From contig JALEKG010000047.1 of assembly GCA_022769185.1 (NCBI GenBank), positions 1 to 64,000 of the forward strand: a stretch of 64,000 nt of DNA, in the 5' to 3' direction. This stretch comes from Dorea sp. (GTDB lineage: Bacteria > Bacillota > Clostridia > Lachnospirales > Lachnospiraceae). Every line of letters begins with the position of its first letter. The first letter of the stretch is position 1. Below the pieces are notes generated by a model, which was given only the letters and a program-made list of their open reading frames with translations, was not told the DNA's origin and did no database searches. Of the stretch, positions 1-64,000 are shown one piece after another. Position numbers and translations under genes: made by a program.

Positions 1-134
1 TTTCCGGCTTTTGGCTTATTATAGATGCTTTTTGACGTAAATGCCACCATTTTTGTAACAAAAAACTTCCACCCGGTGGAATTTAATCCTACAAGGTGGA
101 AGTAAGTCTTACAAAGTGGAATTAACTTTTACAA
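1..134. mobile_element. Probable terminus of an insertion sequence (IS21-like suspected), body to the left of the window
   Basis: Three tandem ~20-bp units (75-94, 95-114, 115-134) plus an inverted copy at 53-73; minus-strand TATAAT at 21-26 pointing out of the window. Confidence 0.45.
75..134. repeat. Three tandem degenerate 20-bp repeats: ggtggaatttaatcctacaa / ggtggaagtaagtcttacaa / agtggaattaacttttacaa
   Basis: Read directly; TTCCACC-C-GGTGGAA palindrome at 67-81 joins the inverted copy to unit 1. Confidence 0.9.
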
Positions 135-946
135 GTGACCATATTTTCTAACTTTAATAACTGACAGGCATTTTTATAAAGAATTCGCTCTTTCTCCTCT
201 TCAGAAAGCGGCATCTTTGAAAAAACTTCCACAAACTGTTTCTGTCCGGCCCACGGAGAATCCGTTGCAAATAAAATCTTATCTGCACCATGCATCCTGA
301 CAATCCGAAGGAACTGTTCCTCTGGCATCCGGTCTAATACAACACCAGTATCAAAATACACTTCTTCCCCTACCAGATATCGTTCTACATCATCCCACAG
401 AGCATTTCCACCCATATGTGCAAGAACCAGTTTCTCAGGCTTTACTTCCCGGATCACTTCCCGCGCCATCTCTGGAGTACAGTGGATATCTTCCGGGCAT
501 TTCGGATCAACACCTGCATGAACTACGATGATCAGTCCCAGTTCGGATGCATCACTGATCAGGCGCTTATATCTGAGATCATTAAAATAACAGTCCTGAT
601 AATCCGGATGAAGCTTGATTCCTTTCATCCCCATCGCTTTTAGATTTTTTAATTCATGTTTTACATCTGAACAGTCCGGATGAATTCCTCCAAACGAAAT
701 GACCGGTGCCTCCTGATACTGCGCGGCAAACCGGTTCACAGAATCCATCTGCGATACCTTTGTTACAGCCGGAAGCGCAACAGATATGGCAATTCCCGCC
801 TCCTGTGCCGACTTCTTAAGTCCTTCATATGTACCATTCGTATAAGGTGAAGAATGACAGACATTACTTAAGAAATCCAATGTCTTCTCTGCAATTTTAT
901 CCGGAAATATATGAGTATGAAAATCAATTACCATCTTTTTTTTCAC
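122..946 (-). CDS. Amidohydrolase family metal-dependent hydrolase (TIM barrel)
   Basis: N-terminal DFHTHIFP, KGIKLHPDYQ, VVHAG, LAHMGG, LFATDSPW motifs; start may be 934. Confidence 0.8.
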   Translation of the reverse strand: MKKKMVIDFHTHIFPDKIAEKTLDFLSNVCHSSPYTNGTYEGLKKSAQEAGIAISVALPAVTKVSQMDSVNRFAAQYQEAPVISFGGIHPDCSDVKHELKNLKAMGMKGIKLHPDYQDCYFNDLRYKRLISDASELGLIIVVHAGVDPKCPEDIHCTPEMAREVIREVKPEKLVLAHMGGNALWDDVERYLVGEEVYFDTGVVLDRMPEEQFLRIVRMHGADKILFATDSPWAGQKQFVEVFSKMPLSEEEKERILYKNACQLLKLENMVTCKS

Positions 947-1349
947 TTTCCTTCATTTTATCATAACAATATCCAATGATATCCCGTCTGGTAATGATTC
1001 CGATAAAATGTTCATCATCATCAACCACAGGAACATAATTCTGTTCCATGGCTTTCTCAATCAGATCCTCCATCTTAGATTCTGCTGTCACACACTGATA
1101 GTCTACCCGACGCTCAATCTTCATAATACTGATTTCTTCTGCTTCCTTAATATTGAACAGATCCAGTTTCTTTAAGGACCATAAAAGATCACCTTCTGTG
1201 ATGGATCCTACATATTTCCCCTCCCGATTTAAAATCGGAACACTGGAATATTTATGATATTCCATAATCTCCAACGCCTGACGAAGTGTATGATAGTCAT
1301 ATATATAAGCCAGCTCACTCTTCGGCTTCAGGAAAAAAAGTATATTCAT
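924..1349 (-). CDS. CBS domain-containing protein
   Basis: Two CBS-like repeats (SSVPILNREGKYVGSITEGDLL; YVPVVDDDEHFIGIITRRDII). Confidence 0.85.
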   Translation of the reverse strand: MNILFFLKPKSELAYIYDYHTLRQALEIMEYHKYSSVPILNREGKYVGSITEGDLLWSLKKLDLFNIKEAEEISIMKIERRVDYQCVTAESKMEDLIEKAMEQNYVPVVDDDEHFIGIITRRDIIGYCYDKMKESEKKDGN

Positions 1350-1367
1350 TTCAATCTCCCCAAATTA

Positions 1368-2699
1368 TTAAATCATTGTCTTTACAAAAATATCATAGAT
1401 CGCATTGATTGCAGCATTAAAATCATGATTTCTCACACCAATGATGATATTCAGCTCACTGGATCCCTGATCGATCATTTTTACATTTACATTTGCATGC
1501 GCAAGTGCAGAAAAAATTCTGCCGGAGGTTCCTCTGGTTGCACGCATTCCCCTTCCTACTACCGCAATCAGTGCAAGATCAGACTCTAATTCCAGAAAAT
1601 CCGGTTCTACTGCTCTATGAATTCCTGCAATCACTTTCTGTTCTTTTTCTTCAAATTCATCCTGATGTACAAAAATGGTCATCGTATCAATACCGGAAGG
1701 CATGTGTTCAATGGAAATATTATTTTCCGCAAATACCTCCAGTACACGCTTACAGAATCCCACTTCGGAGTTCATCATCGCTTTTTCAATCGTAATAGAT
1801 GCGAAATCCTTCTTTCCGGCAACACCGGTGATCACAAAGCGCGGTTTTCTGCAGGTATCTTCTACGATCAGAGTCCCTTTATCTTCCGGCGCATTTGTAT
1901 TGCGGATATTGATCGGGATTCCTTCTTTGCGGACCGGGAAGATCGCATCTTCATGAAGCACGGTTGCTCCCATATAAGAAAGCTCTCTCAATTCTCTGTA
2001 CGTGATTACATCGATCGGTTTCGGATTCTTGACCACTCTCGGGTCTGCGATCAGGAATCCGGATACATCCGTCCAGTTCTCATACATATCAGCGTGTACT
2101 GCCTTTGCAACGATGGAACCGGTGATATCAGATCCTCCTCTGGAGAATGTCCGGATCCTTCCATCCGGTCCGGAGCCATAAAATCCCGGAATCACTGCGC
2201 GCTCTGTACGCTCCAGTCTTTCGGAAAGAATGGTATCCGTCTTTTCTATATCCAGATTTCCCTTTTCATCAAAGAAGATAACATCAGCCGCGTCAATGAA
2301 TTCATATCCAAGATATGCTGCCATCACAATCCCATTCAGATATTCACCTCTGGATGCCGCATAATCTCTTCCGATCTTTTTGCTGAAATTCGTACGGATC
2401 GTCTTAAATTCCTCTTCCAGGCTCAACGACAGGTCAAGTCCTTCGATAATGCTGTTATATCTCTCTTCAATTGCGCGGAACTGCTCTTCAAAACATACTT
2501 CTGAATCCTCTTCCAGAATTGCCTGTCCATAGCAGCTGTACAACATATCTGTCACTTTTGTATCATCCGGCGTGCGTTTACCAGGTGCTGAAGGAACGAC
2601 ATATCTTCTGGTCTCATCCTTCCTGATAATTCTTCCGACTTTTTTAAACTGCTCTGCACTTGCCAACGAACTTCCACCAAATTTTACAACCTTTTTCAT
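1368..2699 (-). CDS. lysC: Aspartate kinase
   Basis: KFGGSSLA N-terminus, SRGGSDITGSIVA, C-terminal ACT domains. Confidence 0.9.
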   Translation of the reverse strand: MKKVVKFGGSSLASAEQFKKVGRIIRKDETRRYVVPSAPGKRTPDDTKVTDMLYSCYGQAILEEDSEVCFEEQFRAIEERYNSIIEGLDLSLSLEEEFKTIRTNFSKKIGRDYAASRGEYLNGIVMAAYLGYEFIDAADVIFFDEKGNLDIEKTDTILSERLERTERAVIPGFYGSGPDGRIRTFSRGGSDITGSIVAKAVHADMYENWTDVSGFLIADPRVVKNPKPIDVITYRELRELSYMGATVLHEDAIFPVRKEGIPINIRNTNAPEDKGTLIVEDTCRKPRFVITGVAGKKDFASITIEKAMMNSEVGFCKRVLEVFAENNISIEHMPSGIDTMTIFVHQDEFEEKEQKVIAGIHRAVEPDFLELESDLALIAVVGRGMRATRGTSGRIFSALAHANVNVKMIDQGSSELNIIIGVRNHDFNAAINAIYDIFVKTMI

Positions 2700-2769
2700 C
2701 TTCTTTCGTATTCCTCCAACCTACATTTCTTATTAACCCTTATTATATTACATCATTTTCCAGATATCT

Positions 2770-3249
2770 TCAACGAATTACGTCTGCAAATTTTGCATTT
2801 GTCGCCTTCTTAAGATCCTGAGGCTTCAACTGGATCTGCATCCCGAGCTTTCCGCCGCTGACGTACATTTTTTCCAACTCCTCTGCATCCTGCTGGATCA
2901 CCGTTGGAAACTGTTTCTTCATCCCGATTGCTGTACAGCCGCCGCGGACATATCCGGTTACTTTTGTTAGTTCCTTCAGATGGAGCATCTCCAGTGATTT
3001 CTCACCAACCACCTTTGCAGCTTTCTTAAAATCAATCTCCTCTTCTATCGGAATCACAAATACATAATGAGCTCCCGTTTTCCCGATGGTCACAAGCGTT
3101 TTGTATACGACTTTATGATCATATCCCAGTTGATCTGCCACCTGGATCCCATCTGTAAATTCGTCACATTCGTATTCCTCGTAGGTATACGGAATCTTCT
3201 GCCGGTCCAGCATCCGCATTGCATTCGTCTTGACTTCTTTTTTGCTCAT
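2770..3249 (-). CDS. ybaK: Cys-tRNA(Pro) deacylase, YbaK/EbsC type
   Basis: KTNAMRMLDRQKIPY, KTLV, GYVRGGCTAIGMKK motifs. Confidence 0.88.
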   Translation of the reverse strand: MSKKEVKTNAMRMLDRQKIPYTYEEYECDEFTDGIQVADQLGYDHKVVYKTLVTIGKTGAHYVFVIPIEEEIDFKKAAKVVGEKSLEMLHLKELTKVTGYVRGGCTAIGMKKQFPTVIQQDAEELEKMYVSGGKLGMQIQLKPQDLKKATNAKFADVIR

Positions 3250-3279
3250 CTTCTGTCATCTCCCATCCTGCCAGCTTAT

Positions 3280-4062
3280 TTATCTTATCTCATTTCCCAG
3301 ATCTTCTAATGAAATAAAAGGATCCGAGCCCTGTGACATATGATTTTTTGCATATACTTCCAGTCTGTGGTAATGCATCGGAACTTCCTCATCCTCTATT
3401 CCGATAAATGCAAGAAAAGCCTCCATTACCAGATCTGGCTTCAGGTTCTGTTCACTTCCTGTGGCAAGAAACAAATAAATGCTGTCGCTATTCTGTCCGG
3501 CTTTCCCCGTCAACACCTCCATCTGGTAAATCATCGGCTTAATATCGACCTCTTTTTCACTGCGTTTCGTTTTCTTCATGACAACAATCTCCGGCTGGGC
3601 CATGAATGCCTCTACACGTTCCTGCCATTCTTCCGGAAGTGCCATCGTAATCTCAGAAGTCTTCCGGGATTCCAAAAGTGTCACACGATAGCTCGCTGCC
3701 GCAACGATCGTCATTCCACTGGACTTTTTATCATCCGGAATCTCACGGAAGCTTACAACCTCCATTCCTTCCACCATGGTACGGTTCAGCTGTTCTACCG
3801 CTTTTTCAGATGAAATTGGTTCCTTCAGTTCGATATCCAGATATTCTCCGTCACTGGTAACTCCAACTCCAAGAGGCTGTGCAAAGGACATGATCATGTG
3901 CGGACTGTACCCTCCTGTATATGCAATGGGGATCTCCGCTCTTCTCATGGCCTTCTGGAAATATCTCATCACATCCAGATGCCCGATAAATTTCATAAAT
4001 CCATATTTTCGAAATTTAATTCTTACCTTCAACACAGACACCTCCCTTCCATTTTGCAACAC
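3280..4062 (-). CDS. TIGR03936-type radical SAM-associated protein (DUF2344)
   Basis: VRIKFRKYGFMKFIGHLDVMRYFQKAMRRAEIPIAYTGGYSPHMIMSFAQPLGVG; likely GTG start near 4035 behind GGGAGGTG. Confidence 0.85.
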   Translation of the reverse strand: MLQNGREVSVLKVRIKFRKYGFMKFIGHLDVMRYFQKAMRRAEIPIAYTGGYSPHMIMSFAQPLGVGVTSDGEYLDIELKEPISSEKAVEQLNRTMVEGMEVVSFREIPDDKKSSGMTIVAAASYRVTLLESRKTSEITMALPEEWQERVEAFMAQPEIVVMKKTKRSEKEVDIKPMIYQMEVLTGKAGQNSDSIYLFLATGSEQNLKPDLVMEAFLAFIGIEDEEVPMHYHRLEVYAKNHMSQGSDPFISLEDLGNEIR

Positions 4063-5881
4063 CGCATCCGGAACACTGCATCCGGCAGTTCGGAGTTACT
4101 TCTGCTCTCATAGCACGTTCCCATTCACGCTGTAAAAATTGTTTTGTTACACCGATATCGATAAAATCCCATGGGAACAGCTCATCCAGTGGTCTCTCCC
4201 TCAGATTATAAAATGCAATATCAACGCCTGTGTTTTCAAAAGCCTGCATCCATTTTTCATTCTCAAACTGATCGCTCCAGGAATCATACAGACAGCCCAG
4301 ACGATAGGCTTCTCTGATCACGGCTGCCGTCTTCCGGTCGCCTCTTGCAAATACACCTTCCAAAACAGTCACTTCTGCATCATGCCAGTGATACTTCAGA
4401 CTCTTGCGGTTCAGCTGCTCATTAAACGCATGCTTTACGATCGCTGCTCTTGCAATATATTCTTCATTTGTATACATCCTTGCCCACTGGAAAGGAGTAA
4501 ATGGCTTTGGAATAAAGAAGGAACTGCTGGCCGTGATCTGACATTTTCCATTGCGCTGATCCTTCGGGATCTCATAATATCTGCGCGCAATCTTATCCGC
4601 AAGCTCCGGAATTGCCCGCATGTCTTCCTCTGTCTCGGTCGGCAGGCCAAGCATGAAATACAGCTTTACCTTATTCCATCCGCCGTCAAATGCCTGTCCG
4701 GCTCCGTCCAGAATATCCTCTTCGGTCAGTCCTTTATTGATGACATTGCGCATTCTCTGCGATCCCGCCTCCGGGGCAAATGTCAGGCTGCTCTTTCGGA
4801 TATCCTGCACCTGTCCCATCACATCCAGAGAAAATGCATCGATCCTTAAGGAAGGAAGGGAAATATTAATCCCATCTTTTTGAAACTCATCGATGAGAAA
4901 TGTTACCAGTTCTTTTAATTCACTATAGTCACTGGTACTTAAGGAACTTAAGGAGATCTCCTCGTGCCCGGTATTTTTCAACATCTTATAGGCATATTCT
5001 TTTAACTTTTCCACATTTCTTTCCCGGGTCGGACGATATAACATTCCGGCCTGACAGAAACGGCAGCCACGGATACATCCTCTCTGCACCTCCAGTACCA
5101 CCCGGTCCTGTGTTACTTTAATAAATGGAACCACCGGTTTTTCCGGATATGTCGTGGCCGTCACATCCATGACCACCTGCTTTTTAATCTTCTCTTTTGC
5201 ATGCGGATTATTCGGTAGAAAGGAAGCGATGGTACCATCTTCATTATATTTGACATCATAAAAAGAAGGAACATAAATTCCCTCAATTTCTGCGGCCATT
5301 TCCAGGTAGTCCTTTCTGGAACCACCATTCTTTTTATTCTCTTTATACGCATCCAGGAGCTGATCGTAGACCGTTTCTCCTTCTCCAATATAGAACAGGT
5401 CAAAAAACTCTGCTAATGGCTCCGGATTGTAGGTACACGGTCCTCCTCCGATGACGATTGGATCTGACTCATCACGTTCTGACGCCTCCAATGGGATTCC
5501 GCTCAGATCCAGAACCTGTAAGATATTCGTATAACACATCTCATACTGGATCGTAATACCCAGAAAATCAAAATCTTTGATCGGATCCTGGGATTCCAGT
5601 GCAAATAATGGAATATGCTCGTCCCGCATGATACGATCCAGGTCTACCCACGGGGAATAGACTCTCTCGCACCAGACATCTTCCCTCCGGTTAAACATAT
5701 CGTAGAGGATCTGGATTCCCAGATGGGACATACCAATCTCATACACGTCCGGGAAGCACATTGCAAAGCGGATGTCTACCTTATTTTTGTCCTTCACTAT
5801 GGAATTCACCTCACCGCCGATATAGCGTGCCGGCTTTTCTATCTTCAACAACACATCATCACTTAAAGCTAATTTTCTCAC
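4016..5881 (-). CDS. TIGR03960-type B12-binding radical SAM protein
   Basis: CIRGCRFCQAG radical SAM Cys motif, DVYEIGMSHLG N-terminus, C-terminal Cys motif CRMQCSGCG. Confidence 0.88.
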   Translation of the reverse strand: MRKLALSDDVLLKIEKPARYIGGEVNSIVKDKNKVDIRFAMCFPDVYEIGMSHLGIQILYDMFNRREDVWCERVYSPWVDLDRIMRDEHIPLFALESQDPIKDFDFLGITIQYEMCYTNILQVLDLSGIPLEASERDESDPIVIGGGPCTYNPEPLAEFFDLFYIGEGETVYDQLLDAYKENKKNGGSRKDYLEMAAEIEGIYVPSFYDVKYNEDGTIASFLPNNPHAKEKIKKQVVMDVTATTYPEKPVVPFIKVTQDRVVLEVQRGCIRGCRFCQAGMLYRPTRERNVEKLKEYAYKMLKNTGHEEISLSSLSTSDYSELKELVTFLIDEFQKDGINISLPSLRIDAFSLDVMGQVQDIRKSSLTFAPEAGSQRMRNVINKGLTEEDILDGAGQAFDGGWNKVKLYFMLGLPTETEEDMRAIPELADKIARRYYEIPKDQRNGKCQITASSSFFIPKPFTPFQWARMYTNEEYIARAAIVKHAFNEQLNRKSLKYHWHDAEVTVLEGVFARGDRKTAAVIREAYRLGCLYDSWSDQFENEKWMQAFENTGVDIAFYNLRERPLDELFPWDFIDIGVTKQFLQREWERAMRAEVTPNCRMQCSGCGVAKWKGGVCVEGKN

Positions 5882-5940
5882 TAATTAACACCTCATTTGG
5901 TCCATATTGTACACATTTCAACACTGTGTGGACATAATGA

Positions 5941-5969
5941 TATTAAACGATAATATACACCGTTGTCAA
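5941..5969 (-). promoter_or_regulatory. Candidate sigma-A promoter for the radical SAM pair
   Basis: TTGACA (5964-5969) - 17 nt - TTAATA (5941-5946). Confidence 0.45.
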
Positions 5970-6017
5970 ATAGAAATCATGATCTTCATCTGAAACCTTG
6001 GCCCGTCTGAACAAAGG

Positions 6018-6047
6018 AAAAGCCCTGGAATTGTCCCAGAGCTTTTT
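6018..6047 (-). terminator. Intrinsic terminator after GH2 gene
   Basis: aaaagccctgg ... ccagagctttt inverted repeat flanked by A/T runs. Confidence 0.75.
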
Positions 6048-6058
6048 CGACATTCAGC

Positions 6059-8326
6059 TTATTTTGTTTCCTCTTTTTTGATCTTGATCAGTTTATCATT
6101 CAGTTCTCTCTTAAATTCAGCAGTAACAGCTTTTCCTGCCATCTTAAGCATATCAGATAAGCGCATCATCAAGTAGAAGTTTGCCATCGGATTGTCTTCT
6201 TCTTGAGTTTCTACATTCTGATTTCCAGAATCGATCATTGTGAATGCTCCCTTGCCCATTACTGCACCAAACGCTTCTTTTACGATCTCTGCCGTTTCAG
6301 CATTTGCAAACAGTTCTCCGATCTTGCACTTGATGTTATAATATCCTTCCGGACATTCCAGTGGCTTGCGTGCCGCCCGGGCTGCCGGATCATCAAACCA
6401 GTTTGCTGCCTCATTGCCCTCTGGCAGATCGTAGGCAAAGTTGTGTTCTGCCACACCATTTAATGTAATCGTATTTGCCTCTACATCACCACATTTTGCA
6501 GTCACAGTATTTGCCCCATCATTTAAAGCAACATTTGTAAATACCACTGCGTGATCCACTGCTTCTTTTTTTGCAACTTCTTCTCCATTTACAACCAGTG
6601 TTACATTCGGACAGTTCGTATATACTGTCACAATACGTTCTTCCGGTGCGCGGTCTGCAAAACGCTCCCCACAAACGTGGATCATTGGTTCTGTAGTCCA
6701 GTATGCTTTATAGATATAGAATGCGTCCTTCTTAATCTTACGGTCATAAGTAATCAGACCCTTATTATTACGTCCCTGGACACCACCTTCATCACGTGCA
6801 TCTGCAGCAAAGTCAAACATATTCCATACATGAGTGCTCCACAGATATGGACGTGTTGCAAATGTCTTCAGCATTTCATGATGATAATGTGCCGCATATT
6901 CTTCGGTATAATCATGGTTGTCCGGCATCGTCGTATGCCATTTCAGGATTGCTTCCGCACCATATTCTGATACACCAAGCGGACGATCCGGATTCATTGC
7001 ATGGAATTTATCCAGCCATGGTCCGTTGTCCTCTACATCTCCTACATACCATCCAAAATAGTGATTGTAACTGAGTACATCTGTAATATATACATGTTCA
7101 CTGTCCATCGGAACCATAGATACCTCTGCCATGGTAGTCAGTCTGCTCGGATCCATTTTCTTTGCCAGTGCATGAAGATCTGTCAGATTACGGTACAGTG
7201 CCTCTGTCTCACCGTTGATCGTAATCTCATTCGAGATTCCCCAGAAACAGATTGCCGGATGATTGTAATTCTGAGCAATCAGCTCAGTCATCTGGCTGAT
7301 CGTGTTATCGTAAGCTTCCTGGGAAGGAATAAAGCTGCTGATAAATGGAATCTCTGCCCAGAGTACGAATCCAGTATGGTCACACAGATCGTAGAAATAC
7401 TGGTCATGCTGATAATGTGCCAGACGGATGGTATTTGCTCCTACTTCTTTGATCAGTGCAATATCTTCTTCATGGTCTTCTTTGGAAATTGCCCATCCTT
7501 TATCCTGGCGATCCTGATGACGGGATACCCCATGCAGCGGACAGCTCTTTCCATTCAGGAAGAATCCTCTCTCTGGATCCACATGGAATCCGCGGTAACC
7601 ATACGTTACAACCACTGTATCCAGAACTTCTCCGTCTTTTACAATAGAAGCCTCACAAGTATAGCAGTAAGGATCTTCCATTCCATTCCACAGATGTGGT
7701 TCTTTTACATTCAGTTTCAGAACTGTATGATCTTCCGCTTCTGTCTCGCCAGATGCTGCCACATTGCCGTCAGCATCTTTTAACTCTGCCTTTACGGTAC
7801 ATCCTTCTGCATTCACCGGGAACAGATCCAGACGGGTCTTTCCTGTAACATGTGGTGTTACAAATACCGCATCTGTTCCTGTCTTCAACAGATCAAAGTG
7901 CGCAGGAGCCACTTCAATAAAATTCACATCACGGTACAGTCCTCCATAGAATGTAAAGTCTGCATTCTGTGGATAGATATCACTCTTCTGATTGGTCACA
8001 ACCACGGTCAGTACATTTCCTTCCGGTTTCATAGCTGGTGTCAGATCATAGCGGAAGGTTGAAAAACCACCCTTATGTGTCCCAAGTTCACGGTCATTGC
8101 AATATACGGTTGCCACATGGTTTGCTCCCTGGATCTCAATATACTGCTTCTTTCCTTCTGTCGGATCCGGCAGATCAATACGGTAGGTTGCAAGCCCTCT
8201 CCAGTAATCATTGCCTCCATCCTGTCCATCAAGTGCATTCCAGGTATGCGGAAGTGCGATTGTCGTAAACGCTTCTCCGCTTTTTGCGAACTGAGCTGCA
8301 GTCAACAAGGTTTTCGTTCTCATCAT
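6059..8326 (-). CDS. Glycoside hydrolase family 2 (beta-galactosidase-like)
   Basis: GVSRHQDRQDKGWA, WGISNEI acid/base, GVSEYGAEA nucleophile; ATG at 8326 follows AAAGGAG (ORF track starts at 8344). Confidence 0.88.
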   Translation of the reverse strand: MMRTKTLLTAAQFAKSGEAFTTIALPHTWNALDGQDGGNDYWRGLATYRIDLPDPTEGKKQYIEIQGANHVATVYCNDRELGTHKGGFSTFRYDLTPAMKPEGNVLTVVVTNQKSDIYPQNADFTFYGGLYRDVNFIEVAPAHFDLLKTGTDAVFVTPHVTGKTRLDLFPVNAEGCTVKAELKDADGNVAASGETEAEDHTVLKLNVKEPHLWNGMEDPYCYTCEASIVKDGEVLDTVVVTYGYRGFHVDPERGFFLNGKSCPLHGVSRHQDRQDKGWAISKEDHEEDIALIKEVGANTIRLAHYQHDQYFYDLCDHTGFVLWAEIPFISSFIPSQEAYDNTISQMTELIAQNYNHPAICFWGISNEITINGETEALYRNLTDLHALAKKMDPSRLTTMAEVSMVPMDSEHVYITDVLSYNHYFGWYVGDVEDNGPWLDKFHAMNPDRPLGVSEYGAEAILKWHTTMPDNHDYTEEYAAHYHHEMLKTFATRPYLWSTHVWNMFDFAADARDEGGVQGRNNKGLITYDRKIKKDAFYIYKAYWTTEPMIHVCGERFADRAPEERIVTVYTNCPNVTLVVNGEEVAKKEAVDHAVVFTNVALNDGANTVTAKCGDVEANTITLNGVAEHNFAYDLPEGNEAANWFDDPAARAARKPLECPEGYYNIKCKIGELFANAETAEIVKEAFGAVMGKGAFTMIDSGNQNVETQEEDNPMANFYLMMRLSDMLKMAGKAVTAEFKRELNDKLIKIKKEETK

Positions 8327-8378
8327 AATTTCTCCTTTCATCATTCAGTCTCTATTCATTTTTATTAGATTTTCCAAT

Positions 8379-9770
8379 TTAAATCTCTCCACGGCGACGT
8401 TTTAATTCAGCGATATTTTCTTCTACACGTGTTTTATTCAATGGGTAGAGGAATATTAACACAATCGCAACAAGAATAAATCCAACAATTGGAATATAAC
8501 AGGACATTTTGAAAATACCTAATGTAACATCCGGGTCAAAAGCGGTTGCCTGCGTATATCCGATCAGGGACAAGAGTATACCTGTTAATCCAGAAGCAAG
8601 TGCCTGTCCCACTTTACGTGCGAAAGAATAGACAGAATATATGGTTCCGTCTTCCCGGACACCCGTTTTCACTTCTGAATCGTCAATAACGTCTGTGATC
8701 ATAGCCCAGATTACTGTATTAAAGAAACCAATTCCCAAATAAGCGACTGCTGAAAAACCAACGTATACAAATGGATTTTCCGGTCTGACGATTAGACATG
8801 CCACATAAACAACAGCACTGACCAGACACGCAGCTGTAGCTAGCTCTTTCTTTCCAAATTTGGTAGAAAGTTTTACTGCCAGAGGAGCACAGATGATCAG
8901 GATCACCAGATTTCCTACCAGACCTGCTACAGACTGAGCTGCTGCGGATCCGTAATAGTTCGGATATACATATCCAGACATCGTAGACATCCCAAGCTGA
9001 GCCAGAAGAAGAACGATAGCTGCTGCAATGATTCCCAGAAGAGAGCGATTGGTTACAAGGCTCTTTAACAGTTTTCCAATCTCCAGCTTTTGTGTATTAG
9101 CCTGTACCGGAACACGTTCACGAACCAGATTAAAACAAAGCAGGTAGCAGATAATCGCACAGATACTGAATACCCCTGCAATGATCGTCATACGGCTTCC
9201 GGAAAGAACGGTATTGCCATCTACTACTTCATAAGCAACCAGCGGAGTACCAACTCCGATTACCAGGCCGGCCAGAGTACCGCCAACAGTACGCCAGGTA
9301 GACAGCTGTGCACGGTCCTTAGCATCAGCAGAAATTGCAGATGCCATGGATCCATAAGGAATATTGATAGATGTATAGAAGATAGAACCCCACAAAAGAT
9401 ATGTGACTACCAGCCATACTACCTTGAATCCATAAGCCATATCAGCAAATGCAGACTGATAGATCAGGAAAGAAGCAATCGCCACCGGTCCACACATTCG
9501 TTTGATCCATGGTTTGAATTTACCGTCTTTGGTCGGTTTGGAACGGTCTACGATCTGTCCCATTGTCACATCTGTTACAGCATCCACGAAACGTGCTGCC
9601 ATCATCAAAAGACCAACGACACTTGCTGAGACACCCATAACATCTGTGTAGAATTTCAGCATAAACATGGAGGATAAAATAAATGTGAAATCGTTACCAA
9701 AATCACCGAACATGTACCCGATCTTGTCCTTTATTCCGAAAGGACGTACGGAAGCATTAGTATTAGACAT
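8379..9770 (-). CDS. MFS/GPH-family glycoside-cation symporter
   Basis: IKDKIGYMFGDFGNDFTFILSSMFMLKFYTDVMG, multiple TM segments; upstream of and co-oriented with GH2. Confidence 0.88.
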   Translation of the reverse strand: MSNTNASVRPFGIKDKIGYMFGDFGNDFTFILSSMFMLKFYTDVMGVSASVVGLLMMAARFVDAVTDVTMGQIVDRSKPTKDGKFKPWIKRMCGPVAIASFLIYQSAFADMAYGFKVVWLVVTYLLWGSIFYTSINIPYGSMASAISADAKDRAQLSTWRTVGGTLAGLVIGVGTPLVAYEVVDGNTVLSGSRMTIIAGVFSICAIICYLLCFNLVRERVPVQANTQKLEIGKLLKSLVTNRSLLGIIAAAIVLLLAQLGMSTMSGYVYPNYYGSAAAQSVAGLVGNLVILIICAPLAVKLSTKFGKKELATAACLVSAVVYVACLIVRPENPFVYVGFSAVAYLGIGFFNTVIWAMITDVIDDSEVKTGVREDGTIYSVYSFARKVGQALASGLTGILLSLIGYTQATAFDPDVTLGIFKMSCYIPIVGFILVAIVLIFLYPLNKTRVEENIAELKRRRGEI

Positions 9771-9951
9771 AATATTTCTCCTTTTCTTTATATCTTTTAT
9801 TTTGACAAAATTATACCATTCATTTTTTTAAATATATGAGGAAATTTTTTCCTATTTATCGTATTTTTTTTGTTCATGGTTGAAATACCCTAAAAATTGT
9901 ACGATAATAGATAATAATACTACGACTGCCAGGCGGCCAAGAGGAGCTTTT

Positions 9952-11211
9952 ATGAATTACAAAGTACAATTAGAATTTTTTGAAAAACTGTTACAAAATT
10001 ACCATCTTTCTTTTCATTATTTATCCGAAAATACAGAGTCCGAACCCATTTTTGATTATGGTCTGCGCAGGCTATTTAAACCTGATCTCGATTATTATAA
10101 GATTGCAGATGAGATTGCCAGATATTATAAGCCAAATACCATCTATAAAATTCAGGATTATTTTTTCTGTAATTATCTCATCTTCCAGCTGCCGGATACA
10201 GAAATACCTACACATATGATCATCGGCCCTTATGAACTCATTCCGATTCGTTCTGAAATGTTCAAAAAAGACTTTATTGATTATGTGATTTCCACAGGTA
10301 TTGAACATTCGATTAAAAAATTTTACTACGATATACCGATCATCCCGGAAGAAAGCCGTATCATGACAATGCTATATACTTTAGGGGAATATATGTGGGG
10401 TGATATGGATCATTTTACTGTAGAAGATGTCCATGAACTTGTATCTGATACTTTTATTACATTTGACCCTGTCCCACAACGGACGGATCTGCAGGAAGCA
10501 GAAGATCCTTATCTTAGCATTAAGGCAATGGAAGACCGTTACGCAGAAGAAAACAAACTGATTCAAGCCGTATCCCAGGGACAGATCCATAAAGCTGAAC
10601 TTCATTTTAATAACCTGGCTTCTTTCCAGTCCGAACAGCGGACTTCCGATACCCTGCGCAACACGAAAAATTATGCCATTGTTTTTAATACTTTGATGCG
10701 AAAGGCAGCAGAAGCCGGCGCGGTGCACCCTCTTCACATTGATTCTTTGTCCTCAAGATATGCAAAAAAAATTGAGCTGGCTACTTCTGTCCATGCACTG
10801 GCTGCACTGCAAAGGGAGATGGTTCATAAATACTGCCTTCTTGTGATCAATCATTCCATGAAAGGATATTCACTGCTTGTCCGGAAGATCCTCACCCGGA
10901 TTGATTCGGATCTGGCTTCTGACTTAAGCCTTAAGACGCAAGCAAAACAGTTGAATATGAATCCAAGTTATCTGTCATCATTATTTAAAAAAGAAACAGG
11001 GAGCACATTAACAGAATACGTGAACAAAAAAAGAATTGAACATGCAATTTTTCTTCTGAATACTACTACTATGCAGATTCAGACGATTGCCCAGGCGTGT
11101 GGAATCACTGATGTAAATTATTTTACAAAAATTTTCAAAAAACAAATTGGTATTACACCGAAAGAATATCGCAATAAAATCATAAGCTCTAAACGAAATG
11201 TTTCGCATTAA
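9952..11211 (+). CDS. AraC family transcriptional regulator
   Basis: C-terminal AraC HTH (LNMNPSYLSSLFKKETGSTLTEYVNKKRIEHA...IAQACGITDVNYFTKIFKKQIGITPKEYR); ATG 9952 behind aagaggag. Confidence 0.9.
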   Translation: MNYKVQLEFFEKLLQNYHLSFHYLSENTESEPIFDYGLRRLFKPDLDYYKIADEIARYYKPNTIYKIQDYFFCNYLIFQLPDTEIPTHMIIGPYELIPIRSEMFKKDFIDYVISTGIEHSIKKFYYDIPIIPEESRIMTMLYTLGEYMWGDMDHFTVEDVHELVSDTFITFDPVPQRTDLQEAEDPYLSIKAMEDRYAEENKLIQAVSQGQIHKAELHFNNLASFQSEQRTSDTLRNTKNYAIVFNTLMRKAAEAGAVHPLHIDSLSSRYAKKIELATSVHALAALQREMVHKYCLLVINHSMKGYSLLVRKILTRIDSDLASDLSLKTQAKQLNMNPSYLSSLFKKETGSTLTEYVNKKRIEHAIFLLNTTTMQIQTIAQACGITDVNYFTKIFKKQIGITPKEYRNKIISSKRNVSH

Positions 11212-11255
11212 ATTAAAAAATAACAAAGATGTATAGAAAGGAGTTTAACATACTT

Positions 11256-12560
11256 ATGAACCCAACTGTTACTATTATTGTCCCAGTCTATAACGCAGAA
11301 AAAACCATTTCACGCTGCATAGAAAGCATCTTAAATCAGGACTATACTGATTTTGAACTGATTCTGGTAGATGATGGAAGCAAAGATTCTTCCGGGGCTA
11401 TTTGTGATAACTATGCTTCCGGGGATTCCCGTGTTTTGGTTATCCATAAAGAAAATTCAGGAGTTTCTGATTCCAGAAATACGGCCCTGGATCAGGCACG
11501 TGGTACTTATCTTCAGTTTCTTGACAGTGACGACTGGATCACTCCAAACGCCACTGGTCTTCTGGTCCAGTCTGCCGAACGCTACCATTGTGATCTGGTC
11601 ATCTCCGACTTCTATCGTGTCGTGGGAGACCGCTTAGCTCACAAAGGTGATATCGAAGATGACTGTGTTCTGACACAGGAAGAATTTGCAGAACACATGA
11701 TAGAAAATCCGGCAGATTTTTATTATGGTGTCCTCTGGAACAAGTTATTCCGCCGGGAAATTGTTGAAAAATATCATCTTCGAATGGATACCAGTATCAG
11801 TTGGTGTGAAGATTTCATGTTTAACCTGGAATATATCCGGCATGCTAAAGTTTTTTATGCGCTTCAGGTCCCCATCTATTATTATGTTAAGACAAAAGGA
11901 TCTCTTGCCAGTCAGGGAATGAGCATCTCCAAGACGATAAAAATGAAACTGATGGTCTTTGAATACTACAACAATTTTTATAAACATGTGCTAAATGATG
12001 AGGATTACGAAAAGAACCGGCTACAAGTCTACCGTTTTCTGGTAGATGCAGCCGGTGACGGAGCTGTTCCGCCCGCGATCCTTCCCGGCTCCCAGAAATT
12101 GGGGGAAGAACGAAGTCTCATTTCTCCAGGAGCAGTTACAGGAGAAGGTTTTCTTCTGGACGAGTATCGCAACCGGAAACTTTTGGATTATTATCTGGAA
12201 CCGGTAGCCCTGAAAAATAATCTTTCTTTAGAAGAGACTCGTCTGCTTCTTTCCCTGAATCAGCCTCACCACTGCACAACCCGCCGGGAGCTGGCAGACT
12301 TCGCAGACATCAGCCAGCGTTCCCTTTCAATTTTACTTCAGAGGCTTTCGGTGAAAGGGATATTAAAAACAGAAAATAATCGAAGTAAAAAACAGTTAAA
12401 TATTATATTTCTTCCTCCTGCAGCCCCGATCTTTGAAGATCTGGCTGCCGCTCAAAGCAGCTTTGATCAGGCAAGATTTGAAGGTTTCACGGAAGAAGAT
12501 CTGATTCAATACTCTCAATATACTGACAGAATCAAGCAAAATATTCAGAAGATTCTATAA
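11256..12560 (+). CDS. GT2 glycosyltransferase with C-terminal MarR-like winged-helix domain
   Basis: TIIVPVYNAEKTISRCIESILNQ, DDGSKDSS, LDSDDW; C-terminus TRRELADFADISQRSLSILLQRLSVKGILKTENNRSKKQLNIIFLPPAAPIFEDL resembles a MarR wHTH; start 11256 behind AAAGGAG. Confidence 0.85.
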   Translation: MNPTVTIIVPVYNAEKTISRCIESILNQDYTDFELILVDDGSKDSSGAICDNYASGDSRVLVIHKENSGVSDSRNTALDQARGTYLQFLDSDDWITPNATGLLVQSAERYHCDLVISDFYRVVGDRLAHKGDIEDDCVLTQEEFAEHMIENPADFYYGVLWNKLFRREIVEKYHLRMDTSISWCEDFMFNLEYIRHAKVFYALQVPIYYYVKTKGSLASQGMSISKTIKMKLMVFEYYNNFYKHVLNDEDYEKNRLQVYRFLVDAAGDGAVPPAILPGSQKLGEERSLISPGAVTGEGFLLDEYRNRKLLDYYLEPVALKNNLSLEETRLLLSLNQPHHCTTRRELADFADISQRSLSILLQRLSVKGILKTENNRSKKQLNIIFLPPAAPIFEDLAAAQSSFDQARFEGFTEEDLIQYSQYTDRIKQNIQKIL

Positions 12561-12574
12561 TTCTCGCAAAAGAA

Positions 12575-12636
12575 AAAGGATTGTTGAACCCCTTTGCCTC
12601 TGAATTTTATTGGCCGGACAGTTTCAACAATCCTTT
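12575..12636 (-). terminator. Long-loop inverted repeat between convergent genes
   Basis: Perfect 14-bp arms aaaggattgttgaa (12575-12588) / ttcaacaatccttt (12623-12636); minus strand continues into TTTTTCTTTT. Confidence 0.6.
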
Positions 12637-12638
12637 GT

Positions 12639-13946
12639 CTATATAATTTGATTAAAGACTTCTTTATTCAGTGCTTTATTCTGATGGGCAACAATCGTAG
12701 TACATACCGCGTCTCCGGTAATATTTACTGCTGTCCTTGTCATATCCAGAATTCGGTCAATTCCCATAATCAGTCCGATTGCTTCTACTGGAAGTCCCAC
12801 TGAATTGAATACCATCGTCAGTGTAACCAGACCAACGCTAGGTACTCCGGCAGTTCCAATGGAAGCTAACGTTGCGGTTCCGATTACCGTCAGATAATCT
12901 ACAATATCCAGATGTATTCCAAAAGCCTGCGCGGCAAATACAACTGCCACTCCCTGCATGATCGCGGTTCCGTCCATGTTGATGGTTGCTCCCAGCGGAA
13001 TGGTAAAGGAAGATATCTTTTTCGACACTCCCATTTTCTTTGCCAATGTATCAATAGACATCGGAATCGTGGCATTGGATGTTGCCGTAGAGAATGCAAA
13101 AGCCATAACCGGGAAGAATTTTTTTATAAATTTAATCGGATTTAATCCGGTAAATCCTTTCAATAGTGCCATATATACAACGAAACACTGTATAGCCAGT
13201 GCTAGCAGCACGCCGATCATATATTTTGCCAGCGGGACAAATGCACTAAACCCGATATTGGCAAACGTTCTTCCAATCAGGCAGAAAACGCCGACTGGAG
13301 CAAGCTTCATAACCATCATAGTCATTTCCATCATAATGTCATTAAACTGACTGAAGAAATTTGCTACCGTTTCTGTACGTTCTCCAAGCTTTGCCAAAAT
13401 GATTCCGACAATCAACGCGAATACGATAATCTGAAGCATACTTCCACTTGCCAGAGAATTAATCGGATTATCTGGAATTATATTCAAAAGTGTATCTGAC
13501 AAAGAGGTGGACTGCATCGACTCTACTTCCGCTGCATTTGACTGAATCGCACTCATATCCAGTCCAACCCCCGGATTGATCAGGTTCCCAATGGATAAAG
13601 CTACGGTAATCGCAAGTGCAGTTGTAAACAGATAAAAGATCAGTGTTCTGACACCTACCGTACCGAGTTTTTTCGTATCACCAATGGCCATACTTCCACA
13701 GACCAGTGAACAAAATACCAGCGGGACAACCAGCATTTTCATCAAACGGATGAATCCCTGGCCAATTACATAAAGAACTCCTTCTACAATGATATCATTT
13801 TTCGCATAACCATCCGGCACCAGATAACACAATATGATTCCAAAAGCTGCCCCTGCGATCAGAGCGATGAAAATCTTTGTCGTAAGTCCCAGATTCTTTT
13901 TTTCTTTATTTGCATTTTTTCCCATTCTACTCCTCCATTCTTTCAT
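12639..13946 (-). CDS. Dicarboxylate/amino acid:cation symporter (DAACS family)
   Basis: SGSMLQIIVFALIVGI, ATSNATIPMS, GATINMDGTAIMQGVAVVF, GIDRILDMTRTAVNITGDA. Confidence 0.93.
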   Translation of the reverse strand: MKEWRSRMGKNANKEKKNLGLTTKIFIALIAGAAFGIILCYLVPDGYAKNDIIVEGVLYVIGQGFIRLMKMLVVPLVFCSLVCGSMAIGDTKKLGTVGVRTLIFYLFTTALAITVALSIGNLINPGVGLDMSAIQSNAAEVESMQSTSLSDTLLNIIPDNPINSLASGSMLQIIVFALIVGIILAKLGERTETVANFFSQFNDIMMEMTMMVMKLAPVGVFCLIGRTFANIGFSAFVPLAKYMIGVLLALAIQCFVVYMALLKGFTGLNPIKFIKKFFPVMAFAFSTATSNATIPMSIDTLAKKMGVSKKISSFTIPLGATINMDGTAIMQGVAVVFAAQAFGIHLDIVDYLTVIGTATLASIGTAGVPSVGLVTLTMVFNSVGLPVEAIGLIMGIDRILDMTRTAVNITGDAVCTTIVAHQNKALNKEVFNQII

Positions 13947-14775
13947 TCATATATTCTTCCAGAGATGCTCTCCACTCCGGCATTTCATAAACATCAATGA
14001 TCCGAAGGATAAAGTTGTCCAATACCGCATATGCGGGCCTGACGGAAGAAAGATCTGATTCACTGGTCGGAACCGACTTAAGATCTACTTTTTTTCCTGC
14101 GATCCGTAAAATCTCATTTGCAAATTCATATCGGTTACAGGTTCCTTTACAGGTAGCATGATAAGTACCGTACTCATTCGTCCGGATCAGATATAAGATG
14201 ATTCGTGCCAGATCCTTCGCACTGGTCGGAGAACCAAACTGATCCGAAGCTACGGCAAGTGGTTTCCCCTGATCTGCCGCATCCAGGACACGAGTTACAA
14301 AGTTATTTCCCTCTCCATATACCCAGTTACTTCTGATAATAAAATGCTTATGTGTAAATTCTTTCACATAATTCTCCCCTGCTCTTTTGGAGCGTCCATA
14401 TACGGTTGTCGGATTGGTATCATCAAATTCACTGTATGGTTTCTTACTCAGTCCGTCAAATACATCATCTGTAGACAGCTGTACCATCTTGGCTCCTACT
14501 TTTCTCGCCACAATGCTTAAATTTCTGGCTCCAAGAGCATTCACGCGATATGCAAGCTCCGGTTCTTTTTCACACAGTTCTGTATCTGTCACAGCCGCAC
14601 AATTGATAATGACATCTGGTCTGTTAATTTCTCCAAAGCTCAATACTTCATCCGTCTCCGTAATATCCAGTTCATTTTTATCTGTATTAAACACCTCAAT
14701 TTCCAACGGATCTAACACTGCATTTATTGCAGTTCCTATCTGTCCCCCGGAACCCACAATCCATACTTTTAACAT
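13927..14775 (-). CDS. NAD-dependent sugar epimerase/reductase, RmlD (dTDP-4-dehydrorhamnose reductase)-like
   Basis: GSGGQIGTAI, NCAAVTD, STDDVFDG, TVYGRSKRAGE, IIRSNWVYG. Confidence 0.88.
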   Translation of the reverse strand: MLKVWIVGSGGQIGTAINAVLDPLEIEVFNTDKNELDITETDEVLSFGEINRPDVIINCAAVTDTELCEKEPELAYRVNALGARNLSIVARKVGAKMVQLSTDDVFDGLSKKPYSEFDDTNPTTVYGRSKRAGENYVKEFTHKHFIIRSNWVYGEGNNFVTRVLDAADQGKPLAVASDQFGSPTSAKDLARIILYLIRTNEYGTYHATCKGTCNRYEFANEILRIAGKKVDLKSVPTSESDLSSVRPAYAVLDNFILRIIDVYEMPEWRASLEEYMNERMEE

Positions 14776-14796
14776 TTCTCAAACCTCCTTAACATT

Positions 14797-14825
14797 AAAA
14801 AAGCGCTGAATTAATCAACGCTTTT
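14797..14825 (-). terminator. Terminator-like hairpin between the promoter at 14841-14869 and the RmlD-like gene
   Basis: Minus strand AAAGCGTTGA TTAAT TCAGCGCTTTTTT, ~10-bp stem plus T6. Confidence 0.75.
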
Positions 14826-14840
14826 CACAATTTACTGAGT

Positions 14841-14869
14841 ATTATATCAGCCGTATTTTTTCATGTCAA
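14841..14869 (-). promoter_or_regulatory. Consensus sigma-A promoter
   Basis: TTGACA (14864-14869) - 17 nt - TATAAT (14841-14846). Confidence 0.8.
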
Positions 14870-14870
14870 G

Positions 14871-15215
14871 TTAAAGATTTTTCCAGACTTCTTCCACATC
14901 CATATCCATACGGATCTCATCCACAACCTTCTCACTGTTTACATTCATGATTTCTCTTCCGTCATAATCGATCGATACAAATAACGCAAACAGCAGAAAG
15001 CTTAGGAAAAACCTGACACCAAAACTTCCACTTTCCGTCTGCATTCCTGCTTCGGGATATAACCCGGCATATGCCATACCGTATCGAGGATGAACTGCAG
15101 GAATCTCTTGATCACGATACAGCTTCCTTGTCTGTTCCAGAAGCTGCTTTCTTCTTTTTTCCGAACTGTTCACAACTATCACCTCTTGGAAATATATGCT
15201 GTCTCCAACATTCAT
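14871..15215 (-). CDS. Hypothetical small protein with one predicted TM segment
   Basis: FFLSFLLFALFVSI hydrophobic stretch; possible GTG start at 15173 behind AGAGGTG. Confidence 0.55.
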   Translation of the reverse strand: MNVGDSIYFQEVIVVNSSEKRRKQLLEQTRKLYRDQEIPAVHPRYGMAYAGLYPEAGMQTESGSFGVRFFLSFLLFALFVSIDYDGREIMNVNSEKVVDEIRMDMDVEEVWKNL

Positions 15216-15238
15216 ATTCCAATAAGGTGTGTTTTAAA

Positions 15239-16522
15239 TTACCGGTCTGCCAGTTCTTTCACAATGTCTTCCCAGGTAAGGCCTTTTTCTACCATCAGTA
15301 CCATCGCATGATACAGAAAATCAGCCATCTCATACTTGACTTCCTCTGGATTCGGATTCTTTGCCGCAATCACAACTTCCGTTGCCTCTTCCCCAATCTT
15401 CTTCAGAATCTTATCAATCCCTTTATCGAACAGGTAATTGGTATAAGAACCTTCTCTTGGATTCTCTTTCCGGTCTAAAATCGTCTGATAAACAGATTCA
15501 AATATCCTGAGTGGATTGGTCTCATCATAATCTGTACCTACCAGTGGCTGGAAAAAACAAGTCGGGTTCCCGGTATGACATGCAGCTCCGATCTGGTCTA
15601 CCTTGGCAAGCAGCGTATCCAGATCACAGTCAATCGTCAGGGATTTTACATACTGAAAATGGCCGCTGGTTTCACCTTTCACCCACAGTTTCTGTCTGCT
15701 TCTGCTGAAGTAGGTCATCTTTCCCGTCTTTATTGTCTGATTAAATGATTCTTCATTCATATATGCCAACATCAAAACTTCCTGCGTCTTATAATGCTGC
15801 ACCACGACTGGTATTAATCCCTGGTCATTCGTCTTAAACTGAGAAAATTCCATCATACTTTCAAAAGAAGTCATCTTAATATCTTCTGCTGCACATTCAT
15901 CTTTAAATGTCACAAAATCCATATTCTGCTGACTGACATACTTTCCGGAAAGTCCTTTCACACCAGTACATTTCAATATTTTAAATAACTCTGATTTTTC
16001 CTCTGTATCTGTTACGATCACGCATGGAACATCTGTAACATTCATGATCGAATTCAGATCCAGTCTGTGCATAAATACAATCTCACTACAATATTCCTGA
16101 ATCAGATGCTGGTGCTTAAACAGCCCATCAAAATCATTTAATGAAACCGCCAGTTTTTCTTTTCCAAACCGCTTTGCTGCATCTTCAATCAGCTTCACAC
16201 TCTCCGGTTTTGAAAAATTCAGCATTGCCCGTTTCGCACCGGCATATAAAATCTTTTTAATATCTTCCTGTCTTTTTATATTTCCACCTGCAATCATTGG
16301 AATACGGATCAGTCGGTTCATCCGTTTCATCATATTGATTGCTTCTTCATGCTCTTCATCTGAATCAGACAGATCAAACACAATCAATTCATCTGCACCG
16401 TGATCACTGTAATATTTTGCAAGTTCAATGACATCTTCGGCAATCACAGTTTTATCATGAAACCATCTCACTGCCTTTCCGTCCGCGATGAAGATACAGG
16501 GGATTAATTTCTTATAACTCAT
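15239..16522 (-). CDS. hisIE: HisIE (phosphoribosyl-AMP cyclohydrolase / phosphoribosyl-ATP pyrophosphatase) with N-terminal degenerate HisF-like domain
   Basis: HisI motifs ([35 protein letters not shown]), HisE motifs ([15 protein letters not shown]), N-terminal HisF-like barrel ([20 protein letters not shown]). Confidence 0.88.
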
Positions 16523-16534
16523 TTTACTTCTCCT

Positions 16535-17122
16535 TTAAAGACTTCCCTTTGTCGTCCACGCTTCCTTGATTCTTGGCTCTTCCATTGTTGCCATATCCAA
16601 CGCTTTTCCAAAACTTTTGAACAAAGCTTCTGCTTTATGATGATCATTCACACCATCCAGAACTTTTAGATGAAGATTGATCATCGCACTGTAAGATACC
16701 GCATAGAAAAATTCCCGGACCATTGCAGTATTCATTTCCCCCATACGCTCTCCTGTAAAAGGTGCATCCATATTTAAATATGGTCTTCCGGACAGATCGA
16801 CTGCGCAAAGCACAAGTGTTTCATCCATCGGAAGGATAGAATGTCCAAAACGTTTGATGCCGGCTTTATCGCCGACTGCCTGAAGAATGGCCTGTCCAAG
16901 CACAATCCCGGTATCCTCGATCGTATGATGGCAGTCTACGTGAAGATCTCCCTTTACATTCACGGTAAGATCAAATAATCCATGCCTTGCGAACCCATCC
17001 AGCATATGATCAAAAAAACCGATTCCAGTATTGATCTGTGTTTTTCCCGTTCCGTCCAGATTCAGTGTAATTGCTATATCTGTCTCTTTTGTCGTTCTGG
17101 TACAGCTGGCTGTTCTATTCAT
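16535..17122 (-). CDS. hisB: Imidazoleglycerol-phosphate dehydratase
   Basis: GIGFFDHMLDGFARHG, DCHHTIEDTGIVLG, INLHLKVLDGVNDHHKAEALFK; ATG 17122 preceded by GGAGGCAG. Confidence 0.95.
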   Translation of the reverse strand: MNRTASCTRTTKETDIAITLNLDGTGKTQINTGIGFFDHMLDGFARHGLFDLTVNVKGDLHVDCHHTIEDTGIVLGQAILQAVGDKAGIKRFGHSILPMDETLVLCAVDLSGRPYLNMDAPFTGERMGEMNTAMVREFFYAVSYSAMINLHLKVLDGVNDHHKAEALFKSFGKALDMATMEEPRIKEAWTTKGSL

Positions 17123-17135
17123 TTCATCTGCCTCC

Positions 17136-18437
17136 TTACTCTGCTTCCGCTTCAAAGCGAACTTTGATGGAATTGGCATGTGCAGTCAGCTGCTCTGCCT
17201 CAGCAAAAGCTTCAATATCTTTATGTATATTTTGAAGTGCATCTTTAGAATATGAAATAATACTTGATTTCTTAATAAAATCATCTACAGACAATGCAGA
17301 AAAGAATTTCGCAGTTCCGTTTGTCGGAAGTACATGATTTGGCCCTGCAAAATAATCTCCCAACGGCTCACTGGAATATTCTCCGATAAAGATTGCACCT
17401 GCATTTCGGATCTTTGTCATTACATCATATGGATTCTTCGTCTGAATCTCCAGATGCTCTGAAGCGATATCATTTGCAATATCAATGACATCATCCATGG
17501 TATCTGCAACAAGAATATATCCGTAATTATCCAGTGATTTCTGTATGATCTCGCTTCTGGAAAGCTCTTTCAGAAAACCATCCACCTGATCAGAAACCTT
17601 CTGTACAAGCTCCTCACTGGTAGTCACAAGAATCGCAGATGCAAGTTCGTCGTGCTCTGCCTGTGACAGAAGATCCGCCGCAACATATCTCGGATTTGCA
17701 GTTTCATCCGCAATCACCAGGATCTCACTTGGACCTGCAATTGCATCGATGCTTACGTGTCCATATACCGCCTTCTTTGCCAGTGCTACATAGATATTGC
17801 CAGGCCCTACGATTTTATCTACTTTCGGAATACTTTCCGTTCCGTAAGCCAGTGCTCCAATTGCCTGAGCTCCTCCGACTTTATAGATTGCAGTTGCCCC
17901 TGCCTCATGTGCGGCAATCAGGGTATTGGGTGTTACTTTTCCATCTTTTCCAGGAGGAGTTACCATAATAATCTCATCCACTCCGGCTACTTTTGCGGGA
18001 ACAATGTTCATCAGGACAGAAGATGGATATACAGCCTTTCCTCCCGGCACATAGACGCCGACTCTGTGGAGAGGTGTTACTTTCTGTCCCAGGATTGTTC
18101 CATCCGGCTGGCTGTCAAACCAGCTGAACTGTCTCTGTTTTTTATGATAGCTCTCAATGTTTTTCAGAGCTTTTCTGATAATCTCTATCAGTTTAGGATC
18201 AGCCAGTTCATACGCTTCTTTGATCTCTTCCTCTGTCACTTTTATATTCTGGGCATTAATCTCAGCCTGATCAAATTTCTTCGTATAATCAAAAATGGCC
18301 TGATCTTTTTCATTCTTTACCCGATCCAGGATTTCCTGAACCCCTTGTTCATATTCTCCATAATTGTTCGGGCTTCTCTTTAACAGATCCTCCAGAAGAT
18401 TCTGTTTTATGTCTTTGTCTAACCGCTGTATTCTCAT
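17136..18437 (-). CDS. hisD: Histidinol dehydrogenase
   Basis: VPGGKAVYPSSVLMN, VGGAQAIGALAYGTE, IAGPSEILVIAD, GPNHVLPTNGTAKFF. Confidence 0.96.
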   Translation of the reverse strand: MRIQRLDKDIKQNLLEDLLKRSPNNYGEYEQGVQEILDRVKNEKDQAIFDYTKKFDQAEINAQNIKVTEEEIKEAYELADPKLIEIIRKALKNIESYHKKQRQFSWFDSQPDGTILGQKVTPLHRVGVYVPGGKAVYPSSVLMNIVPAKVAGVDEIIMVTPPGKDGKVTPNTLIAAHEAGATAIYKVGGAQAIGALAYGTESIPKVDKIVGPGNIYVALAKKAVYGHVSIDAIAGPSEILVIADETANPRYVAADLLSQAEHDELASAILVTTSEELVQKVSDQVDGFLKELSRSEIIQKSLDNYGYILVADTMDDVIDIANDIASEHLEIQTKNPYDVMTKIRNAGAIFIGEYSSEPLGDYFAGPNHVLPTNGTAKFFSALSVDDFIKKSSIISYSKDALQNIHKDIEAFAEAEQLTAHANSIKVRFEAEAE

Positions 18438-18475
18438 CCATCGTCATCCTTTCTTCTTTTGCTTCTATATCGGTT

Positions 18476-19117
18476 TTACATCTGAACCTGCGCACGCAGT
18501 CTGAGAAGCAATTCTTTAATTCGGTCATTTTCCATCCGCATGCTGACAGGATTTACGATCATTCTGGCTGACAGAGGACATACCTCTTCTAAAACCTCCA
18601 GTCCATTCTCCCTCAGAGTAGAACCAGTCTCAACAATATCCACAATCACCTCTGAAAGACCTACGATCGGTGCCAGTTCTATAGAACCATTCAGTTTAAT
18701 AATCTCCACGGTCTGATGTTTCGTATTATAAAAATAATCTTTTGCTATATTCGGATACTTGGTAGCTACACGGATCAGTTCATGATTTTGAAGGAGCGGT
18801 GCAGCATCTTGATACCCACATACACACATCTTACATTTCCCATATCCAAGATCCAGTACTTCATGTACTTTACGTCCTTCTTCCAGAATCGTATCCTTTC
18901 CAACCACACCGATATCTGCTGCTCCATATTCTACATACGTCGGCACATCCGGTCCTTTTGCAAGGAAAAACCGAAGTTTTAACTCTTCATTTGTAAAGAT
19001 CAGCTTTCTGGAGCCTTTCTCTTTCATTTCCTCACAGGTTATTCCGATTTTTTCAAATAATTCCAGTGTCTGATTTGCCAGACGCCCTTTGCCGAGGGCA
19101 AATGTCAGGTATCTCAT
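18476..19117 (-). CDS. hisG: ATP phosphoribosyltransferase catalytic subunit, short form
   Basis: ALGKGRL, DIGVVGKDTI, DIVETGSTLRENGL. Confidence 0.95.
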   Translation of the reverse strand: MRYLTFALGKGRLANQTLELFEKIGITCEEMKEKGSRKLIFTNEELKLRFFLAKGPDVPTYVEYGAADIGVVGKDTILEEGRKVHEVLDLGYGKCKMCVCGYQDAAPLLQNHELIRVATKYPNIAKDYFYNTKHQTVEIIKLNGSIELAPIVGLSEVIVDIVETGSTLRENGLEVLEEVCPLSARMIVNPVSMRMENDRIKELLLRLRAQVQM

Positions 19118-19123
19118 CTCCGT

Positions 19124-20377
19124 CTAACTCCTATCTGTACTATTTACAATCTTGTGTTCTCCTGTTACCAGATTAATCATGGTAATTTCTCCTGATTTCT
19201 TAAGATAGATCAGGCTTCCGGCATAGTATTCATTGCCATATTCCACATACTCTTCCAGAAGCTTATCCTTTGCTTTCTTAATCAGCTCTGTATTCTTTGC
19301 CTTTCTTCTGAAATCTTTCGCAAGTGCAATTGCCTCTCTGGATTTTTCATCATCATAAACAATCAGAGTATTTTTTCTGGTATATACAATACGAATCTTC
19401 TGACGGGTCAATGCATTCATCAATTCATCGATCACGATTGCGAATCCGATGGATGGAGACTGCTTACCAAATTTTTCAATCAAATGATCGTATCGTCCGC
19501 CTTTTACGACAGCATCTCCGGTACCATAGGTATATCCACGGAAGATGATGCCAGTATAATATCCATACGTTCCCGTCATACTCAGATCAAAAGTAACGAA
19601 TTTTTCCACACCATATAACCGCAGGGTATCATAGATTTTTTCCAGACGTTTTACCGCCATTACACCTTTCGAATTCGGTGCAAGGTTTTTCGCTTTTGCA
19701 AGGATCTCTACACCGCCTACCATCTCATTCAATGCCGCAAAAGCCTCTTTAGAACTTCTCTTCACCTGAATTCCATCCAGATATTCTTCTACTCCAAAAT
19801 AATTACGGTTATTAATCAGCTCACGCACACGTTCTTCTGCGTCTTCATCCAGATTAGCATCCTCGATCAGACTCTGGAAATAATCTACATCCCCAACATT
19901 AAGCTGAAACTCTTTCAGTCCGATTGTCAGCATAGATTCAATGACCAGTGCCAGCATCTCTGCATCCGCCTCCACAGAATCATCGCCAATCAATTCTGCA
20001 CCCATCTGAGTCGTCTCTTTTAATCTTCCCTGATAACTGGAATGATTGATAAATGTATTTCCGGTATAACAGAGACGGATCGGCAGCTGTTCATCCTGAA
20101 ACAAAGTAGCCGCAGCTCTGGCGATCGATGGGGTGATATCCGGCCTGAGTGCCAGTGTGTTTCCCTCTTTATCAAAAAACTTATATAATTCTTTAGAAGG
20201 AATTGTTCCAATCTCTTTACGGAATACATCAAAATATTCAAACGTAGGTGTCTGGATGTCATGATATCCGTACAGATGAAATACTTTTTTCAGTCTTCCT
20301 TCCAATGCCAGCTTTTTTCCACATTCTACATTATATATATCTCTGACTCCTTCAGGAGTGTGCAACAATTTCTTCAT
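19124..20377 (-). CDS. hisZ: ATP phosphoribosyltransferase regulatory subunit
   Basis: HisRS-like class II fold (PTFEYFDVF, LRPDITPSIARAAA, GGRYDHLIEKFG) next to short hisG. Confidence 0.92.
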   Translation of the reverse strand: MKKLLHTPEGVRDIYNVECGKKLALEGRLKKVFHLYGYHDIQTPTFEYFDVFRKEIGTIPSKELYKFFDKEGNTLALRPDITPSIARAAATLFQDEQLPIRLCYTGNTFINHSSYQGRLKETTQMGAELIGDDSVEADAEMLALVIESMLTIGLKEFQLNVGDVDYFQSLIEDANLDEDAEERVRELINNRNYFGVEEYLDGIQVKRSSKEAFAALNEMVGGVEILAKAKNLAPNSKGVMAVKRLEKIYDTLRLYGVEKFVTFDLSMTGTYGYYTGIIFRGYTYGTGDAVVKGGRYDHLIEKFGKQSPSIGFAIVIDELMNALTRQKIRIVYTRKNTLIVYDDEKSREAIALAKDFRRKAKNTELIKKAKDKLLEEYVEYGNEYYAGSLIYLKKSGEITMINLVTGEHKIVNSTDRS

Positions 20378-20438
20378 AGTTCCTCCAATTATACTTTCTC
20401 TTTACTTTAGTATGCTACCACGTTAAAAGCCTCTTTGC

Positions 20439-20467
20439 ATTATACGCATTTTCCTAGTCTTTGTCAA
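20439..20467 (-). promoter_or_regulatory. Consensus sigma-A promoter for hisZ-hisG-hisD-hisB-hisIE, -35 inside the recU 3' end
   Basis: TTGACA (20462-20467) - 17 nt - TATAAT (20439-20444). Confidence 0.8.
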
Positions 20468-21002
20468 GTTCCTCTCTGAGTTCCAGATCAAGATTTACGG
20501 CATCCAGATATGGAACATAACATCCCCTCATCAGCTTTAGGAAAAATCGTGGATCCAGCTCTTCAAACCGGATACTTTTCCGACCACCTTCCTGGGCACG
20601 ATCCCAGAATTTTCGAAGTTCTTCAAACCGCATATAATATAGAAGATCTTTTGCAGAATAATAGATTAGAATAAATGCAATTCCGTGTTGTTTTTCAAAC
20701 TCTTCCATGAACCGTACCTGATGCTCATGGATATTCTGAAGCGGAAATGTCTCTGCAACGCATTCTTTCGCATCAAAGCATACCGGTATCCCCTGAACGG
20801 CTCCAATATAATCAATCGTGCTCCTCTGATCAAAATATGCCAGGGTAATCTGTCGGTGCTCTTTATCCATCTTCACGGGAGTGATCGGTGTCGGGATCTT
20901 CTGCATTAGCGCCAGGCCCTTTTCCAGATACCACTCATTGGTACGGTTAACCATATCTTCTAATGTCGAACCTCTAAGGCCTCTTGAATTCCATGTTCCC
21001 AT
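20454..21002 (-). CDS. recU: Holliday junction resolvase RecU
   Basis: MGTWNSRGLRGSTLEDMVN, TIDYIGAVQGIPVCFDAKEC, FILIYYS; ATG 21002 behind AAGGAG. Confidence 0.93.
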   Translation of the reverse strand: MGTWNSRGLRGSTLEDMVNRTNEWYLEKGLALMQKIPTPITPVKMDKEHRQITLAYFDQRSTIDYIGAVQGIPVCFDAKECVAETFPLQNIHEHQVRFMEEFEKQHGIAFILIYYSAKDLLYYMRFEELRKFWDRAQEGGRKSIRFEELDPRFFLKLMRGCYVPYLDAVNLDLELREELDKD

Positions 21003-22006
21003 TTTGTCTCCTTGATCATTTTCCAAAATTGTTCTGGTACCGGCGCAGTAAAACTCTTCCTGGAGAGATTCGAAAGCGACCCTTCCATAACCGGTAGTGT
21101 CAGCTGATATGCATGCAGTACCTGTGATTCAATATGACGCTTTTTCTTATATTCATCATTCCAGCGTCTGTCTCCATATTTATAATCACCCAGAAGCGGA
21201 TGACCGATACTTGTAAGATGTGCACGGATCTGATGGGTGCGCCCGGTAATCAGATGCACTTTTAAAAGTGTCATTTCCTGATTCCATGCGATCGGCATAT
21301 ATTCCGTTTCAATCGGTACCAGTTCCTCTCCATTCCTCTTCCATCCCGATCTGTCAGTCTTTCCCTTCTGCATTCCCGGTATGATTGTTACCTTATTGGT
21401 TTTCTCATCTTTTTTCAGATATCCACTGATCTTTTTTTCTTTTTGGATTATTCCCTTTACAATGCACAGATAATACTTTTTTAAGCTTCTCTCTTTAAAA
21501 AGTTCACCCATCGTCTGAAGCCCTGTCAGACTTTTTCCTGCCACGATCAGTCCACTGGTATTCCGATCCAGCCTGTTACAAATAGATGGGCGGAAAGTCA
21601 TCAGCTCTTTTTCAGTCACTTTTCCACTTTGAATCAGATATGCCGTCACGTATTCCACAACTGAAACGTCATCTTTCTTTGCTTTTTGCGATAGCATTCC
21701 AGATGGTTTATTGAGAATCAGAAGATTCGCATCCTCATATATAATATCCAGTTTTACCGGTTCTACCAGAGCAGACGGCATTTCTTTTGCAGAAAACTTT
21801 GCGATTGTGTCATCTGCCAGGAACATTTTCACGGAATCCCCCAATGAGAGCTGTTCATTTCCCGAAGCTTTCTTTCCATTTAAAACAATATTCTTTTTTC
21901 TGAGCATTTTATAAATGAAGCTCCCCGGCGCTTCGCTTAAATATTTGCGCAAAAGCTTGTCCAGTCTCTGTCCTGCTTCATTTTCATGAATAATAATTTC
22001 TTTCAT
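20960..22006 (-). CDS. RluA family pseudouridine synthase with S4 domain
   Basis: GQRLDKLLRKYL S4, NRLDRNTSGLIVAGKS, TGRTHQIRAHL. Confidence 0.92.
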   Translation of the reverse strand: MKEIIIHENEAGQRLDKLLRKYLSEAPGSFIYKMLRKKNIVLNGKKASGNEQLSLGDSVKMFLADDTIAKFSAKEMPSALVEPVKLDIIYEDANLLILNKPSGMLSQKAKKDDVSVVEYVTAYLIQSGKVTEKELMTFRPSICNRLDRNTSGLIVAGKSLTGLQTMGELFKERSLKKYYLCIVKGIIQKEKKISGYLKKDEKTNKVTIIPGMQKGKTDRSGWKRNGEELVPIETEYMPIAWNQEMTLLKVHLITGRTHQIRAHLTSIGHPLLGDYKYGDRRWNDEYKKKRHIESQVLHAYQLTLPVMEGSLSNLSRKSFTAPVPEQFWKMIKETKWEHGIQEALEVRH

Positions 22007-22046
22007 AGGATTCTCTTTAATACGTAGTTCTTTTTAAAACCACTTC

Positions 22047-22622
22047 TTACATTGATATATTTAAAATGATTTTCCGTATTTCTTTCTCTCTTTTTCTGGT
22101 GCCCGTCTTTTCCACAGCCGCAATGTTATTCATACCTTCTGCACGGGCCAGAAAAGCTGAATAATCATGAAAAATCTTTACCGTCATTTTTTCAAAATGA
22201 TTCTCTTGCAGGATATTTTTAATATGTCTGGCAAGTGCCGTCTCATCCGTCTTGGGACTGCTGGTATAACCACATACCACATGACCGGAGATTACTACAG
22301 CATCCAACGGCATTACTTTTTCAGAACTGGTAATTACCATATCATATCCTCTGATTACCAGATCCGCCTTCGTCTCAATCTCTTGATACTTATCCACATC
22401 AATGCTTTTGTGCGGTGCCATTGTAATAAATTCAACCAGCATTTTTGCTGCCGGGAGACATCCTACTACTGCAACGACCGTAAACAGATTTGCTTTTGTT
22501 CCCGTCTGCATATATCCCAGCACATAGACTGCGGTTACAATCGCAAATTCTGCAATTGCAAGCATCAGATACCTTACTTTCCTGGCTTTGATATATCCAG
22601 GCTGTCCTTTCTCTATCTTCAT
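22047..22622 (-). CDS. Conserved hypothetical membrane protein
   Basis: Two hydrophobic segments near N-terminus; no recognised family. Confidence 0.6.
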   Translation of the reverse strand: MKIEKGQPGYIKARKVRYLMLAIAEFAIVTAVYVLGYMQTGTKANLFTVVAVVGCLPAAKMLVEFITMAPHKSIDVDKYQEIETKADLVIRGYDMVITSSEKVMPLDAVVISGHVVCGYTSSPKTDETALARHIKNILQENHFEKMTVKIFHDYSAFLARAEGMNNIAAVEKTGTRKREKEIRKIILNISM

Positions 22623-22647
22623 CTTCTATCGCCTCTCTTTTCATCTG

Positions 22648-23412
22648 TCAATCAATATGGTTGATTCTTGCCATGATTTCCACCAGCAAACCATCCGGCA
22701 GTATTCCGGCACATGCTCTGGATATCTTCATTGCAGTTCCGTATACGGATACCGGCCGTCTTTTCACCGCATCTTTCAATGCCTGTGTTACCACTGCGCC
22801 AGCCTCTGCCCGGAATCTTTTTTTCTCTTCCGATGGAAGTGCTCCTGCCCTGTCAAAAAATTCCGTATCCACTGGTCCCGGACATACTGCAGTAACCGTA
22901 ATCTTACGGTTTTTTAATTCTGCCCCAAGTGCTCTTGAAAAGCTTAACACATAGGACTTTGAGGCAGCATATACGGTAAATCCAGGCTGTGGACAGAATG
23001 CAGCTGCCGATGCAAGATTCACAATACGGCTCCCCTTTGACATGTACGGAAGGCATAACAGAGTCATTCTGGTCAATGCCTTACAATTAATATCTATCAT
23101 TCCACACTGCTCAGACATCTCAACCTCTTCTGCTCTTTTCATCTTACCATAACCTGCCGCATTGACAAGCATACGAATATCTGCCTGTTCTTCTTCTAAC
23201 GACTGTCCGATCCTCTCAAACAGTTCATCGTCCTGCATATCTCCCGCAAATACTCTGACAGGAATAGGAATCGCTTTCTGAAGTGATTCCAGCCTGTCAC
23301 GCCTTCTGGCCGTAACCCACAGTTCATCCAGATTACGATACAGTTTTGATATCTGCACGGCAAATTCTCTTCCCATCCCGGAAGAAGCTCCAGTAATCAA
23401 TGCGATCTTCAT
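22648..23412 (-). CDS. SDR family NAD(P)-dependent oxidoreductase
   Basis: LITGASSGMGREFA, NAAGYG, YAASKSYVLSFSRAL. Confidence 0.9.
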   Translation of the reverse strand: MKIALITGASSGMGREFAVQISKLYRNLDELWVTARRRDRLESLQKAIPIPVRVFAGDMQDDELFERIGQSLEEEQADIRMLVNAAGYGKMKRAEEVEMSEQCGMIDINCKALTRMTLLCLPYMSKGSRIVNLASAAAFCPQPGFTVYAASKSYVLSFSRALGAELKNRKITVTAVCPGPVDTEFFDRAGALPSEEKKRFRAEAGAVVTQALKDAVKRRPVSVYGTAMKISRACAGILPDGLLVEIMARINHID

Positions 23413-23449
23413 ATTTCATTGTCCCTTATTCATTCGTTTTTTTACAGCT

Positions 23450-25372
23450 TTATTTCTTCGTTTTTTTCTTATGCACATTTCGGATGGATTTCTTCTTCCC
23501 GGATGCCATTTTTTCTTTTGGTGCAGACGGATAATATCCATTCTTTCTTCCGCCATCAGTCTTCCGTTCCGCGATTTTTCTCGGGCGGATCAGGCAATGT
23601 CTGTCAAATCCGACCAGATCCATTCGACCGGTCTTTTTCAGTGCTTCCATGACCAGATCATAATTCTTTGGATCCCGGTACTGGATCAATGCTCTCTGCA
23701 TTGCTTTTTCATGTGGATTCTTTGGAACATAAACCGGTTTCATATCTCTTGGATCCACTCCTGTATAATACATACAGGTAGAAATGGTAGACGGTGTCGG
23801 ATAGAAATCCTGTACCTGTTCCGGCATATAACCCAGATCCCGGATATGTTCAGCAAGCCTCACTGCATCTTTTAACGTGGACCCTGGATGTGAGGACATC
23901 AGATAAGGCACGAGATACTGATCTTTATGAAGTTTTTGATTCATCTTCTGATACTGATCCACAAAAGCCTGATACACTCTGTTTTCCGGCTTTCCCATCT
24001 TCTGAAGAACCTGATCAGACACATGTTCCGGTGCCACCTTTAGTTGTCCGCTGACATGATACTGACACAGTTCTCTAAGAAAAGTATCATCTTTATCCGC
24101 CATAACATAATCAAATCGGATTCCGGACCGGATAAATACCTTTTTTACTCCCGGAAGTTCCCGCAGTTTTCTTAACAATTCAACATAATCTGAATGGTCT
24201 ACTTTCAGATTCGGACACGGTTTCGGGTACAGACACTGTCTGTTTTTACAAACACCTCTGGTCAACTGCTTGTCACAGGAAGGCTGCCTGAAATTCGCAG
24301 TCGGTCCCCCGACATCATGAATATATCCTTTAAAATCTTTTTCTTTTGTAATCTTTTTTGCCTCTTCCAGCAAAGACTCATGGCTTCTGACCTGCATGAT
24401 CCGTCCCTGATGAAAAGTTAACGCGCAGAAACTGCATCCTCCAAAACAGCCCCGGTTACTGATCAGACTGAACTTCACCTCAGAAATAGCCGGGACACCG
24501 CCGAGTGCTTCATAAGAAGGATGATAGGTTCTCATATACGGATAACTGTATACCTCATCCATCTCTTCTTTTGACAACGGCTTAGATGGAGGATTCTGCA
24601 CTACATAAAGATGGTCATTATAAGGTTCCACCAGACGTTTTCCTGCAAACGGGTCCGTATTGCAATATTGGGTATAAAAGCTGCCGGCATACTTGAGCTT
24701 ATCTTCCCGCATTTCTCCATATTCCGGAAGAATCACAGCATCATAAACACTCTCCAGACTTTTTGTCTTGTATACCGTTCCGGGAATAAATGTAATATCT
24801 TTGATATCAAGTCCACTTTCTAATGCTTCTGCTATCTCTACGATAGATCTTTCTCCCATTCCATAGGAGATCATGTCTGCTCCTGAATCCAGAAGAATGG
24901 AACGTTTCAGTTTATCCGACCAGTAATCGTAATGTGCAAGTCTCCTTAAGCTCGCCTCAATTCCACCCAGGATAATCGGAGTCTTTTTATATACCTGACG
25001 GATCAGATTGCTGTACACGATTGCCGCATAGTCTGGTCTTTTTCCCATCACACCCCCGGGAGTATAGGCATCTGTCTTCCTGTGCTTCTTTGACACCGTA
25101 TAATGATTTACCATCGAATCCATGTTACCGCTCGACACCAGAAATCCCAGTCTCGGTTCACCAAATTCTGTAATACTGTTTTTATCTTTCCAGTCAGGCT
25201 GCGCAATGATTCCAACCCGGTACCCATGTGCTTCCAGGACTCGAGTAATAATTGCATGCCCGAAAGAAGGATGGTCAACATACGCATCCCCGGAAATATA
25301 TACAAAATCTAACTGATTCCATCCTCTTTCTTCCATTTCTTTTCTACAGATAGGTAAAAAACCATTTCCCAT
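23450..25372 (-). CDS. YgiQ family radical SAM protein
   Basis: DAYVDHPSFGHAIITRVLEAHGYRVGIIAQPDW, CFGGCSFCALTFHQGR. Confidence 0.93.
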   Translation of the reverse strand: MGNGFLPICRKEMEERGWNQLDFVYISGDAYVDHPSFGHAIITRVLEAHGYRVGIIAQPDWKDKNSITEFGEPRLGFLVSSGNMDSMVNHYTVSKKHRKTDAYTPGGVMGKRPDYAAIVYSNLIRQVYKKTPIILGGIEASLRRLAHYDYWSDKLKRSILLDSGADMISYGMGERSIVEIAEALESGLDIKDITFIPGTVYKTKSLESVYDAVILPEYGEMREDKLKYAGSFYTQYCNTDPFAGKRLVEPYNDHLYVVQNPPSKPLSKEEMDEVYSYPYMRTYHPSYEALGGVPAISEVKFSLISNRGCFGGCSFCALTFHQGRIMQVRSHESLLEEAKKITKEKDFKGYIHDVGGPTANFRQPSCDKQLTRGVCKNRQCLYPKPCPNLKVDHSDYVELLRKLRELPGVKKVFIRSGIRFDYVMADKDDTFLRELCQYHVSGQLKVAPEHVSDQVLQKMGKPENRVYQAFVDQYQKMNQKLHKDQYLVPYLMSSHPGSTLKDAVRLAEHIRDLGYMPEQVQDFYPTPSTISTCMYYTGVDPRDMKPVYVPKNPHEKAMQRALIQYRDPKNYDLVMEALKKTGRMDLVGFDRHCLIRPRKIAERKTDGGRKNGYYPSAPKEKMASGKKKSIRNVHKKKTKK

Positions 25373-26055
25373 TACAGTACCTCATATTTTCCTGATCTGA
25401 TATCATTATAATCCTGAATATAATAATCAGCCAGTTCTCTCTTTTTTTCTCTCTGTGCCTTTGAAAAATCATCTTCTACAGCACAGACCTTCATTCCTGC
25501 ATTCTTCCCTGCAAGAATTCCCATAGGCACATCTTCAAATACCAGACAGCGGAACGGAGCAATGCCGATCTCCGATGCTGCTTTCAGATAGACATCCGGA
25601 GCGGGCTTTCCAACTCCGACTTCACATGCGGTGATCACACAATCAAATAAGCTTTCAATCTTCAGAGCATTCAAAGTTCCATCTACCAGTTCTCTTCCGT
25701 TACTGGTTGCAATTCCAATCTTCTTTCCCTGGCGGCGCATCTCTTCTATAAATTCGAGGACGCCTTTTTTCAGCGGCACCTGCGTCATATATTTTTCATA
25801 AGCCATCTGCGTCCATTCATCCATGACTTCCTGTCTCGTCTGAGTCAGCTTCGGAAAAGCATCCAGGAAATACTGTGCCGTCTCAGAATAGCTCATTCCT
25901 TCCATTCCTTCATGAAAATGTTCTGGCGGGACAAGGTCATATTTGGCAAAAAAATCCACATCCACTGCAGGCCATATCCACATAGAATCCACCAGTGTAC
26001 CGTCCATATCAAAAATGATTCCTTCTATATTATTCAGCATTCCATTCTGTAACAT
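25372..26055 (-). CDS. HAD superfamily hydrolase (phosphoglucomutase/phosphatase-like)
   Basis: IIFDMDGTLVDSMWIW, IATSNGRELV, GKPAPDVYL, VFEDVPMGI. Confidence 0.9.
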   Translation of the reverse strand: MLQNGMLNNIEGIIFDMDGTLVDSMWIWPAVDVDFFAKYDLVPPEHFHEGMEGMSYSETAQYFLDAFPKLTQTRQEVMDEWTQMAYEKYMTQVPLKKGVLEFIEEMRRQGKKIGIATSNGRELVDGTLNALKIESLFDCVITACEVGVGKPAPDVYLKAASEIGIAPFRCLVFEDVPMGILAGKNAGMKVCAVEDDFSKAQREKKRELADYYIQDYNDIRSGKYEVL

Positions 26056-26758
26056 CTTTTATCTCCTCTTTTGTCAAAAGCCGGTATTCTCCTGAATGTA
26101 AATTCTCATCCAGTACAAGCGGCCCCATTGACTCCCGTTTCAGATAAGTTACTTCCTTTCCAACTGCCTGAAACATACGCTTTACCTGGTGATATTTTCC
26201 CTCACAGATGGAAAGGCGGATTTCTGACTCAGATGAGCTTCGGATGATCTCAAGTGTCCCCGGACGAGTCCACTCTTCCTTCCCATCCGCACCAATGTTT
26301 ACTCCCTCTTGAAAGCATCTGACATCTTCTTCTGTCACTTTCCCCTGAACTTTTGCATAGTAAACCTTATCCACATGCTTTTTGGGCGATAAAAGCCGGT
26401 GCGCCAATGCTCCGTCATTCGTGATCAGAAGCAGCCCTTCTGTATCTTTATCCAGTCTTCCTACAGGAAAAAGATCCTTTCTTTTCTTATCCCGGATCAG
26501 ATCTAATACTGTAGTATCTCTGGAATCTTCAGTAGCAGATACCACTCCGGCCGGTTTATTCAACATATAATATTCCAGGGACGCATATGCCACTTCATTT
26601 CCATCCAAAGTAACCGAATCTTTTTCTTCCTGAACTTTGACATCCGGTGTCTTCACTATCTTCTGGTTCACACAGACTCGTCCCTGGCGAATATACTTTT
26701 TTACTTCCTGCCTGGTACCAAATCCCATATCAGCAAGATATTTATCCAAACGTATCAT
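26030..26758 (-). CDS. RsuA/RluB family pseudouridine synthase
   Basis: S4 MIRLDKYLADMGFGTRQEVKKYI, LFPVGRLDKDTEGLLLITND, EGKYHQVKRMFQAVG. Confidence 0.93.
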   Translation of the reverse strand: MIRLDKYLADMGFGTRQEVKKYIRQGRVCVNQKIVKTPDVKVQEEKDSVTLDGNEVAYASLEYYMLNKPAGVVSATEDSRDTTVLDLIRDKKRKDLFPVGRLDKDTEGLLLITNDGALAHRLLSPKKHVDKVYYAKVQGKVTEEDVRCFQEGVNIGADGKEEWTRPGTLEIIRSSSESEIRLSICEGKYHQVKRMFQAVGKEVTYLKRESMGPLVLDENLHSGEYRLLTKEEIKDVTEWNAE

Positions 26759-28138
26759 TTAACAGAGCCTCCATCCCGGAAGATACTTATTCTTCAATGT
26801 TCCGCCTGCAATCTTTCCCCATCCCAGAGGATATCCATCCACGCAGACCAGATGCCAGCCTTTTGCTTTCTTTTCCATCAGCTCGTCTACTTCCAGAGTC
26901 TCCCCTTTTAAATATCTGCGTACACGGTCATCCTCTGCTGAAAAATCAATACAATGTGCAAATTCTTCTTTCTTCAGATACATCGCAAGTGCCTGACTTG
27001 GTTCAAACCGCTTTTTCTTCAGTTCTCCGAGTAATAATCCCGTACGCAGAAACCGGATTCCTCTGACATCTGGCAGTTCTTCCGGCATATAGTAGATCCG
27101 TTCCCCATGAATATCCAGCCTGGACGCATCCAGTTCCCAGGAAATATCCTGCATAAATTCTGCCAGTTCTTCAGGAATCTTTGCACTTTTCTTTTTCAGT
27201 TTCAGTTCTTTTGCCGGAAGTGGTTCTCCTTTTTGAAGAAGTGCAAGATAATGTCCCTCTCCTTTCATCTTATGAGGAAAGATCCTGACCGTCTTTGCAA
27301 GTTCAGGATCCCTGCTTCTGGTCTCTTCCGGTATTCCCAGGCAGAATCCGTCATAGTATGGTTCAATCCCAAGCACATGAAATTCCGGATACTCCTCTTT
27401 CAGATGTTCTATCATCTGTTCATTCTCACGGCTGTCAAATGTACAGGTCGAATAAAGCATCATTCCACCCGGTTTTAACATTCTGGCCGCCTGCAGGATG
27501 ATATTTCTCTGAAGATTACTGAAAAACTCGGGACCATGTTCCTCCCATGCCCTGACCATTTTCTTGTCTTTCCGGAACATCCCTTCTCCGGAACACGGTG
27601 CATCTATCAAAATCTTATCAAAATATTCCGGGAAATAAGTTTCCAATTTCCCCGGTTCTTCACTCAGCACCAGTACATTTCCAATTCCAAATACTTCTAT
27701 ATTTTTAAGCAGTCCCTTTGCTCTGGAGCTGCTGATATCGTTGGCAACCAGTACTCCTTCTCCCCGGAGTTTTGCTCCAAGTTCCGTCGCCTTTCCACCA
27801 GGTGCTGCACATACATCTAACACCTTATCTCCCGGTGCGATCGGAAGACGGTCCGCAGGTGTCATGGCACTGGGTTCCTGAAGATAATAAAGTCCTGCAA
27901 AATAGTACGGGTGCTTCGCAGGAGAAACATGTTCTCCATCATAATAGAATCCATTTTGAATCCATGGTACAGGTGTAATCTCAAAAGGACAGATCTTCTT
28001 AAACTCTTCGACAGAGATCTTTCCTGTATTCACACGCAGTCCATAATATCTCGGTTCCTCATAACATGCTACATATTCTTCATATTCTTCTCCAAGGAGC
28101 TGCTTCATCTTTTTCTCAAATGCGCTGGGCAGATACAT
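26759..28138 (-). CDS. RsmF/RsmB-family rRNA cytosine-C5 methyltransferase
   Basis: VLDVCAAPGGKATELG, IDAPCSGEGMFRKD, YSTCTFDSRENEQ. Confidence 0.93.
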   Translation of the reverse strand: MYLPSAFEKKMKQLLGEEYEEYVACYEEPRYYGLRVNTGKISVEEFKKICPFEITPVPWIQNGFYYDGEHVSPAKHPYYFAGLYYLQEPSAMTPADRLPIAPGDKVLDVCAAPGGKATELGAKLRGEGVLVANDISSSRAKGLLKNIEVFGIGNVLVLSEEPGKLETYFPEYFDKILIDAPCSGEGMFRKDKKMVRAWEEHGPEFFSNLQRNIILQAARMLKPGGMMLYSTCTFDSRENEQMIEHLKEEYPEFHVLGIEPYYDGFCLGIPEETRSRDPELAKTVRIFPHKMKGEGHYLALLQKGEPLPAKELKLKKKSAKIPEELAEFMQDISWELDASRLDIHGERIYYMPEELPDVRGIRFLRTGLLLGELKKKRFEPSQALAMYLKKEEFAHCIDFSAEDDRVRRYLKGETLEVDELMEKKAKGWHLVCVDGYPLGWGKIAGGTLKNKYLPGWRLC

Positions 28139-28208
28139 CTATTCTTCCTCCGTAAGCATCAATTTCATTGCATATGTAGTTTAGTATAACATATTCGAGT
28201 GTATAACT

Positions 28209-28943
28209 CTAGGAATAAGCATATTTTAATTTTTTATTTTCCAGATATTTTAAAACATAATACGGATTGACGCTTATTTCCTCTCCATTCTTCCAGGAAT
28301 AAATCCCCACATGCAGATGTACCGCAAATTTTCCTTTTGTTCCTTCTTCTCCATATCCGGAATCCCCCATATATCCAAGAAGTTCCCCAGCCTTAACCCG
28401 ATCACCTTTTTTCAGATTACTATAGCAGTCCAAATGTGCGTAGTAATAATAAGTACCACTCTCTGTTGTTATGCCAACTCGATATCCACCCTTCTCCAGC
28501 CAGCCCAGATTCGTCACGGTTCCTTCGGTCATACTGACAACCGGATAGATTCCTCGTTCATTTTTCGAAGCCATGATATCTGTGCCTTCATGTCCACTTG
28601 TTCCATTATAATGGCGTTCCTCCATCCATCCATTTACAAACGATGTTTTTAATGACTTATCCACCGTGGATTCTGGAACCGGGTAATAAATCACCTCATT
28701 TTCCACATTTTCAAGAAAAATTATGCACTCATTTGAAAGCCGGTCTTTTTCTGCAAGCATTTCCCTGGAAAAAAAATCTCTTCGGTACTCTGCATCTGAA
28801 ATCGTTTTATTCTGCATGGTGTTCCATCTTCCAATCTCTTTTATCTTTTCGATTTCCAAAACGGAAAACAACGCCAGTAAGGACAAAAGCAAAATCATTC
28901 TTCCAGAATTTAATTTTTTCATTTTCTCATTATATATTGTCAT
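28209..28943 (-). CDS. M23 family metallopeptidase
   Basis: HEGTDIMA, YAHLD, GYMGDSGYG, HLHVGIY. Confidence 0.88.
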   Translation of the reverse strand: MTIYNEKMKKLNSGRMILLLSLLALFSVLEIEKIKEIGRWNTMQNKTISDAEYRRDFFSREMLAEKDRLSNECIIFLENVENEVIYYPVPESTVDKSLKTSFVNGWMEERHYNGTSGHEGTDIMASKNERGIYPVVSMTEGTVTNLGWLEKGGYRVGITTESGTYYYYAHLDCYSNLKKGDRVKAGELLGYMGDSGYGEEGTKGKFAVHLHVGIYSWKNGEEISVNPYYVLKYLENKKLKYAYS

Positions 28944-28962
28944 TTTTTATTACTATATGCAA

Positions 28963-29000
28963 AATGGCCAGCTCCCTATGACTATAAGGAACCAGCCATT
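28963..29000 (-). terminator. Intrinsic terminator after pepD
   Basis: Minus strand AATGGCTGGTTCC...GGGAGCTGGCCATTTT hairpin. Confidence 0.65.
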
Positions 29001-29033
29001 CCAATCCGTAATACGGATTCTATGATTCATCTT

Positions 29034-30482
29034 TTATTTACATTTTTTAAGAACTGCTTTCAGATATTCCCAAGTTCTCTGCGTAGAGGCAATATCCAGC
29101 TTTTCATTAAATGAATGAATATCCAGAAGATCCGGTCCAAAAGACACACAATCCAGATCCGGACGTTTTCCAAGGAAGATTCCGCATTCGAGCCCTGCAT
29201 GAACGGTAGAAACAACAGGATCCTTTCCATATACCTCTCTGTATGTATCCTCCAGAATATGACAGATCTCAGAGTCCGGATTATACTGCCATGCAGGATA
29301 TTCGCTTAATGTTTTTCCCTGACCTCCAAATGCTTTGGCACATCCTTCAAGCATCTCTCTTAAATACTGTTTTTTACTTTCGACCGAACTTCTGATCAGG
29401 AATTCACTTCTGACATAGTTCTCATGCGTATCTACTACTCCTACACTCAACGAAGATTCTACAATGCCTTTTAATTTACGGCTGTACTCATATAGTCCAT
29501 TCGGGCAAAGCAGGAAGAAACCAATCACACGCTCTGTGGAATCTTTATCGCACGCATCGGTACAAACTCCTTCTTCTATTTCCATATCCAGAATCAGCCC
29601 CGGTTCCTCTCCCATAAATTCGTGGTTCCAGATAGCTTCCATTTCACGGATCGTATCCGCTGCCTTCTCTTTCGAATCGGAAGGAAGGATAATCTTTGCA
29701 GTTGATTCCATTGGAATCACATTGTCTTTAGAGCCTCCGCCCAGCTCTACAATCTGAAATGGTACTTCTTTCTCGATCCGATTTAACAAACGCCCCATCA
29801 TCTTATGTGCATTACCGCGTTGCTTATGAATTTCAGATCCTGAATGCCCGCCAAGCAGACCATGAAGCTTTACAGTCACGCGCGTTCCATTCACTTTTTC
29901 CCGCCGAACCGGAACAACAGCCTCATAACGGATTCCACCGGCACAGCCGACCGTTAATGTTCCTTCTTCTTCAGAATCAATATTCAACAGTTTCTTTCCT
30001 TTCAGAAGTGTAAGATCTATGCCATTTGCACCCTCCATTCCAGATTCCTCATCTACGGTAAAGAGTGCTTCAATCGGCGGATGTGGGATCTCATTACTGT
30101 CCAGGATTGCCAGAGCCATTGCTACCGCAATGCCATCATCTCCACCAAGAGTCGTATCTTTTGCTTTTACGTATCCATCCTCTACATAGAGTTCCAGTCC
30201 CTGTGTCTTAAAATCGTGGTCAGATCCCGGTCTCTTTTCACAGACCATGTCCATATGTCCCTGCAGAATGACAGGTTCTGCATCCTCATATCCGGCTGTT
30301 CCACCTTTTTTAATGATCACGTTGTTCAAATCATCCTGATATGCTTCCAGTCCACGCTCCTGTGCGAAGGACATCAGATAATCACTGACCTTCTTCGTAT
30401 CAAAAGTTCCCCTCGGGACATTGCTCAGCTCCTCGAAGAAATGAAACACTTCCTGAGGTTCAAGATTTTCCAGAATTGCCAT
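29034..30482 (-). CDS. pepD: Aminoacyl-histidine dipeptidase
   Basis: LQGHMDMVCEK, LGGDDGIAVAMALAIL, FTVDEESGMEGA, HAGLECGIFLGK. Confidence 0.93.
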   Translation of the reverse strand: MAILENLEPQEVFHFFEELSNVPRGTFDTKKVSDYLMSFAQERGLEAYQDDLNNVIIKKGGTAGYEDAEPVILQGHMDMVCEKRPGSDHDFKTQGLELYVEDGYVKAKDTTLGGDDGIAVAMALAILDSNEIPHPPIEALFTVDEESGMEGANGIDLTLLKGKKLLNIDSEEEGTLTVGCAGGIRYEAVVPVRREKVNGTRVTVKLHGLLGGHSGSEIHKQRGNAHKMMGRLLNRIEKEVPFQIVELGGGSKDNVIPMESTAKIILPSDSKEKAADTIREMEAIWNHEFMGEEPGLILDMEIEEGVCTDACDKDSTERVIGFFLLCPNGLYEYSRKLKGIVESSLSVGVVDTHENYVRSEFLIRSSVESKKQYLREMLEGCAKAFGGQGKTLSEYPAWQYNPDSEICHILEDTYREVYGKDPVVSTVHAGLECGIFLGKRPDLDCVSFGPDLLDIHSFNEKLDIASTQRTWEYLKAVLKKCK

Positions 30483-30533
30483 TTTATGTTACCTCTCTTC
30501 TTTTATTATTCTTCTTACTATTATGAGTCACTT

Positions 30534-30562
30534 GTCATAAAAAATCAACCTTATCATAGAAT
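30534..30562 (+). promoter_or_regulatory. Candidate sigma-E (sporulation) promoter upstream of ylbJ
   Basis: GTCATAA (30534-30540) - 14 nt - CATAGAAT (30555-30562), resembling the sigma-E consensus. Confidence 0.4.
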
Positions 30563-30595
30563 AAAACAAGGTCATTTTTATTGGAGTATCATTCT

Positions 30596-31522
30596 ATGAA
30601 ACAACGCATTTTTTCTGCATTTATCCTTATTTTCTTCTTTCTTATGCTCTGCTTTCCCAGTCAGACACTAGAAGGTGCAAAAAGCGGTCTTCTTCTGTGG
30701 TTTCAGTCCGTTCTTCCAACATTATTGCCCTTTATGATCCTCTCAAGTCTTATGATACATACCAGTGCCATTCAGTGGATCTCCAGAATATCCTCTCCCT
30801 TTTTATGCAGAATTTTTCGTGTTTCTCCCTATGGCTCCTTTGCACTTCTGACAGGGTTTTTATGCGGGTATCCAATGGGAGCGAAGACCGCTTCTGACTT
30901 GTTAAAAAATGATTATATCACGCAAAATGAAGCTTGCTATTTACTTTCATTCTGCAATAATACAAGCCCCATGTTCCTGATCAGTTTTATCATCCTTCAA
31001 AACTTAAAATGTCCCTCCCTGATGCTGCCTTTACTCAGCATTTCTATATTTTCGCCCGTCCTGTGCAGCTTTTTATTTCGTAGATATTATCAAATTCCCA
31101 AATACTCTTTTCATTCTCGCTTTCCTTCCGTTCCTCTCCACTCCCGTAGAAATCTTGCAGACTCCTGTATGATGGAAAGCCTGGAGGCCATCACCAAAGT
31201 AGGAGGATATATGATACTTTTTTCAATTATGATCAATCTTTCAAAAGTATTTCTCAGGAATCTTCCATGGATGTATCTGCTGGCTGTGCCTTCTCTTGAA
31301 TTAAGTAGCGGCACTGCCTTGATCTGCTCATCCACTTTAACTGTTCAGGCAAAAATCATCTATTCACTTACTTTGTCTTCTTTTGGAGGATGGTGCTGCA
31401 TTGCACAGACCAGATCCATGATACAGGACAACAGTCTGTCAATTCTTCCTTATATTGCAGAAAAGCTGATTACCGCATCGGTAACCAGCTTACTTACATA
31501 CTGCTACTTATTCTTCTTTTAG
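30596..31522 (+). CDS. ylbJ: Sporulation integral membrane protein YlbJ-like
   Basis: GAKSGLLLWFQSVLPTLLPFMILSSLMI, GFLCGYPMGAKTASDL, CNNTSPMFLISFI; ATG 30596 behind TTGGAG. Confidence 0.85.
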   Translation: MKQRIFSAFILIFFFLMLCFPSQTLEGAKSGLLLWFQSVLPTLLPFMILSSLMIHTSAIQWISRISSPFLCRIFRVSPYGSFALLTGFLCGYPMGAKTASDLLKNDYITQNEACYLLSFCNNTSPMFLISFIILQNLKCPSLMLPLLSISIFSPVLCSFLFRRYYQIPKYSFHSRFPSVPLHSRRNLADSCMMESLEAITKVGGYMILFSIMINLSKVFLRNLPWMYLLAVPSLELSSGTALICSSTLTVQAKIIYSLTLSSFGGWCCIAQTRSMIQDNSLSILPYIAEKLITASVTSLLTYCYLFFF

Positions 31523-31556
31523 AAAACAAATAAATACACAGATAAACAGACCTCAC

Positions 31557-32246
31557 CTAACCCAGATTATCATCTTCCTCCTGGAAATCCTGATCATCTA
31601 TATATTCATCATCTCCATATGCATCTTCCGTATAACGCTCCTGTGCATATCCGGGATCTGTATATCCTCCATTGCCATATTCTGCCTCCAGACCTCTGGA
31701 AGACTGCTCAGGAATCTCAAGCTCTGCACGGTTATTCCGAACCATATCATAACATTCCTGAAGGGAATTCACCAGCCCATCATACTTGGTTGTATAGCTG
31801 TCCAGTGTATGTCCTATGATGCTTTCTGCCTGTGATAACAGATCATCTGTATACTGCATTGCGCCAATACGGATATCATTCGCATCGCTTGTAGCATTAT
31901 CCAGAATCTGCTGTGCCTGCTCAGTAGCAGCTGTCACAATCTCATTCGCCTGTGCATAAGCCTGCTGCATAATCTCGTGTTCACTGACCAGCTCACTCGT
32001 CTGAATCTGCGCATCCGCAATCAGGCTGTCCGCTTTTGCCTGTGCATCCGCAAGGATCGCATCCTTATTTGCAATGATCTTCTGATAGCGCTTGATCTCA
32101 TCCGGTGTCTTCATACGAAGTTCCCGTAAGAGCTCGTCCATCTGATCTTTATTTACAATAATCTTAGTCGTAGATAACGGCTGAAACTTACAACTATCAA
32201 TGTACTCTTCAATTTCTTCAATAATCTGTTCAATACGGCTGCTCAT
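31557..32246 (-). CDS. Coiled-coil DivIVA/ATPase-like protein
   Basis: Long helical A/E/Q-rich segment; adjacent to coaD. Confidence 0.65.
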   Translation of the reverse strand: MSSRIEQIIEEIEEYIDSCKFQPLSTTKIIVNKDQMDELLRELRMKTPDEIKRYQKIIANKDAILADAQAKADSLIADAQIQTSELVSEHEIMQQAYAQANEIVTAATEQAQQILDNATSDANDIRIGAMQYTDDLLSQAESIIGHTLDSYTTKYDGLVNSLQECYDMVRNNRAELEIPEQSSRGLEAEYGNGGYTDPGYAQERYTEDAYGDDEYIDDQDFQEEDDNLG

Positions 32247-32267
32247 AATTTACACTCTCCTTTTTAA

Positions 32268-32744
32268 TTATTTCCGTTTTTTCTCAATATTCTCCATCAC
32301 AATCGGCGGAACAAACTGAGAAATATCCCCTCCAAAAGCCGCTACTTCCTTCACTGTTGTAGAACTTAAATATGAATACTCCAGACTGGTCGTCAAAAAA
32401 ACCGTCTCTACTTCCGGCTCCATCTTATGATTCGTCTGAGCCATCTGCAATTCATATTCAAAATCTGTAATAGCCCGAAGGCCCCTTATAACCATCTTTG
32501 CACCCGTCTTGCGGGCAAAATCCACCAGCAATCCTTCGAACGGAATAATCTTAACATTTGGCAGATCTTTTGTTACTTCCTTTAACATTCTAACACGTTC
32601 TTCTGCGGAAAACAACGGGGTTTTTGCGTTATTATTCAACACTCCGACAATTAATTCATCCACTAATTTAGAAGATCTTTTGATCACATCCAAATGACCA
32701 TATGTGACCGGGTCAAAGCTTCCCGGATAAATTGCTTTTATCAT
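32268..32744 (-). CDS. coaD: Pantetheine-phosphate adenylyltransferase
   Basis: [41 protein letters not shown]. Confidence 0.97.
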
Positions 32745-32770
32745 ATTCTTTTCCTTCCTGTATTTTTCAG

Positions 32771-33322
32771 CTACACTTTTTCAAGAAAAGCATGCTTGTT
32801 AGTCTTGTATTTTTTCATCTTGATCAAAGAATATCCCAGTTCTTCCACATACTCGAAATCTGTTTCCAGAGACGCTTCAACAATAATCACACCGCCTTCT
32901 GCCAGAAGATCCGAATCCGCAAGATATTCCAGAACCTTACGTTCCAGTTCATTTCCATATGGAGGATCCATGAAAATATAGTCAAACTGTATGGTCCCTT
33001 CTAATTTATATAGGGCAGTCATAACATCCATTATCATCGTTGTTCCCTGCTCCTCCAGATGTGTCCGTTTCAGATTCTCTTTGATACAGGACATTGCCTT
33101 CGGATTTTTCTCCACAAACACAGCTTTTTCCGCTCCGCGACTCAATGCCTCTATTCCAATCCCTCCACTTCCGGAAAAAAGATCCAGAAACTTACAGTCA
33201 TATAAATACGGCGCGATCATATTAAATAATGTCTCTTTAATGCGATCTGTCGTCGGTCTGGTATCCATCCCTTCCAGCGTCTTTAATTGTATTCTTCTTG
33301 CACTTCCCGCAATGACTCTCAT
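32771..33322 (-). CDS. rsmD: 16S rRNA (guanine(966)-N(2))-methyltransferase
   Basis: [44 protein letters not shown]. Confidence 0.95.
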
Positions 33323-33357
33323 ACTCTATATAACCCCTTATTTTTTGCATTATTTTT

Positions 33358-33386
33358 ATTATAGATATGTGTCCGGCAATTGTCAA
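33358..33386 (-). promoter_or_regulatory. Consensus sigma-A promoter for rsmD-coaD
   Basis: TTGACA (33381-33386) - 17 nt - TATAAT (33358-33363). Confidence 0.8.
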
Positions 33387-33395
33387 TTCAGCCTG

Positions 33396-35111
33396 CTAAT
33401 TTTTCCCAATTGTTCCAAGTTTTCGGTATCGGTTTACACATGCATAGATTTCCTGTTTTCTTGGCATTGCAAGGTTCCCCGGGATCATCGTGCCCTCACA
33501 TATCACACCAAGCCCATCTATTTCTAGCTCTCTCCACACTTCTTCGATTGACTGCTGAACGGTCTTCCGTCCATCAAATACCTCTTCTTCCAAATACCGC
33601 AGGATATGTCCCAGACTTGCAAGCTGTTCCTGATCTGCCAGCTGTTCAACGTATCTTAAATCCACAGTCTCATGGTTCAACATCACTCCATCTCGTCCCA
33701 TGGTCTTTATCTTAACTCTTCCCTTTTGCCGAAGTCCATGATCAGCCCGTACCTTCCGTTCCCCAGAAGGACGGACCAGCCGGTCTTTCGGAAACTGAAG
33801 CTCTGGATATTCCGAAGCAGCTTTCTTCGCAATCTTGGTAATCTCCTTTGGGACATAACGATCCATCTGGATCACCTGATCTGCCACCTGAAAATATGCT
33901 CCCGAACTTCCCGCCACCATGACCGTCGAAATTCCAAACTCTTCATAAATAGCTCTCACTCGTTCAATAAACGGTGTAATTGGCTCCATCTCACGATGAA
34001 TTACCTGCTGCATCAGTTCATCCCGTACCATAAAATTCGTAGCACTGGTATCTTCATCTATCAAAAAAGTACCTGCACCCGCTTCTATACTTTCTGTCAC
34101 ATTCGCTGCCTGTGAAGTACTGCCACTTGCGTCTTCTGTTACAAATGAAACGGTATCCTTTCCATTCGGCAGATCATTAATAAACATTGAGATATCTGTA
34201 TTTCTTATACTTCTTCCATCCTCAGCCCTGATCTTTACAGCTGCGGGATCCGTCAGGACATACTCTCTTCCATCCCCTGCAATATGTGGATATACACCAC
34301 TTTCCAGTGCTTTTAGAAGCGTAGATTTCCCGTGATAGCCCCCTCCTACAATCAGGGTAACTCCTTTTCGGATTCCCATACCACTCATCTCTCCGTAATA
34401 CGGCAGATGCATTGTCACTTTCATAGAATCCGGTGATTGAAAAGCAACAGCTCCTTTCATCGGGCGCTGTGATACTCCTGATTCCCTTGGAAGAACAGAC
34501 CCATCCGCGACAAACGCTACAAGTCCCATCTCCTCTAAATGTGTCTGTATATATTCCTGATCCACAGAAAGCTCCATCACCTTCTGCACTTTGCTTCTAT
34601 CTAATTTCCGATAGCATAACGAATTCTCTACACAGTCCGGGAGGTACTCATACAGGATTTTTATCAGCTCTCCTGCATTGATCGTGCGTCCATTTGCCGG
34701 AAATCCAACTTCAAATCTTACTATAATATCTCCATTTTTTTCATCTATGGTACACGCAGTCCGTTCCAGGACCTCCTGACCACATCTTGTCACAGAGATC
34801 AGTCCGCTCTTTCCTGAACCATGCGCCCGGAAAGAAACCTGGTCTATCTGTCTTCCGAAGTTCCGGATCAGGTAATCTTGAAGCGCAGTCCGCTTACACG
34901 GCCGATCATAAAGTTCTTTCGGAAAGCCTGCAGTTCTTCCGGATACTTTTACACTTAATTTTGACGGCGATGCAAAAGGATCTCCCTGTACATGTTCGAT
35001 TGCAAGTATATATTTTCCAAACTGATAAGTACCTCTGGTATCTTTATACGCAGGATATCCTCTGTGATCGATCCGATTCAATAACTGCCTCAGCTCTTCT
35101 GATGTCTTCAT
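33396..35111 (-). CDS. Predicted ABC-class ATPase (COG3044-like), function unknown
   Basis: LIVGGGYHGKSTLLKALESGVYPHIAGDGREYVLT, INDLPNGKDT, FLIDEDTSATNFMVRD. Confidence 0.88.
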   Translation of the reverse strand: MKTSEELRQLLNRIDHRGYPAYKDTRGTYQFGKYILAIEHVQGDPFASPSKLSVKVSGRTAGFPKELYDRPCKRTALQDYLIRNFGRQIDQVSFRAHGSGKSGLISVTRCGQEVLERTACTIDEKNGDIIVRFEVGFPANGRTINAGELIKILYEYLPDCVENSLCYRKLDRSKVQKVMELSVDQEYIQTHLEEMGLVAFVADGSVLPRESGVSQRPMKGAVAFQSPDSMKVTMHLPYYGEMSGMGIRKGVTLIVGGGYHGKSTLLKALESGVYPHIAGDGREYVLTDPAAVKIRAEDGRSIRNTDISMFINDLPNGKDTVSFVTEDASGSTSQAANVTESIEAGAGTFLIDEDTSATNFMVRDELMQQVIHREMEPITPFIERVRAIYEEFGISTVMVAGSSGAYFQVADQVIQMDRYVPKEITKIAKKAASEYPELQFPKDRLVRPSGERKVRADHGLRQKGRVKIKTMGRDGVMLNHETVDLRYVEQLADQEQLASLGHILRYLEEEVFDGRKTVQQSIEEVWRELEIDGLGVICEGTMIPGNLAMPRKQEIYACVNRYRKLGTIGKN

Positions 35112-35135
35112 ACAATGATTCTCCTAATTCTATAT

Positions 35136-35837
35136 CTAATATCTGATTGCTTCTTCTCTGGTCATCCAAAAATGAATTCCTGTCGTAGAATCCATCCATC
35201 GGTCTTCATTAAAGTCTTTTACTTCCACCCATTGTCCTTTGCGGTATACAAAATTTTCATCCACCAGGGACCATGCCTCTTCATATTCTTCAGATGCATC
35301 AAAACTTTTAATCGTTAATACTTTTGCTTTATTGCATCTGCAGGAAGGAAGCGTCGCTGAAGTTCGCTTTGCATCCGCAGGGATCAGAAGCTGTACCAGC
35401 CGGTCATTTACACATTTTTTATAGCCTAAGATCGGCCCTGTTTCCGGGCAATGCATCTGAAACCATTGTGTCTTTTCATCATATATTATTCTGTCGAGTT
35501 TCGCTCGTTCCAGCACTGCACCAAACAAATCGGCCCCTTCTATATTGCATCCAGTCATATCACATGCTCTCATAGAAGCTGTTTTCATATTCGCATTTCT
35601 GAAATTTACCATTCTGAGCACACAACCGTCCAGAAGCGTATTTTCGATACTGCTGTTCTGTAAATCCGCCTGATTTAAAATGACATTCCGGAATTCACTC
35701 AGAGTAAAATCCATATTGCTCAGATTCCATCCCGTCAGATCCATGTCTGTAAATGATTTTTCTCTGAATACAAGCCTTTCCCCCGGTTTTCGGCACTTTA
35801 TAACGGCTTCCAGTTCATTCTTCGTCATTTTCTGCAT
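35136..35837 (-). CDS. Pentapeptide repeat-containing protein
   Basis: DLTGWNLSNMDFTLSEFRNVILNQADLQNSSIENTLLDGCVLRMVNFRNANM repeats. Confidence 0.85.
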   Translation of the reverse strand: MQKMTKNELEAVIKCRKPGERLVFREKSFTDMDLTGWNLSNMDFTLSEFRNVILNQADLQNSSIENTLLDGCVLRMVNFRNANMKTASMRACDMTGCNIEGADLFGAVLERAKLDRIIYDEKTQWFQMHCPETGPILGYKKCVNDRLVQLLIPADAKRTSATLPSCRCNKAKVLTIKSFDASEEYEEAWSLVDENFVYRKGQWVEVKDFNEDRWMDSTTGIHFWMTREEAIRY

Positions 35838-35871
35838 ATATCCACTTCCTTTGCAGATTTTTCTCCTCTTT

Positions 35872-36408
35872 CTAAAGATCTACAATTCGTGCTCTGTGAT
35901 GAATAGACGGAAGAAATTTGTTCAGCAGATCCTTCGTTTTAAACTTCAAATGACTGGTATTAATTCCTGGATTACATCCAAACCACTCTGATTCTGCGAC
36001 TTCCTTATCTATAATCACCTGAACGTAATCATCTTCATCCATCAGAAGCCCCGCCACACTGGCCGATCCCGGAGTCGTTCCCAGATGCTCCAGCATCTTT
36101 TCCGGCGGAGCAAATGACATATGTGATACCCCCAGCTTTTTACTAAAAGCCGATGTATCAAATGACTTATCTGCCGGCATCACCAACAGATAAAATGAAG
36201 TTTTTTTCTGGTTACATAAAAATACATTTTTCCGGATCTGCGTTCCAATGACCTGATCAACGGCAGCACACTCTTCCATTGATGCAGCCGGATCATTATC
36301 AACCTGTTCATACGGAATCTTTAATTTATCCAATGTATCATACATTTTTCTTTCTAAAGGCATCCTCTTATCTGTCGGTGCCGATGTTCTGATCTCACTG
36401 ATATACAT
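35872..36408 (-). CDS. ProXp-ala/PrdX-like trans-editing protein
   Basis: YDTLDKLKIPYEQVDN, KNVFLCNQKKTSFYLLVMPADK, HLGTTPGSASVAGLLMD. Confidence 0.85.
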   Translation of the reverse strand: MYISEIRTSAPTDKRMPLERKMYDTLDKLKIPYEQVDNDPAASMEECAAVDQVIGTQIRKNVFLCNQKKTSFYLLVMPADKSFDTSAFSKKLGVSHMSFAPPEKMLEHLGTTPGSASVAGLLMDEDDYVQVIIDKEVAESEWFGCNPGINTSHLKFKTKDLLNKFLPSIHHRARIVDL

Positions 36409-36613
36409 CCTTTTTTCCCTCCATTATGAATTCACAAAAGTATTCCTTACTTTTTTTATCAAAGTTATTCTTTTAACATTATATCGAATCTGACAAGGCT
36501 TTGCAAATCATACTGATCCGATTTTTAAAGCAATGAAAGCGATTCCTTTCGATTCATAATTTGATAAAGCATATCAGGCTGTGTTATAATACTTTCAAAT
36601 ATGAAAAAGGAGA

Positions 36614-37210
36614 GTGATTCTTATGAAATATATCTTGGCATCTGCCTCTCCCAGGCGCAAAGAACTGCTTTCTCAGGCTGGTTTTTCCTATGAAGTAATT
36701 CCTTCGGATGTAGATGAAAAAATCTCTTGCATCATTCCGTCAGATGTTGTCATGGAACTGGCACATCAGAAGGCCTGGGACGTCTTTCAAAAAGTATCAC
36801 AAACTGCGGCACATTCAGACTGTGTGATTATAGGTGCCGACACAATCGTCGCATATAATGGAGAAATTCTCGGAAAGCCAGATGATGCAGCCGAAGCCTA
36901 CGATATGTTGTCCATGCTCTCAGACAGGACACACCAGGTCTATACCGGAGTATCTCTTGTGATTTTTCAAAACGGCCAGGTACGGACTCATGATTTCTTC
37001 GAACAAACGGATGTAACTTTTTATCCTGTTTCCCGCCAGGAACTCTTGAAATATACAGCTTCCAAAGATCCGCTTGATAAAGCCGGAGCTTACGGGATTC
37101 AGGGACCTTTTGCCATCCATGTGAAAGGAATATCCGGCGATTACAACAATGTAGTCGGTCTTCCGATCAGCAGGCTTTATCAGGAGTTAAAAGCCCTTAA
37201 CCTTCTATAA
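36614..37210 (+). CDS. maf: Maf family nucleotide pyrophosphatase
   Basis: ILASASPRRKELLSQAG, IGADTIVAYNGEILGKP, DKAGAYGIQG; start may be 36623. Confidence 0.95.
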   Translation: MILMKYILASASPRRKELLSQAGFSYEVIPSDVDEKISCIIPSDVVMELAHQKAWDVFQKVSQTAAHSDCVIIGADTIVAYNGEILGKPDDAAEAYDMLSMLSDRTHQVYTGVSLVIFQNGQVRTHDFFEQTDVTFYPVSRQELLKYTASKDPLDKAGAYGIQGPFAIHVKGISGDYNNVVGLPISRLYQELKALNLL

Positions 37211-37250
37211 CAATCATGATATATTTCTGACACGGAATCATTTTTATGCA

Positions 37251-37285
37251 AAAAACCGACCATGGATTTCCATAGCCGGTCTTTT
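37251..37285. terminator. Probable bidirectional terminator between convergent genes
   Basis: aaaaaccgaccatgg attt ccatagccggtctttt inverted repeat with flanking A/T runs. Confidence 0.55.
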
Positions 37286-37311
37286 GCTATATTCAGGAAA
37301 TATTTCCCTGA

Positions 37312-38547
37312 TTATTTATTTTCTGCCTCATATTTTGCAGCAGCTTCATCAATTGCAGCACGCATGATCAGCATCAGCTCATCGATCTGTTTCTTTGTAA
37401 CGATAAGTGGTGGAATCATACGGTTTACTTTATTACCAATTGCTGTGATCAGAGCCATTCTGTCAAGACATCCATGTTTTACTTCTACAGAAATCGGGAT
37501 ATCATATTCACATCCTACCAGAAGTCCACGTCCTCTTGCTTCTACGACGTGTGGCAGTTTTGCAAGTTCCTGTTTCATATATTCACCCATAACTCTTGCA
37601 TTCTCACACAGGTTATTGTCAAGAATCTCTGTAACAGATGCAAGGCCTGCTGCACAGGATACACAGTGTCCACCATAAGTAGAACCATGTGTTCCACGTG
37701 TAAATGCTGTTGCTACTTTTTCAGATGCGCAGCATGCTGCAAGCGGCATTCCGCCACCAACTGCTTTTGCCATAGAAACTGCATCTGGTTTTACACCATA
37801 TCCCATGAAAGCCATCGGAGCACCAGTACGTCCCCATCCTGTCTGAACTTCGTCAAACAGAAGAAGCATGTCATTATCATCACAGAGTTTACGTAATCCT
37901 TCAATAAACTCCTGTGTTGCAGGATGTACACCACCCTCACCCTGGACAGGCTCAATCATGATCGCGATTGTATCTTTTGTAACCTTGGATGCAAAGTCTT
38001 CAAGATTATTATATTCAGCATATGTAAATCCTGGAAGCATTGGTTTGAAGCCCATCTGGATTGCATTATCCGGCTGTCCTGTTGCAGACATCGCACCATA
38101 AGTTCTTCCATGGAAACCATGTTTTGCAGTGATAATCTGGTATCTGTCCGGTCCATAATTATCTACACCATATTTTCTTGCCATCTTAATCATACACTCA
38201 TTTGCTTCAGTTCCTGAGTTCTGATAAAAAATCTTATCCATACCGATCGTATCACAGATCTTCTTTGCCAGAAGTGCCTGCGGAATAGTATACGGATAGT
38301 TAAATGTATGCATAATATCATCCATCTGATCCTTAACGGCTTCCACAACCTTTGGATTTCTGTTACCTACGCTGTTAACAGCAACTCCGCCGTAAAAATC
38401 AAGATAAGCATTTCCCTCTTCATCATACAGATACATACCTTCTGCTCTTTCAGCAATAAAATCATAACGCTCGTATGTTTCTACCATATACTTGTTGACA
38501 ATATCTTTCAACTCCTGTGCTGTAAGACCCGTATCTTTCAGTCTCAT
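37312..38547 (-). CDS. Class III PLP-dependent aminotransferase (acetylornithine/aspartate aminotransferase family)
   Basis: YQNSGTEANECMIKMAR, FDEVQTGWGRTG, GTHGSTYGGHCVSCA; ATG 38547 behind AGGAG. Confidence 0.88.
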   Translation of the reverse strand: MRLKDTGLTAQELKDIVNKYMVETYERYDFIAERAEGMYLYDEEGNAYLDFYGGVAVNSVGNRNPKVVEAVKDQMDDIMHTFNYPYTIPQALLAKKICDTIGMDKIFYQNSGTEANECMIKMARKYGVDNYGPDRYQIITAKHGFHGRTYGAMSATGQPDNAIQMGFKPMLPGFTYAEYNNLEDFASKVTKDTIAIMIEPVQGEGGVHPATQEFIEGLRKLCDDNDMLLLFDEVQTGWGRTGAPMAFMGYGVKPDAVSMAKAVGGGMPLAACCASEKVATAFTRGTHGSTYGGHCVSCAAGLASVTEILDNNLCENARVMGEYMKQELAKLPHVVEARGRGLLVGCEYDIPISVEVKHGCLDRMALITAIGNKVNRMIPPLIVTKKQIDELMLIMRAAIDEAAAKYEAENK

Positions 38548-38596
38548 AATAAACTCCTCACTTTCATCCATTGATACTTTAAATTTTGGTACAAAA

Positions 38597-38628
38597 AAAG
38601 ACACCTATCCCTTTCGCGTGGCGTCCTT
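38597..38628 (-). terminator. Terminator-like hairpin in the 5' leader of the aminotransferase gene (attenuator candidate)
   Basis: RNA AAGGACGCC (38620-38628) pairs with GGUGUCUUU (38597-38605), followed by the rest of a U run. Confidence 0.7.
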
Positions 38629-38644
38629 GCCTTTTGACGCTTTC

Positions 38645-38673
38645 AGTATATACCCGAGTTTTCAAAACGTCAA
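38645..38673 (-). promoter_or_regulatory. Sigma-A promoter for the aminotransferase gene
   Basis: TTGACG (38668-38673) - 17 nt - TATACT (38645-38650). Confidence 0.75.
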
Positions 38674-38814
38674 TACTTTTTTGATAATTATTAATAATTA
38701 ATAATTTAACATATTTGTTAATTTTCCCTACAATTTTTATGTTTTTTTTGTTATTATTTTACACTTTCAAGGTCATTTTTCACAAATTTTTTAAATGTCC
38801 TCCAATCATGTAAA

Positions 38815-38842
38815 AAGCAGAGTGTCATACAACACTCTGCTT
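38815..38842 (-). terminator. rpsU intrinsic terminator
   Basis: aagcagagtgt cataca acactctgctt perfect inverted repeat; minus strand followed by T run. Confidence 0.9.
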
Positions 38843-38853
38843 CTTTGCACATA

Positions 38854-39030
38854 TTAGTTATACTTACGTTTTCTAGCAGCTTCAGATTTCTTTTTACGTC
38901 TAACACTTGGTTTTTCGTAATGTTCTCTCTTGCGAATCTCCTGCTGAATACCAGCTTTTGCACAGTTTCTTTTGAATCTGCGTAAAGCACTATCTAACGA
39001 TTCGTTTTCTTTAACGATTACATTTGACAT
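38854..39030 (-). CDS. rpsU: 30S ribosomal protein S21 (absent from supplied ORF track)
   Basis: Reverse complement reads [58 protein letters not shown], 58 aa. Confidence 0.97.
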
Positions 39031-39042
39031 AGTCTCACACCT

Positions 39043-39101
39043 AACCTCCCCTCCAGTCCGATATTGTGCATCATACGACTGATCGGGTATTTTTATTGCA
39101 C
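39043..39101 (-). promoter_or_regulatory. Structured rpsU 5' leader, candidate pseudoknot abutting the SD
   Basis: P1 GTGCA (39097-39101)/TGCAC (39066-39070); CCGAT (39082-39086)/ATCGG (39058-39062) and CAGT (39078-39081)/ACTG (39054-39057) in 1-2-1'-2' order. Confidence 0.45.
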
Positions 39102-39109
39102 TACATATG

Positions 39110-39137
39110 ATTATAACATATTTTTTTATTACGTCAA
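39110..39137 (-). promoter_or_regulatory. rpsU sigma-A promoter
   Basis: TTGACG (39132-39137) - 16 nt - TATAAT (39110-39115). Confidence 0.75.
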
Positions 39138-39162
39138 TATTTTTCTTAAACTTTGAATAATT

Positions 39163-40485
39163 TTACCGCTTCTTTTTTATCATATAATATACCGGAAGTC
39201 CAACCAGCATTACAATAATGCTTCCTAATGACAGCAATGTAGAATTCCATCCTGACAGAAATAGCTGATTGACTATCACGAAAACACCACTCAGGATCGC
39301 AATCAGAGGAACTAATGGATACAATGGAACTTTATATGTCCTAATGACATCTGGTTTATCTTTTCTTAATTTCATGACACCTATAAAAGTTAAGGTATAA
39401 AACATCCAGCTTGAAAACACTGCAAGATCTGTCAGTAAATTAAACTGGCCGCTGACCGCATAGACTGCTCCGATCCCACCCACTAAAATAATAGAATTAG
39501 CCGGAACCTGAGCTTTATTCAGCTTTGCCAGGGTTTTGCTAAATGGGAAGTTATCATCTGCAGCCAGGGAATATGCCACTCTTGATCCGGAAAGCACGAA
39601 TCCGTTACATGCTCCAAATACTGATATCATAATTCCTACCGAAACAATCTTTCCTCCTACATCACCGAAGATTTTAAGTGCTACAGCCGAAGCAGGTGTA
39701 CTAAGTGTGGCAAGTTCACTGGCCGGCAGTACCCATAAATAAGCGAGATTTATAATAAAATAAACTGCCATAATCACAGATACCCCTCCCACAATTGCAA
39801 TCGGAAGATCTCTTCCCGGATTCTTCATCTCTCCGGCAATGGCTCCAACATTGGTCCAGCCTTCAAAAGCAAAAAGAATAGCCACCATCAGCTGCCCTAG
39901 TACAATAGCCGCATTCAGTCCCTCTCCCACCATCGGATGAAAGATTGGATTTTCACCACTTCCTCTTATAAATCCAAATACCATCAGAAGAATCAAAGGA
40001 ATCAATTTACAGATTGTAAAAATAACCTGTACATTTCCTCCCACTTTTGAACCCATTGTATTTAAAAAGATAACAAGAATAATAACACCAATCGAAAACG
40101 GAACACGTACACCTTCTCCAATAAACAAAGCTGCCTGTTGCGCACACACTACTGCCAAAGCGGAAATCATCGCAGGATAGAACAGGAGAACCTGTACCCA
40201 GCCTGCCAGAAACCCGATCAACGGATTATAGATTTCTTCCAGATATGCAACAATACCTCCGGTTTTAGGAATCATGATCGCAACTTCTGCAAACGTCAAA
40301 GCTGCGGCAATACTTGCAAGACCGGTAATGATCCATGCGATCATTCCAAGTCCCGGTGCTCCGCCAGTCGCTGTATAAATCGCCTGCGGTTTAAAAAATA
40401 CTCCGGATCCAATCACGCAACCTACGACGGTTGCCGTCGCAGTGGTCACGCCCAGATTCTTTTTTAATTTTCCGTTATCTCCCAT
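39163..40485 (-). CDS. APC family amino acid permease
   Basis: GCVIGSGVFFKPQAIYTATGG, FAFEGWTNVGAIAGEMKNPGRDLPIAI. Confidence 0.92.
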   Translation of the reverse strand: MGDNGKLKKNLGVTTATATVVGCVIGSGVFFKPQAIYTATGGAPGLGMIAWIITGLASIAAALTFAEVAIMIPKTGGIVAYLEEIYNPLIGFLAGWVQVLLFYPAMISALAVVCAQQAALFIGEGVRVPFSIGVIILVIFLNTMGSKVGGNVQVIFTICKLIPLILLMVFGFIRGSGENPIFHPMVGEGLNAAIVLGQLMVAILFAFEGWTNVGAIAGEMKNPGRDLPIAIVGGVSVIMAVYFIINLAYLWVLPASELATLSTPASAVALKIFGDVGGKIVSVGIMISVFGACNGFVLSGSRVAYSLAADDNFPFSKTLAKLNKAQVPANSIILVGGIGAVYAVSGQFNLLTDLAVFSSWMFYTLTFIGVMKLRKDKPDVIRTYKVPLYPLVPLIAILSGVFVIVNQLFLSGWNSTLLSLGSIIVMLVGLPVYYMIKKKR

Positions 40486-40513
40486 TCATCTTCTTCCTTT
40501 TTATTGAATTTGC

Positions 40514-43153
40514 TTATGCAATCTGTCCTTCTAGTACTTCTTCCGCTTTTGCAAGGGCATCCTCAATACCTTCCGGCTTCTTTCCACCGGCCTGTGCCAT
40601 ATTCGGACGTCCACCACCGCCGCCGCCGACACAGCCAGCGACAGCCTTGATCAGATTTCCTGCATGTGCACCCTTCTCCATAGCTTCTTTCGTCGCCATT
40701 GCCATAAGACTTACTTTCCCATCATTGACAGATGCCAGAAGAATCACACCTTCTCCAAGCTTTTCTTTTAACTGGTCTCCAAGATCCCGAAGGCCATTCA
40801 TATCAACACCTTCCAGTTTTGTGGCAAGAAGTTTCACGCCCTTCACTTCTACAACCTGATCCATGACATCACCCATTGCGTCTTTTGCAAGCTTACTCTT
40901 TAAGCTTTCAACTTCGCCTTTTAGGTTCTTGTTTTCACTCATAAGATGTGTCACTTTTTCTGTCAGCTGATCTGGTGTTGCTTTTAACAGTTTTGCTGTT
41001 TCATGCAATTTCTTTTCCAGTTCATTATAGTAATTCAAAAGTCCCTTCGAAGTAAGCGCCTCAATTCTGCGGACACCCGCTGCAACACCGGTTTCTGATA
41101 AGATTTTAAATGCCATAATATCGCCAGTGTTTGCTACATGCGTTCCTCCACAGAACTCAATAGAGAAGTCTCCCATGCTGACAACTCGTACGATATCACC
41201 ATACTTCTCACCGAACAGAGCAGCTGCACCAGTCTTTCTTGCTTCTTCAATTGGCATATTTCTGACAATCACCGGGAGATGATTCCGGATTTCTTCATTT
41301 ACAATCGTTTCAACTTTCTCGATTTCTTCCTCTGTCATTGCAGAAAAATGTGTAAAATCAAATCTCAGTCTATCTGCATTATTCAAAGATCCAGCCTGCT
41401 CTACATGATTGCCAAGCACCATTCGAAGAGCTTTCTGAAGCAGATGAGTTGCACTATGGTTATTCGCTGCCAGCGCACGATTCTCTTTATCAATCTCAAG
41501 AGTAACCGTATCTCCTACTTTGATCATTCCTTTGGTAACATGACCGATATGGCCGAATTTACCGCCTAGAAGTTTAATAACATCTTCTACCAGGAATTCT
41601 CCTTCCGCGGTACGGATCACACCTTTATCTGCTTCCTGACCACCGCTGGTAGCATAGAAAGGAGTTTTTTCAACAATGATTGTACCTTTTTCTCCGTCGG
41701 ATAATGCGTCTACCAGTTCCGTATCCGTTGTAAGCACACTTACCTTAGATTCGTAAGTCAAATTATCATAACCTACAAACTCCGTTGTAACCGCCGGATC
41801 AATGGACTCGTATACAGTAACATCTGCCCCCATATAGTTCGTTACTTCACGAGCTTCACGTGCAGTTTTTCTCTGTACTTCCATCGCCTTCTTAAATCCA
41901 TCTTCATCAACAGATAACCCTTTTTCTTCCAGAATCTCTTTCGTCAGATCCAGTGGAAATCCATAGGTATCATACAATTTAAACGCCTTATCTCCGGAAA
42001 GTATTTTTTCTTCTTTGGATGCCATATCAGCTTCCATCTCAGTCAGGATTGATAATCCCTGGTCGATCGTCTTATTAAACTGATCTTCTTCTTTTGCAAT
42101 AACCTTAAAGATAAATTCTTTCTTTTCTTCCAGTTCCGGATATCCGTCTTTCGAACCATCAATCACCGTCTGTGCCAGTTCCGCCAGGAACTCTCCCTGG
42201 ATATTCAGAAGTCTTCCGTGCCGGCATGCACGTCTTAACAGACGACGGAGTACATATCCTCTTCCCTCATTCGAAGGCATAATTCCATCTGAGATCATAA
42301 ATGTTACTGAACGAATATGGTCTGTGATCACACGGATGGATACATCCTGGTCATCTGTTTTTCCATACTCTACACCAGCCAGACGACAGACATGATCACG
42401 CAGTGCCTTCAATGTATCAATATCAAACATGGAGTCTACATCCTGTACGATACATGCAAGACGTTCCAGTCCCATACCAGTATCAATGTTTTTCTGTTCC
42501 AGTTCCGTGTAATGATTATTTCCGTCATTATCAAATTGTGTAAATACGTTGTTCCAGATTTCCATATAACGGTCACATTCACAACCTACCGTACAATCCG
42601 GTCTTCCACATCCATATTTTTCTCCACGGTCATAGTAAACCTCAGAACATGGGCCACATGGACCAGAACCATGCTCCCAGAAGTTGTCTTCTTTTCCAAA
42701 CCGGAAGATACGATCTGCAGGAATTCCAATCTCTTTATTCCAGATTTCCCATGCTTCATCATCATCTTCATATACAGATGGATACAGTCTTTCCGGATCC
42801 AGTCCTACCACTTCTGTCAGGAACTCCCATGTCCAGGAAATTGCTTCATGCTTAAAATAATCTCCAAAAGAGAAATTTCCAAGCATCTCAAAGAATGTAC
42901 CATGTCTTGCAGTCTTACCCACATTCTCAATATCACCGGTACGAATACATTTCTGGCAGGTCGTCACTCTTCTTCTTGGCGGGATCTCCTGTCCGGTAAA
43001 ATATGGCTTTAGCGGTGCCATTCCTGAATTGATCAGCAGCAGACTCTTATCATTGTGCGGCACCAGAGAAAAACTCTTCATTGCCAGATGTTCCTTACTT
43101 TCAAAAAATTCCAGAAACATCTTTCTTAATTCATTTACTCCATATTTCTGCAT
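40514..43153 (-). CDS. alaS: Alanyl-tRNA synthetase
   Basis: NELRKMFLEFFESKEHL, HGSGPCGPCSEVYYDRG, NNHSATHLLQKALR, EFCGGTHVANTGDI. Confidence 0.98.
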   Translation of the reverse strand: MQKYGVNELRKMFLEFFESKEHLAMKSFSLVPHNDKSLLLINSGMAPLKPYFTGQEIPPRRRVTTCQKCIRTGDIENVGKTARHGTFFEMLGNFSFGDYFKHEAISWTWEFLTEVVGLDPERLYPSVYEDDDEAWEIWNKEIGIPADRIFRFGKEDNFWEHGSGPCGPCSEVYYDRGEKYGCGRPDCTVGCECDRYMEIWNNVFTQFDNDGNNHYTELEQKNIDTGMGLERLACIVQDVDSMFDIDTLKALRDHVCRLAGVEYGKTDDQDVSIRVITDHIRSVTFMISDGIMPSNEGRGYVLRRLLRRACRHGRLLNIQGEFLAELAQTVIDGSKDGYPELEEKKEFIFKVIAKEEDQFNKTIDQGLSILTEMEADMASKEEKILSGDKAFKLYDTYGFPLDLTKEILEEKGLSVDEDGFKKAMEVQRKTAREAREVTNYMGADVTVYESIDPAVTTEFVGYDNLTYESKVSVLTTDTELVDALSDGEKGTIIVEKTPFYATSGGQEADKGVIRTAEGEFLVEDVIKLLGGKFGHIGHVTKGMIKVGDTVTLEIDKENRALAANNHSATHLLQKALRMVLGNHVEQAGSLNNADRLRFDFTHFSAMTEEEIEKVETIVNEEIRNHLPVIVRNMPIEEARKTGAAALFGEKYGDIVRVVSMGDFSIEFCGGTHVANTGDIMAFKILSETGVAAGVRRIEALTSKGLLNYYNELEKKLHETAKLLKATPDQLTEKVTHLMSENKNLKGEVESLKSKLAKDAMGDVMDQVVEVKGVKLLATKLEGVDMNGLRDLGDQLKEKLGEGVILLASVNDGKVSLMAMATKEAMEKGAHAGNLIKAVAGCVGGGGGGRPNMAQAGGKKPEGIEDALAKAEEVLEGQIA

Positions 43154-43222
43154 AACTTCCTCCTGTTTTCCTTCATATGCAATATCATAATAGAATAGAA
43201 CTTTTATTCATACTAAGTTATA

Positions 43223-43251
43223 ATTATAAATAGAAGCAAGCGGTTTGTCAA
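43223..43251 (-). promoter_or_regulatory. Consensus alaS promoter
   Basis: TTGACA (43246-43251) - 17 nt - TATAAT (43223-43228). Confidence 0.8.
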
Positions 43252-43266
43252 CGTTCCGCCTGCTTC
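43233..43266 (-). terminator. Hairpin downstream of the hydrogenase gene, overlapping the alaS promoter
   Basis: Minus strand GAAGCAGGCGG-loop-CCGCTTGCTTC, 11-bp stem with one G-U. Confidence 0.65.
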
Positions 43267-43291
43267 TTTACAGTTCCAGTTCATCCTGAAT

Positions 43292-44803
43292 TTATTTCAG
43301 CTCTATCTCTTCCAGTTCTTTTGGCGGCAGCTGTTTGCTGGATCCATCCACCAATTCTTTCACCTTTTTCTGTGCCTTTGAAACTGGAATATTTGTTCCG
43401 GCTCCTGCGACACATCCTCCCGGACATCCCATACCTTCAATCAGACATCCGTTCATTCTTCCGACCTTAGCCATCGACAAGATCTTCTTACATTCAGCCA
43501 GCCCTTCTGCATGCTCAATCTTCACTTCTGCATCCGGGTAGTACTCTTTGATACATTTTTCAATCGCAGATGCCACACCACCTGCCACCGCATATCCACG
43601 TCCGGCACCGGTAGCGTTATGGAAAGAGGACTCCGCTTCATATTCTGTAAGGTCAATGTCTTTTGCATCAAACATGGCCTGCAGTTCTTCAAATGTAATA
43701 ACAAAATCCACATCACTGCGCACGGTTCTTCTCATTGCTTCAAGCTTCTTCGCTGCACAAGGTCCGATAAATACTACCTTTGCATTCGGATGCTCTTTCT
43801 TTATGGTGCGGGCTGTTGCAACCATAGGTGTCAATTCCTGAGAAACCTGATCGATCATATCCGGGAAATACTTCTTCGCAAGCATTGCCCAGGATGGACA
43901 ACAGGAGGTCAGGAGGAAAGGAAGTTCACCAGTCGCAACCTTATTCACATAATGATGTGCCTCTGCAATTGCACCAATATCTGCACCAAGTGCAACTTCA
44001 TAGAACTCAGAAAATCCCAGTTCCTGAAGTGCTGCCTTTAAGTTCCTCGGTGTAATATTATCTCCAAACTGTCCTGCAAATGCCGGTGCGATCTCTGCTA
44101 CAATCTGATCTCCCTCTGACAATGCTCTCGCAAGCTGGAAAATCTGCGACTTATCTGAAATTGCTCCAAACGGACAGCTTACCATACACATACCGCAGGA
44201 TACACACTTATCCGGATTGATCTGTGCACGACCGCATTTATCCGTCTCAATCGCATTTACGCCACATGCCATTGCGCATGGACGCTGTTTCTTAGAAATA
44301 GCATCATATGGACATGCACTTTTACATTTTCCACATTTAATACATTTACTCTGATCTATGTATGATTTTCCATTCACCATAGAAATGGCACCTTTCGGAC
44401 AGACTTCCATGCAAGGATGAGCCAGACAGCCTTTGCACATATTGCTGACCTCATAGCCTTTTTCTTCACAACGTGCACAGGCAGATGGGATCACCTGCAT
44501 AAGAGGCGGTTCATAATACTTATCGGAAATATTACTTGCTTCCACACCTGCAGTTAAGTGAACCGGCTTATTCTCTGGACGGAGAGAAAGTCCCATAGCA
44601 AGTCTTAATCTTTCTCTGACTACCGCACGGGCACGATAAATACTGTCACGATATTGCTCGGTATCTTCATTTACTATTTTATATGGAATTGCCTCCATAT
44701 CGTCACAAAGCGTTTCTGCGTTTGCCTTAAATCCCAGTCTTGCAACTTCCTCAAATACTTTTCTTCTGAGTTTTCTGACTGTGGTATCCAACCCTCTCAT
44801 CAT
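43292..44803 (-). CDS. [FeFe]-hydrogenase large-subunit-like protein with 4Fe-4S clusters (group B-like)
   Basis: H-cluster signatures TSCCPSW, GPCAAKK, EGMGCPGGC; ferredoxin motifs CIKCGKCKSACP and CVSCGMCMVSCP. Confidence 0.88.
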   Translation of the reverse strand: MMRGLDTTVRKLRRKVFEEVARLGFKANAETLCDDMEAIPYKIVNEDTEQYRDSIYRARAVVRERLRLAMGLSLRPENKPVHLTAGVEASNISDKYYEPPLMQVIPSACARCEEKGYEVSNMCKGCLAHPCMEVCPKGAISMVNGKSYIDQSKCIKCGKCKSACPYDAISKKQRPCAMACGVNAIETDKCGRAQINPDKCVSCGMCMVSCPFGAISDKSQIFQLARALSEGDQIVAEIAPAFAGQFGDNITPRNLKAALQELGFSEFYEVALGADIGAIAEAHHYVNKVATGELPFLLTSCCPSWAMLAKKYFPDMIDQVSQELTPMVATARTIKKEHPNAKVVFIGPCAAKKLEAMRRTVRSDVDFVITFEELQAMFDAKDIDLTEYEAESSFHNATGAGRGYAVAGGVASAIEKCIKEYYPDAEVKIEHAEGLAECKKILSMAKVGRMNGCLIEGMGCPGGCVAGAGTNIPVSKAQKKVKELVDGSSKQLPPKELEEIELK

Positions 44804-44849
44804 AAACCGTATTCCTCCTGATCACACAAAAATTAATTTTCTATCAATT

Positions 44850-44878
44850 AATATAATTTCTCGTGAAAGAATTGTCAA
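44850..44878 (-). promoter_or_regulatory. Candidate hydrogenase promoter
   Basis: TTGACA (44873-44878) - 17 nt - TATATT (44850-44855). Confidence 0.65.
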
Positions 44879-44909
44879 TAAAATTGCCTGTATAGATTTC
44901 AAAACATCA

Positions 44910-45917
44910 TTACAATAAGTAGATCTTATGTTCCCTGCAGACATCCCTCATCTCTTTTGGCCACAAGCTTGCCTGAACTTCTCCTACATGCGCACGGTCT
45001 AAAAGAAGCATGCACAGTCTGGACTGTCCGATTCCACCACCTATGGTATACGGAAGTTCCCCATTTAAAAGCATCTGGTGGTACGGAAGGTTCCTTCTGT
45101 CTTCGCAGCCTGCTTTAACCAGTTGTTCTTCCAGGGATTTTTCATCCACACGGATTCCCATACTGGAGATCTCCAGCGCACAGTTCAGGTTTTCAAACCA
45201 AAACAAAATATCTCCATTCAATTTCCAGTCATCATAATCCGGTGCACGCCCGTCATGTGGTTTCCCGCTTGCAAGCTTATCTCCGATCTGCATCAGGAAT
45301 ACGCATCCATATTCATGTGTGATCAGATTCTCTCTTTCCTTCGGAGTCTTGTCCGGATAACGGTCTTCCAGCTCCTGTGAGGTAATGAAGAAAATATCGT
45401 CCGGGAGCATCTTGACTGCCTGTGGATATTTATACCACACTTCATGCTGCATATGCTTGATGATCTTGAAGATCTGGCGGACAGTATCTTTTAAAGTATC
45501 GATGTTCCTTTCTTCCTTTGTGATTACTTTTTCCCAGTCCCACTGGTCGACATAACAGGAATGCAGATTGTCTAATTCCTCATCACGACGGATTGCGTTC
45601 ATATTGGTATATAAGCCTTCTCCCGGAGCAAAACCATATTCATACAGCGCCATACGTTTCCATTTTGCCAGAGACTGAACAACCTCGATCGTCTCACCTG
45701 GAATTCCTGCAATATCAAACTGAACCGGACGTTCTACTCCATTCAGATTATCATTCAATCCGCTGCTTTTTTCTACAAACAGAGGTGCTGAGATTCTCTC
45801 CAGATTCATTTCCTTTCCGAACTCTTTCTGGAAAGTATCACGAATATATTTAATTGCCCCCTGTGTTTCCCGCACGCTCAGGCGCGGATCATAATTTTCC
45901 GGTAATATTAAATTCAT
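44910..45917 (-). CDS. asnA: Aspartate-ammonia ligase
   Basis: [41 protein letters not shown]. Confidence 0.96.
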
Positions 45918-45933
45918 TTCATCCTCCTAAAAT

Positions 45934-48318
45934 TTATCTTTCAAAAATTTTTTGTGCATAATATACGGACTGCATAGCATCTTTTCCATAGAAATCAGCA
46001 CCGATCATATCTGCGTATTCCTGATTGAGTACAGCTCCGCCGACCATAACTTTACATTCCGGCTTTTTCTCTCGCAGAAGCTTGATCGTCTCTTCCATAC
46101 TGACAACGGTTGTCGTCATCAGAGCACTTAAGCCCACCAGACGGATGTCCTCCCGGACTGCCGTTTCCACGATAGTCTCGGGCGGTACATCTTTTCCAAG
46201 ATCTATGACATCAAAACTGTAATTTTCTAATAATACTTTTACAATATTTTTTCCAATATCATGAATATCACCTTTTACAGTTGCCAGAATGATCTTATCC
46301 TTATTCTGCAGGTCTCCTCCCTTTTGCGCAAGCACATCTTTGATTACTGCAAATGCAATCTTGGCAGCATCCGCACTCATCAAAAGCTGTGGAAGGAATA
46401 TCGTTCCTTTTTCAAATCCTTTTCCCACTTCATCCAATGCAGGGATCAGATATTGATTGATAATATCCAGAGGTTCCTGCTCTTTTATCAGTTCTTTAGT
46501 GGTATGAAATGCTTCTTCCTTCAACCCTTTTTTAATTGCTTCTTTCAGAGTAAGCTCTGCAGGCTTTGCTGCCACCGTGACGGGTGCCTGGCTTCCATAC
46601 TGACGGATATATGCTTCGCAATTTTCATCATAATTCATCAAAGCACAGAAGGAATAGTAAGACCGCATCATATCTTCAGAAGAGGGATTGATAATTCCCG
46701 CGCTCAGTCCATTCTGCATTGCCATTGTATAAAAATTAGAATTTACCGCCGGACGGAACGGAAGTCCGAAGGAAATATTCGAAACACCCAGCACAGTGCA
46801 GACTCCATATGTTTCCCGCACTCCTTTTAACGCTTCCAGTGTGACCTTGGCTCCTTCTGGCTCCGAACTGATCGTCATTGTCAGTACATCTATAATAATA
46901 TCCTTTTTATCGATTCCATATTTTTTTGCTTCTTCAATAATCTTTCCGGCTATTTTAATCCTGCCCTCTGCAGTTGCAGGGATTCCATCCTCATCCAGTG
47001 TAAGACCTACAACCACTCCACCATATTTCTGAATCAGCGGAAATACTGCATCCATATTTTCCTGTTTACCATTTACGGAATTGATCATCGGTTTTCCGTT
47101 ATAGATCCGCATTGCCGCTTCCATTGCACGGATATCAACCGTATCGATCTGAAGTGGAAGGCTGGATACACTCTGAAGTTCTGTCACTACTTCTTTCATC
47201 ATTTCCACTTCATCAATATCCGGGAGTCCCACATTCACATCCAGAATATGCGCACCCTTATCCTGCTGAGTAATCCCTTCTTTCAGGATATAGTCCATGT
47301 CATGATCTTTCAATGCCTGTTTAAACTTCTTCTTTCCGGTCGGATTGATCCGTTCCCCGATGATTACCGGCTTTTTCCCCAGGACAACAGACTGTCCATA
47401 TGAAGACACAATGGTCATATTCTTTTTTTCCGGAGCTTTCACATACATTCCTCTGGTTCTGTCCGTCATTGCCCGGATATGATCTGGTGTAGTTCCACAG
47501 CATCCACCTATCACGCATGCTCCCATATCTACAATCTTTTCCATCTGCCCTGCGAATTGCTGTGGTGTTACATCATAATACACCTCTCCGTCTCTCTGTT
47601 TTGGAAGCCCGGCATTGGGTTTTACAATAATCGGAACAGAAGTATATCTCAACAATTCTTCCAGAATCGTCATCATCTGCTCCGGTCCCATTCCGCAGTT
47701 AATCCCAAGCGCATCTACTCTCAGCCCCTCCAGCATGGCAACAACAGAAGGTACATCACCTCCTGTCAGAAGTTTTCCTTTCTCATCAAAAATCATGGTT
47801 GCAAATACCGGAAGATTCGTATTTTCTTTTGCTGCAAGTACCGCTGCTTTTACTTCATAGCTGTCACTCATTGTTTCTATATGGATCAGATCTGCTCCTG
47901 CAGCCTCACCATACTGCACAGTCTCTTTGAATGCATGATAGGCTTCTTCAAATCCGAGATCGCCCATCGGCTTTAACAGCTTCCCAGTAGGCCCCACGTC
48001 CAGTGCTGCATAAACCTCTCGTCCATCATGAACCCCCAGTTTTGCTGCTTTTTTCACATTATCAATTGCCGCTTTCACAATTTCTTTCAGTGAATGTTCG
48101 GAATCATGGAATTTAATCGCATTTGCCCCAAAAGTATTAGACAGTACAATATCACTTCCAGCTTCAAAATATTGTCTATGAATGTCAATCACTTCATCTG
48201 CATGCTCCAGATTCCACACTTCCGGGAGTTCCCCCGGTTTCAATCCTCTGGACTGCAAAAGAGTTCCCATTCCTCCATCAAAATAGATCAGTTCTTTTCC
48301 AAGTCGTTCTAATAACAT
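45934..48318 (-). CDS. metH: Cobalamin-dependent methionine synthase lacking the activation domain
   Basis: Hcy domain (DGGMGTLLQSRG, GGCCGTTPDHI), pterin domain (GERINPTGKKKFKQ), B12 domain (KGDIHDIGKNIV). Confidence 0.92.
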   Translation of the reverse strand: MLLERLGKELIYFDGGMGTLLQSRGLKPGELPEVWNLEHADEVIDIHRQYFEAGSDIVLSNTFGANAIKFHDSEHSLKEIVKAAIDNVKKAAKLGVHDGREVYAALDVGPTGKLLKPMGDLGFEEAYHAFKETVQYGEAAGADLIHIETMSDSYEVKAAVLAAKENTNLPVFATMIFDEKGKLLTGGDVPSVVAMLEGLRVDALGINCGMGPEQMMTILEELLRYTSVPIIVKPNAGLPKQRDGEVYYDVTPQQFAGQMEKIVDMGACVIGGCCGTTPDHIRAMTDRTRGMYVKAPEKKNMTIVSSYGQSVVLGKKPVIIGERINPTGKKKFKQALKDHDMDYILKEGITQQDKGAHILDVNVGLPDIDEVEMMKEVVTELQSVSSLPLQIDTVDIRAMEAAMRIYNGKPMINSVNGKQENMDAVFPLIQKYGGVVVGLTLDEDGIPATAEGRIKIAGKIIEEAKKYGIDKKDIIIDVLTMTISSEPEGAKVTLEALKGVRETYGVCTVLGVSNISFGLPFRPAVNSNFYTMAMQNGLSAGIINPSSEDMMRSYYSFCALMNYDENCEAYIRQYGSQAPVTVAAKPAELTLKEAIKKGLKEEAFHTTKELIKEQEPLDIINQYLIPALDEVGKGFEKGTIFLPQLLMSADAAKIAFAVIKDVLAQKGGDLQNKDKIILATVKGDIHDIGKNIVKVLLENYSFDVIDLGKDVPPETIVETAVREDIRLVGLSALMTTTVVSMEETIKLLREKKPECKVMVGGAVLNQEYADMIGADFYGKDAMQSVYYAQKIFER

Positions 48319-48325
48319 TTATCTT

Positions 48326-48967
48326 TTACCTCCGATAAACACAATCTGTCTTACCACATGCTTCGCATCCTTTCATATGACAGGACATATCCGTCCTGCT
48401 AAGTCCTAACACCGCCGTCACCGATTTGGATGGCGTCAGCATACTGCTGTCGGTCATCGTAAGCCCTATTGTTTTTGCTGTATCCAGCATCCGAAGAATC
48501 ATCCCCTGATGTTCGATAGAGAAATCTCCATATCCGGGACTAAATCTTGGACGCATATAATACCCTTCTGTTTTTAACTTTTTCTCTTCTTCTTCCTGCC
48601 AGGCATCCAGATATTCTTCCAACATAGCTGCCGCACAGGCCTGAAGCGTCACAACTCTGGCCATATCCCCAAGAGCATACTTTCTTAATAGCAGATCAAC
48701 CTTTGCTCCCAGTGTTGCTCCCAGAACAATGACCTTCTCACATCCGTTCAGATTCTTTCTCAGGTTCTTACTGTAAATATCAAGCTTTCCAATTATTATA
48801 CGTCCGTCTTCCTGAAATTCCAAGTCAAAAATGCGATAGATGATCCTCCCGCATGCTGACTGATCCAGCTCTGCAAAAGAGCTTTCTATCAGTGCAAGCG
48901 TATGCTCATCTACCGCATGTCTTCCATATCCCAAGTATCGAACTGCTTCTTTGGTCCTTGTGTTCAT
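48326..48967 (-). CDS. Stand-alone methionine synthase activation domain protein
   Basis: MRPRFSPGYGDFSIEHQ, LTPSKSVTAVLGLSR. Confidence 0.85.
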   Translation of the reverse strand: MNTRTKEAVRYLGYGRHAVDEHTLALIESSFAELDQSACGRIIYRIFDLEFQEDGRIIIGKLDIYSKNLRKNLNGCEKVIVLGATLGAKVDLLLRKYALGDMARVVTLQACAAAMLEEYLDAWQEEEEKKLKTEGYYMRPRFSPGYGDFSIEHQGMILRMLDTAKTIGLTMTDSSMLTPSKSVTAVLGLSRTDMSCHMKGCEACGKTDCVYRR

Positions 48968-48979
48968 TTTTCTATTCCT

Positions 48980-49849
48980 CTACTGCTTCACAATATCCGA
49001 AAGATTATTCATGATTGCCCTTGCAACCTCCGGTTTGTTCATCGAATAAATATGAATATGATTTATTCCATTTGCGATCAGATCAATAATCTGATCCGTT
49101 GCATATGCAATTCCAGCCTGCTGCATTGCTCTCGGATCATCTCCAAATCGATCTAAAATAGCCCGGAATCTTTCCGGGAGATTCGTCCCGGACATCCCGA
49201 GAATTCGTTTCACCTGCCTGGCATTTGTTACTGGCATGATTCCCGGAAGAACCGGAACTGTAATTCCTTTTTCGCGGATTCTGTACAGGAAATTGTACAT
49301 TATATTATTATCAAAAAACATCTGAGTTGTTAAAAAATCAACTCCACAGTCCACTTTATGCTTCAAGTGTAGAATATCTTCTTTTTTATGCTCAGCTTCG
49401 ATGTGTCCCTCCGGATAGCATGCCGCACCAATACAAAAATCTCCCTGTTTTTTTATATCTTCTATCAGTTCACTTGCATATGTATAGTGATTTGGAAGTG
49501 GGAATTCCCCATCCTTCGGGATGTCTCCACGAAGTGCCAGTATGTTTTCAATCCCCTGTTCTTTTAATTTTTCAATCACCTGATGAACTTCTTCCTTTGT
49601 AGAAGAAACGCAAGTCAGATGTGCCAGACTTGTTACTCCAAAATCTTTTTTGATATGTGAGGCGATACGGACAGTATTTTTGCTGGTCCCGCCACCCGCG
49701 CCATACGTCACACTCATGTAAGATGGATGGAGGGCAGCAATTTTCTCTGTCGCATCCATCACACTTTCATATGCATCATCTGTTTTTGGCGGAAACACCT
49801 CGAAAGATATATGAGGTGTCTCTTCTTTTAGTATGTCCCTGATCTTCAC
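48980..49849 (-). CDS. metF: Methylenetetrahydrofolate reductase
   Basis: ISFEVFPPKTD, SVTYGAGGGT, LALRGD, GAACYPEGH. Confidence 0.95.
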   Translation of the reverse strand: MKIRDILKEETPHISFEVFPPKTDDAYESVMDATEKIAALHPSYMSVTYGAGGGTSKNTVRIASHIKKDFGVTSLAHLTCVSSTKEEVHQVIEKLKEQGIENILALRGDIPKDGEFPLPNHYTYASELIEDIKKQGDFCIGAACYPEGHIEAEHKKEDILHLKHKVDCGVDFLTTQMFFDNNIMYNFLYRIREKGITVPVLPGIMPVTNARQVKRILGMSGTNLPERFRAILDRFGDDPRAMQQAGIAYATDQIIDLIANGINHIHIYSMNKPEVARAIMNNLSDIVKQ

Positions 49850-49885
49850 GGCTGTCTCCTCTGTTCTTATATCTAGGCTTTTCTT

Positions 49886-51337
49886 TTACATGCTGTCATA
49901 CAGTTCTTCATACTGTTTTGCGGAATTCGTCCATGAAAAATCTTGATTCATTCCACGTTCTACGATCTTATTCCAGTCACGCTTCTTATCATAGTAAATT
50001 CTCTCTGCATAACGAATCGTTCCAAGCATCTCATGTGCATTATAATTCATAAAACTGAAACCTGTTCCGGTCTTTTCAAATTCATTGTATGCTTCCACAG
50101 TATCCTTCAATCCTCCTGTTTCACGTACGATCGGAACTGTTCCGTAACGAAGACTCATCAACTGACTCAGTCCGCATGGTTCAAACAGTGACGGCATCAA
50201 AAATGCATCGCAGGACGCATAAACCTTATGTGACATAGCTTCTGAATAATAAATATTTGCAGAGACTTTATCCGGATACTTCCATGCAAAATGGCGAAAC
50301 ATATTCTCGTACTGTTCCTCACCGGTTCCCAAAGCCACAAGCTGTACTGCATCCTGACAAAGCTCGTCCATCACATAGGCCACCAGATCAAACCCTTTCT
50401 GATCTGTCAGTCTGGATACGATTCCTATCATCATCGTCTTCTGATTCTGCTCCAGATTCAGTTCTTTCTGAAGTGCTGTTTTATTCTTTACCTTTTCACG
50501 TCTGAAATTACTGATATCATAATTTTTCTCTATATGTGGATCTGTTGCCGGATCAAAATCCCCGTAATCAATACCGTTTACAATACCGGACAGGCAATTA
50601 GAACGTGCATTCATCAATCCATCCAGTCTTTCGCCGTAAAACGGAGTCTTAATCTCTTCTGCATAGGAATTACTTACCGTTGTAATCCTGTCCGCATATA
50701 CAATGCCACCCTTTAAGAAATTTGCATCCTTATATGCTTCCAGTTTGTCCGAAGAAAAATAATACTGAGGAAGTCCGGTAATATCTCTTACCCTTTTTGC
50801 GTCTGATGCTCCCTGGAACTTCAGATTATGTATGGTCATTACAGTCTTAATTCCTCTGTAATACTCATCACCATAACGGAAATTATCCAGATAAACCGGA
50901 ACCAGTCCCGTCTGCCAGTCATGGCAATGAATAATATCCGGACGGAAATCAATCACCGGAAGCGCACTTAAAACTGCTTTGGAGAAAAATGCAAATTTTT
51001 CAATATCGGCATACATATCACTATATGGTGCAAATCCATTAAAGTAATATTCGTTATCTATAAAGTAAAATGTAATCCCATCGTATTCTGTTTCCAGAAT
51101 GCCGACATACTGCTTTCTCCAGTTCAGATCCATGTAAAAATGCGTTTTATATGTCAATGTTTCTTTCCATGATTCTTTCATACACATATATTTTGGCAGC
51201 ATGACGCGTACATCATATTTTTCTTTGTCAAAATATTTCGGTAATGAACCTACAACATCGGCAAGCCCGCCTGTTTTGATAAATGGAACGGATTCCGAAG
51301 CTACAAATAATATTTTCTTCATCACTTTTCCTCCCAA
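49886..51337 (-). CDS. glgA: Glycogen synthase
   Basis: ILFVASESVPFIKTGGLADVVGSLPK, HCHDWQTGLVPVYL, MPSLFEPCGLSQLMSLRYGTVPIVRETGGLKDTV; ATG may be 51322. Confidence 0.97.
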   Translation of the reverse strand: MGGKVMKKILFVASESVPFIKTGGLADVVGSLPKYFDKEKYDVRVMLPKYMCMKESWKETLTYKTHFYMDLNWRKQYVGILETEYDGITFYFIDNEYYFNGFAPYSDMYADIEKFAFFSKAVLSALPVIDFRPDIIHCHDWQTGLVPVYLDNFRYGDEYYRGIKTVMTIHNLKFQGASDAKRVRDITGLPQYYFSSDKLEAYKDANFLKGGIVYADRITTVSNSYAEEIKTPFYGERLDGLMNARSNCLSGIVNGIDYGDFDPATDPHIEKNYDISNFRREKVKNKTALQKELNLEQNQKTMMIGIVSRLTDQKGFDLVAYVMDELCQDAVQLVALGTGEEQYENMFRHFAWKYPDKVSANIYYSEAMSHKVYASCDAFLMPSLFEPCGLSQLMSLRYGTVPIVRETGGLKDTVEAYNEFEKTGTGFSFMNYNAHEMLGTIRYAERIYYDKKRDWNKIVERGMNQDFSWTNSAKQYEELYDSM

Positions 51338-51390
51338 CCTCAGTATAGATATTCCTATTATAGCGTATTTTTTTTCAGAAGAAAAGTTAT

Positions 51391-52182
51391 TTATCGGTTT
51401 TTATATTCCAATCTGATTGTATCTGCAATTAAAGCAATAAATTCAGAATTTGTTGGTTTTCCCTTACCATTACTTACTGTATAGCCAAACAATTCATCTA
51501 ATGTATCCAATTTTCCTCTGCTCCATGCAACTTCAATTGCATGACGGATCGCACGTTCCACCCGGCTGGCCGTCGTCTGATGCATTTTCGCTACCGTCGG
51601 ATAAAGTACCTTTGTGATCGCATTTAATACATCCATATCTTCCACCGCCATAATGATGGCATCTCTCAGATAGTGATATCCTTTGATATGTGCCGGTATT
51701 CCAATCTCATGAATCATATCTGTCACTCTGGTCTCCAGATTAAATTCTGGTCTGCTATCCATGCCTGTACTGTTTATACTGTTTTCATGAAGATCTCTGT
51801 GTCCTCCCTGACCAGCATCTTTAATTCGTCCCAATATTACATCATTACTAAAGGGTTTCATAATATAGTAACTTGCACCCTTTTTGAAGGCATCTTCTGT
51901 AATTCTTTCCTGTCCGACTGCCGTAACTACAATAAATTCCGGATGTTTCTTCATCTCAGTGTCTCGATTCACCACCTCCATCACACTTAATCCGTCCATT
52001 TTTGGCATAATCAGATCTAAGAGTACAACATCTGGTTGTTTTTCTTTTATCAGCTGACACATATCTTCTCCATTATTAGCCTTTCCTACTAGTCTCAGAC
52101 TTTTGTCGCTCCCGATAATTTCGCCAAGCATATCCAGAATTCTTTCGTTATCGTCGGCAATTGCCACATTAATCTCTCCCAT
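51391..52182 (-). CDS. spo0A: Sporulation transcription factor Spo0A
   Basis: [14 protein letters not shown] receiver, [11 protein letters not shown]-terminal Spo0A DNA-binding domain ([21 protein letters not shown]); ATG 52182 behind GAGGAGG. Confidence 0.97.
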
Positions 52183-52226
52183 TTTACCTAATGCCTCCTC
52201 TTCCTTACCTAAAGTCATCGAGAATG

Positions 52227-52255
52227 ATTATATAATTTGACAATTTTGAAAGCAA
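52227..52255 (-). promoter_or_regulatory. Candidate spo0A promoter
   Basis: TTGCTT (52250-52255) - 17 nt - TATAAT (52227-52232). Confidence 0.45.
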
Positions 52256-52300
52256 GCAATTATTGTCGTAAAAGCCTGACCCTAATCGACACACTTTTAA

Positions 52301-53365
52301 CTATCCGACATTTTCCAACATATTATCAATAAATATTCCATATCCTTTTGTGGCATCCTGTACAAATACATGAGTCACTGCACCTACAAGTTTTCCGTTT
52401 TGTATAATCGGACTTCCACTCATTCCCTGCACAATACCTCCCGTTATTTCAAGGAGTTCGGGATCTGTCACTTCGATCACAAGTCCTTTATTAACTTCCT
52501 GGGTACGTTTGTCGACTTTTGTAATACGAATTTTATAATCTTTTACCTCTCCTTCCACAGAACATCTGATCCATGCATCCCCTTCTTTAATCTCTTCTGT
52601 TCTGGCTGTCTGCATAGGCTCCTGATCACCAAATAAGGTATCGATCCGGTCAATCGTTCCAAAAATCCCACAGTCCGTATTACTTGTAATACTTCCAAGA
52701 ACATTGTAACTATTATATACTATGATTCCTTCCATTCCTCCCGGGACTCCGTCCTGCCCTTTTTGAATATCTTTAATGCTGGTTTTATACACCGTTCCAT
52801 CCTCTATTCTCAGCAATTCATTTGTATCAACATCATGAATCCCATGTCCCAATGCTCCGAACTGGCTGTCCGCAGTCAGAAAGGTAATGGTTCCAAGTCC
52901 CTGCGCATTATCTCGTACCCAGATTCCAAGCTTATAATCGTCTTTTCCACATTGTACCGGTTTTAATTTAATATTCAGATAGTCATCATCTCTCCTTATT
53001 TTCAGTACTACTTCTTTCCCTTCGACTTCTTCCATCGCTTCTATCAGTTCAGATTTATCTTCTGTTTCTTCTCCATTTACTGCAACAATATAGTCACCCG
53101 ATTTGACCAGATGTTCTGCCGGCTCATAATCCATACCATCTATCCCGGTAACCGTTTCCGTCCCAAGAACCATAACACCATCTGTTTCCAGATAGATTCC
53201 TATCGGCACTCCTCCGGGAATCACCATATCTCCGGATGCCGTGCTGGCGCTTACCTCCTGTCTGATTTGATTTTGTCTCGTTTCAATCAGATAATAACTT
53301 CCGCTTACAGCCACAGTAAAGATCAAAATCATTATCAGAATTCTTCGATACCAGTATTTTCTCAT
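52301..53365 (-). CDS. spoIVB: SpoIVB peptidase
   Basis: PGGVPIGIYLETDGVMVLG, GHGIHD, GIVQGMSGSPIIQNGKLVGAVTHVFV; ATG 53365 behind AAGGGAG. Confidence 0.95.
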   Translation of the reverse strand: MRKYWYRRILIMILIFTVAVSGSYYLIETRQNQIRQEVSASTASGDMVIPGGVPIGIYLETDGVMVLGTETVTGIDGMDYEPAEHLVKSGDYIVAVNGEETEDKSELIEAMEEVEGKEVVLKIRRDDDYLNIKLKPVQCGKDDYKLGIWVRDNAQGLGTITFLTADSQFGALGHGIHDVDTNELLRIEDGTVYKTSIKDIQKGQDGVPGGMEGIIVYNSYNVLGSITSNTDCGIFGTIDRIDTLFGDQEPMQTARTEEIKEGDAWIRCSVEGEVKDYKIRITKVDKRTQEVNKGLVIEVTDPELLEITGGIVQGMSGSPIIQNGKLVGAVTHVFVQDATKGYGIFIDNMLENVG

Positions 53366-53385
53366 TCCATCCGTTCTCCCTTCCG

Positions 53386-53429
53386 CATAATAAAAGCAGA
53401 TATCCCAAAAGATATCTGCTTTTATTATG
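53386..53429 (-). terminator. Terminator with perfect 19-bp stem between recN and spoIVB
   Basis: cataataaaagcagatatc (53386-53404) / ccaaaa / gatatctgcttttattatg (53411-53429). Confidence 0.85.
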
Positions 53430-53456
53430 TGAGCTTTTTTCATCCTTTACTCTGGT

Positions 53457-55130
53457 TTATTTTGTCTGTTTCGCCAGTTCACGCATCTCCAGCGCATTTT
53501 GTATCACCGTATCTGTAATCTTTGCTCCGCCTAAGATTCTTGCAAGTTCCTGCACCGACTCCTCTTCGTTCAGAGAATAAATGCCCGTAGTAGTGATTCC
53601 GTCCTCTGTTCTTTTTTCAATCAGATAATGATGATCTGCCATTGCAGCAATCTGTGCCAGATGCGTGATACAGATTACCTGATGTCCTTTCCCGATCACT
53701 GCCATCTTTTCAGATACTTTCTGAGCAGTTCTTCCACTGATTCCAACATCTATCTCATCAAAAATCAGTGTTTCAATCTCATCTCTCTGGGCCATCACTG
53801 CTTTTATCGCCAGCATGATACGTGAAAGCTCTCCGCCGGACGCTACATTTGCAAGCGGCCTTACCGGCTGCCCCGGATTCAGGGAGATCATAAATTCAAC
53901 ATCATCCATTCCCTCTGCTGAATATTCTTTCTTTTGCGTAAACTGAATCTTGAATTTCACATCTGCAAAATTCAGATCTTTTACCCCGTCTTCTATCGCT
54001 TTTTCAAGAATCTCTGCCTGCTTCTTCCTGATAACGGATAATTTATCCGCACACTTTTTATAAGATTCCTCCGCTTTCCTGCATCTATTCTTTAATTCCT
54101 GCAGATAATGGTCAAAATCTTCTAAGATACGAATTCTCTTCTCTTGCTTATCACAATAATCTAATATTTTTTCGATTGTGCTTCCATACTTCGTCTTTAG
54201 ATGATTGATCTCGTTTAGACGATTTTCTGTTTCGTATAATTCTTCATCCGAAAATTCACAAGTTTTACTATACTCAGCAAGTTCATGATTAAAATCATTT
54301 AATAGATTATCCACTTCTGTCAACTGTTCCGATAATCTGGACACCGTTTCATCGTAATCCTCAATCTGAGATAATGCACGTATAGCTCTGCTTAATCCCT
54401 CACTTGCACTGTCATTGCCTTCGCTGGTGTAATGATACGCTTCCGTAACTCCATCTGCGATCTTCTTTCCATTTGATATTTTTCGGTAAAGGACCTCCAG
54501 TTCTTCATCTTCTCCCGGTCTAAGAGATGCATTTCGTATCTCGTCCACCTCAAAGTTCAAAAAAGCAAGCTCTTTTACTCTCTGAGCCTCATCGGTAACG
54601 ACACCTTCCAGCTCCTTTACACACTTTTTATAACTACGATACGCCTTCGCAGTCTGTTCTTTTTCTTCTGTAAGGAAATCTCTCGCAAATGCATCCACAA
54701 TTCCAAGATGATTTTTCTTATATAGCAAAGACTGATGTTCATGCTGTCCATGAATATCAATCAAAATGGAAGCCACCTCTTTCAGTACCCCAATCTGCAC
54801 CGTCTCTCCGTTAATCCTGCTGACACTTCTCCCTTCCATTAATCTTCTGGAAAGTGTCACAATTCCTTCTTCCGGATAGACCTCCAGTTCTCTTAATTTT
54901 TCAATCTGATGCTCGTTTTCCACCAGAAAAGTAAGCTCCACAAACCCATAATTTGCTCCCTGCCGAAGGATATCTTTTGTATATCTTCCGCCAAGTGCCA
55001 GATTTACTGATCCAAGGATAATCGACTTTCCTGCACCGGTCTCGCCCGTCAGAATATTCAGTCCATCCCCAAATTCTACTTCTATTTCATCGATCAACGC
55101 CAGATTCTTTACATGAAGATTCTGTAACAT
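53457..55130 (-). CDS. recN: DNA repair protein RecN
   Basis: LTGETGAGKSIIL, GQHEHQSLL, VASGGELSRIMLAIK, FDEIDVGISGRTAQKV. Confidence 0.97.
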   Translation of the reverse strand: MLQNLHVKNLALIDEIEVEFGDGLNILTGETGAGKSIILGSVNLALGGRYTKDILRQGANYGFVELTFLVENEHQIEKLRELEVYPEEGIVTLSRRLMEGRSVSRINGETVQIGVLKEVASILIDIHGQHEHQSLLYKKNHLGIVDAFARDFLTEEKEQTAKAYRSYKKCVKELEGVVTDEAQRVKELAFLNFEVDEIRNASLRPGEDEELEVLYRKISNGKKIADGVTEAYHYTSEGNDSASEGLSRAIRALSQIEDYDETVSRLSEQLTEVDNLLNDFNHELAEYSKTCEFSDEELYETENRLNEINHLKTKYGSTIEKILDYCDKQEKRIRILEDFDHYLQELKNRCRKAEESYKKCADKLSVIRKKQAEILEKAIEDGVKDLNFADVKFKIQFTQKKEYSAEGMDDVEFMISLNPGQPVRPLANVASGGELSRIMLAIKAVMAQRDEIETLIFDEIDVGISGRTAQKVSEKMAVIGKGHQVICITHLAQIAAMADHHYLIEKRTEDGITTTGIYSLNEEESVQELARILGGAKITDTVIQNALEMRELAKQTK

Positions 55131-55138
55131 AGTTCCTC

Positions 55139-55588
55139 CTACAGAATAATTTTACTAATCTTATCCATGACTTTTATGGTATCATCTACAGTCCTGATCG
55201 CACACATAATCGTATCATCTCCCGCGATGCTTCCAACGATTTCATTCCATTTCATTGCATCCAATGCAGCACACACCGCACTGGCCATACCTGATACCGT
55301 CTTAATCACAAGAATATTCTGTGCCATATCCATAGACAGATATCCTTCTTTTAATACTCTGATATACTTTTCACTCATCCCGTTTTCTGCACTCTGATGT
55401 AATGCATAACGCTGTTTTCCATTGTCTGAAGGGATCTTTGTCAGCTTCAGATCTCGAATATCTCTTGACACGGTTGCCTGCGTCACCTTAAACCCAGTCT
55501 GGGTCAGGTAATCTGCCAGTTCCTCCTGTGTCTCGATGTGGTATTTATTAATCAGTTCAATAATCTTTGCATGTCTGTTTACCTTCAT
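55139..55588 (-). CDS. argR: Arginine repressor
   Basis: TQEELADYLTQTGFKVTQATVSRDIRDLKL; GSIAGDDTIMCAIR. Confidence 0.96.
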   Translation of the reverse strand: MKVNRHAKIIELINKYHIETQEELADYLTQTGFKVTQATVSRDIRDLKLTKIPSDNGKQRYALHQSAENGMSEKYIRVLKEGYLSMDMAQNILVIKTVSGMASAVCAALDAMKWNEIVGSIAGDDTIMCAIRTVDDTIKVMDKISKIIL

Positions 55589-55592
55589 TTTC

Positions 55593-56426
55593 TTAATTTC
55601 CCTTCATCTTTCTGCGCAATATCTCTAAAAAGCTGAGCTTGTTCAATTTAATCAGCTTTGTCTCTGCATCAGCTTTTCGCACCATAACCTTTTCTCCGGT
55701 ACTTAAGGTCAGTGTATCTGCCCCGTCAAACGTTGCCAATACTTCTTCTTTTGAGCCATTCCGCCCTTCCCCTATTTCAATCACAATTTCATCTTCAGAT
55801 GATAATACAATGCTTCTGGTATTCAAAGCATGGGAACAGATTGGTGTAATCACTATCAAGGATGCGGTAGGCTCTACCACCGGACCTCCTGCCGAAAGAT
55901 TATAAGCTGTAGAACCAGTCGGAGTAGAAACGATCACTCCATCTGCCTCATAGGAATTTAAAAGTTCCCCATTCACAAACAAACGGAAATGTATGATTCT
56001 TAAATCTCCCTTTCTGGATATTACTATATCATTCAGTGCAACATCTCTCATTCCGTTATCAAATGTACCTTCCAGCATCATACGTTCTTCATACAAATAA
56101 TTCCCGGACAGCATCTGTTTCAGATCCTCATCGATATGATTCACCTCTACTTCCGTAAGATATCCCAAAGTTCCCATATTAATTCCCAAAATCGGAACAT
56201 CTCTCTTCCACAACATTCTGGCTACCTCGATCAGGCTTCCATCTCCACCGATCACAATCGCACAGTCAATATCGTCAGGTACGGAATCCAGAATAATATT
56301 CTTTTTTTCATCTTTCTGGCATACAATACAGGTCTTCTCTGCCTCTTCCAGCAATGAAATTACATGATCTGTAACTGCATAATCTACATCTTTCCCGTCA
56401 TTCGTTACAATTAGATATCTGTCCAT
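55593..56426 (-). CDS. nadK: NAD kinase
   Basis: VIGGDGSLIEVAR, GINMGTLGYLTE, DGVIVSTPTGSTAYNLSAGGPVV. Confidence 0.97.
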   Translation of the reverse strand: MDRYLIVTNDGKDVDYAVTDHVISLLEEAEKTCIVCQKDEKKNIILDSVPDDIDCAIVIGGDGSLIEVARMLWKRDVPILGINMGTLGYLTEVEVNHIDEDLKQMLSGNYLYEERMMLEGTFDNGMRDVALNDIVISRKGDLRIIHFRLFVNGELLNSYEADGVIVSTPTGSTAYNLSAGGPVVEPTASLIVITPICSHALNTRSIVLSSEDEIVIEIGEGRNGSKEEVLATFDGADTLTLSTGEKVMVRKADAETKLIKLNKLSFLEILRRKMKGN

Positions 56427-56441
56427 CTATACGCATACCTT

Positions 56442-57251
56442 TTAACCTTTCGTCAAAGTAGCAAATGCCTCATCTACTGTCTTTTCAATTTCTATCTTTT
56501 CCGATATTCTATCAGATCGTCCACATTTTTCCAAATGAACAAGATATTCAATATTTCCTTCCGGCCCTTTGATCGGTGAAAATTCCAGATTCAACACTGC
56601 AAATCCAATGGACATCGCATAATCAATCACTTTATGAATCACTTCAATATGTGTGCTTTTTTCTCTCACTACGCCTTTTTTCCCGACCTTTTCTCTTCCG
56701 GCCTCAAACTGAGGCTTGATCAGTGCTACAATCTGCCCATTCGAAATCAGATATTCACGAATCGGCATCAATACTTTCGTTAAGGAAATAAATGATACAT
56801 CTATGGAAGAAAAATCAACTGGTTCCCCAATATCTTCCGGTGTCACATAACGGATATTTGTCTTTTCCATACAGACAACTCGGTCATCCTGCCGGAGCTT
56901 CCAGTCCAATTGTCCTCTTCCGACGTCAATCGCAAAGACTTTGCGCGCTCCGTTTTGAAGCATACAATCCGTAAATCCGCCAGTAGAAGAACCGACATCT
57001 GTACACACTTTACCATCTACAGTCACATCAAAATTATGGATTGCTTTTTCCAGTTTTAACCCGCCTCTGCTTACATAGGGAAGCGTATGTCCTTTGATCT
57101 CAATCTGCACATCTTCCGGAAATGTAGTTCCTGCTTTATCTTCTCTCTGTCCATCTACAAATACACTCCCAGACATGATGATTGCCTTAGCCTTTTCCCG
57201 TGACGCGGCAAGATTTCTTTTTACAAGTAATACATCCAAACGTTCTTTCAT
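56442..57251 (-). CDS. tlyA: TlyA family rRNA methyltransferase
   Basis: S4 domain N-terminus, DVGSSTGGFTDCMLQNGA, FISLTKVL, LIKPQFEAGRE. Confidence 0.94.
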   Translation of the reverse strand: MKERLDVLLVKRNLAASREKAKAIIMSGSVFVDGQREDKAGTTFPEDVQIEIKGHTLPYVSRGGLKLEKAIHNFDVTVDGKVCTDVGSSTGGFTDCMLQNGARKVFAIDVGRGQLDWKLRQDDRVVCMEKTNIRYVTPEDIGEPVDFSSIDVSFISLTKVLMPIREYLISNGQIVALIKPQFEAGREKVGKKGVVREKSTHIEVIHKVIDYAMSIGFAVLNLEFSPIKGPEGNIEYLVHLEKCGRSDRISEKIEIEKTVDEAFATLTKG

Positions 57252-57259
57252 ATCTTCTC

Positions 57260-59122
57260 CTATAATCTGTCATATATTTCCTGAATCTTAGCCGTCATAG
57301 AATCAACATCAAGTCTTGTTTCTCTTCTTAAAACATCTATGCTTCCATGTTCCACATAATCATCCGGAAGTGCCAGAGTCAAAACTCTCACTTTCAGATT
57401 CTTTCTGGAAACATATTCTACAACATGCTCTCCATAACCGCCCGTCTGTACATTTTCCTCTATTGTCACGATCAGTTTATGATTCTCGCATAACCGGTTC
57501 AGTATATTTTCATCAATCGGTTTCACAAATCTTGCATTTACCAATGTACAGGAATATCCTTTTTCTTTCAGTTTACCTCTTACCTGAACGGCCTCTTCAA
57601 ACATATGTCCTACACTTAAAACTGCAATTTCTGCTTCATCATAGAGCATCTCACTTTTACCATATTCGATTGGTGACCTGAAATTCTGGTAATCATCATA
57701 GGCACTCCCCCTCGGATAACGAAGTGCGATCGGTCCATTATATGAAATTGCAAATCTCAGCATATCCGCCAGTTCCCATTTATGCTTTGGCGCCATGACT
57801 ACCATATTAGGAATATTGCTCAGATACGACAGGTCAAAAATTCCCTGATGCGTCTCACCGTCACTTCCCACCAGGCCGGCGCGATCTACTGCCAGCACAA
57901 CCGGAAGATTCTGTAATGCAACATCATGAATCAATTGATCATACGCCCTCTGCAGAAACGAGGAATATACTGCAAATACCGGTTTCATCCCTCCGGCCGC
58001 AAGACCAGCCGCAAAGGTTGCCGCATGCTCCTCTGCAATTCCCACATCAAAAAAGCGGTCCGGATATTTTTTCCGGAATCCTGCCAGTCCTGTTCCGTCC
58101 GCCATTGCAGCTGTAATAGCAACCACTTTCGGATTTTTAGCAGCCTCACTACAGATAACCTTTCCAAATACATCTGTATAGGTATCTTTCTTTTTGGGAG
58201 ATTCCACTTCTCCCGTCTCCACATGAAAAGGTCCTACACCATGGAACTTATCCGGATGTTTTTCTGCCGGCTCATATCCTTTCCCTTTTTGAGTCAGCAC
58301 ATGAAGAAGCACAGGGCCCTTTATCTTTTTCGCCTCTCGAAATGCTTTGCACAGCATGGAGATATTATGTCCCGGGACCGGTCCCAGATAGGTGATTCCC
58401 ATATCTTCAAAAAACATGCCTGGAACAACCAGCTGTTTTAAGCTGCTCTTCGTCCGATGGATCTGTTCTATGATCGGGTCTCCTATCACTGGAATACTGT
58501 GAAGTACATTTGTGACTCCCTTTTTCAACCCAGTATAAAACTCTGCTGTCCGGAGTTCTGCAAGATAATGAGACATGCCTCCTACATTTTCTGAAATAGA
58601 CATATGATTATCATTTAAGACAATAATAAAATTTGTCTTAAGCTCAGATGCATTATTCAACGCCTCATAAGCCATTCCACCAGTCAGTGATCCATCCCCG
58701 ATCACCGAGATCACATTATAATGCTCCTGCTGCAGATCTCTTGCATGAACATAACCAAGTCCAGCCGAAATTGAAGTAGAACTGTGTCCGGTATCGAACG
58801 CATCACATTCACTTTCCTTTCGCTTTGGAAATCCACTCATTCCACCATATTTACGTAATTCATCAAAACCGTCTTTTCGTCCGGTCAATATTTTATGCGT
58901 ATAAGACTGATGTCCAACATCCCAGATAATCTTATCCTGTGGCAGACGGAATACAAGATGCATTGCCATCGTAAGCTCCACCACCCCAAGATTGGAAGCC
59001 AGATGTCCTCCGGTCTTACTGATCTTTTCAATCAGGAACTGCCGTATTTCTTCTGCCAGTACAGTAAGTTCTTCCGGTTCCAGTTCTTTTATATCATTAG
59101 CCTTTTGTATTCGTTCTAACAT
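57260..59122 (-). CDS. dxs: 1-deoxy-D-xylulose-5-phosphate synthase
   Basis: GHLASNLGVVELT, WDVGHQSYTHKILTGR, VIGDGSLTGGMAYEALN, VDRAGLVGSDGETHQG. Confidence 0.98.
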   Translation of the reverse strand: MLERIQKANDIKELEPEELTVLAEEIRQFLIEKISKTGGHLASNLGVVELTMAMHLVFRLPQDKIIWDVGHQSYTHKILTGRKDGFDELRKYGGMSGFPKRKESECDAFDTGHSSTSISAGLGYVHARDLQQEHYNVISVIGDGSLTGGMAYEALNNASELKTNFIIVLNDNHMSISENVGGMSHYLAELRTAEFYTGLKKGVTNVLHSIPVIGDPIIEQIHRTKSSLKQLVVPGMFFEDMGITYLGPVPGHNISMLCKAFREAKKIKGPVLLHVLTQKGKGYEPAEKHPDKFHGVGPFHVETGEVESPKKKDTYTDVFGKVICSEAAKNPKVVAITAAMADGTGLAGFRKKYPDRFFDVGIAEEHAATFAAGLAAGGMKPVFAVYSSFLQRAYDQLIHDVALQNLPVVLAVDRAGLVGSDGETHQGIFDLSYLSNIPNMVVMAPKHKWELADMLRFAISYNGPIALRYPRGSAYDDYQNFRSPIEYGKSEMLYDEAEIAVLSVGHMFEEAVQVRGKLKEKGYSCTLVNARFVKPIDENILNRLCENHKLIVTIEENVQTGGYGEHVVEYVSRKNLKVRVLTLALPDDYVEHGSIDVLRRETRLDVDSMTAKIQEIYDRL

Positions 59123-59137
59123 AATCAGGTATCCTCT

Positions 59138-60058
59138 CTATCTGTCCCTGTGAATCAGCTGAATCAGAAGCTGTTCCAGATATTCATTTTTTCCTGATAA
59201 CTGATGAAGCAGATCAATGGCTTTCGCAGAATATTCTTCCACGACCTTTTTTGCACCTTCAACGCCCATCAATGTTACATATGTTGTTTTTTCATTTTTT
59301 TCATCGCTGTAAATCGGTTTTCCTAAAACTTCCTCCGTGCTCGTCACATCCAGAATATCATCCTGAATCTGGAAAGCAATTCCAACGTATCTTGCGATTT
59401 TCTCCACTTTTTTTACTTCTTCTTCCGAAGCCCCGCCAAAAATCGCACCGATCATCATAGAAGCCTCGATCAGAGCAGATGTTTTCAGAACATAAATAGT
59501 ATCCAGAATCTCTTTCGACACCGCATGTCCTGTTTCTTTTACATCAATGACCTGTCCTCCGATCATTCCATGAATTCCGGCTTTTTCTCCCAAAACACTG
59601 AGTGCCCTTCCTATCAGAAGACTGTCCTTCGAATCCATGACAAATGCCTTAAACGCTGTTTCAAATGCATAATTCAAAAGCGCATCTCCTGCAAGGATCC
59701 CCATATCTTCTCCATACACAATATGTGTAGTCTTCCTGCCCCTGCGATACTCGTCATTATCCATTGCAGGGAGATCATCATGTACCAGAGAATATGTATG
59801 GATCATTTCAATCGCAGCCATAAAAGGCCGAATTGCCTTACAAGATCCGTCGAAAAGCTGATACGTCTCCATCATCAGCATCGGGCGCAGTCTTTTTCCT
59901 CCAGCCATAAGACTATATTCCATTGCCTCCATGATCAGACTCTGATACCCCTGCTGTTTTGGAAGATATTCCTGCAGCAGCTGCTCAATATATTCGACCT
60001 TTTTTTTCATCTGTATCTGAAAATTATCTTTAGAACTCATGCGTCCCACCTTCTTCAT
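59138..60058 (-). CDS. ispA: Polyprenyl (farnesyl) diphosphate synthase
   Basis: AGGKRLRPML, HDDLPAMDNDEYRRG, FQIQDDILDV; start may be 60040. Confidence 0.95.
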   Translation of the reverse strand: MKKVGRMSSKDNFQIQMKKKVEYIEQLLQEYLPKQQGYQSLIMEAMEYSLMAGGKRLRPMLMMETYQLFDGSCKAIRPFMAAIEMIHTYSLVHDDLPAMDNDEYRRGRKTTHIVYGEDMGILAGDALLNYAFETAFKAFVMDSKDSLLIGRALSVLGEKAGIHGMIGGQVIDVKETGHAVSKEILDTIYVLKTSALIEASMMIGAIFGGASEEEVKKVEKIARYVGIAFQIQDDILDVTSTEEVLGKPIYSDEKNEKTTYVTLMGVEGAKKVVEEYSAKAIDLLHQLSGKNEYLEQLLIQLIHRDR

Positions 60059-60254
60059 CCAATACCAGCATTTTCTTTTCTACTTGATCAATCTTATCAT
60101 TACATACTTTTAACAGATCCATTCCACGATGGTAATATTGAAAAGAATCTTCCAGAGAAACATCTTCCTGTTCCATTTTTTTCATTGTTTCTTCCAATTG
60201 CACAAAAAGCTCTTCCAGAGTCTGTTCCTGTAAATTTTGTTCCCCATTATCCAT
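60030..60254 (-). CDS. xseB: Exodeoxyribonuclease VII small subunit
   Basis: LEELFVQLEETMKKMEQEDVSLEDSFQYYHRGMDLLKVCNDKI. Confidence 0.92.
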   Translation of the reverse strand: MDNGEQNLQEQTLEELFVQLEETMKKMEQEDVSLEDSFQYYHRGMDLLKVCNDKIDQVEKKMLVLDEEGGTHEF

Positions 60255-61458
60255 GATGCTCCTCCTTCATGTCATTCACAATTGCATTTATCACTCCATC
60301 TGTCACCGCAATAGACAGTCTGTCTCCAGGATGAACTTCATGGATGCTTTTTACCGTCCTGCAATTCATATCTTCCACATAAGAAAATCCTTGATTCAAC
60401 TTTTTCATCGGTGACAATCCATTCAGCTTTTCCATATCAATTGCCAGTCTGTGTCGGGCATCTTTCAGTCTCCCCTCCATCAGTATCCGAAATCTGTCTT
60501 CCATATCCGCAAGTCTCTGCTGTTGTTCCTGAAGCCTGTACCGTGGGTGCAGATAAGAGAGTTTGGTCTGATAACCAGAAAGTTTCATCCGATTCAGCTG
60601 CAATATTTTTCTCATCTGACGATTCAGCTGAAGACTACATTCCTGCAGATAGGTTTGAACTCTGCTGTAATCCCAAACAGCCAGTTCTGCTGCTGCAGAC
60701 GGCGTCGGAGCCCTTAGATCCGCCACATAATCAGCAATCGTCGTATCTGTCTCATGACCTACTGCAGAAATAACCGGAACTTCACAGTCAAAAATCGCCC
60801 TGGCTACTACTTCTTCATTAAACGCCCACAGATCCTCTATAGAACCACCGCCACGTCCTACAATGATAATGTCCACATCCTGATTTTCCAACATCCGGAT
60901 GCCTCTTACAATACTTTCTTTCGCACCCTCTCCCTGAACCTGTGCCGGGTACAGAATCAACTGAACGTATGGATTCCTCCTCGCAGAAATATTCATGATA
61001 TCCCTTACTGCCGCACCTGTTGGTGCTGTTACAATACCGATTTTTCCGGCATAGGGAGGAATGGGTTTCTTATATTCCGGTGCAAACATTCCCATCTCTT
61101 CGAGTTCCTGCTTCAGCATCTGGAATTTCTCATACAGGACGCCATCTCCGTCCAGACGTATTTCTTTCGCATACAACTGATAGGATCCGCTTCGTTCATA
61201 TACATTTACTGATCCAAGGACAATCACCTGCTGTCCTTCACTCATATGAAAAGAGAGCCCGCCTCGCTGCCCGGCAAACATGACACAGGCAATCGTTCCG
61301 GACTCATCCTTTAATGAAAAATATATATGTCCCGATGTGTGATACTTACAATTGGATACTTCCCCTTTTACATAAATGCGGTTCAACATATAATCCTGGG
61401 TAAACATATTCTTAATGTAAGAATTCACCTGCTTTACTGTATATACATTTCGAGTCAT
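60247..61458 (-). CDS. xseA: Exodeoxyribonuclease VII large subunit
   Basis: VKGEVSNCKYHTSGHIYFSLKDE, IGIVTAPTGAAVRDI, VGRGGGSIEDLWAFNEE, VGHETDTTIADYVADLRAPTPSAAAE. Confidence 0.97.
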   Translation of the reverse strand: MTRNVYTVKQVNSYIKNMFTQDYMLNRIYVKGEVSNCKYHTSGHIYFSLKDESGTIACVMFAGQRGGLSFHMSEGQQVIVLGSVNVYERSGSYQLYAKEIRLDGDGVLYEKFQMLKQELEEMGMFAPEYKKPIPPYAGKIGIVTAPTGAAVRDIMNISARRNPYVQLILYPAQVQGEGAKESIVRGIRMLENQDVDIIIVGRGGGSIEDLWAFNEEVVARAIFDCEVPVISAVGHETDTTIADYVADLRAPTPSAAAELAVWDYSRVQTYLQECSLQLNRQMRKILQLNRMKLSGYQTKLSYLHPRYRLQEQQQRLADMEDRFRILMEGRLKDARHRLAIDMEKLNGLSPMKKLNQGFSYVEDMNCRTVKSIHEVHPGDRLSIAVTDGVINAIVNDMKEEHHG

Positions 61459-61471
61459 AACCTACCTCTGA

Positions 61472-61870
61472 TCAGTCCGCAAACTTCGCCAGAACTCCGT
61501 TCACAAAGGCCGGTCCCTCTTCGCTGCTGTACTTTTTCGCAAGATTCACGGCCTCATCAATTGCCACTCCTACAGGTACATCATCATCCCACTTTATCTC
61601 ATATACAGCCAGTCTGAGAATGGTCAGATCCACCTTATTCATACGGCTCGTCTTCCATCCCTTCGTATGCTCATTGAGCAAACCATCAATCTCATCCATT
61701 TTTTCTATGATTTTCTGAGCTTTTGTTCTGATATATTCCAGATCTTTTTCTTTTGCATCTTCAAGCTGCTCCAGATAAAGGGCCGTCTGCTCACCCCGTT
61801 CTCCGTCTTCATTAAATTCCACTCCAAACAGCACCTTAAAGATATGTTCTCTTTGCTCTGTCCTTTTCAC
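61472..61870 (-). CDS. nusB: Transcription antitermination factor NusB
   Basis: LRLAVYEIKWDDDVPVGVAIDEAVNLAKKYSSEEGPAFVNGVL. Confidence 0.95.
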   Translation of the reverse strand: MKRTEQREHIFKVLFGVEFNEDGERGEQTALYLEQLEDAKEKDLEYIRTKAQKIIEKMDEIDGLLNEHTKGWKTSRMNKVDLTILRLAVYEIKWDDDVPVGVAIDEAVNLAKKYSSEEGPAFVNGVLAKFAD

Positions 61871-62254
61871 TTATGCTTCCTCCGGTATATCTACTCCTGC
61901 AATCCGGATATTCACGTCTGCCACTTCCAGACCTGTCATATTCTCAATTGCGGTCTTAACCTTCTCCTGCACTTTTGAGGTAGTCTCTTTAATATTATAT
62001 CCATAATTCAGATTCAATGCCAGTGACACTGTTACAATCCCTTCCAGAACATCTACTTTTACACCTTTCGAAAGAGACTTCATCCCCAGCTTGCTGATCA
62101 GCTCTCTTGTCGCATTTCCAGCCATTGAAGACACTCCGTCAACTTCCATTGCAGCAAGCCCTGCGATAATTGCAACCACTTCATCTGCAATTTTCACTTC
62201 TCCAAGGTTATCATCCGTCTTTATTGTATACGTATTTTTTTCCTCTTTACTCAT
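61871..62254 (-). CDS. Asp23/Gls24 family protein
   Basis: GEVKIADEVVAIIAGLAAMEVDGVSSMAG, YGYNIKETTSKVQEKVKTAIENMTGLEVADVNIRI. Confidence 0.93.
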   Translation of the reverse strand: MSKEEKNTYTIKTDDNLGEVKIADEVVAIIAGLAAMEVDGVSSMAGNATRELISKLGMKSLSKGVKVDVLEGIVTVSLALNLNYGYNIKETTSKVQEKVKTAIENMTGLEVADVNIRIAGVDIPEEA

Positions 62255-62332
62255 ATCTTAAGCAACCTCCTGTCTGGTTTTTCACTTCTAATTATTATAC
62301 CAAATTTACTTTCATTTGAAAAGCCCCAGTCC

Positions 62333-63934
62333 TTATCTGGCAAATTCCGTAAGCTTCAATCCTTCATTCCGTTCCTGAGTCATCCGGATACTCCACTCAT
62401 TGACAAACAGAAGAAGCGGACGTCCCTTCAGATCTTTAACCTTCTTCATATCAGAAGTTCCCTGGAGTTTATCCAGATCAATTTCTGTATTTTCAATCCA
62501 GCGGATGTATTCATACGGCAGATTGTCCAGACGGATCTCCACGTTATATTCATTTTCCAGCCGATACTTTAATACATCAAACTGAAGCACACCTACAACA
62601 CCTACTATGATTTCCTCCATACCGGTATTATATTCCTGGAAGATCTGGATCGCACCTTCCTGGGCGATCTGATTAATTCCTTTGATAAACTGTTTTCTCT
62701 TCATGGTATCTACCTGGCGTACTCTCGCAAAATGCTCCGGCGCAAATGTAGGAATTCCTTCATAGGCAAACCGTTCACTGGATGTTGTCAGTGTATCACC
62801 GATTGAGAAAATCCCCGGATCAAATACACCTATAATATCTCCTCCATATGCTTTTTCAATCATCTTACGTTCACTTGCCATCATCTGCTGGGGCTGTGAC
62901 AAACGTACCTTTTTCCCGCCCTGCATATGATACACATCCATACCTGCTTCAAATTCTCCGGAACAGATTCTCATAAAAGCAATCCTGTCTCTATGTGCTT
63001 TATTCATATTCGCCTGAATCTTAAAAACAAATGCGGAAAAATCTCCCTCTTCCATCGGGTCGACCGGACCTCTGTCGGACATTCTGGGTAAAGGAGAAGT
63101 TGTCATCTGAAGAAAATGCTGTAAAAATGTCTCTACTCCAAAATTTGTAAGTGCAGAACCGAAAAATACCGGAGATAATTCTCCTTTACTTACCAATTCC
63201 TGGTCAAATTCAGCCCCGGCTCCATCCTGAAGCTCAATCTCTTCCTCCAGCTGAACTTTCTGGGAATCTGTAATCAGCCACGAAATCTCTGGATCATGAA
63301 TGTCTACTTTCTTTACCGCACCCTGTGTAGTTCCCTTCTTCGTATCTGAAAAGATCTCAACCTTCTTTGTTGCTCTGTCATAAACTCCACGGAATTCCTT
63401 TCCGGAACCAATCGGCCAGTTCACCGGACAGGTTGCGATTCCAAGCTCATTTTCAATATCATCCAGAAGTTCAAAAGTATCCATTGCCTCTCTGTCCATC
63501 TTATTTATAAATGTAAAGATTGGAATATGTCGCATGGTACAGACTTTAAACAATTTTCTTGTCTGAGCCTCTACACCTTTGGATGCATCAATGACCATGA
63601 CCGCAGAATCTGCCGCCATCAGCGTACGATAAGTATCTTCTGAGAAATCCTGATGTCCTGGTGTATCCAGTATATTAATACAATATCCTTCATAATTAAA
63701 CTGCAGTACAGAAGATGTAACAGAAATACCTCTTTCTTTTTCAATCTCCATCCAGTCGGATACAGCATGCTTTGCAGTTGCTTTTCCTTTCACACTTCCC
63801 GCCTGATTAATGGCTCCGCCATAAAGCAGGAATTTTTCCGTCAGAGTTGTCTTACCAGCATCCGGGTGTGAGATAATAGCAAATGTTCTTCTCTTTTTAA
63901 TCTGATTCTTTACTTCATTGGTAATCTGTGACAT
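62333..63934 (-). CDS. prfC: Peptide chain release factor 3
   Basis: ISHPDAGKTTLTEKFLLYGGAINQAGSVKG, DTPGHQDFSEDTYRTL, NKMDREAMD; ATG 63934 behind AGGAG. Confidence 0.96.
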   Translation of the reverse strand: MSQITNEVKNQIKKRRTFAIISHPDAGKTTLTEKFLLYGGAINQAGSVKGKATAKHAVSDWMEIEKERGISVTSSVLQFNYEGYCINILDTPGHQDFSEDTYRTLMAADSAVMVIDASKGVEAQTRKLFKVCTMRHIPIFTFINKMDREAMDTFELLDDIENELGIATCPVNWPIGSGKEFRGVYDRATKKVEIFSDTKKGTTQGAVKKVDIHDPEISWLITDSQKVQLEEEIELQDGAGAEFDQELVSKGELSPVFFGSALTNFGVETFLQHFLQMTTSPLPRMSDRGPVDPMEEGDFSAFVFKIQANMNKAHRDRIAFMRICSGEFEAGMDVYHMQGGKKVRLSQPQQMMASERKMIEKAYGGDIIGVFDPGIFSIGDTLTTSSERFAYEGIPTFAPEHFARVRQVDTMKRKQFIKGINQIAQEGAIQIFQEYNTGMEEIIVGVVGVLQFDVLKYRLENEYNVEIRLDNLPYEYIRWIENTEIDLDKLQGTSDMKKVKDLKGRPLLLFVNEWSIRMTQERNEGLKLTEFAR

Positions 63935-64000
63935 ATGAATAAACACTCCTAAAAATAGATTCAAGTATGCATCCTGATATAGCCGCATATAGACGCTACT

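Follow-up and report, generated by a model that had tools for sequence, protein, structure and literature searches.

The gene at positions 11,256 to 12,560 of the window (the whole stretch of DNA analyzed, 64,000 nucleotides of a Dorea sp. contig) encodes a GT2 glycosyltransferase joined in one chain to a complete MarR-type winged-helix domain, and comparison with its homologs indicates that the fusion is old, single in origin, and maintained. With about even confidence, we favor a reading in which the MarR fold is chiefly a dimerization or control module of an active, soluble GT2, specific DNA binding being absent in most members. Enzyme–regulator fusions are already known as a kind, and a conserved GT2-MarR family is not described as far as our searches show. 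No description of the architecture was found in the openly licensed literature, an earlier report elsewhere being possible, and none of the curated family models searched, including Pfam and NCBIfam, separates GT2-MarR proteins from ordinary GT2 proteins.

An alternative ATG at 11,229 sits upstream of the AAAGGAG Shine-Dalgarno sequence, so 11,256 is the likely start; orthologs of the protein also start at the same M-x-P. The N-terminal half had initially been read as carrying intact GT2 motifs, which the profile search and alignment bear out. PF00535 matches residues 6 to 172 with an E value of 8.4e-38 (130.4 bits against a cut-off of 23.3), and the residues of the DDGS, DSDD, and ED-base motifs (D40, D90, D92, D93, E185, and D186) are invariant in 56/56 homologs. 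A Foldseek search with the AlphaFold model of the whole protein (pLDDT 86.7, pTM 0.81) gave CgT/GalT1, TarS, TarP, and RmlT as the closest solved structures (E about 1e-15 to 1e-18), the whole-chain alignments to which have an rmsd of 12 to 18 Å, so that the true match is that of the GT part only. The C-terminal parts of these enzymes are not known to be MarR folds, and their acceptors lie on the cell surface. The sequence contains no evident membrane segment, and the protein, whose catalytic motifs are intact, is predicted to be a soluble GT2 of the inverting GT-A type that is probably active as an enzyme.

The C-terminal domain, which the initial annotation had called MarR-like and placed from about residue 300, was located at about residues 299 to 434 by the AlphaFold model and profile alignment. 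A family profile built from 54 homologous C-terminal domains and searched against the PDB matched MarR proteins, with SlyA first (7.5e-14) in an alignment spanning helix 2 to helix 6. The model of the domain alone reached a pLDDT of 94, and the order of elements in the AlphaFold models (helices 1 and 2, a helix-turn-helix of helices 3 and 4, the wing, and helices 5 and 6) is that of MarR. Comparison of this model with known structures, which the initial annotation had proposed as a check, returned the expected winged helix-turn-helix, as all 50 of the 50 best Foldseek matches in the PDB belonged to the MarR family, RovA and SlyA among the best. As a single sequence, the domain stays below the Pfam cut-off (MarR_2 0.056, HTH_Crp_2 0.008; 14.1 bits against 27), and the NCBIfam MarR-family regulator model TIGR04472 matches residues 329 to 431 at 1.3e-6, also below its cut-off (28.5 bits against 240). 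MarR_2 matches 34 of the 56 homologs, with a best value of 5.4e-9, and the ortholog from a sister species clears the MarR_2 cut-off with 33.8 bits.

Table 1. Features of the GT2-MarR gene, its neighbors in the window, and the GH3 genes adjoining its homologs at other loci. Positions are those of the window unless a locus is named.
Feature	Residues	Position	Strand	Basis
GT2-MarR fusion gene	434 aa + stop	11256..12560	+	Intact ORF, no internal stops; full-length homologs in >50 species
Likely Shine-Dalgarno AAAGGAG		11238..11244	+	Read off the sequence, 11-12 bases 5' of ATG; AGGAG retained upstream of close homologs
GT-A catalytic domain	1-215	11256..11900	+	Pfam PF00535, 8.4e-38; motifs; Foldseek CgT, TarS, TarP, RmlT
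DxD-type motif DSDD; ED base	90-93; 185-186	within 11256..11900	+	Invariant in 56 homologs
Helical end of GT part	216-285	11901..12110	+	AlphaFold helices 224-267; conservation good
MarR-fold domain	299-434	12150..12557	+	PDB profile search, SlyA 7.5e-14; AlphaFold pLDDT 94; Foldseek best 50/50 MarR family
Helix 1	299-320	12150..12215	+	AlphaFold; best conserved element of the domain; dimerization helix in known MarRs
Helix 2; helix 3; helix 5; helix 6	325-334; 343-349; 389-407; 413-433			AlphaFold
Recognition helix (helix 4), QRSLSILLQRLSV	354-366	12315..12353	+	AlphaFold, conservation
Wing hairpin, basic, without D-x-R motif	370-385	12363..12410	+	AlphaFold, alignment
AraC-type regulator		9880..11211	+	Pfam HTH_18, 3.2e-21; listed from TTG 9880, likelier ATG 9952
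MFS_2/GPH sugar transporter		8379-9770	-	Pfam
GH2 glycosidase		6059-8344	-	Pfam
GH3 genes		L041:9281-11602; L045:9278-11608; L172:6907-9321; L142:6010-8586	same as GT2-MarR	

Homologous full-length GT2-MarR proteins numbered 57 (56 of which went into the alignment), mostly from Lachnospiraceae, where they were found in about 42/397 species genomes, about one in ten of those sampled. The architecture also occurs in a few other lineages, including records labeled Erysipelotrichaceae, and is seldom found in the rest of the order and phylum; the plasmid records searched held no full-length GT2-MarR protein. In the tree built from the GT part, the MarR domain is present on 57/58 rows of one clade (L042 and L176, both among the 57, are identical), the exception being L171. 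The label requires two changes, one gain and one loss in L171, against 15.5 in shuffles. The GT and MarR parts diverge together, with a Mantel r of 0.83 against a permutation maximum of 0.27. Values of dN/dS against the nearest relatives were mostly saturated, and closer pairs were therefore taken. In five unsaturated pairs, dN/dS was 0.055 to 0.14 for the MarR part and 0.04 to 0.09 for the GT part, so the MarR part evolves somewhat faster, and in the more diverged pair L165/L167 the MarR part reached 0.49. It is the confinement to one clade, the in-step divergence, and the purifying selection that argue for an old, single, and maintained fusion.

The single-sequence Pfam scores under the cut-off could raise the suspicion that adjacent genes were joined erroneously in assembly or annotation, or that a helix-turn-helix was over-read. 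However, the same stop-free, full-length architecture recurs in more than 50 independent genomes, and the GT tree, the strong profile and fold matches, and the purifying selection likewise refute such an artefact, which we consider scarcely conceivable. The fusion, whose conservation the initial annotation had left to be checked, is thus conserved in more than 50 species and does not arise from a gene boundary misread in this genome only.

Two control sets of standalone MarRs, drawn from the same bacterial family and similarly diverged (about 0.3 pairwise identity), served for comparison with the fused domain; they consist of homologs rather than strict orthologs. Mean per-column identity in the fused domain was 0.42 for helix 1, 0.31 for helix 4, and 0.18 for the wing, whereas in the standalone sets it was 0.22/0.18, 0.40/0.45, and 0.36/0.43, respectively. 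Conservation is therefore inverted, with helix 1 kept best in the fusion and the recognition helix and wing kept best in standalone MarRs. Expressed as the ratio of helix 4 and wing to helix 1, this gives 0.58 [0.55-0.63] for the fusion versus 1.74 [1.48-2.06] and 2.43 [2.21-2.72] for the standalone sets. The D-x-R motif of the wing was found in 12/54 fused domains as opposed to 25/28 standalone proteins (p 4e-9), and among these 12 fused cases an aligned DRR occurs in L146 and L148 only; the motif is absent from the protein under study. The wings of fused domains range from nearly absent or shortened to long, variable inserts rich in K and E. A loss of basic residues from the domain was also considered and is ruled out, as the mean charge of helix 4 is +2.9 in the fusion and +1.1 in standalone MarRs. 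In the protein under study, basic residues on helices 3 and 4 and the wing are R343, R344, R355, R363, K367, K371, R376, K378, and K379. On the basis of the inverted conservation and the loss of D-x-R, weighed against the basic helix 4, classical DNA binding at a conserved site is probably not the reason for the domain's retention across the family, although the protein of this species may still bind DNA in that way. Of the gene-regulatory role first proposed, the MarR fold stands and the DNA-binding part is weakened.

The layout around the gene is as originally described, with the AraC-type regulator gene upstream on the same strand at a gap of 44 bp and the GH2 and GPH genes on the opposite strand. 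The proposed link to the GH2/GPH operon through the divergent promoter at 9771-9951 did not survive comparison with the sister species (G001; protein 81% identical). There, the same genes flank the GT2-MarR gene on both sides and GH2, GPH, and AraC are missing; nor did neighbors of these three kinds recur in 51 loci. This synteny rules out the link: the cassette (window 6059-11211) is gained or lost independently of the GT2-MarR gene, and because it comes and goes in this way, the divergent promoter has no special claim as a target.

Almost no neighbor of the GT2-MarR gene recurs across the 51 loci, and a search for a conserved operon partner by neighbor clustering at 68 loci gave generic ABC ATPases in 15 and otherwise nothing in more than four. 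In four loci (L041, L045, L142, and L172), the next gene downstream of GT2-MarR, on the same strand, encodes a GH3 glycosidase; the GH3 start overlaps the end of the GT2-MarR gene in L041, L045, and L172 and lies 69 bases on in L142. These loci fall on about three branches of the tree; the probability of three independent cases is 1.6e-4 to 2e-3 at a background of 0.2-0.5% per neighbor, a rate that is our own estimate. Other sugar-related neighbors (apiosidase-like, GH5, PfkB, and GtrA) were seen once each, and in L041 a gene for a GtrA-like membrane protein lies directly upstream. The recurrent GH3 and the sugar-related neighbors suggest a connection to sugar metabolism. Upstream regions of close homologs were also searched for a conserved operator and contained no shared palindrome. 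They share AGGAG, a -10-like GTAAAAT is visible by eye in several, and inverted repeats upstream of GT2-MarR genes are in weak excess (paired z 2.1).

Glycosyl transfer appears to be the core function of the family, because the GT is complete and exists without the MarR domain, which was lost in L171 and is absent from the sister clade. We infer that the GT2 part would use a nucleotide-linked sugar as donor and an envelope or glycan precursor as its most likely acceptor. The MarR domain was joined to it a single time, in the ancestor of the carriers among the Lachnospiraceae or close to that ancestor. The MarR fold is kept, but constraint has left the DNA-reading surface and now rests on helix 1 and the junction with the GT. 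The domain would now chiefly dimerize and control the enzyme, and the MarR pocket may hold a ligand. This dimerization or control module is favored because TarS and TarP, whose C-terminal parts serve oligomerization, trimerize through C-terminal residues (PMC9837562) and because helix 1 belongs to the dimerization domain of known MarRs (PMC6401476). The conservation of helix 1 could equally fit a ligand pocket or a contact with the GT domain, and different operators in different species could also make helix 4 vary. The basic character of helix 4 on average and the basic residues retained around the helix-turn-helix of the protein under study are points against this reading. They would instead fit a trigger enzyme, to which we give a tentative second place, in which sensing would fall to the GT domain and DNA binding to the MarR domain. 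A donor or acceptor in the GT site would alter the spacing of the recognition helices in the dimer in the manner of BirA, and the supply of glycan precursor would set how strongly glycan genes or the GT2-MarR gene itself are transcribed. BirA-type trigger enzymes likewise combine an enzyme and a winged helix in one chain, the winged helix of BirA being N-terminal and its operators known. The genuine MarR fold, which resembles those of SlyA and RovA, the purifying selection on the MarR domain, the glycosidase and sugar genes adjoining in several species (GH3 in four), and the weak excess of inverted repeats all count toward such an enzyme. However, helix 1 is kept better than the recognition helix and wing, the reverse of standalone MarRs, D-x-R is lost in most members, and neither a conserved target neighbor among the loci compared nor a recognizable conserved operator upstream of close relatives was found. 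It is less likely than not, in our estimate, that the protein is a one-component MarR regulator in which the GT does the sensing and passes the occupancy of its site, by sugar nucleotide or acceptor, directly to the DNA-binding domain of the same chain.

A precedent for a GT2 protein controlling transcription is GmaR, the flagellin O-GlcNAc transferase and MogR anti-repressor of Listeria monocytogenes, which combines in one chain a GT2 and a C-terminal part acting on transcription (PMC3150276, PMC9638930). The GT2 domain is shared (phmmer match 22ao_A, 0.00044). However, the GT of GmaR is followed by a TPR, a linker, and a helical-repeat antirepressor, a C-terminal part that lacks a MarR fold and binds a repressor protein, whereas the GT of the protein under study is followed by a MarR fold and by no TPR or helical anti-repressor. 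Neither a flagellar nor a MogR link of GT2-MarR was seen. The complete six-helix fold with a wing is in turn common to MarR, SlyA, and RovA, from which the fused domain differs in its place behind a GT2 enzyme, its poorly conserved recognition helix and wing, and the mostly absent D-x-R. Another possibility, which we hold improbable and rank below both the dimerization or control module and the trigger enzyme, is that the basic winged-helix surface or a lysine-rich wing presents the acceptor to the GT site. This acceptor would be a polyanion or peptide, such as a teichoic-acid-like polymer, a protein, or a RiPP-like peptide. TarS, TarP, and RmlT, to which the GT is similar in fold, act on polyribitol phosphate, and a basic, poorly conserved surface is consistent with nonspecific binding of polyanions. 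RiPP recognition elements, which are winged helices, bind peptides when fused to GT2 enzymes (PMC12710340). However, teichoic-acid or RiPP genes do not recur nearby, and the acceptor site of TarS and TarP is located in other parts (PMC9837562). The domain also has the MarR order of six helices and a wing, with helices first and the wing after helix 4, rather than the bbb-aaa order of recognition elements (PMC12710340), and its identification as such an element was rejected.

If the domain binds DNA, the glycosyltransferase would signal the supply of glycan directly to promoters, a form of control that the literature searched describes for no GT2-MarR protein. Should the GT act as the sensor, this glycan-supply switch would be kept in many species of Lachnospiraceae, which are common gut bacteria. 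If the domain does not bind DNA, the family would show clearly how a transcription-factor fold can be co-opted as part of an enzyme, and about 57 genomes would be available for its study.

Other partner domains were found in the sister clade of this GT2 subfamily. Four members (L181, L182, L183, and L185, from G089, G197, G281, and G345) carry a C-terminal fusion to the uracil-DNA-glycosylase superfamily (Pfam UDG 2.9e-11 in L182), which has a single origin on the GT tree, and one UDG-fused member also carries an aminoacyl-tRNA editing domain. Additionally, the protein at L193:9111-10499 has an N-terminal GNAT acetyltransferase domain, and L186, L187, and L191 have a small HTH-like C-terminal tail. 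On the basis of these GNAT and HTH-like additions, the GT subfamily gains partner domains repeatedly.

Finally, two further genes of the window were observed on the minus strand. The gene at 15239-16522 encodes a 427-aa chain composed of a His_biosynth (HisA/HisF-like) barrel, matched in the first part only, followed by PRA-CH and PRA-PH (HisI, HisE). The gene at 14871-15215 encodes a 114-aa protein that matches nothing in Pfam at E 1e-4; it is conserved in the sister species, where it occupies the same position, flanked by an RmlD-like gene and the His genes.
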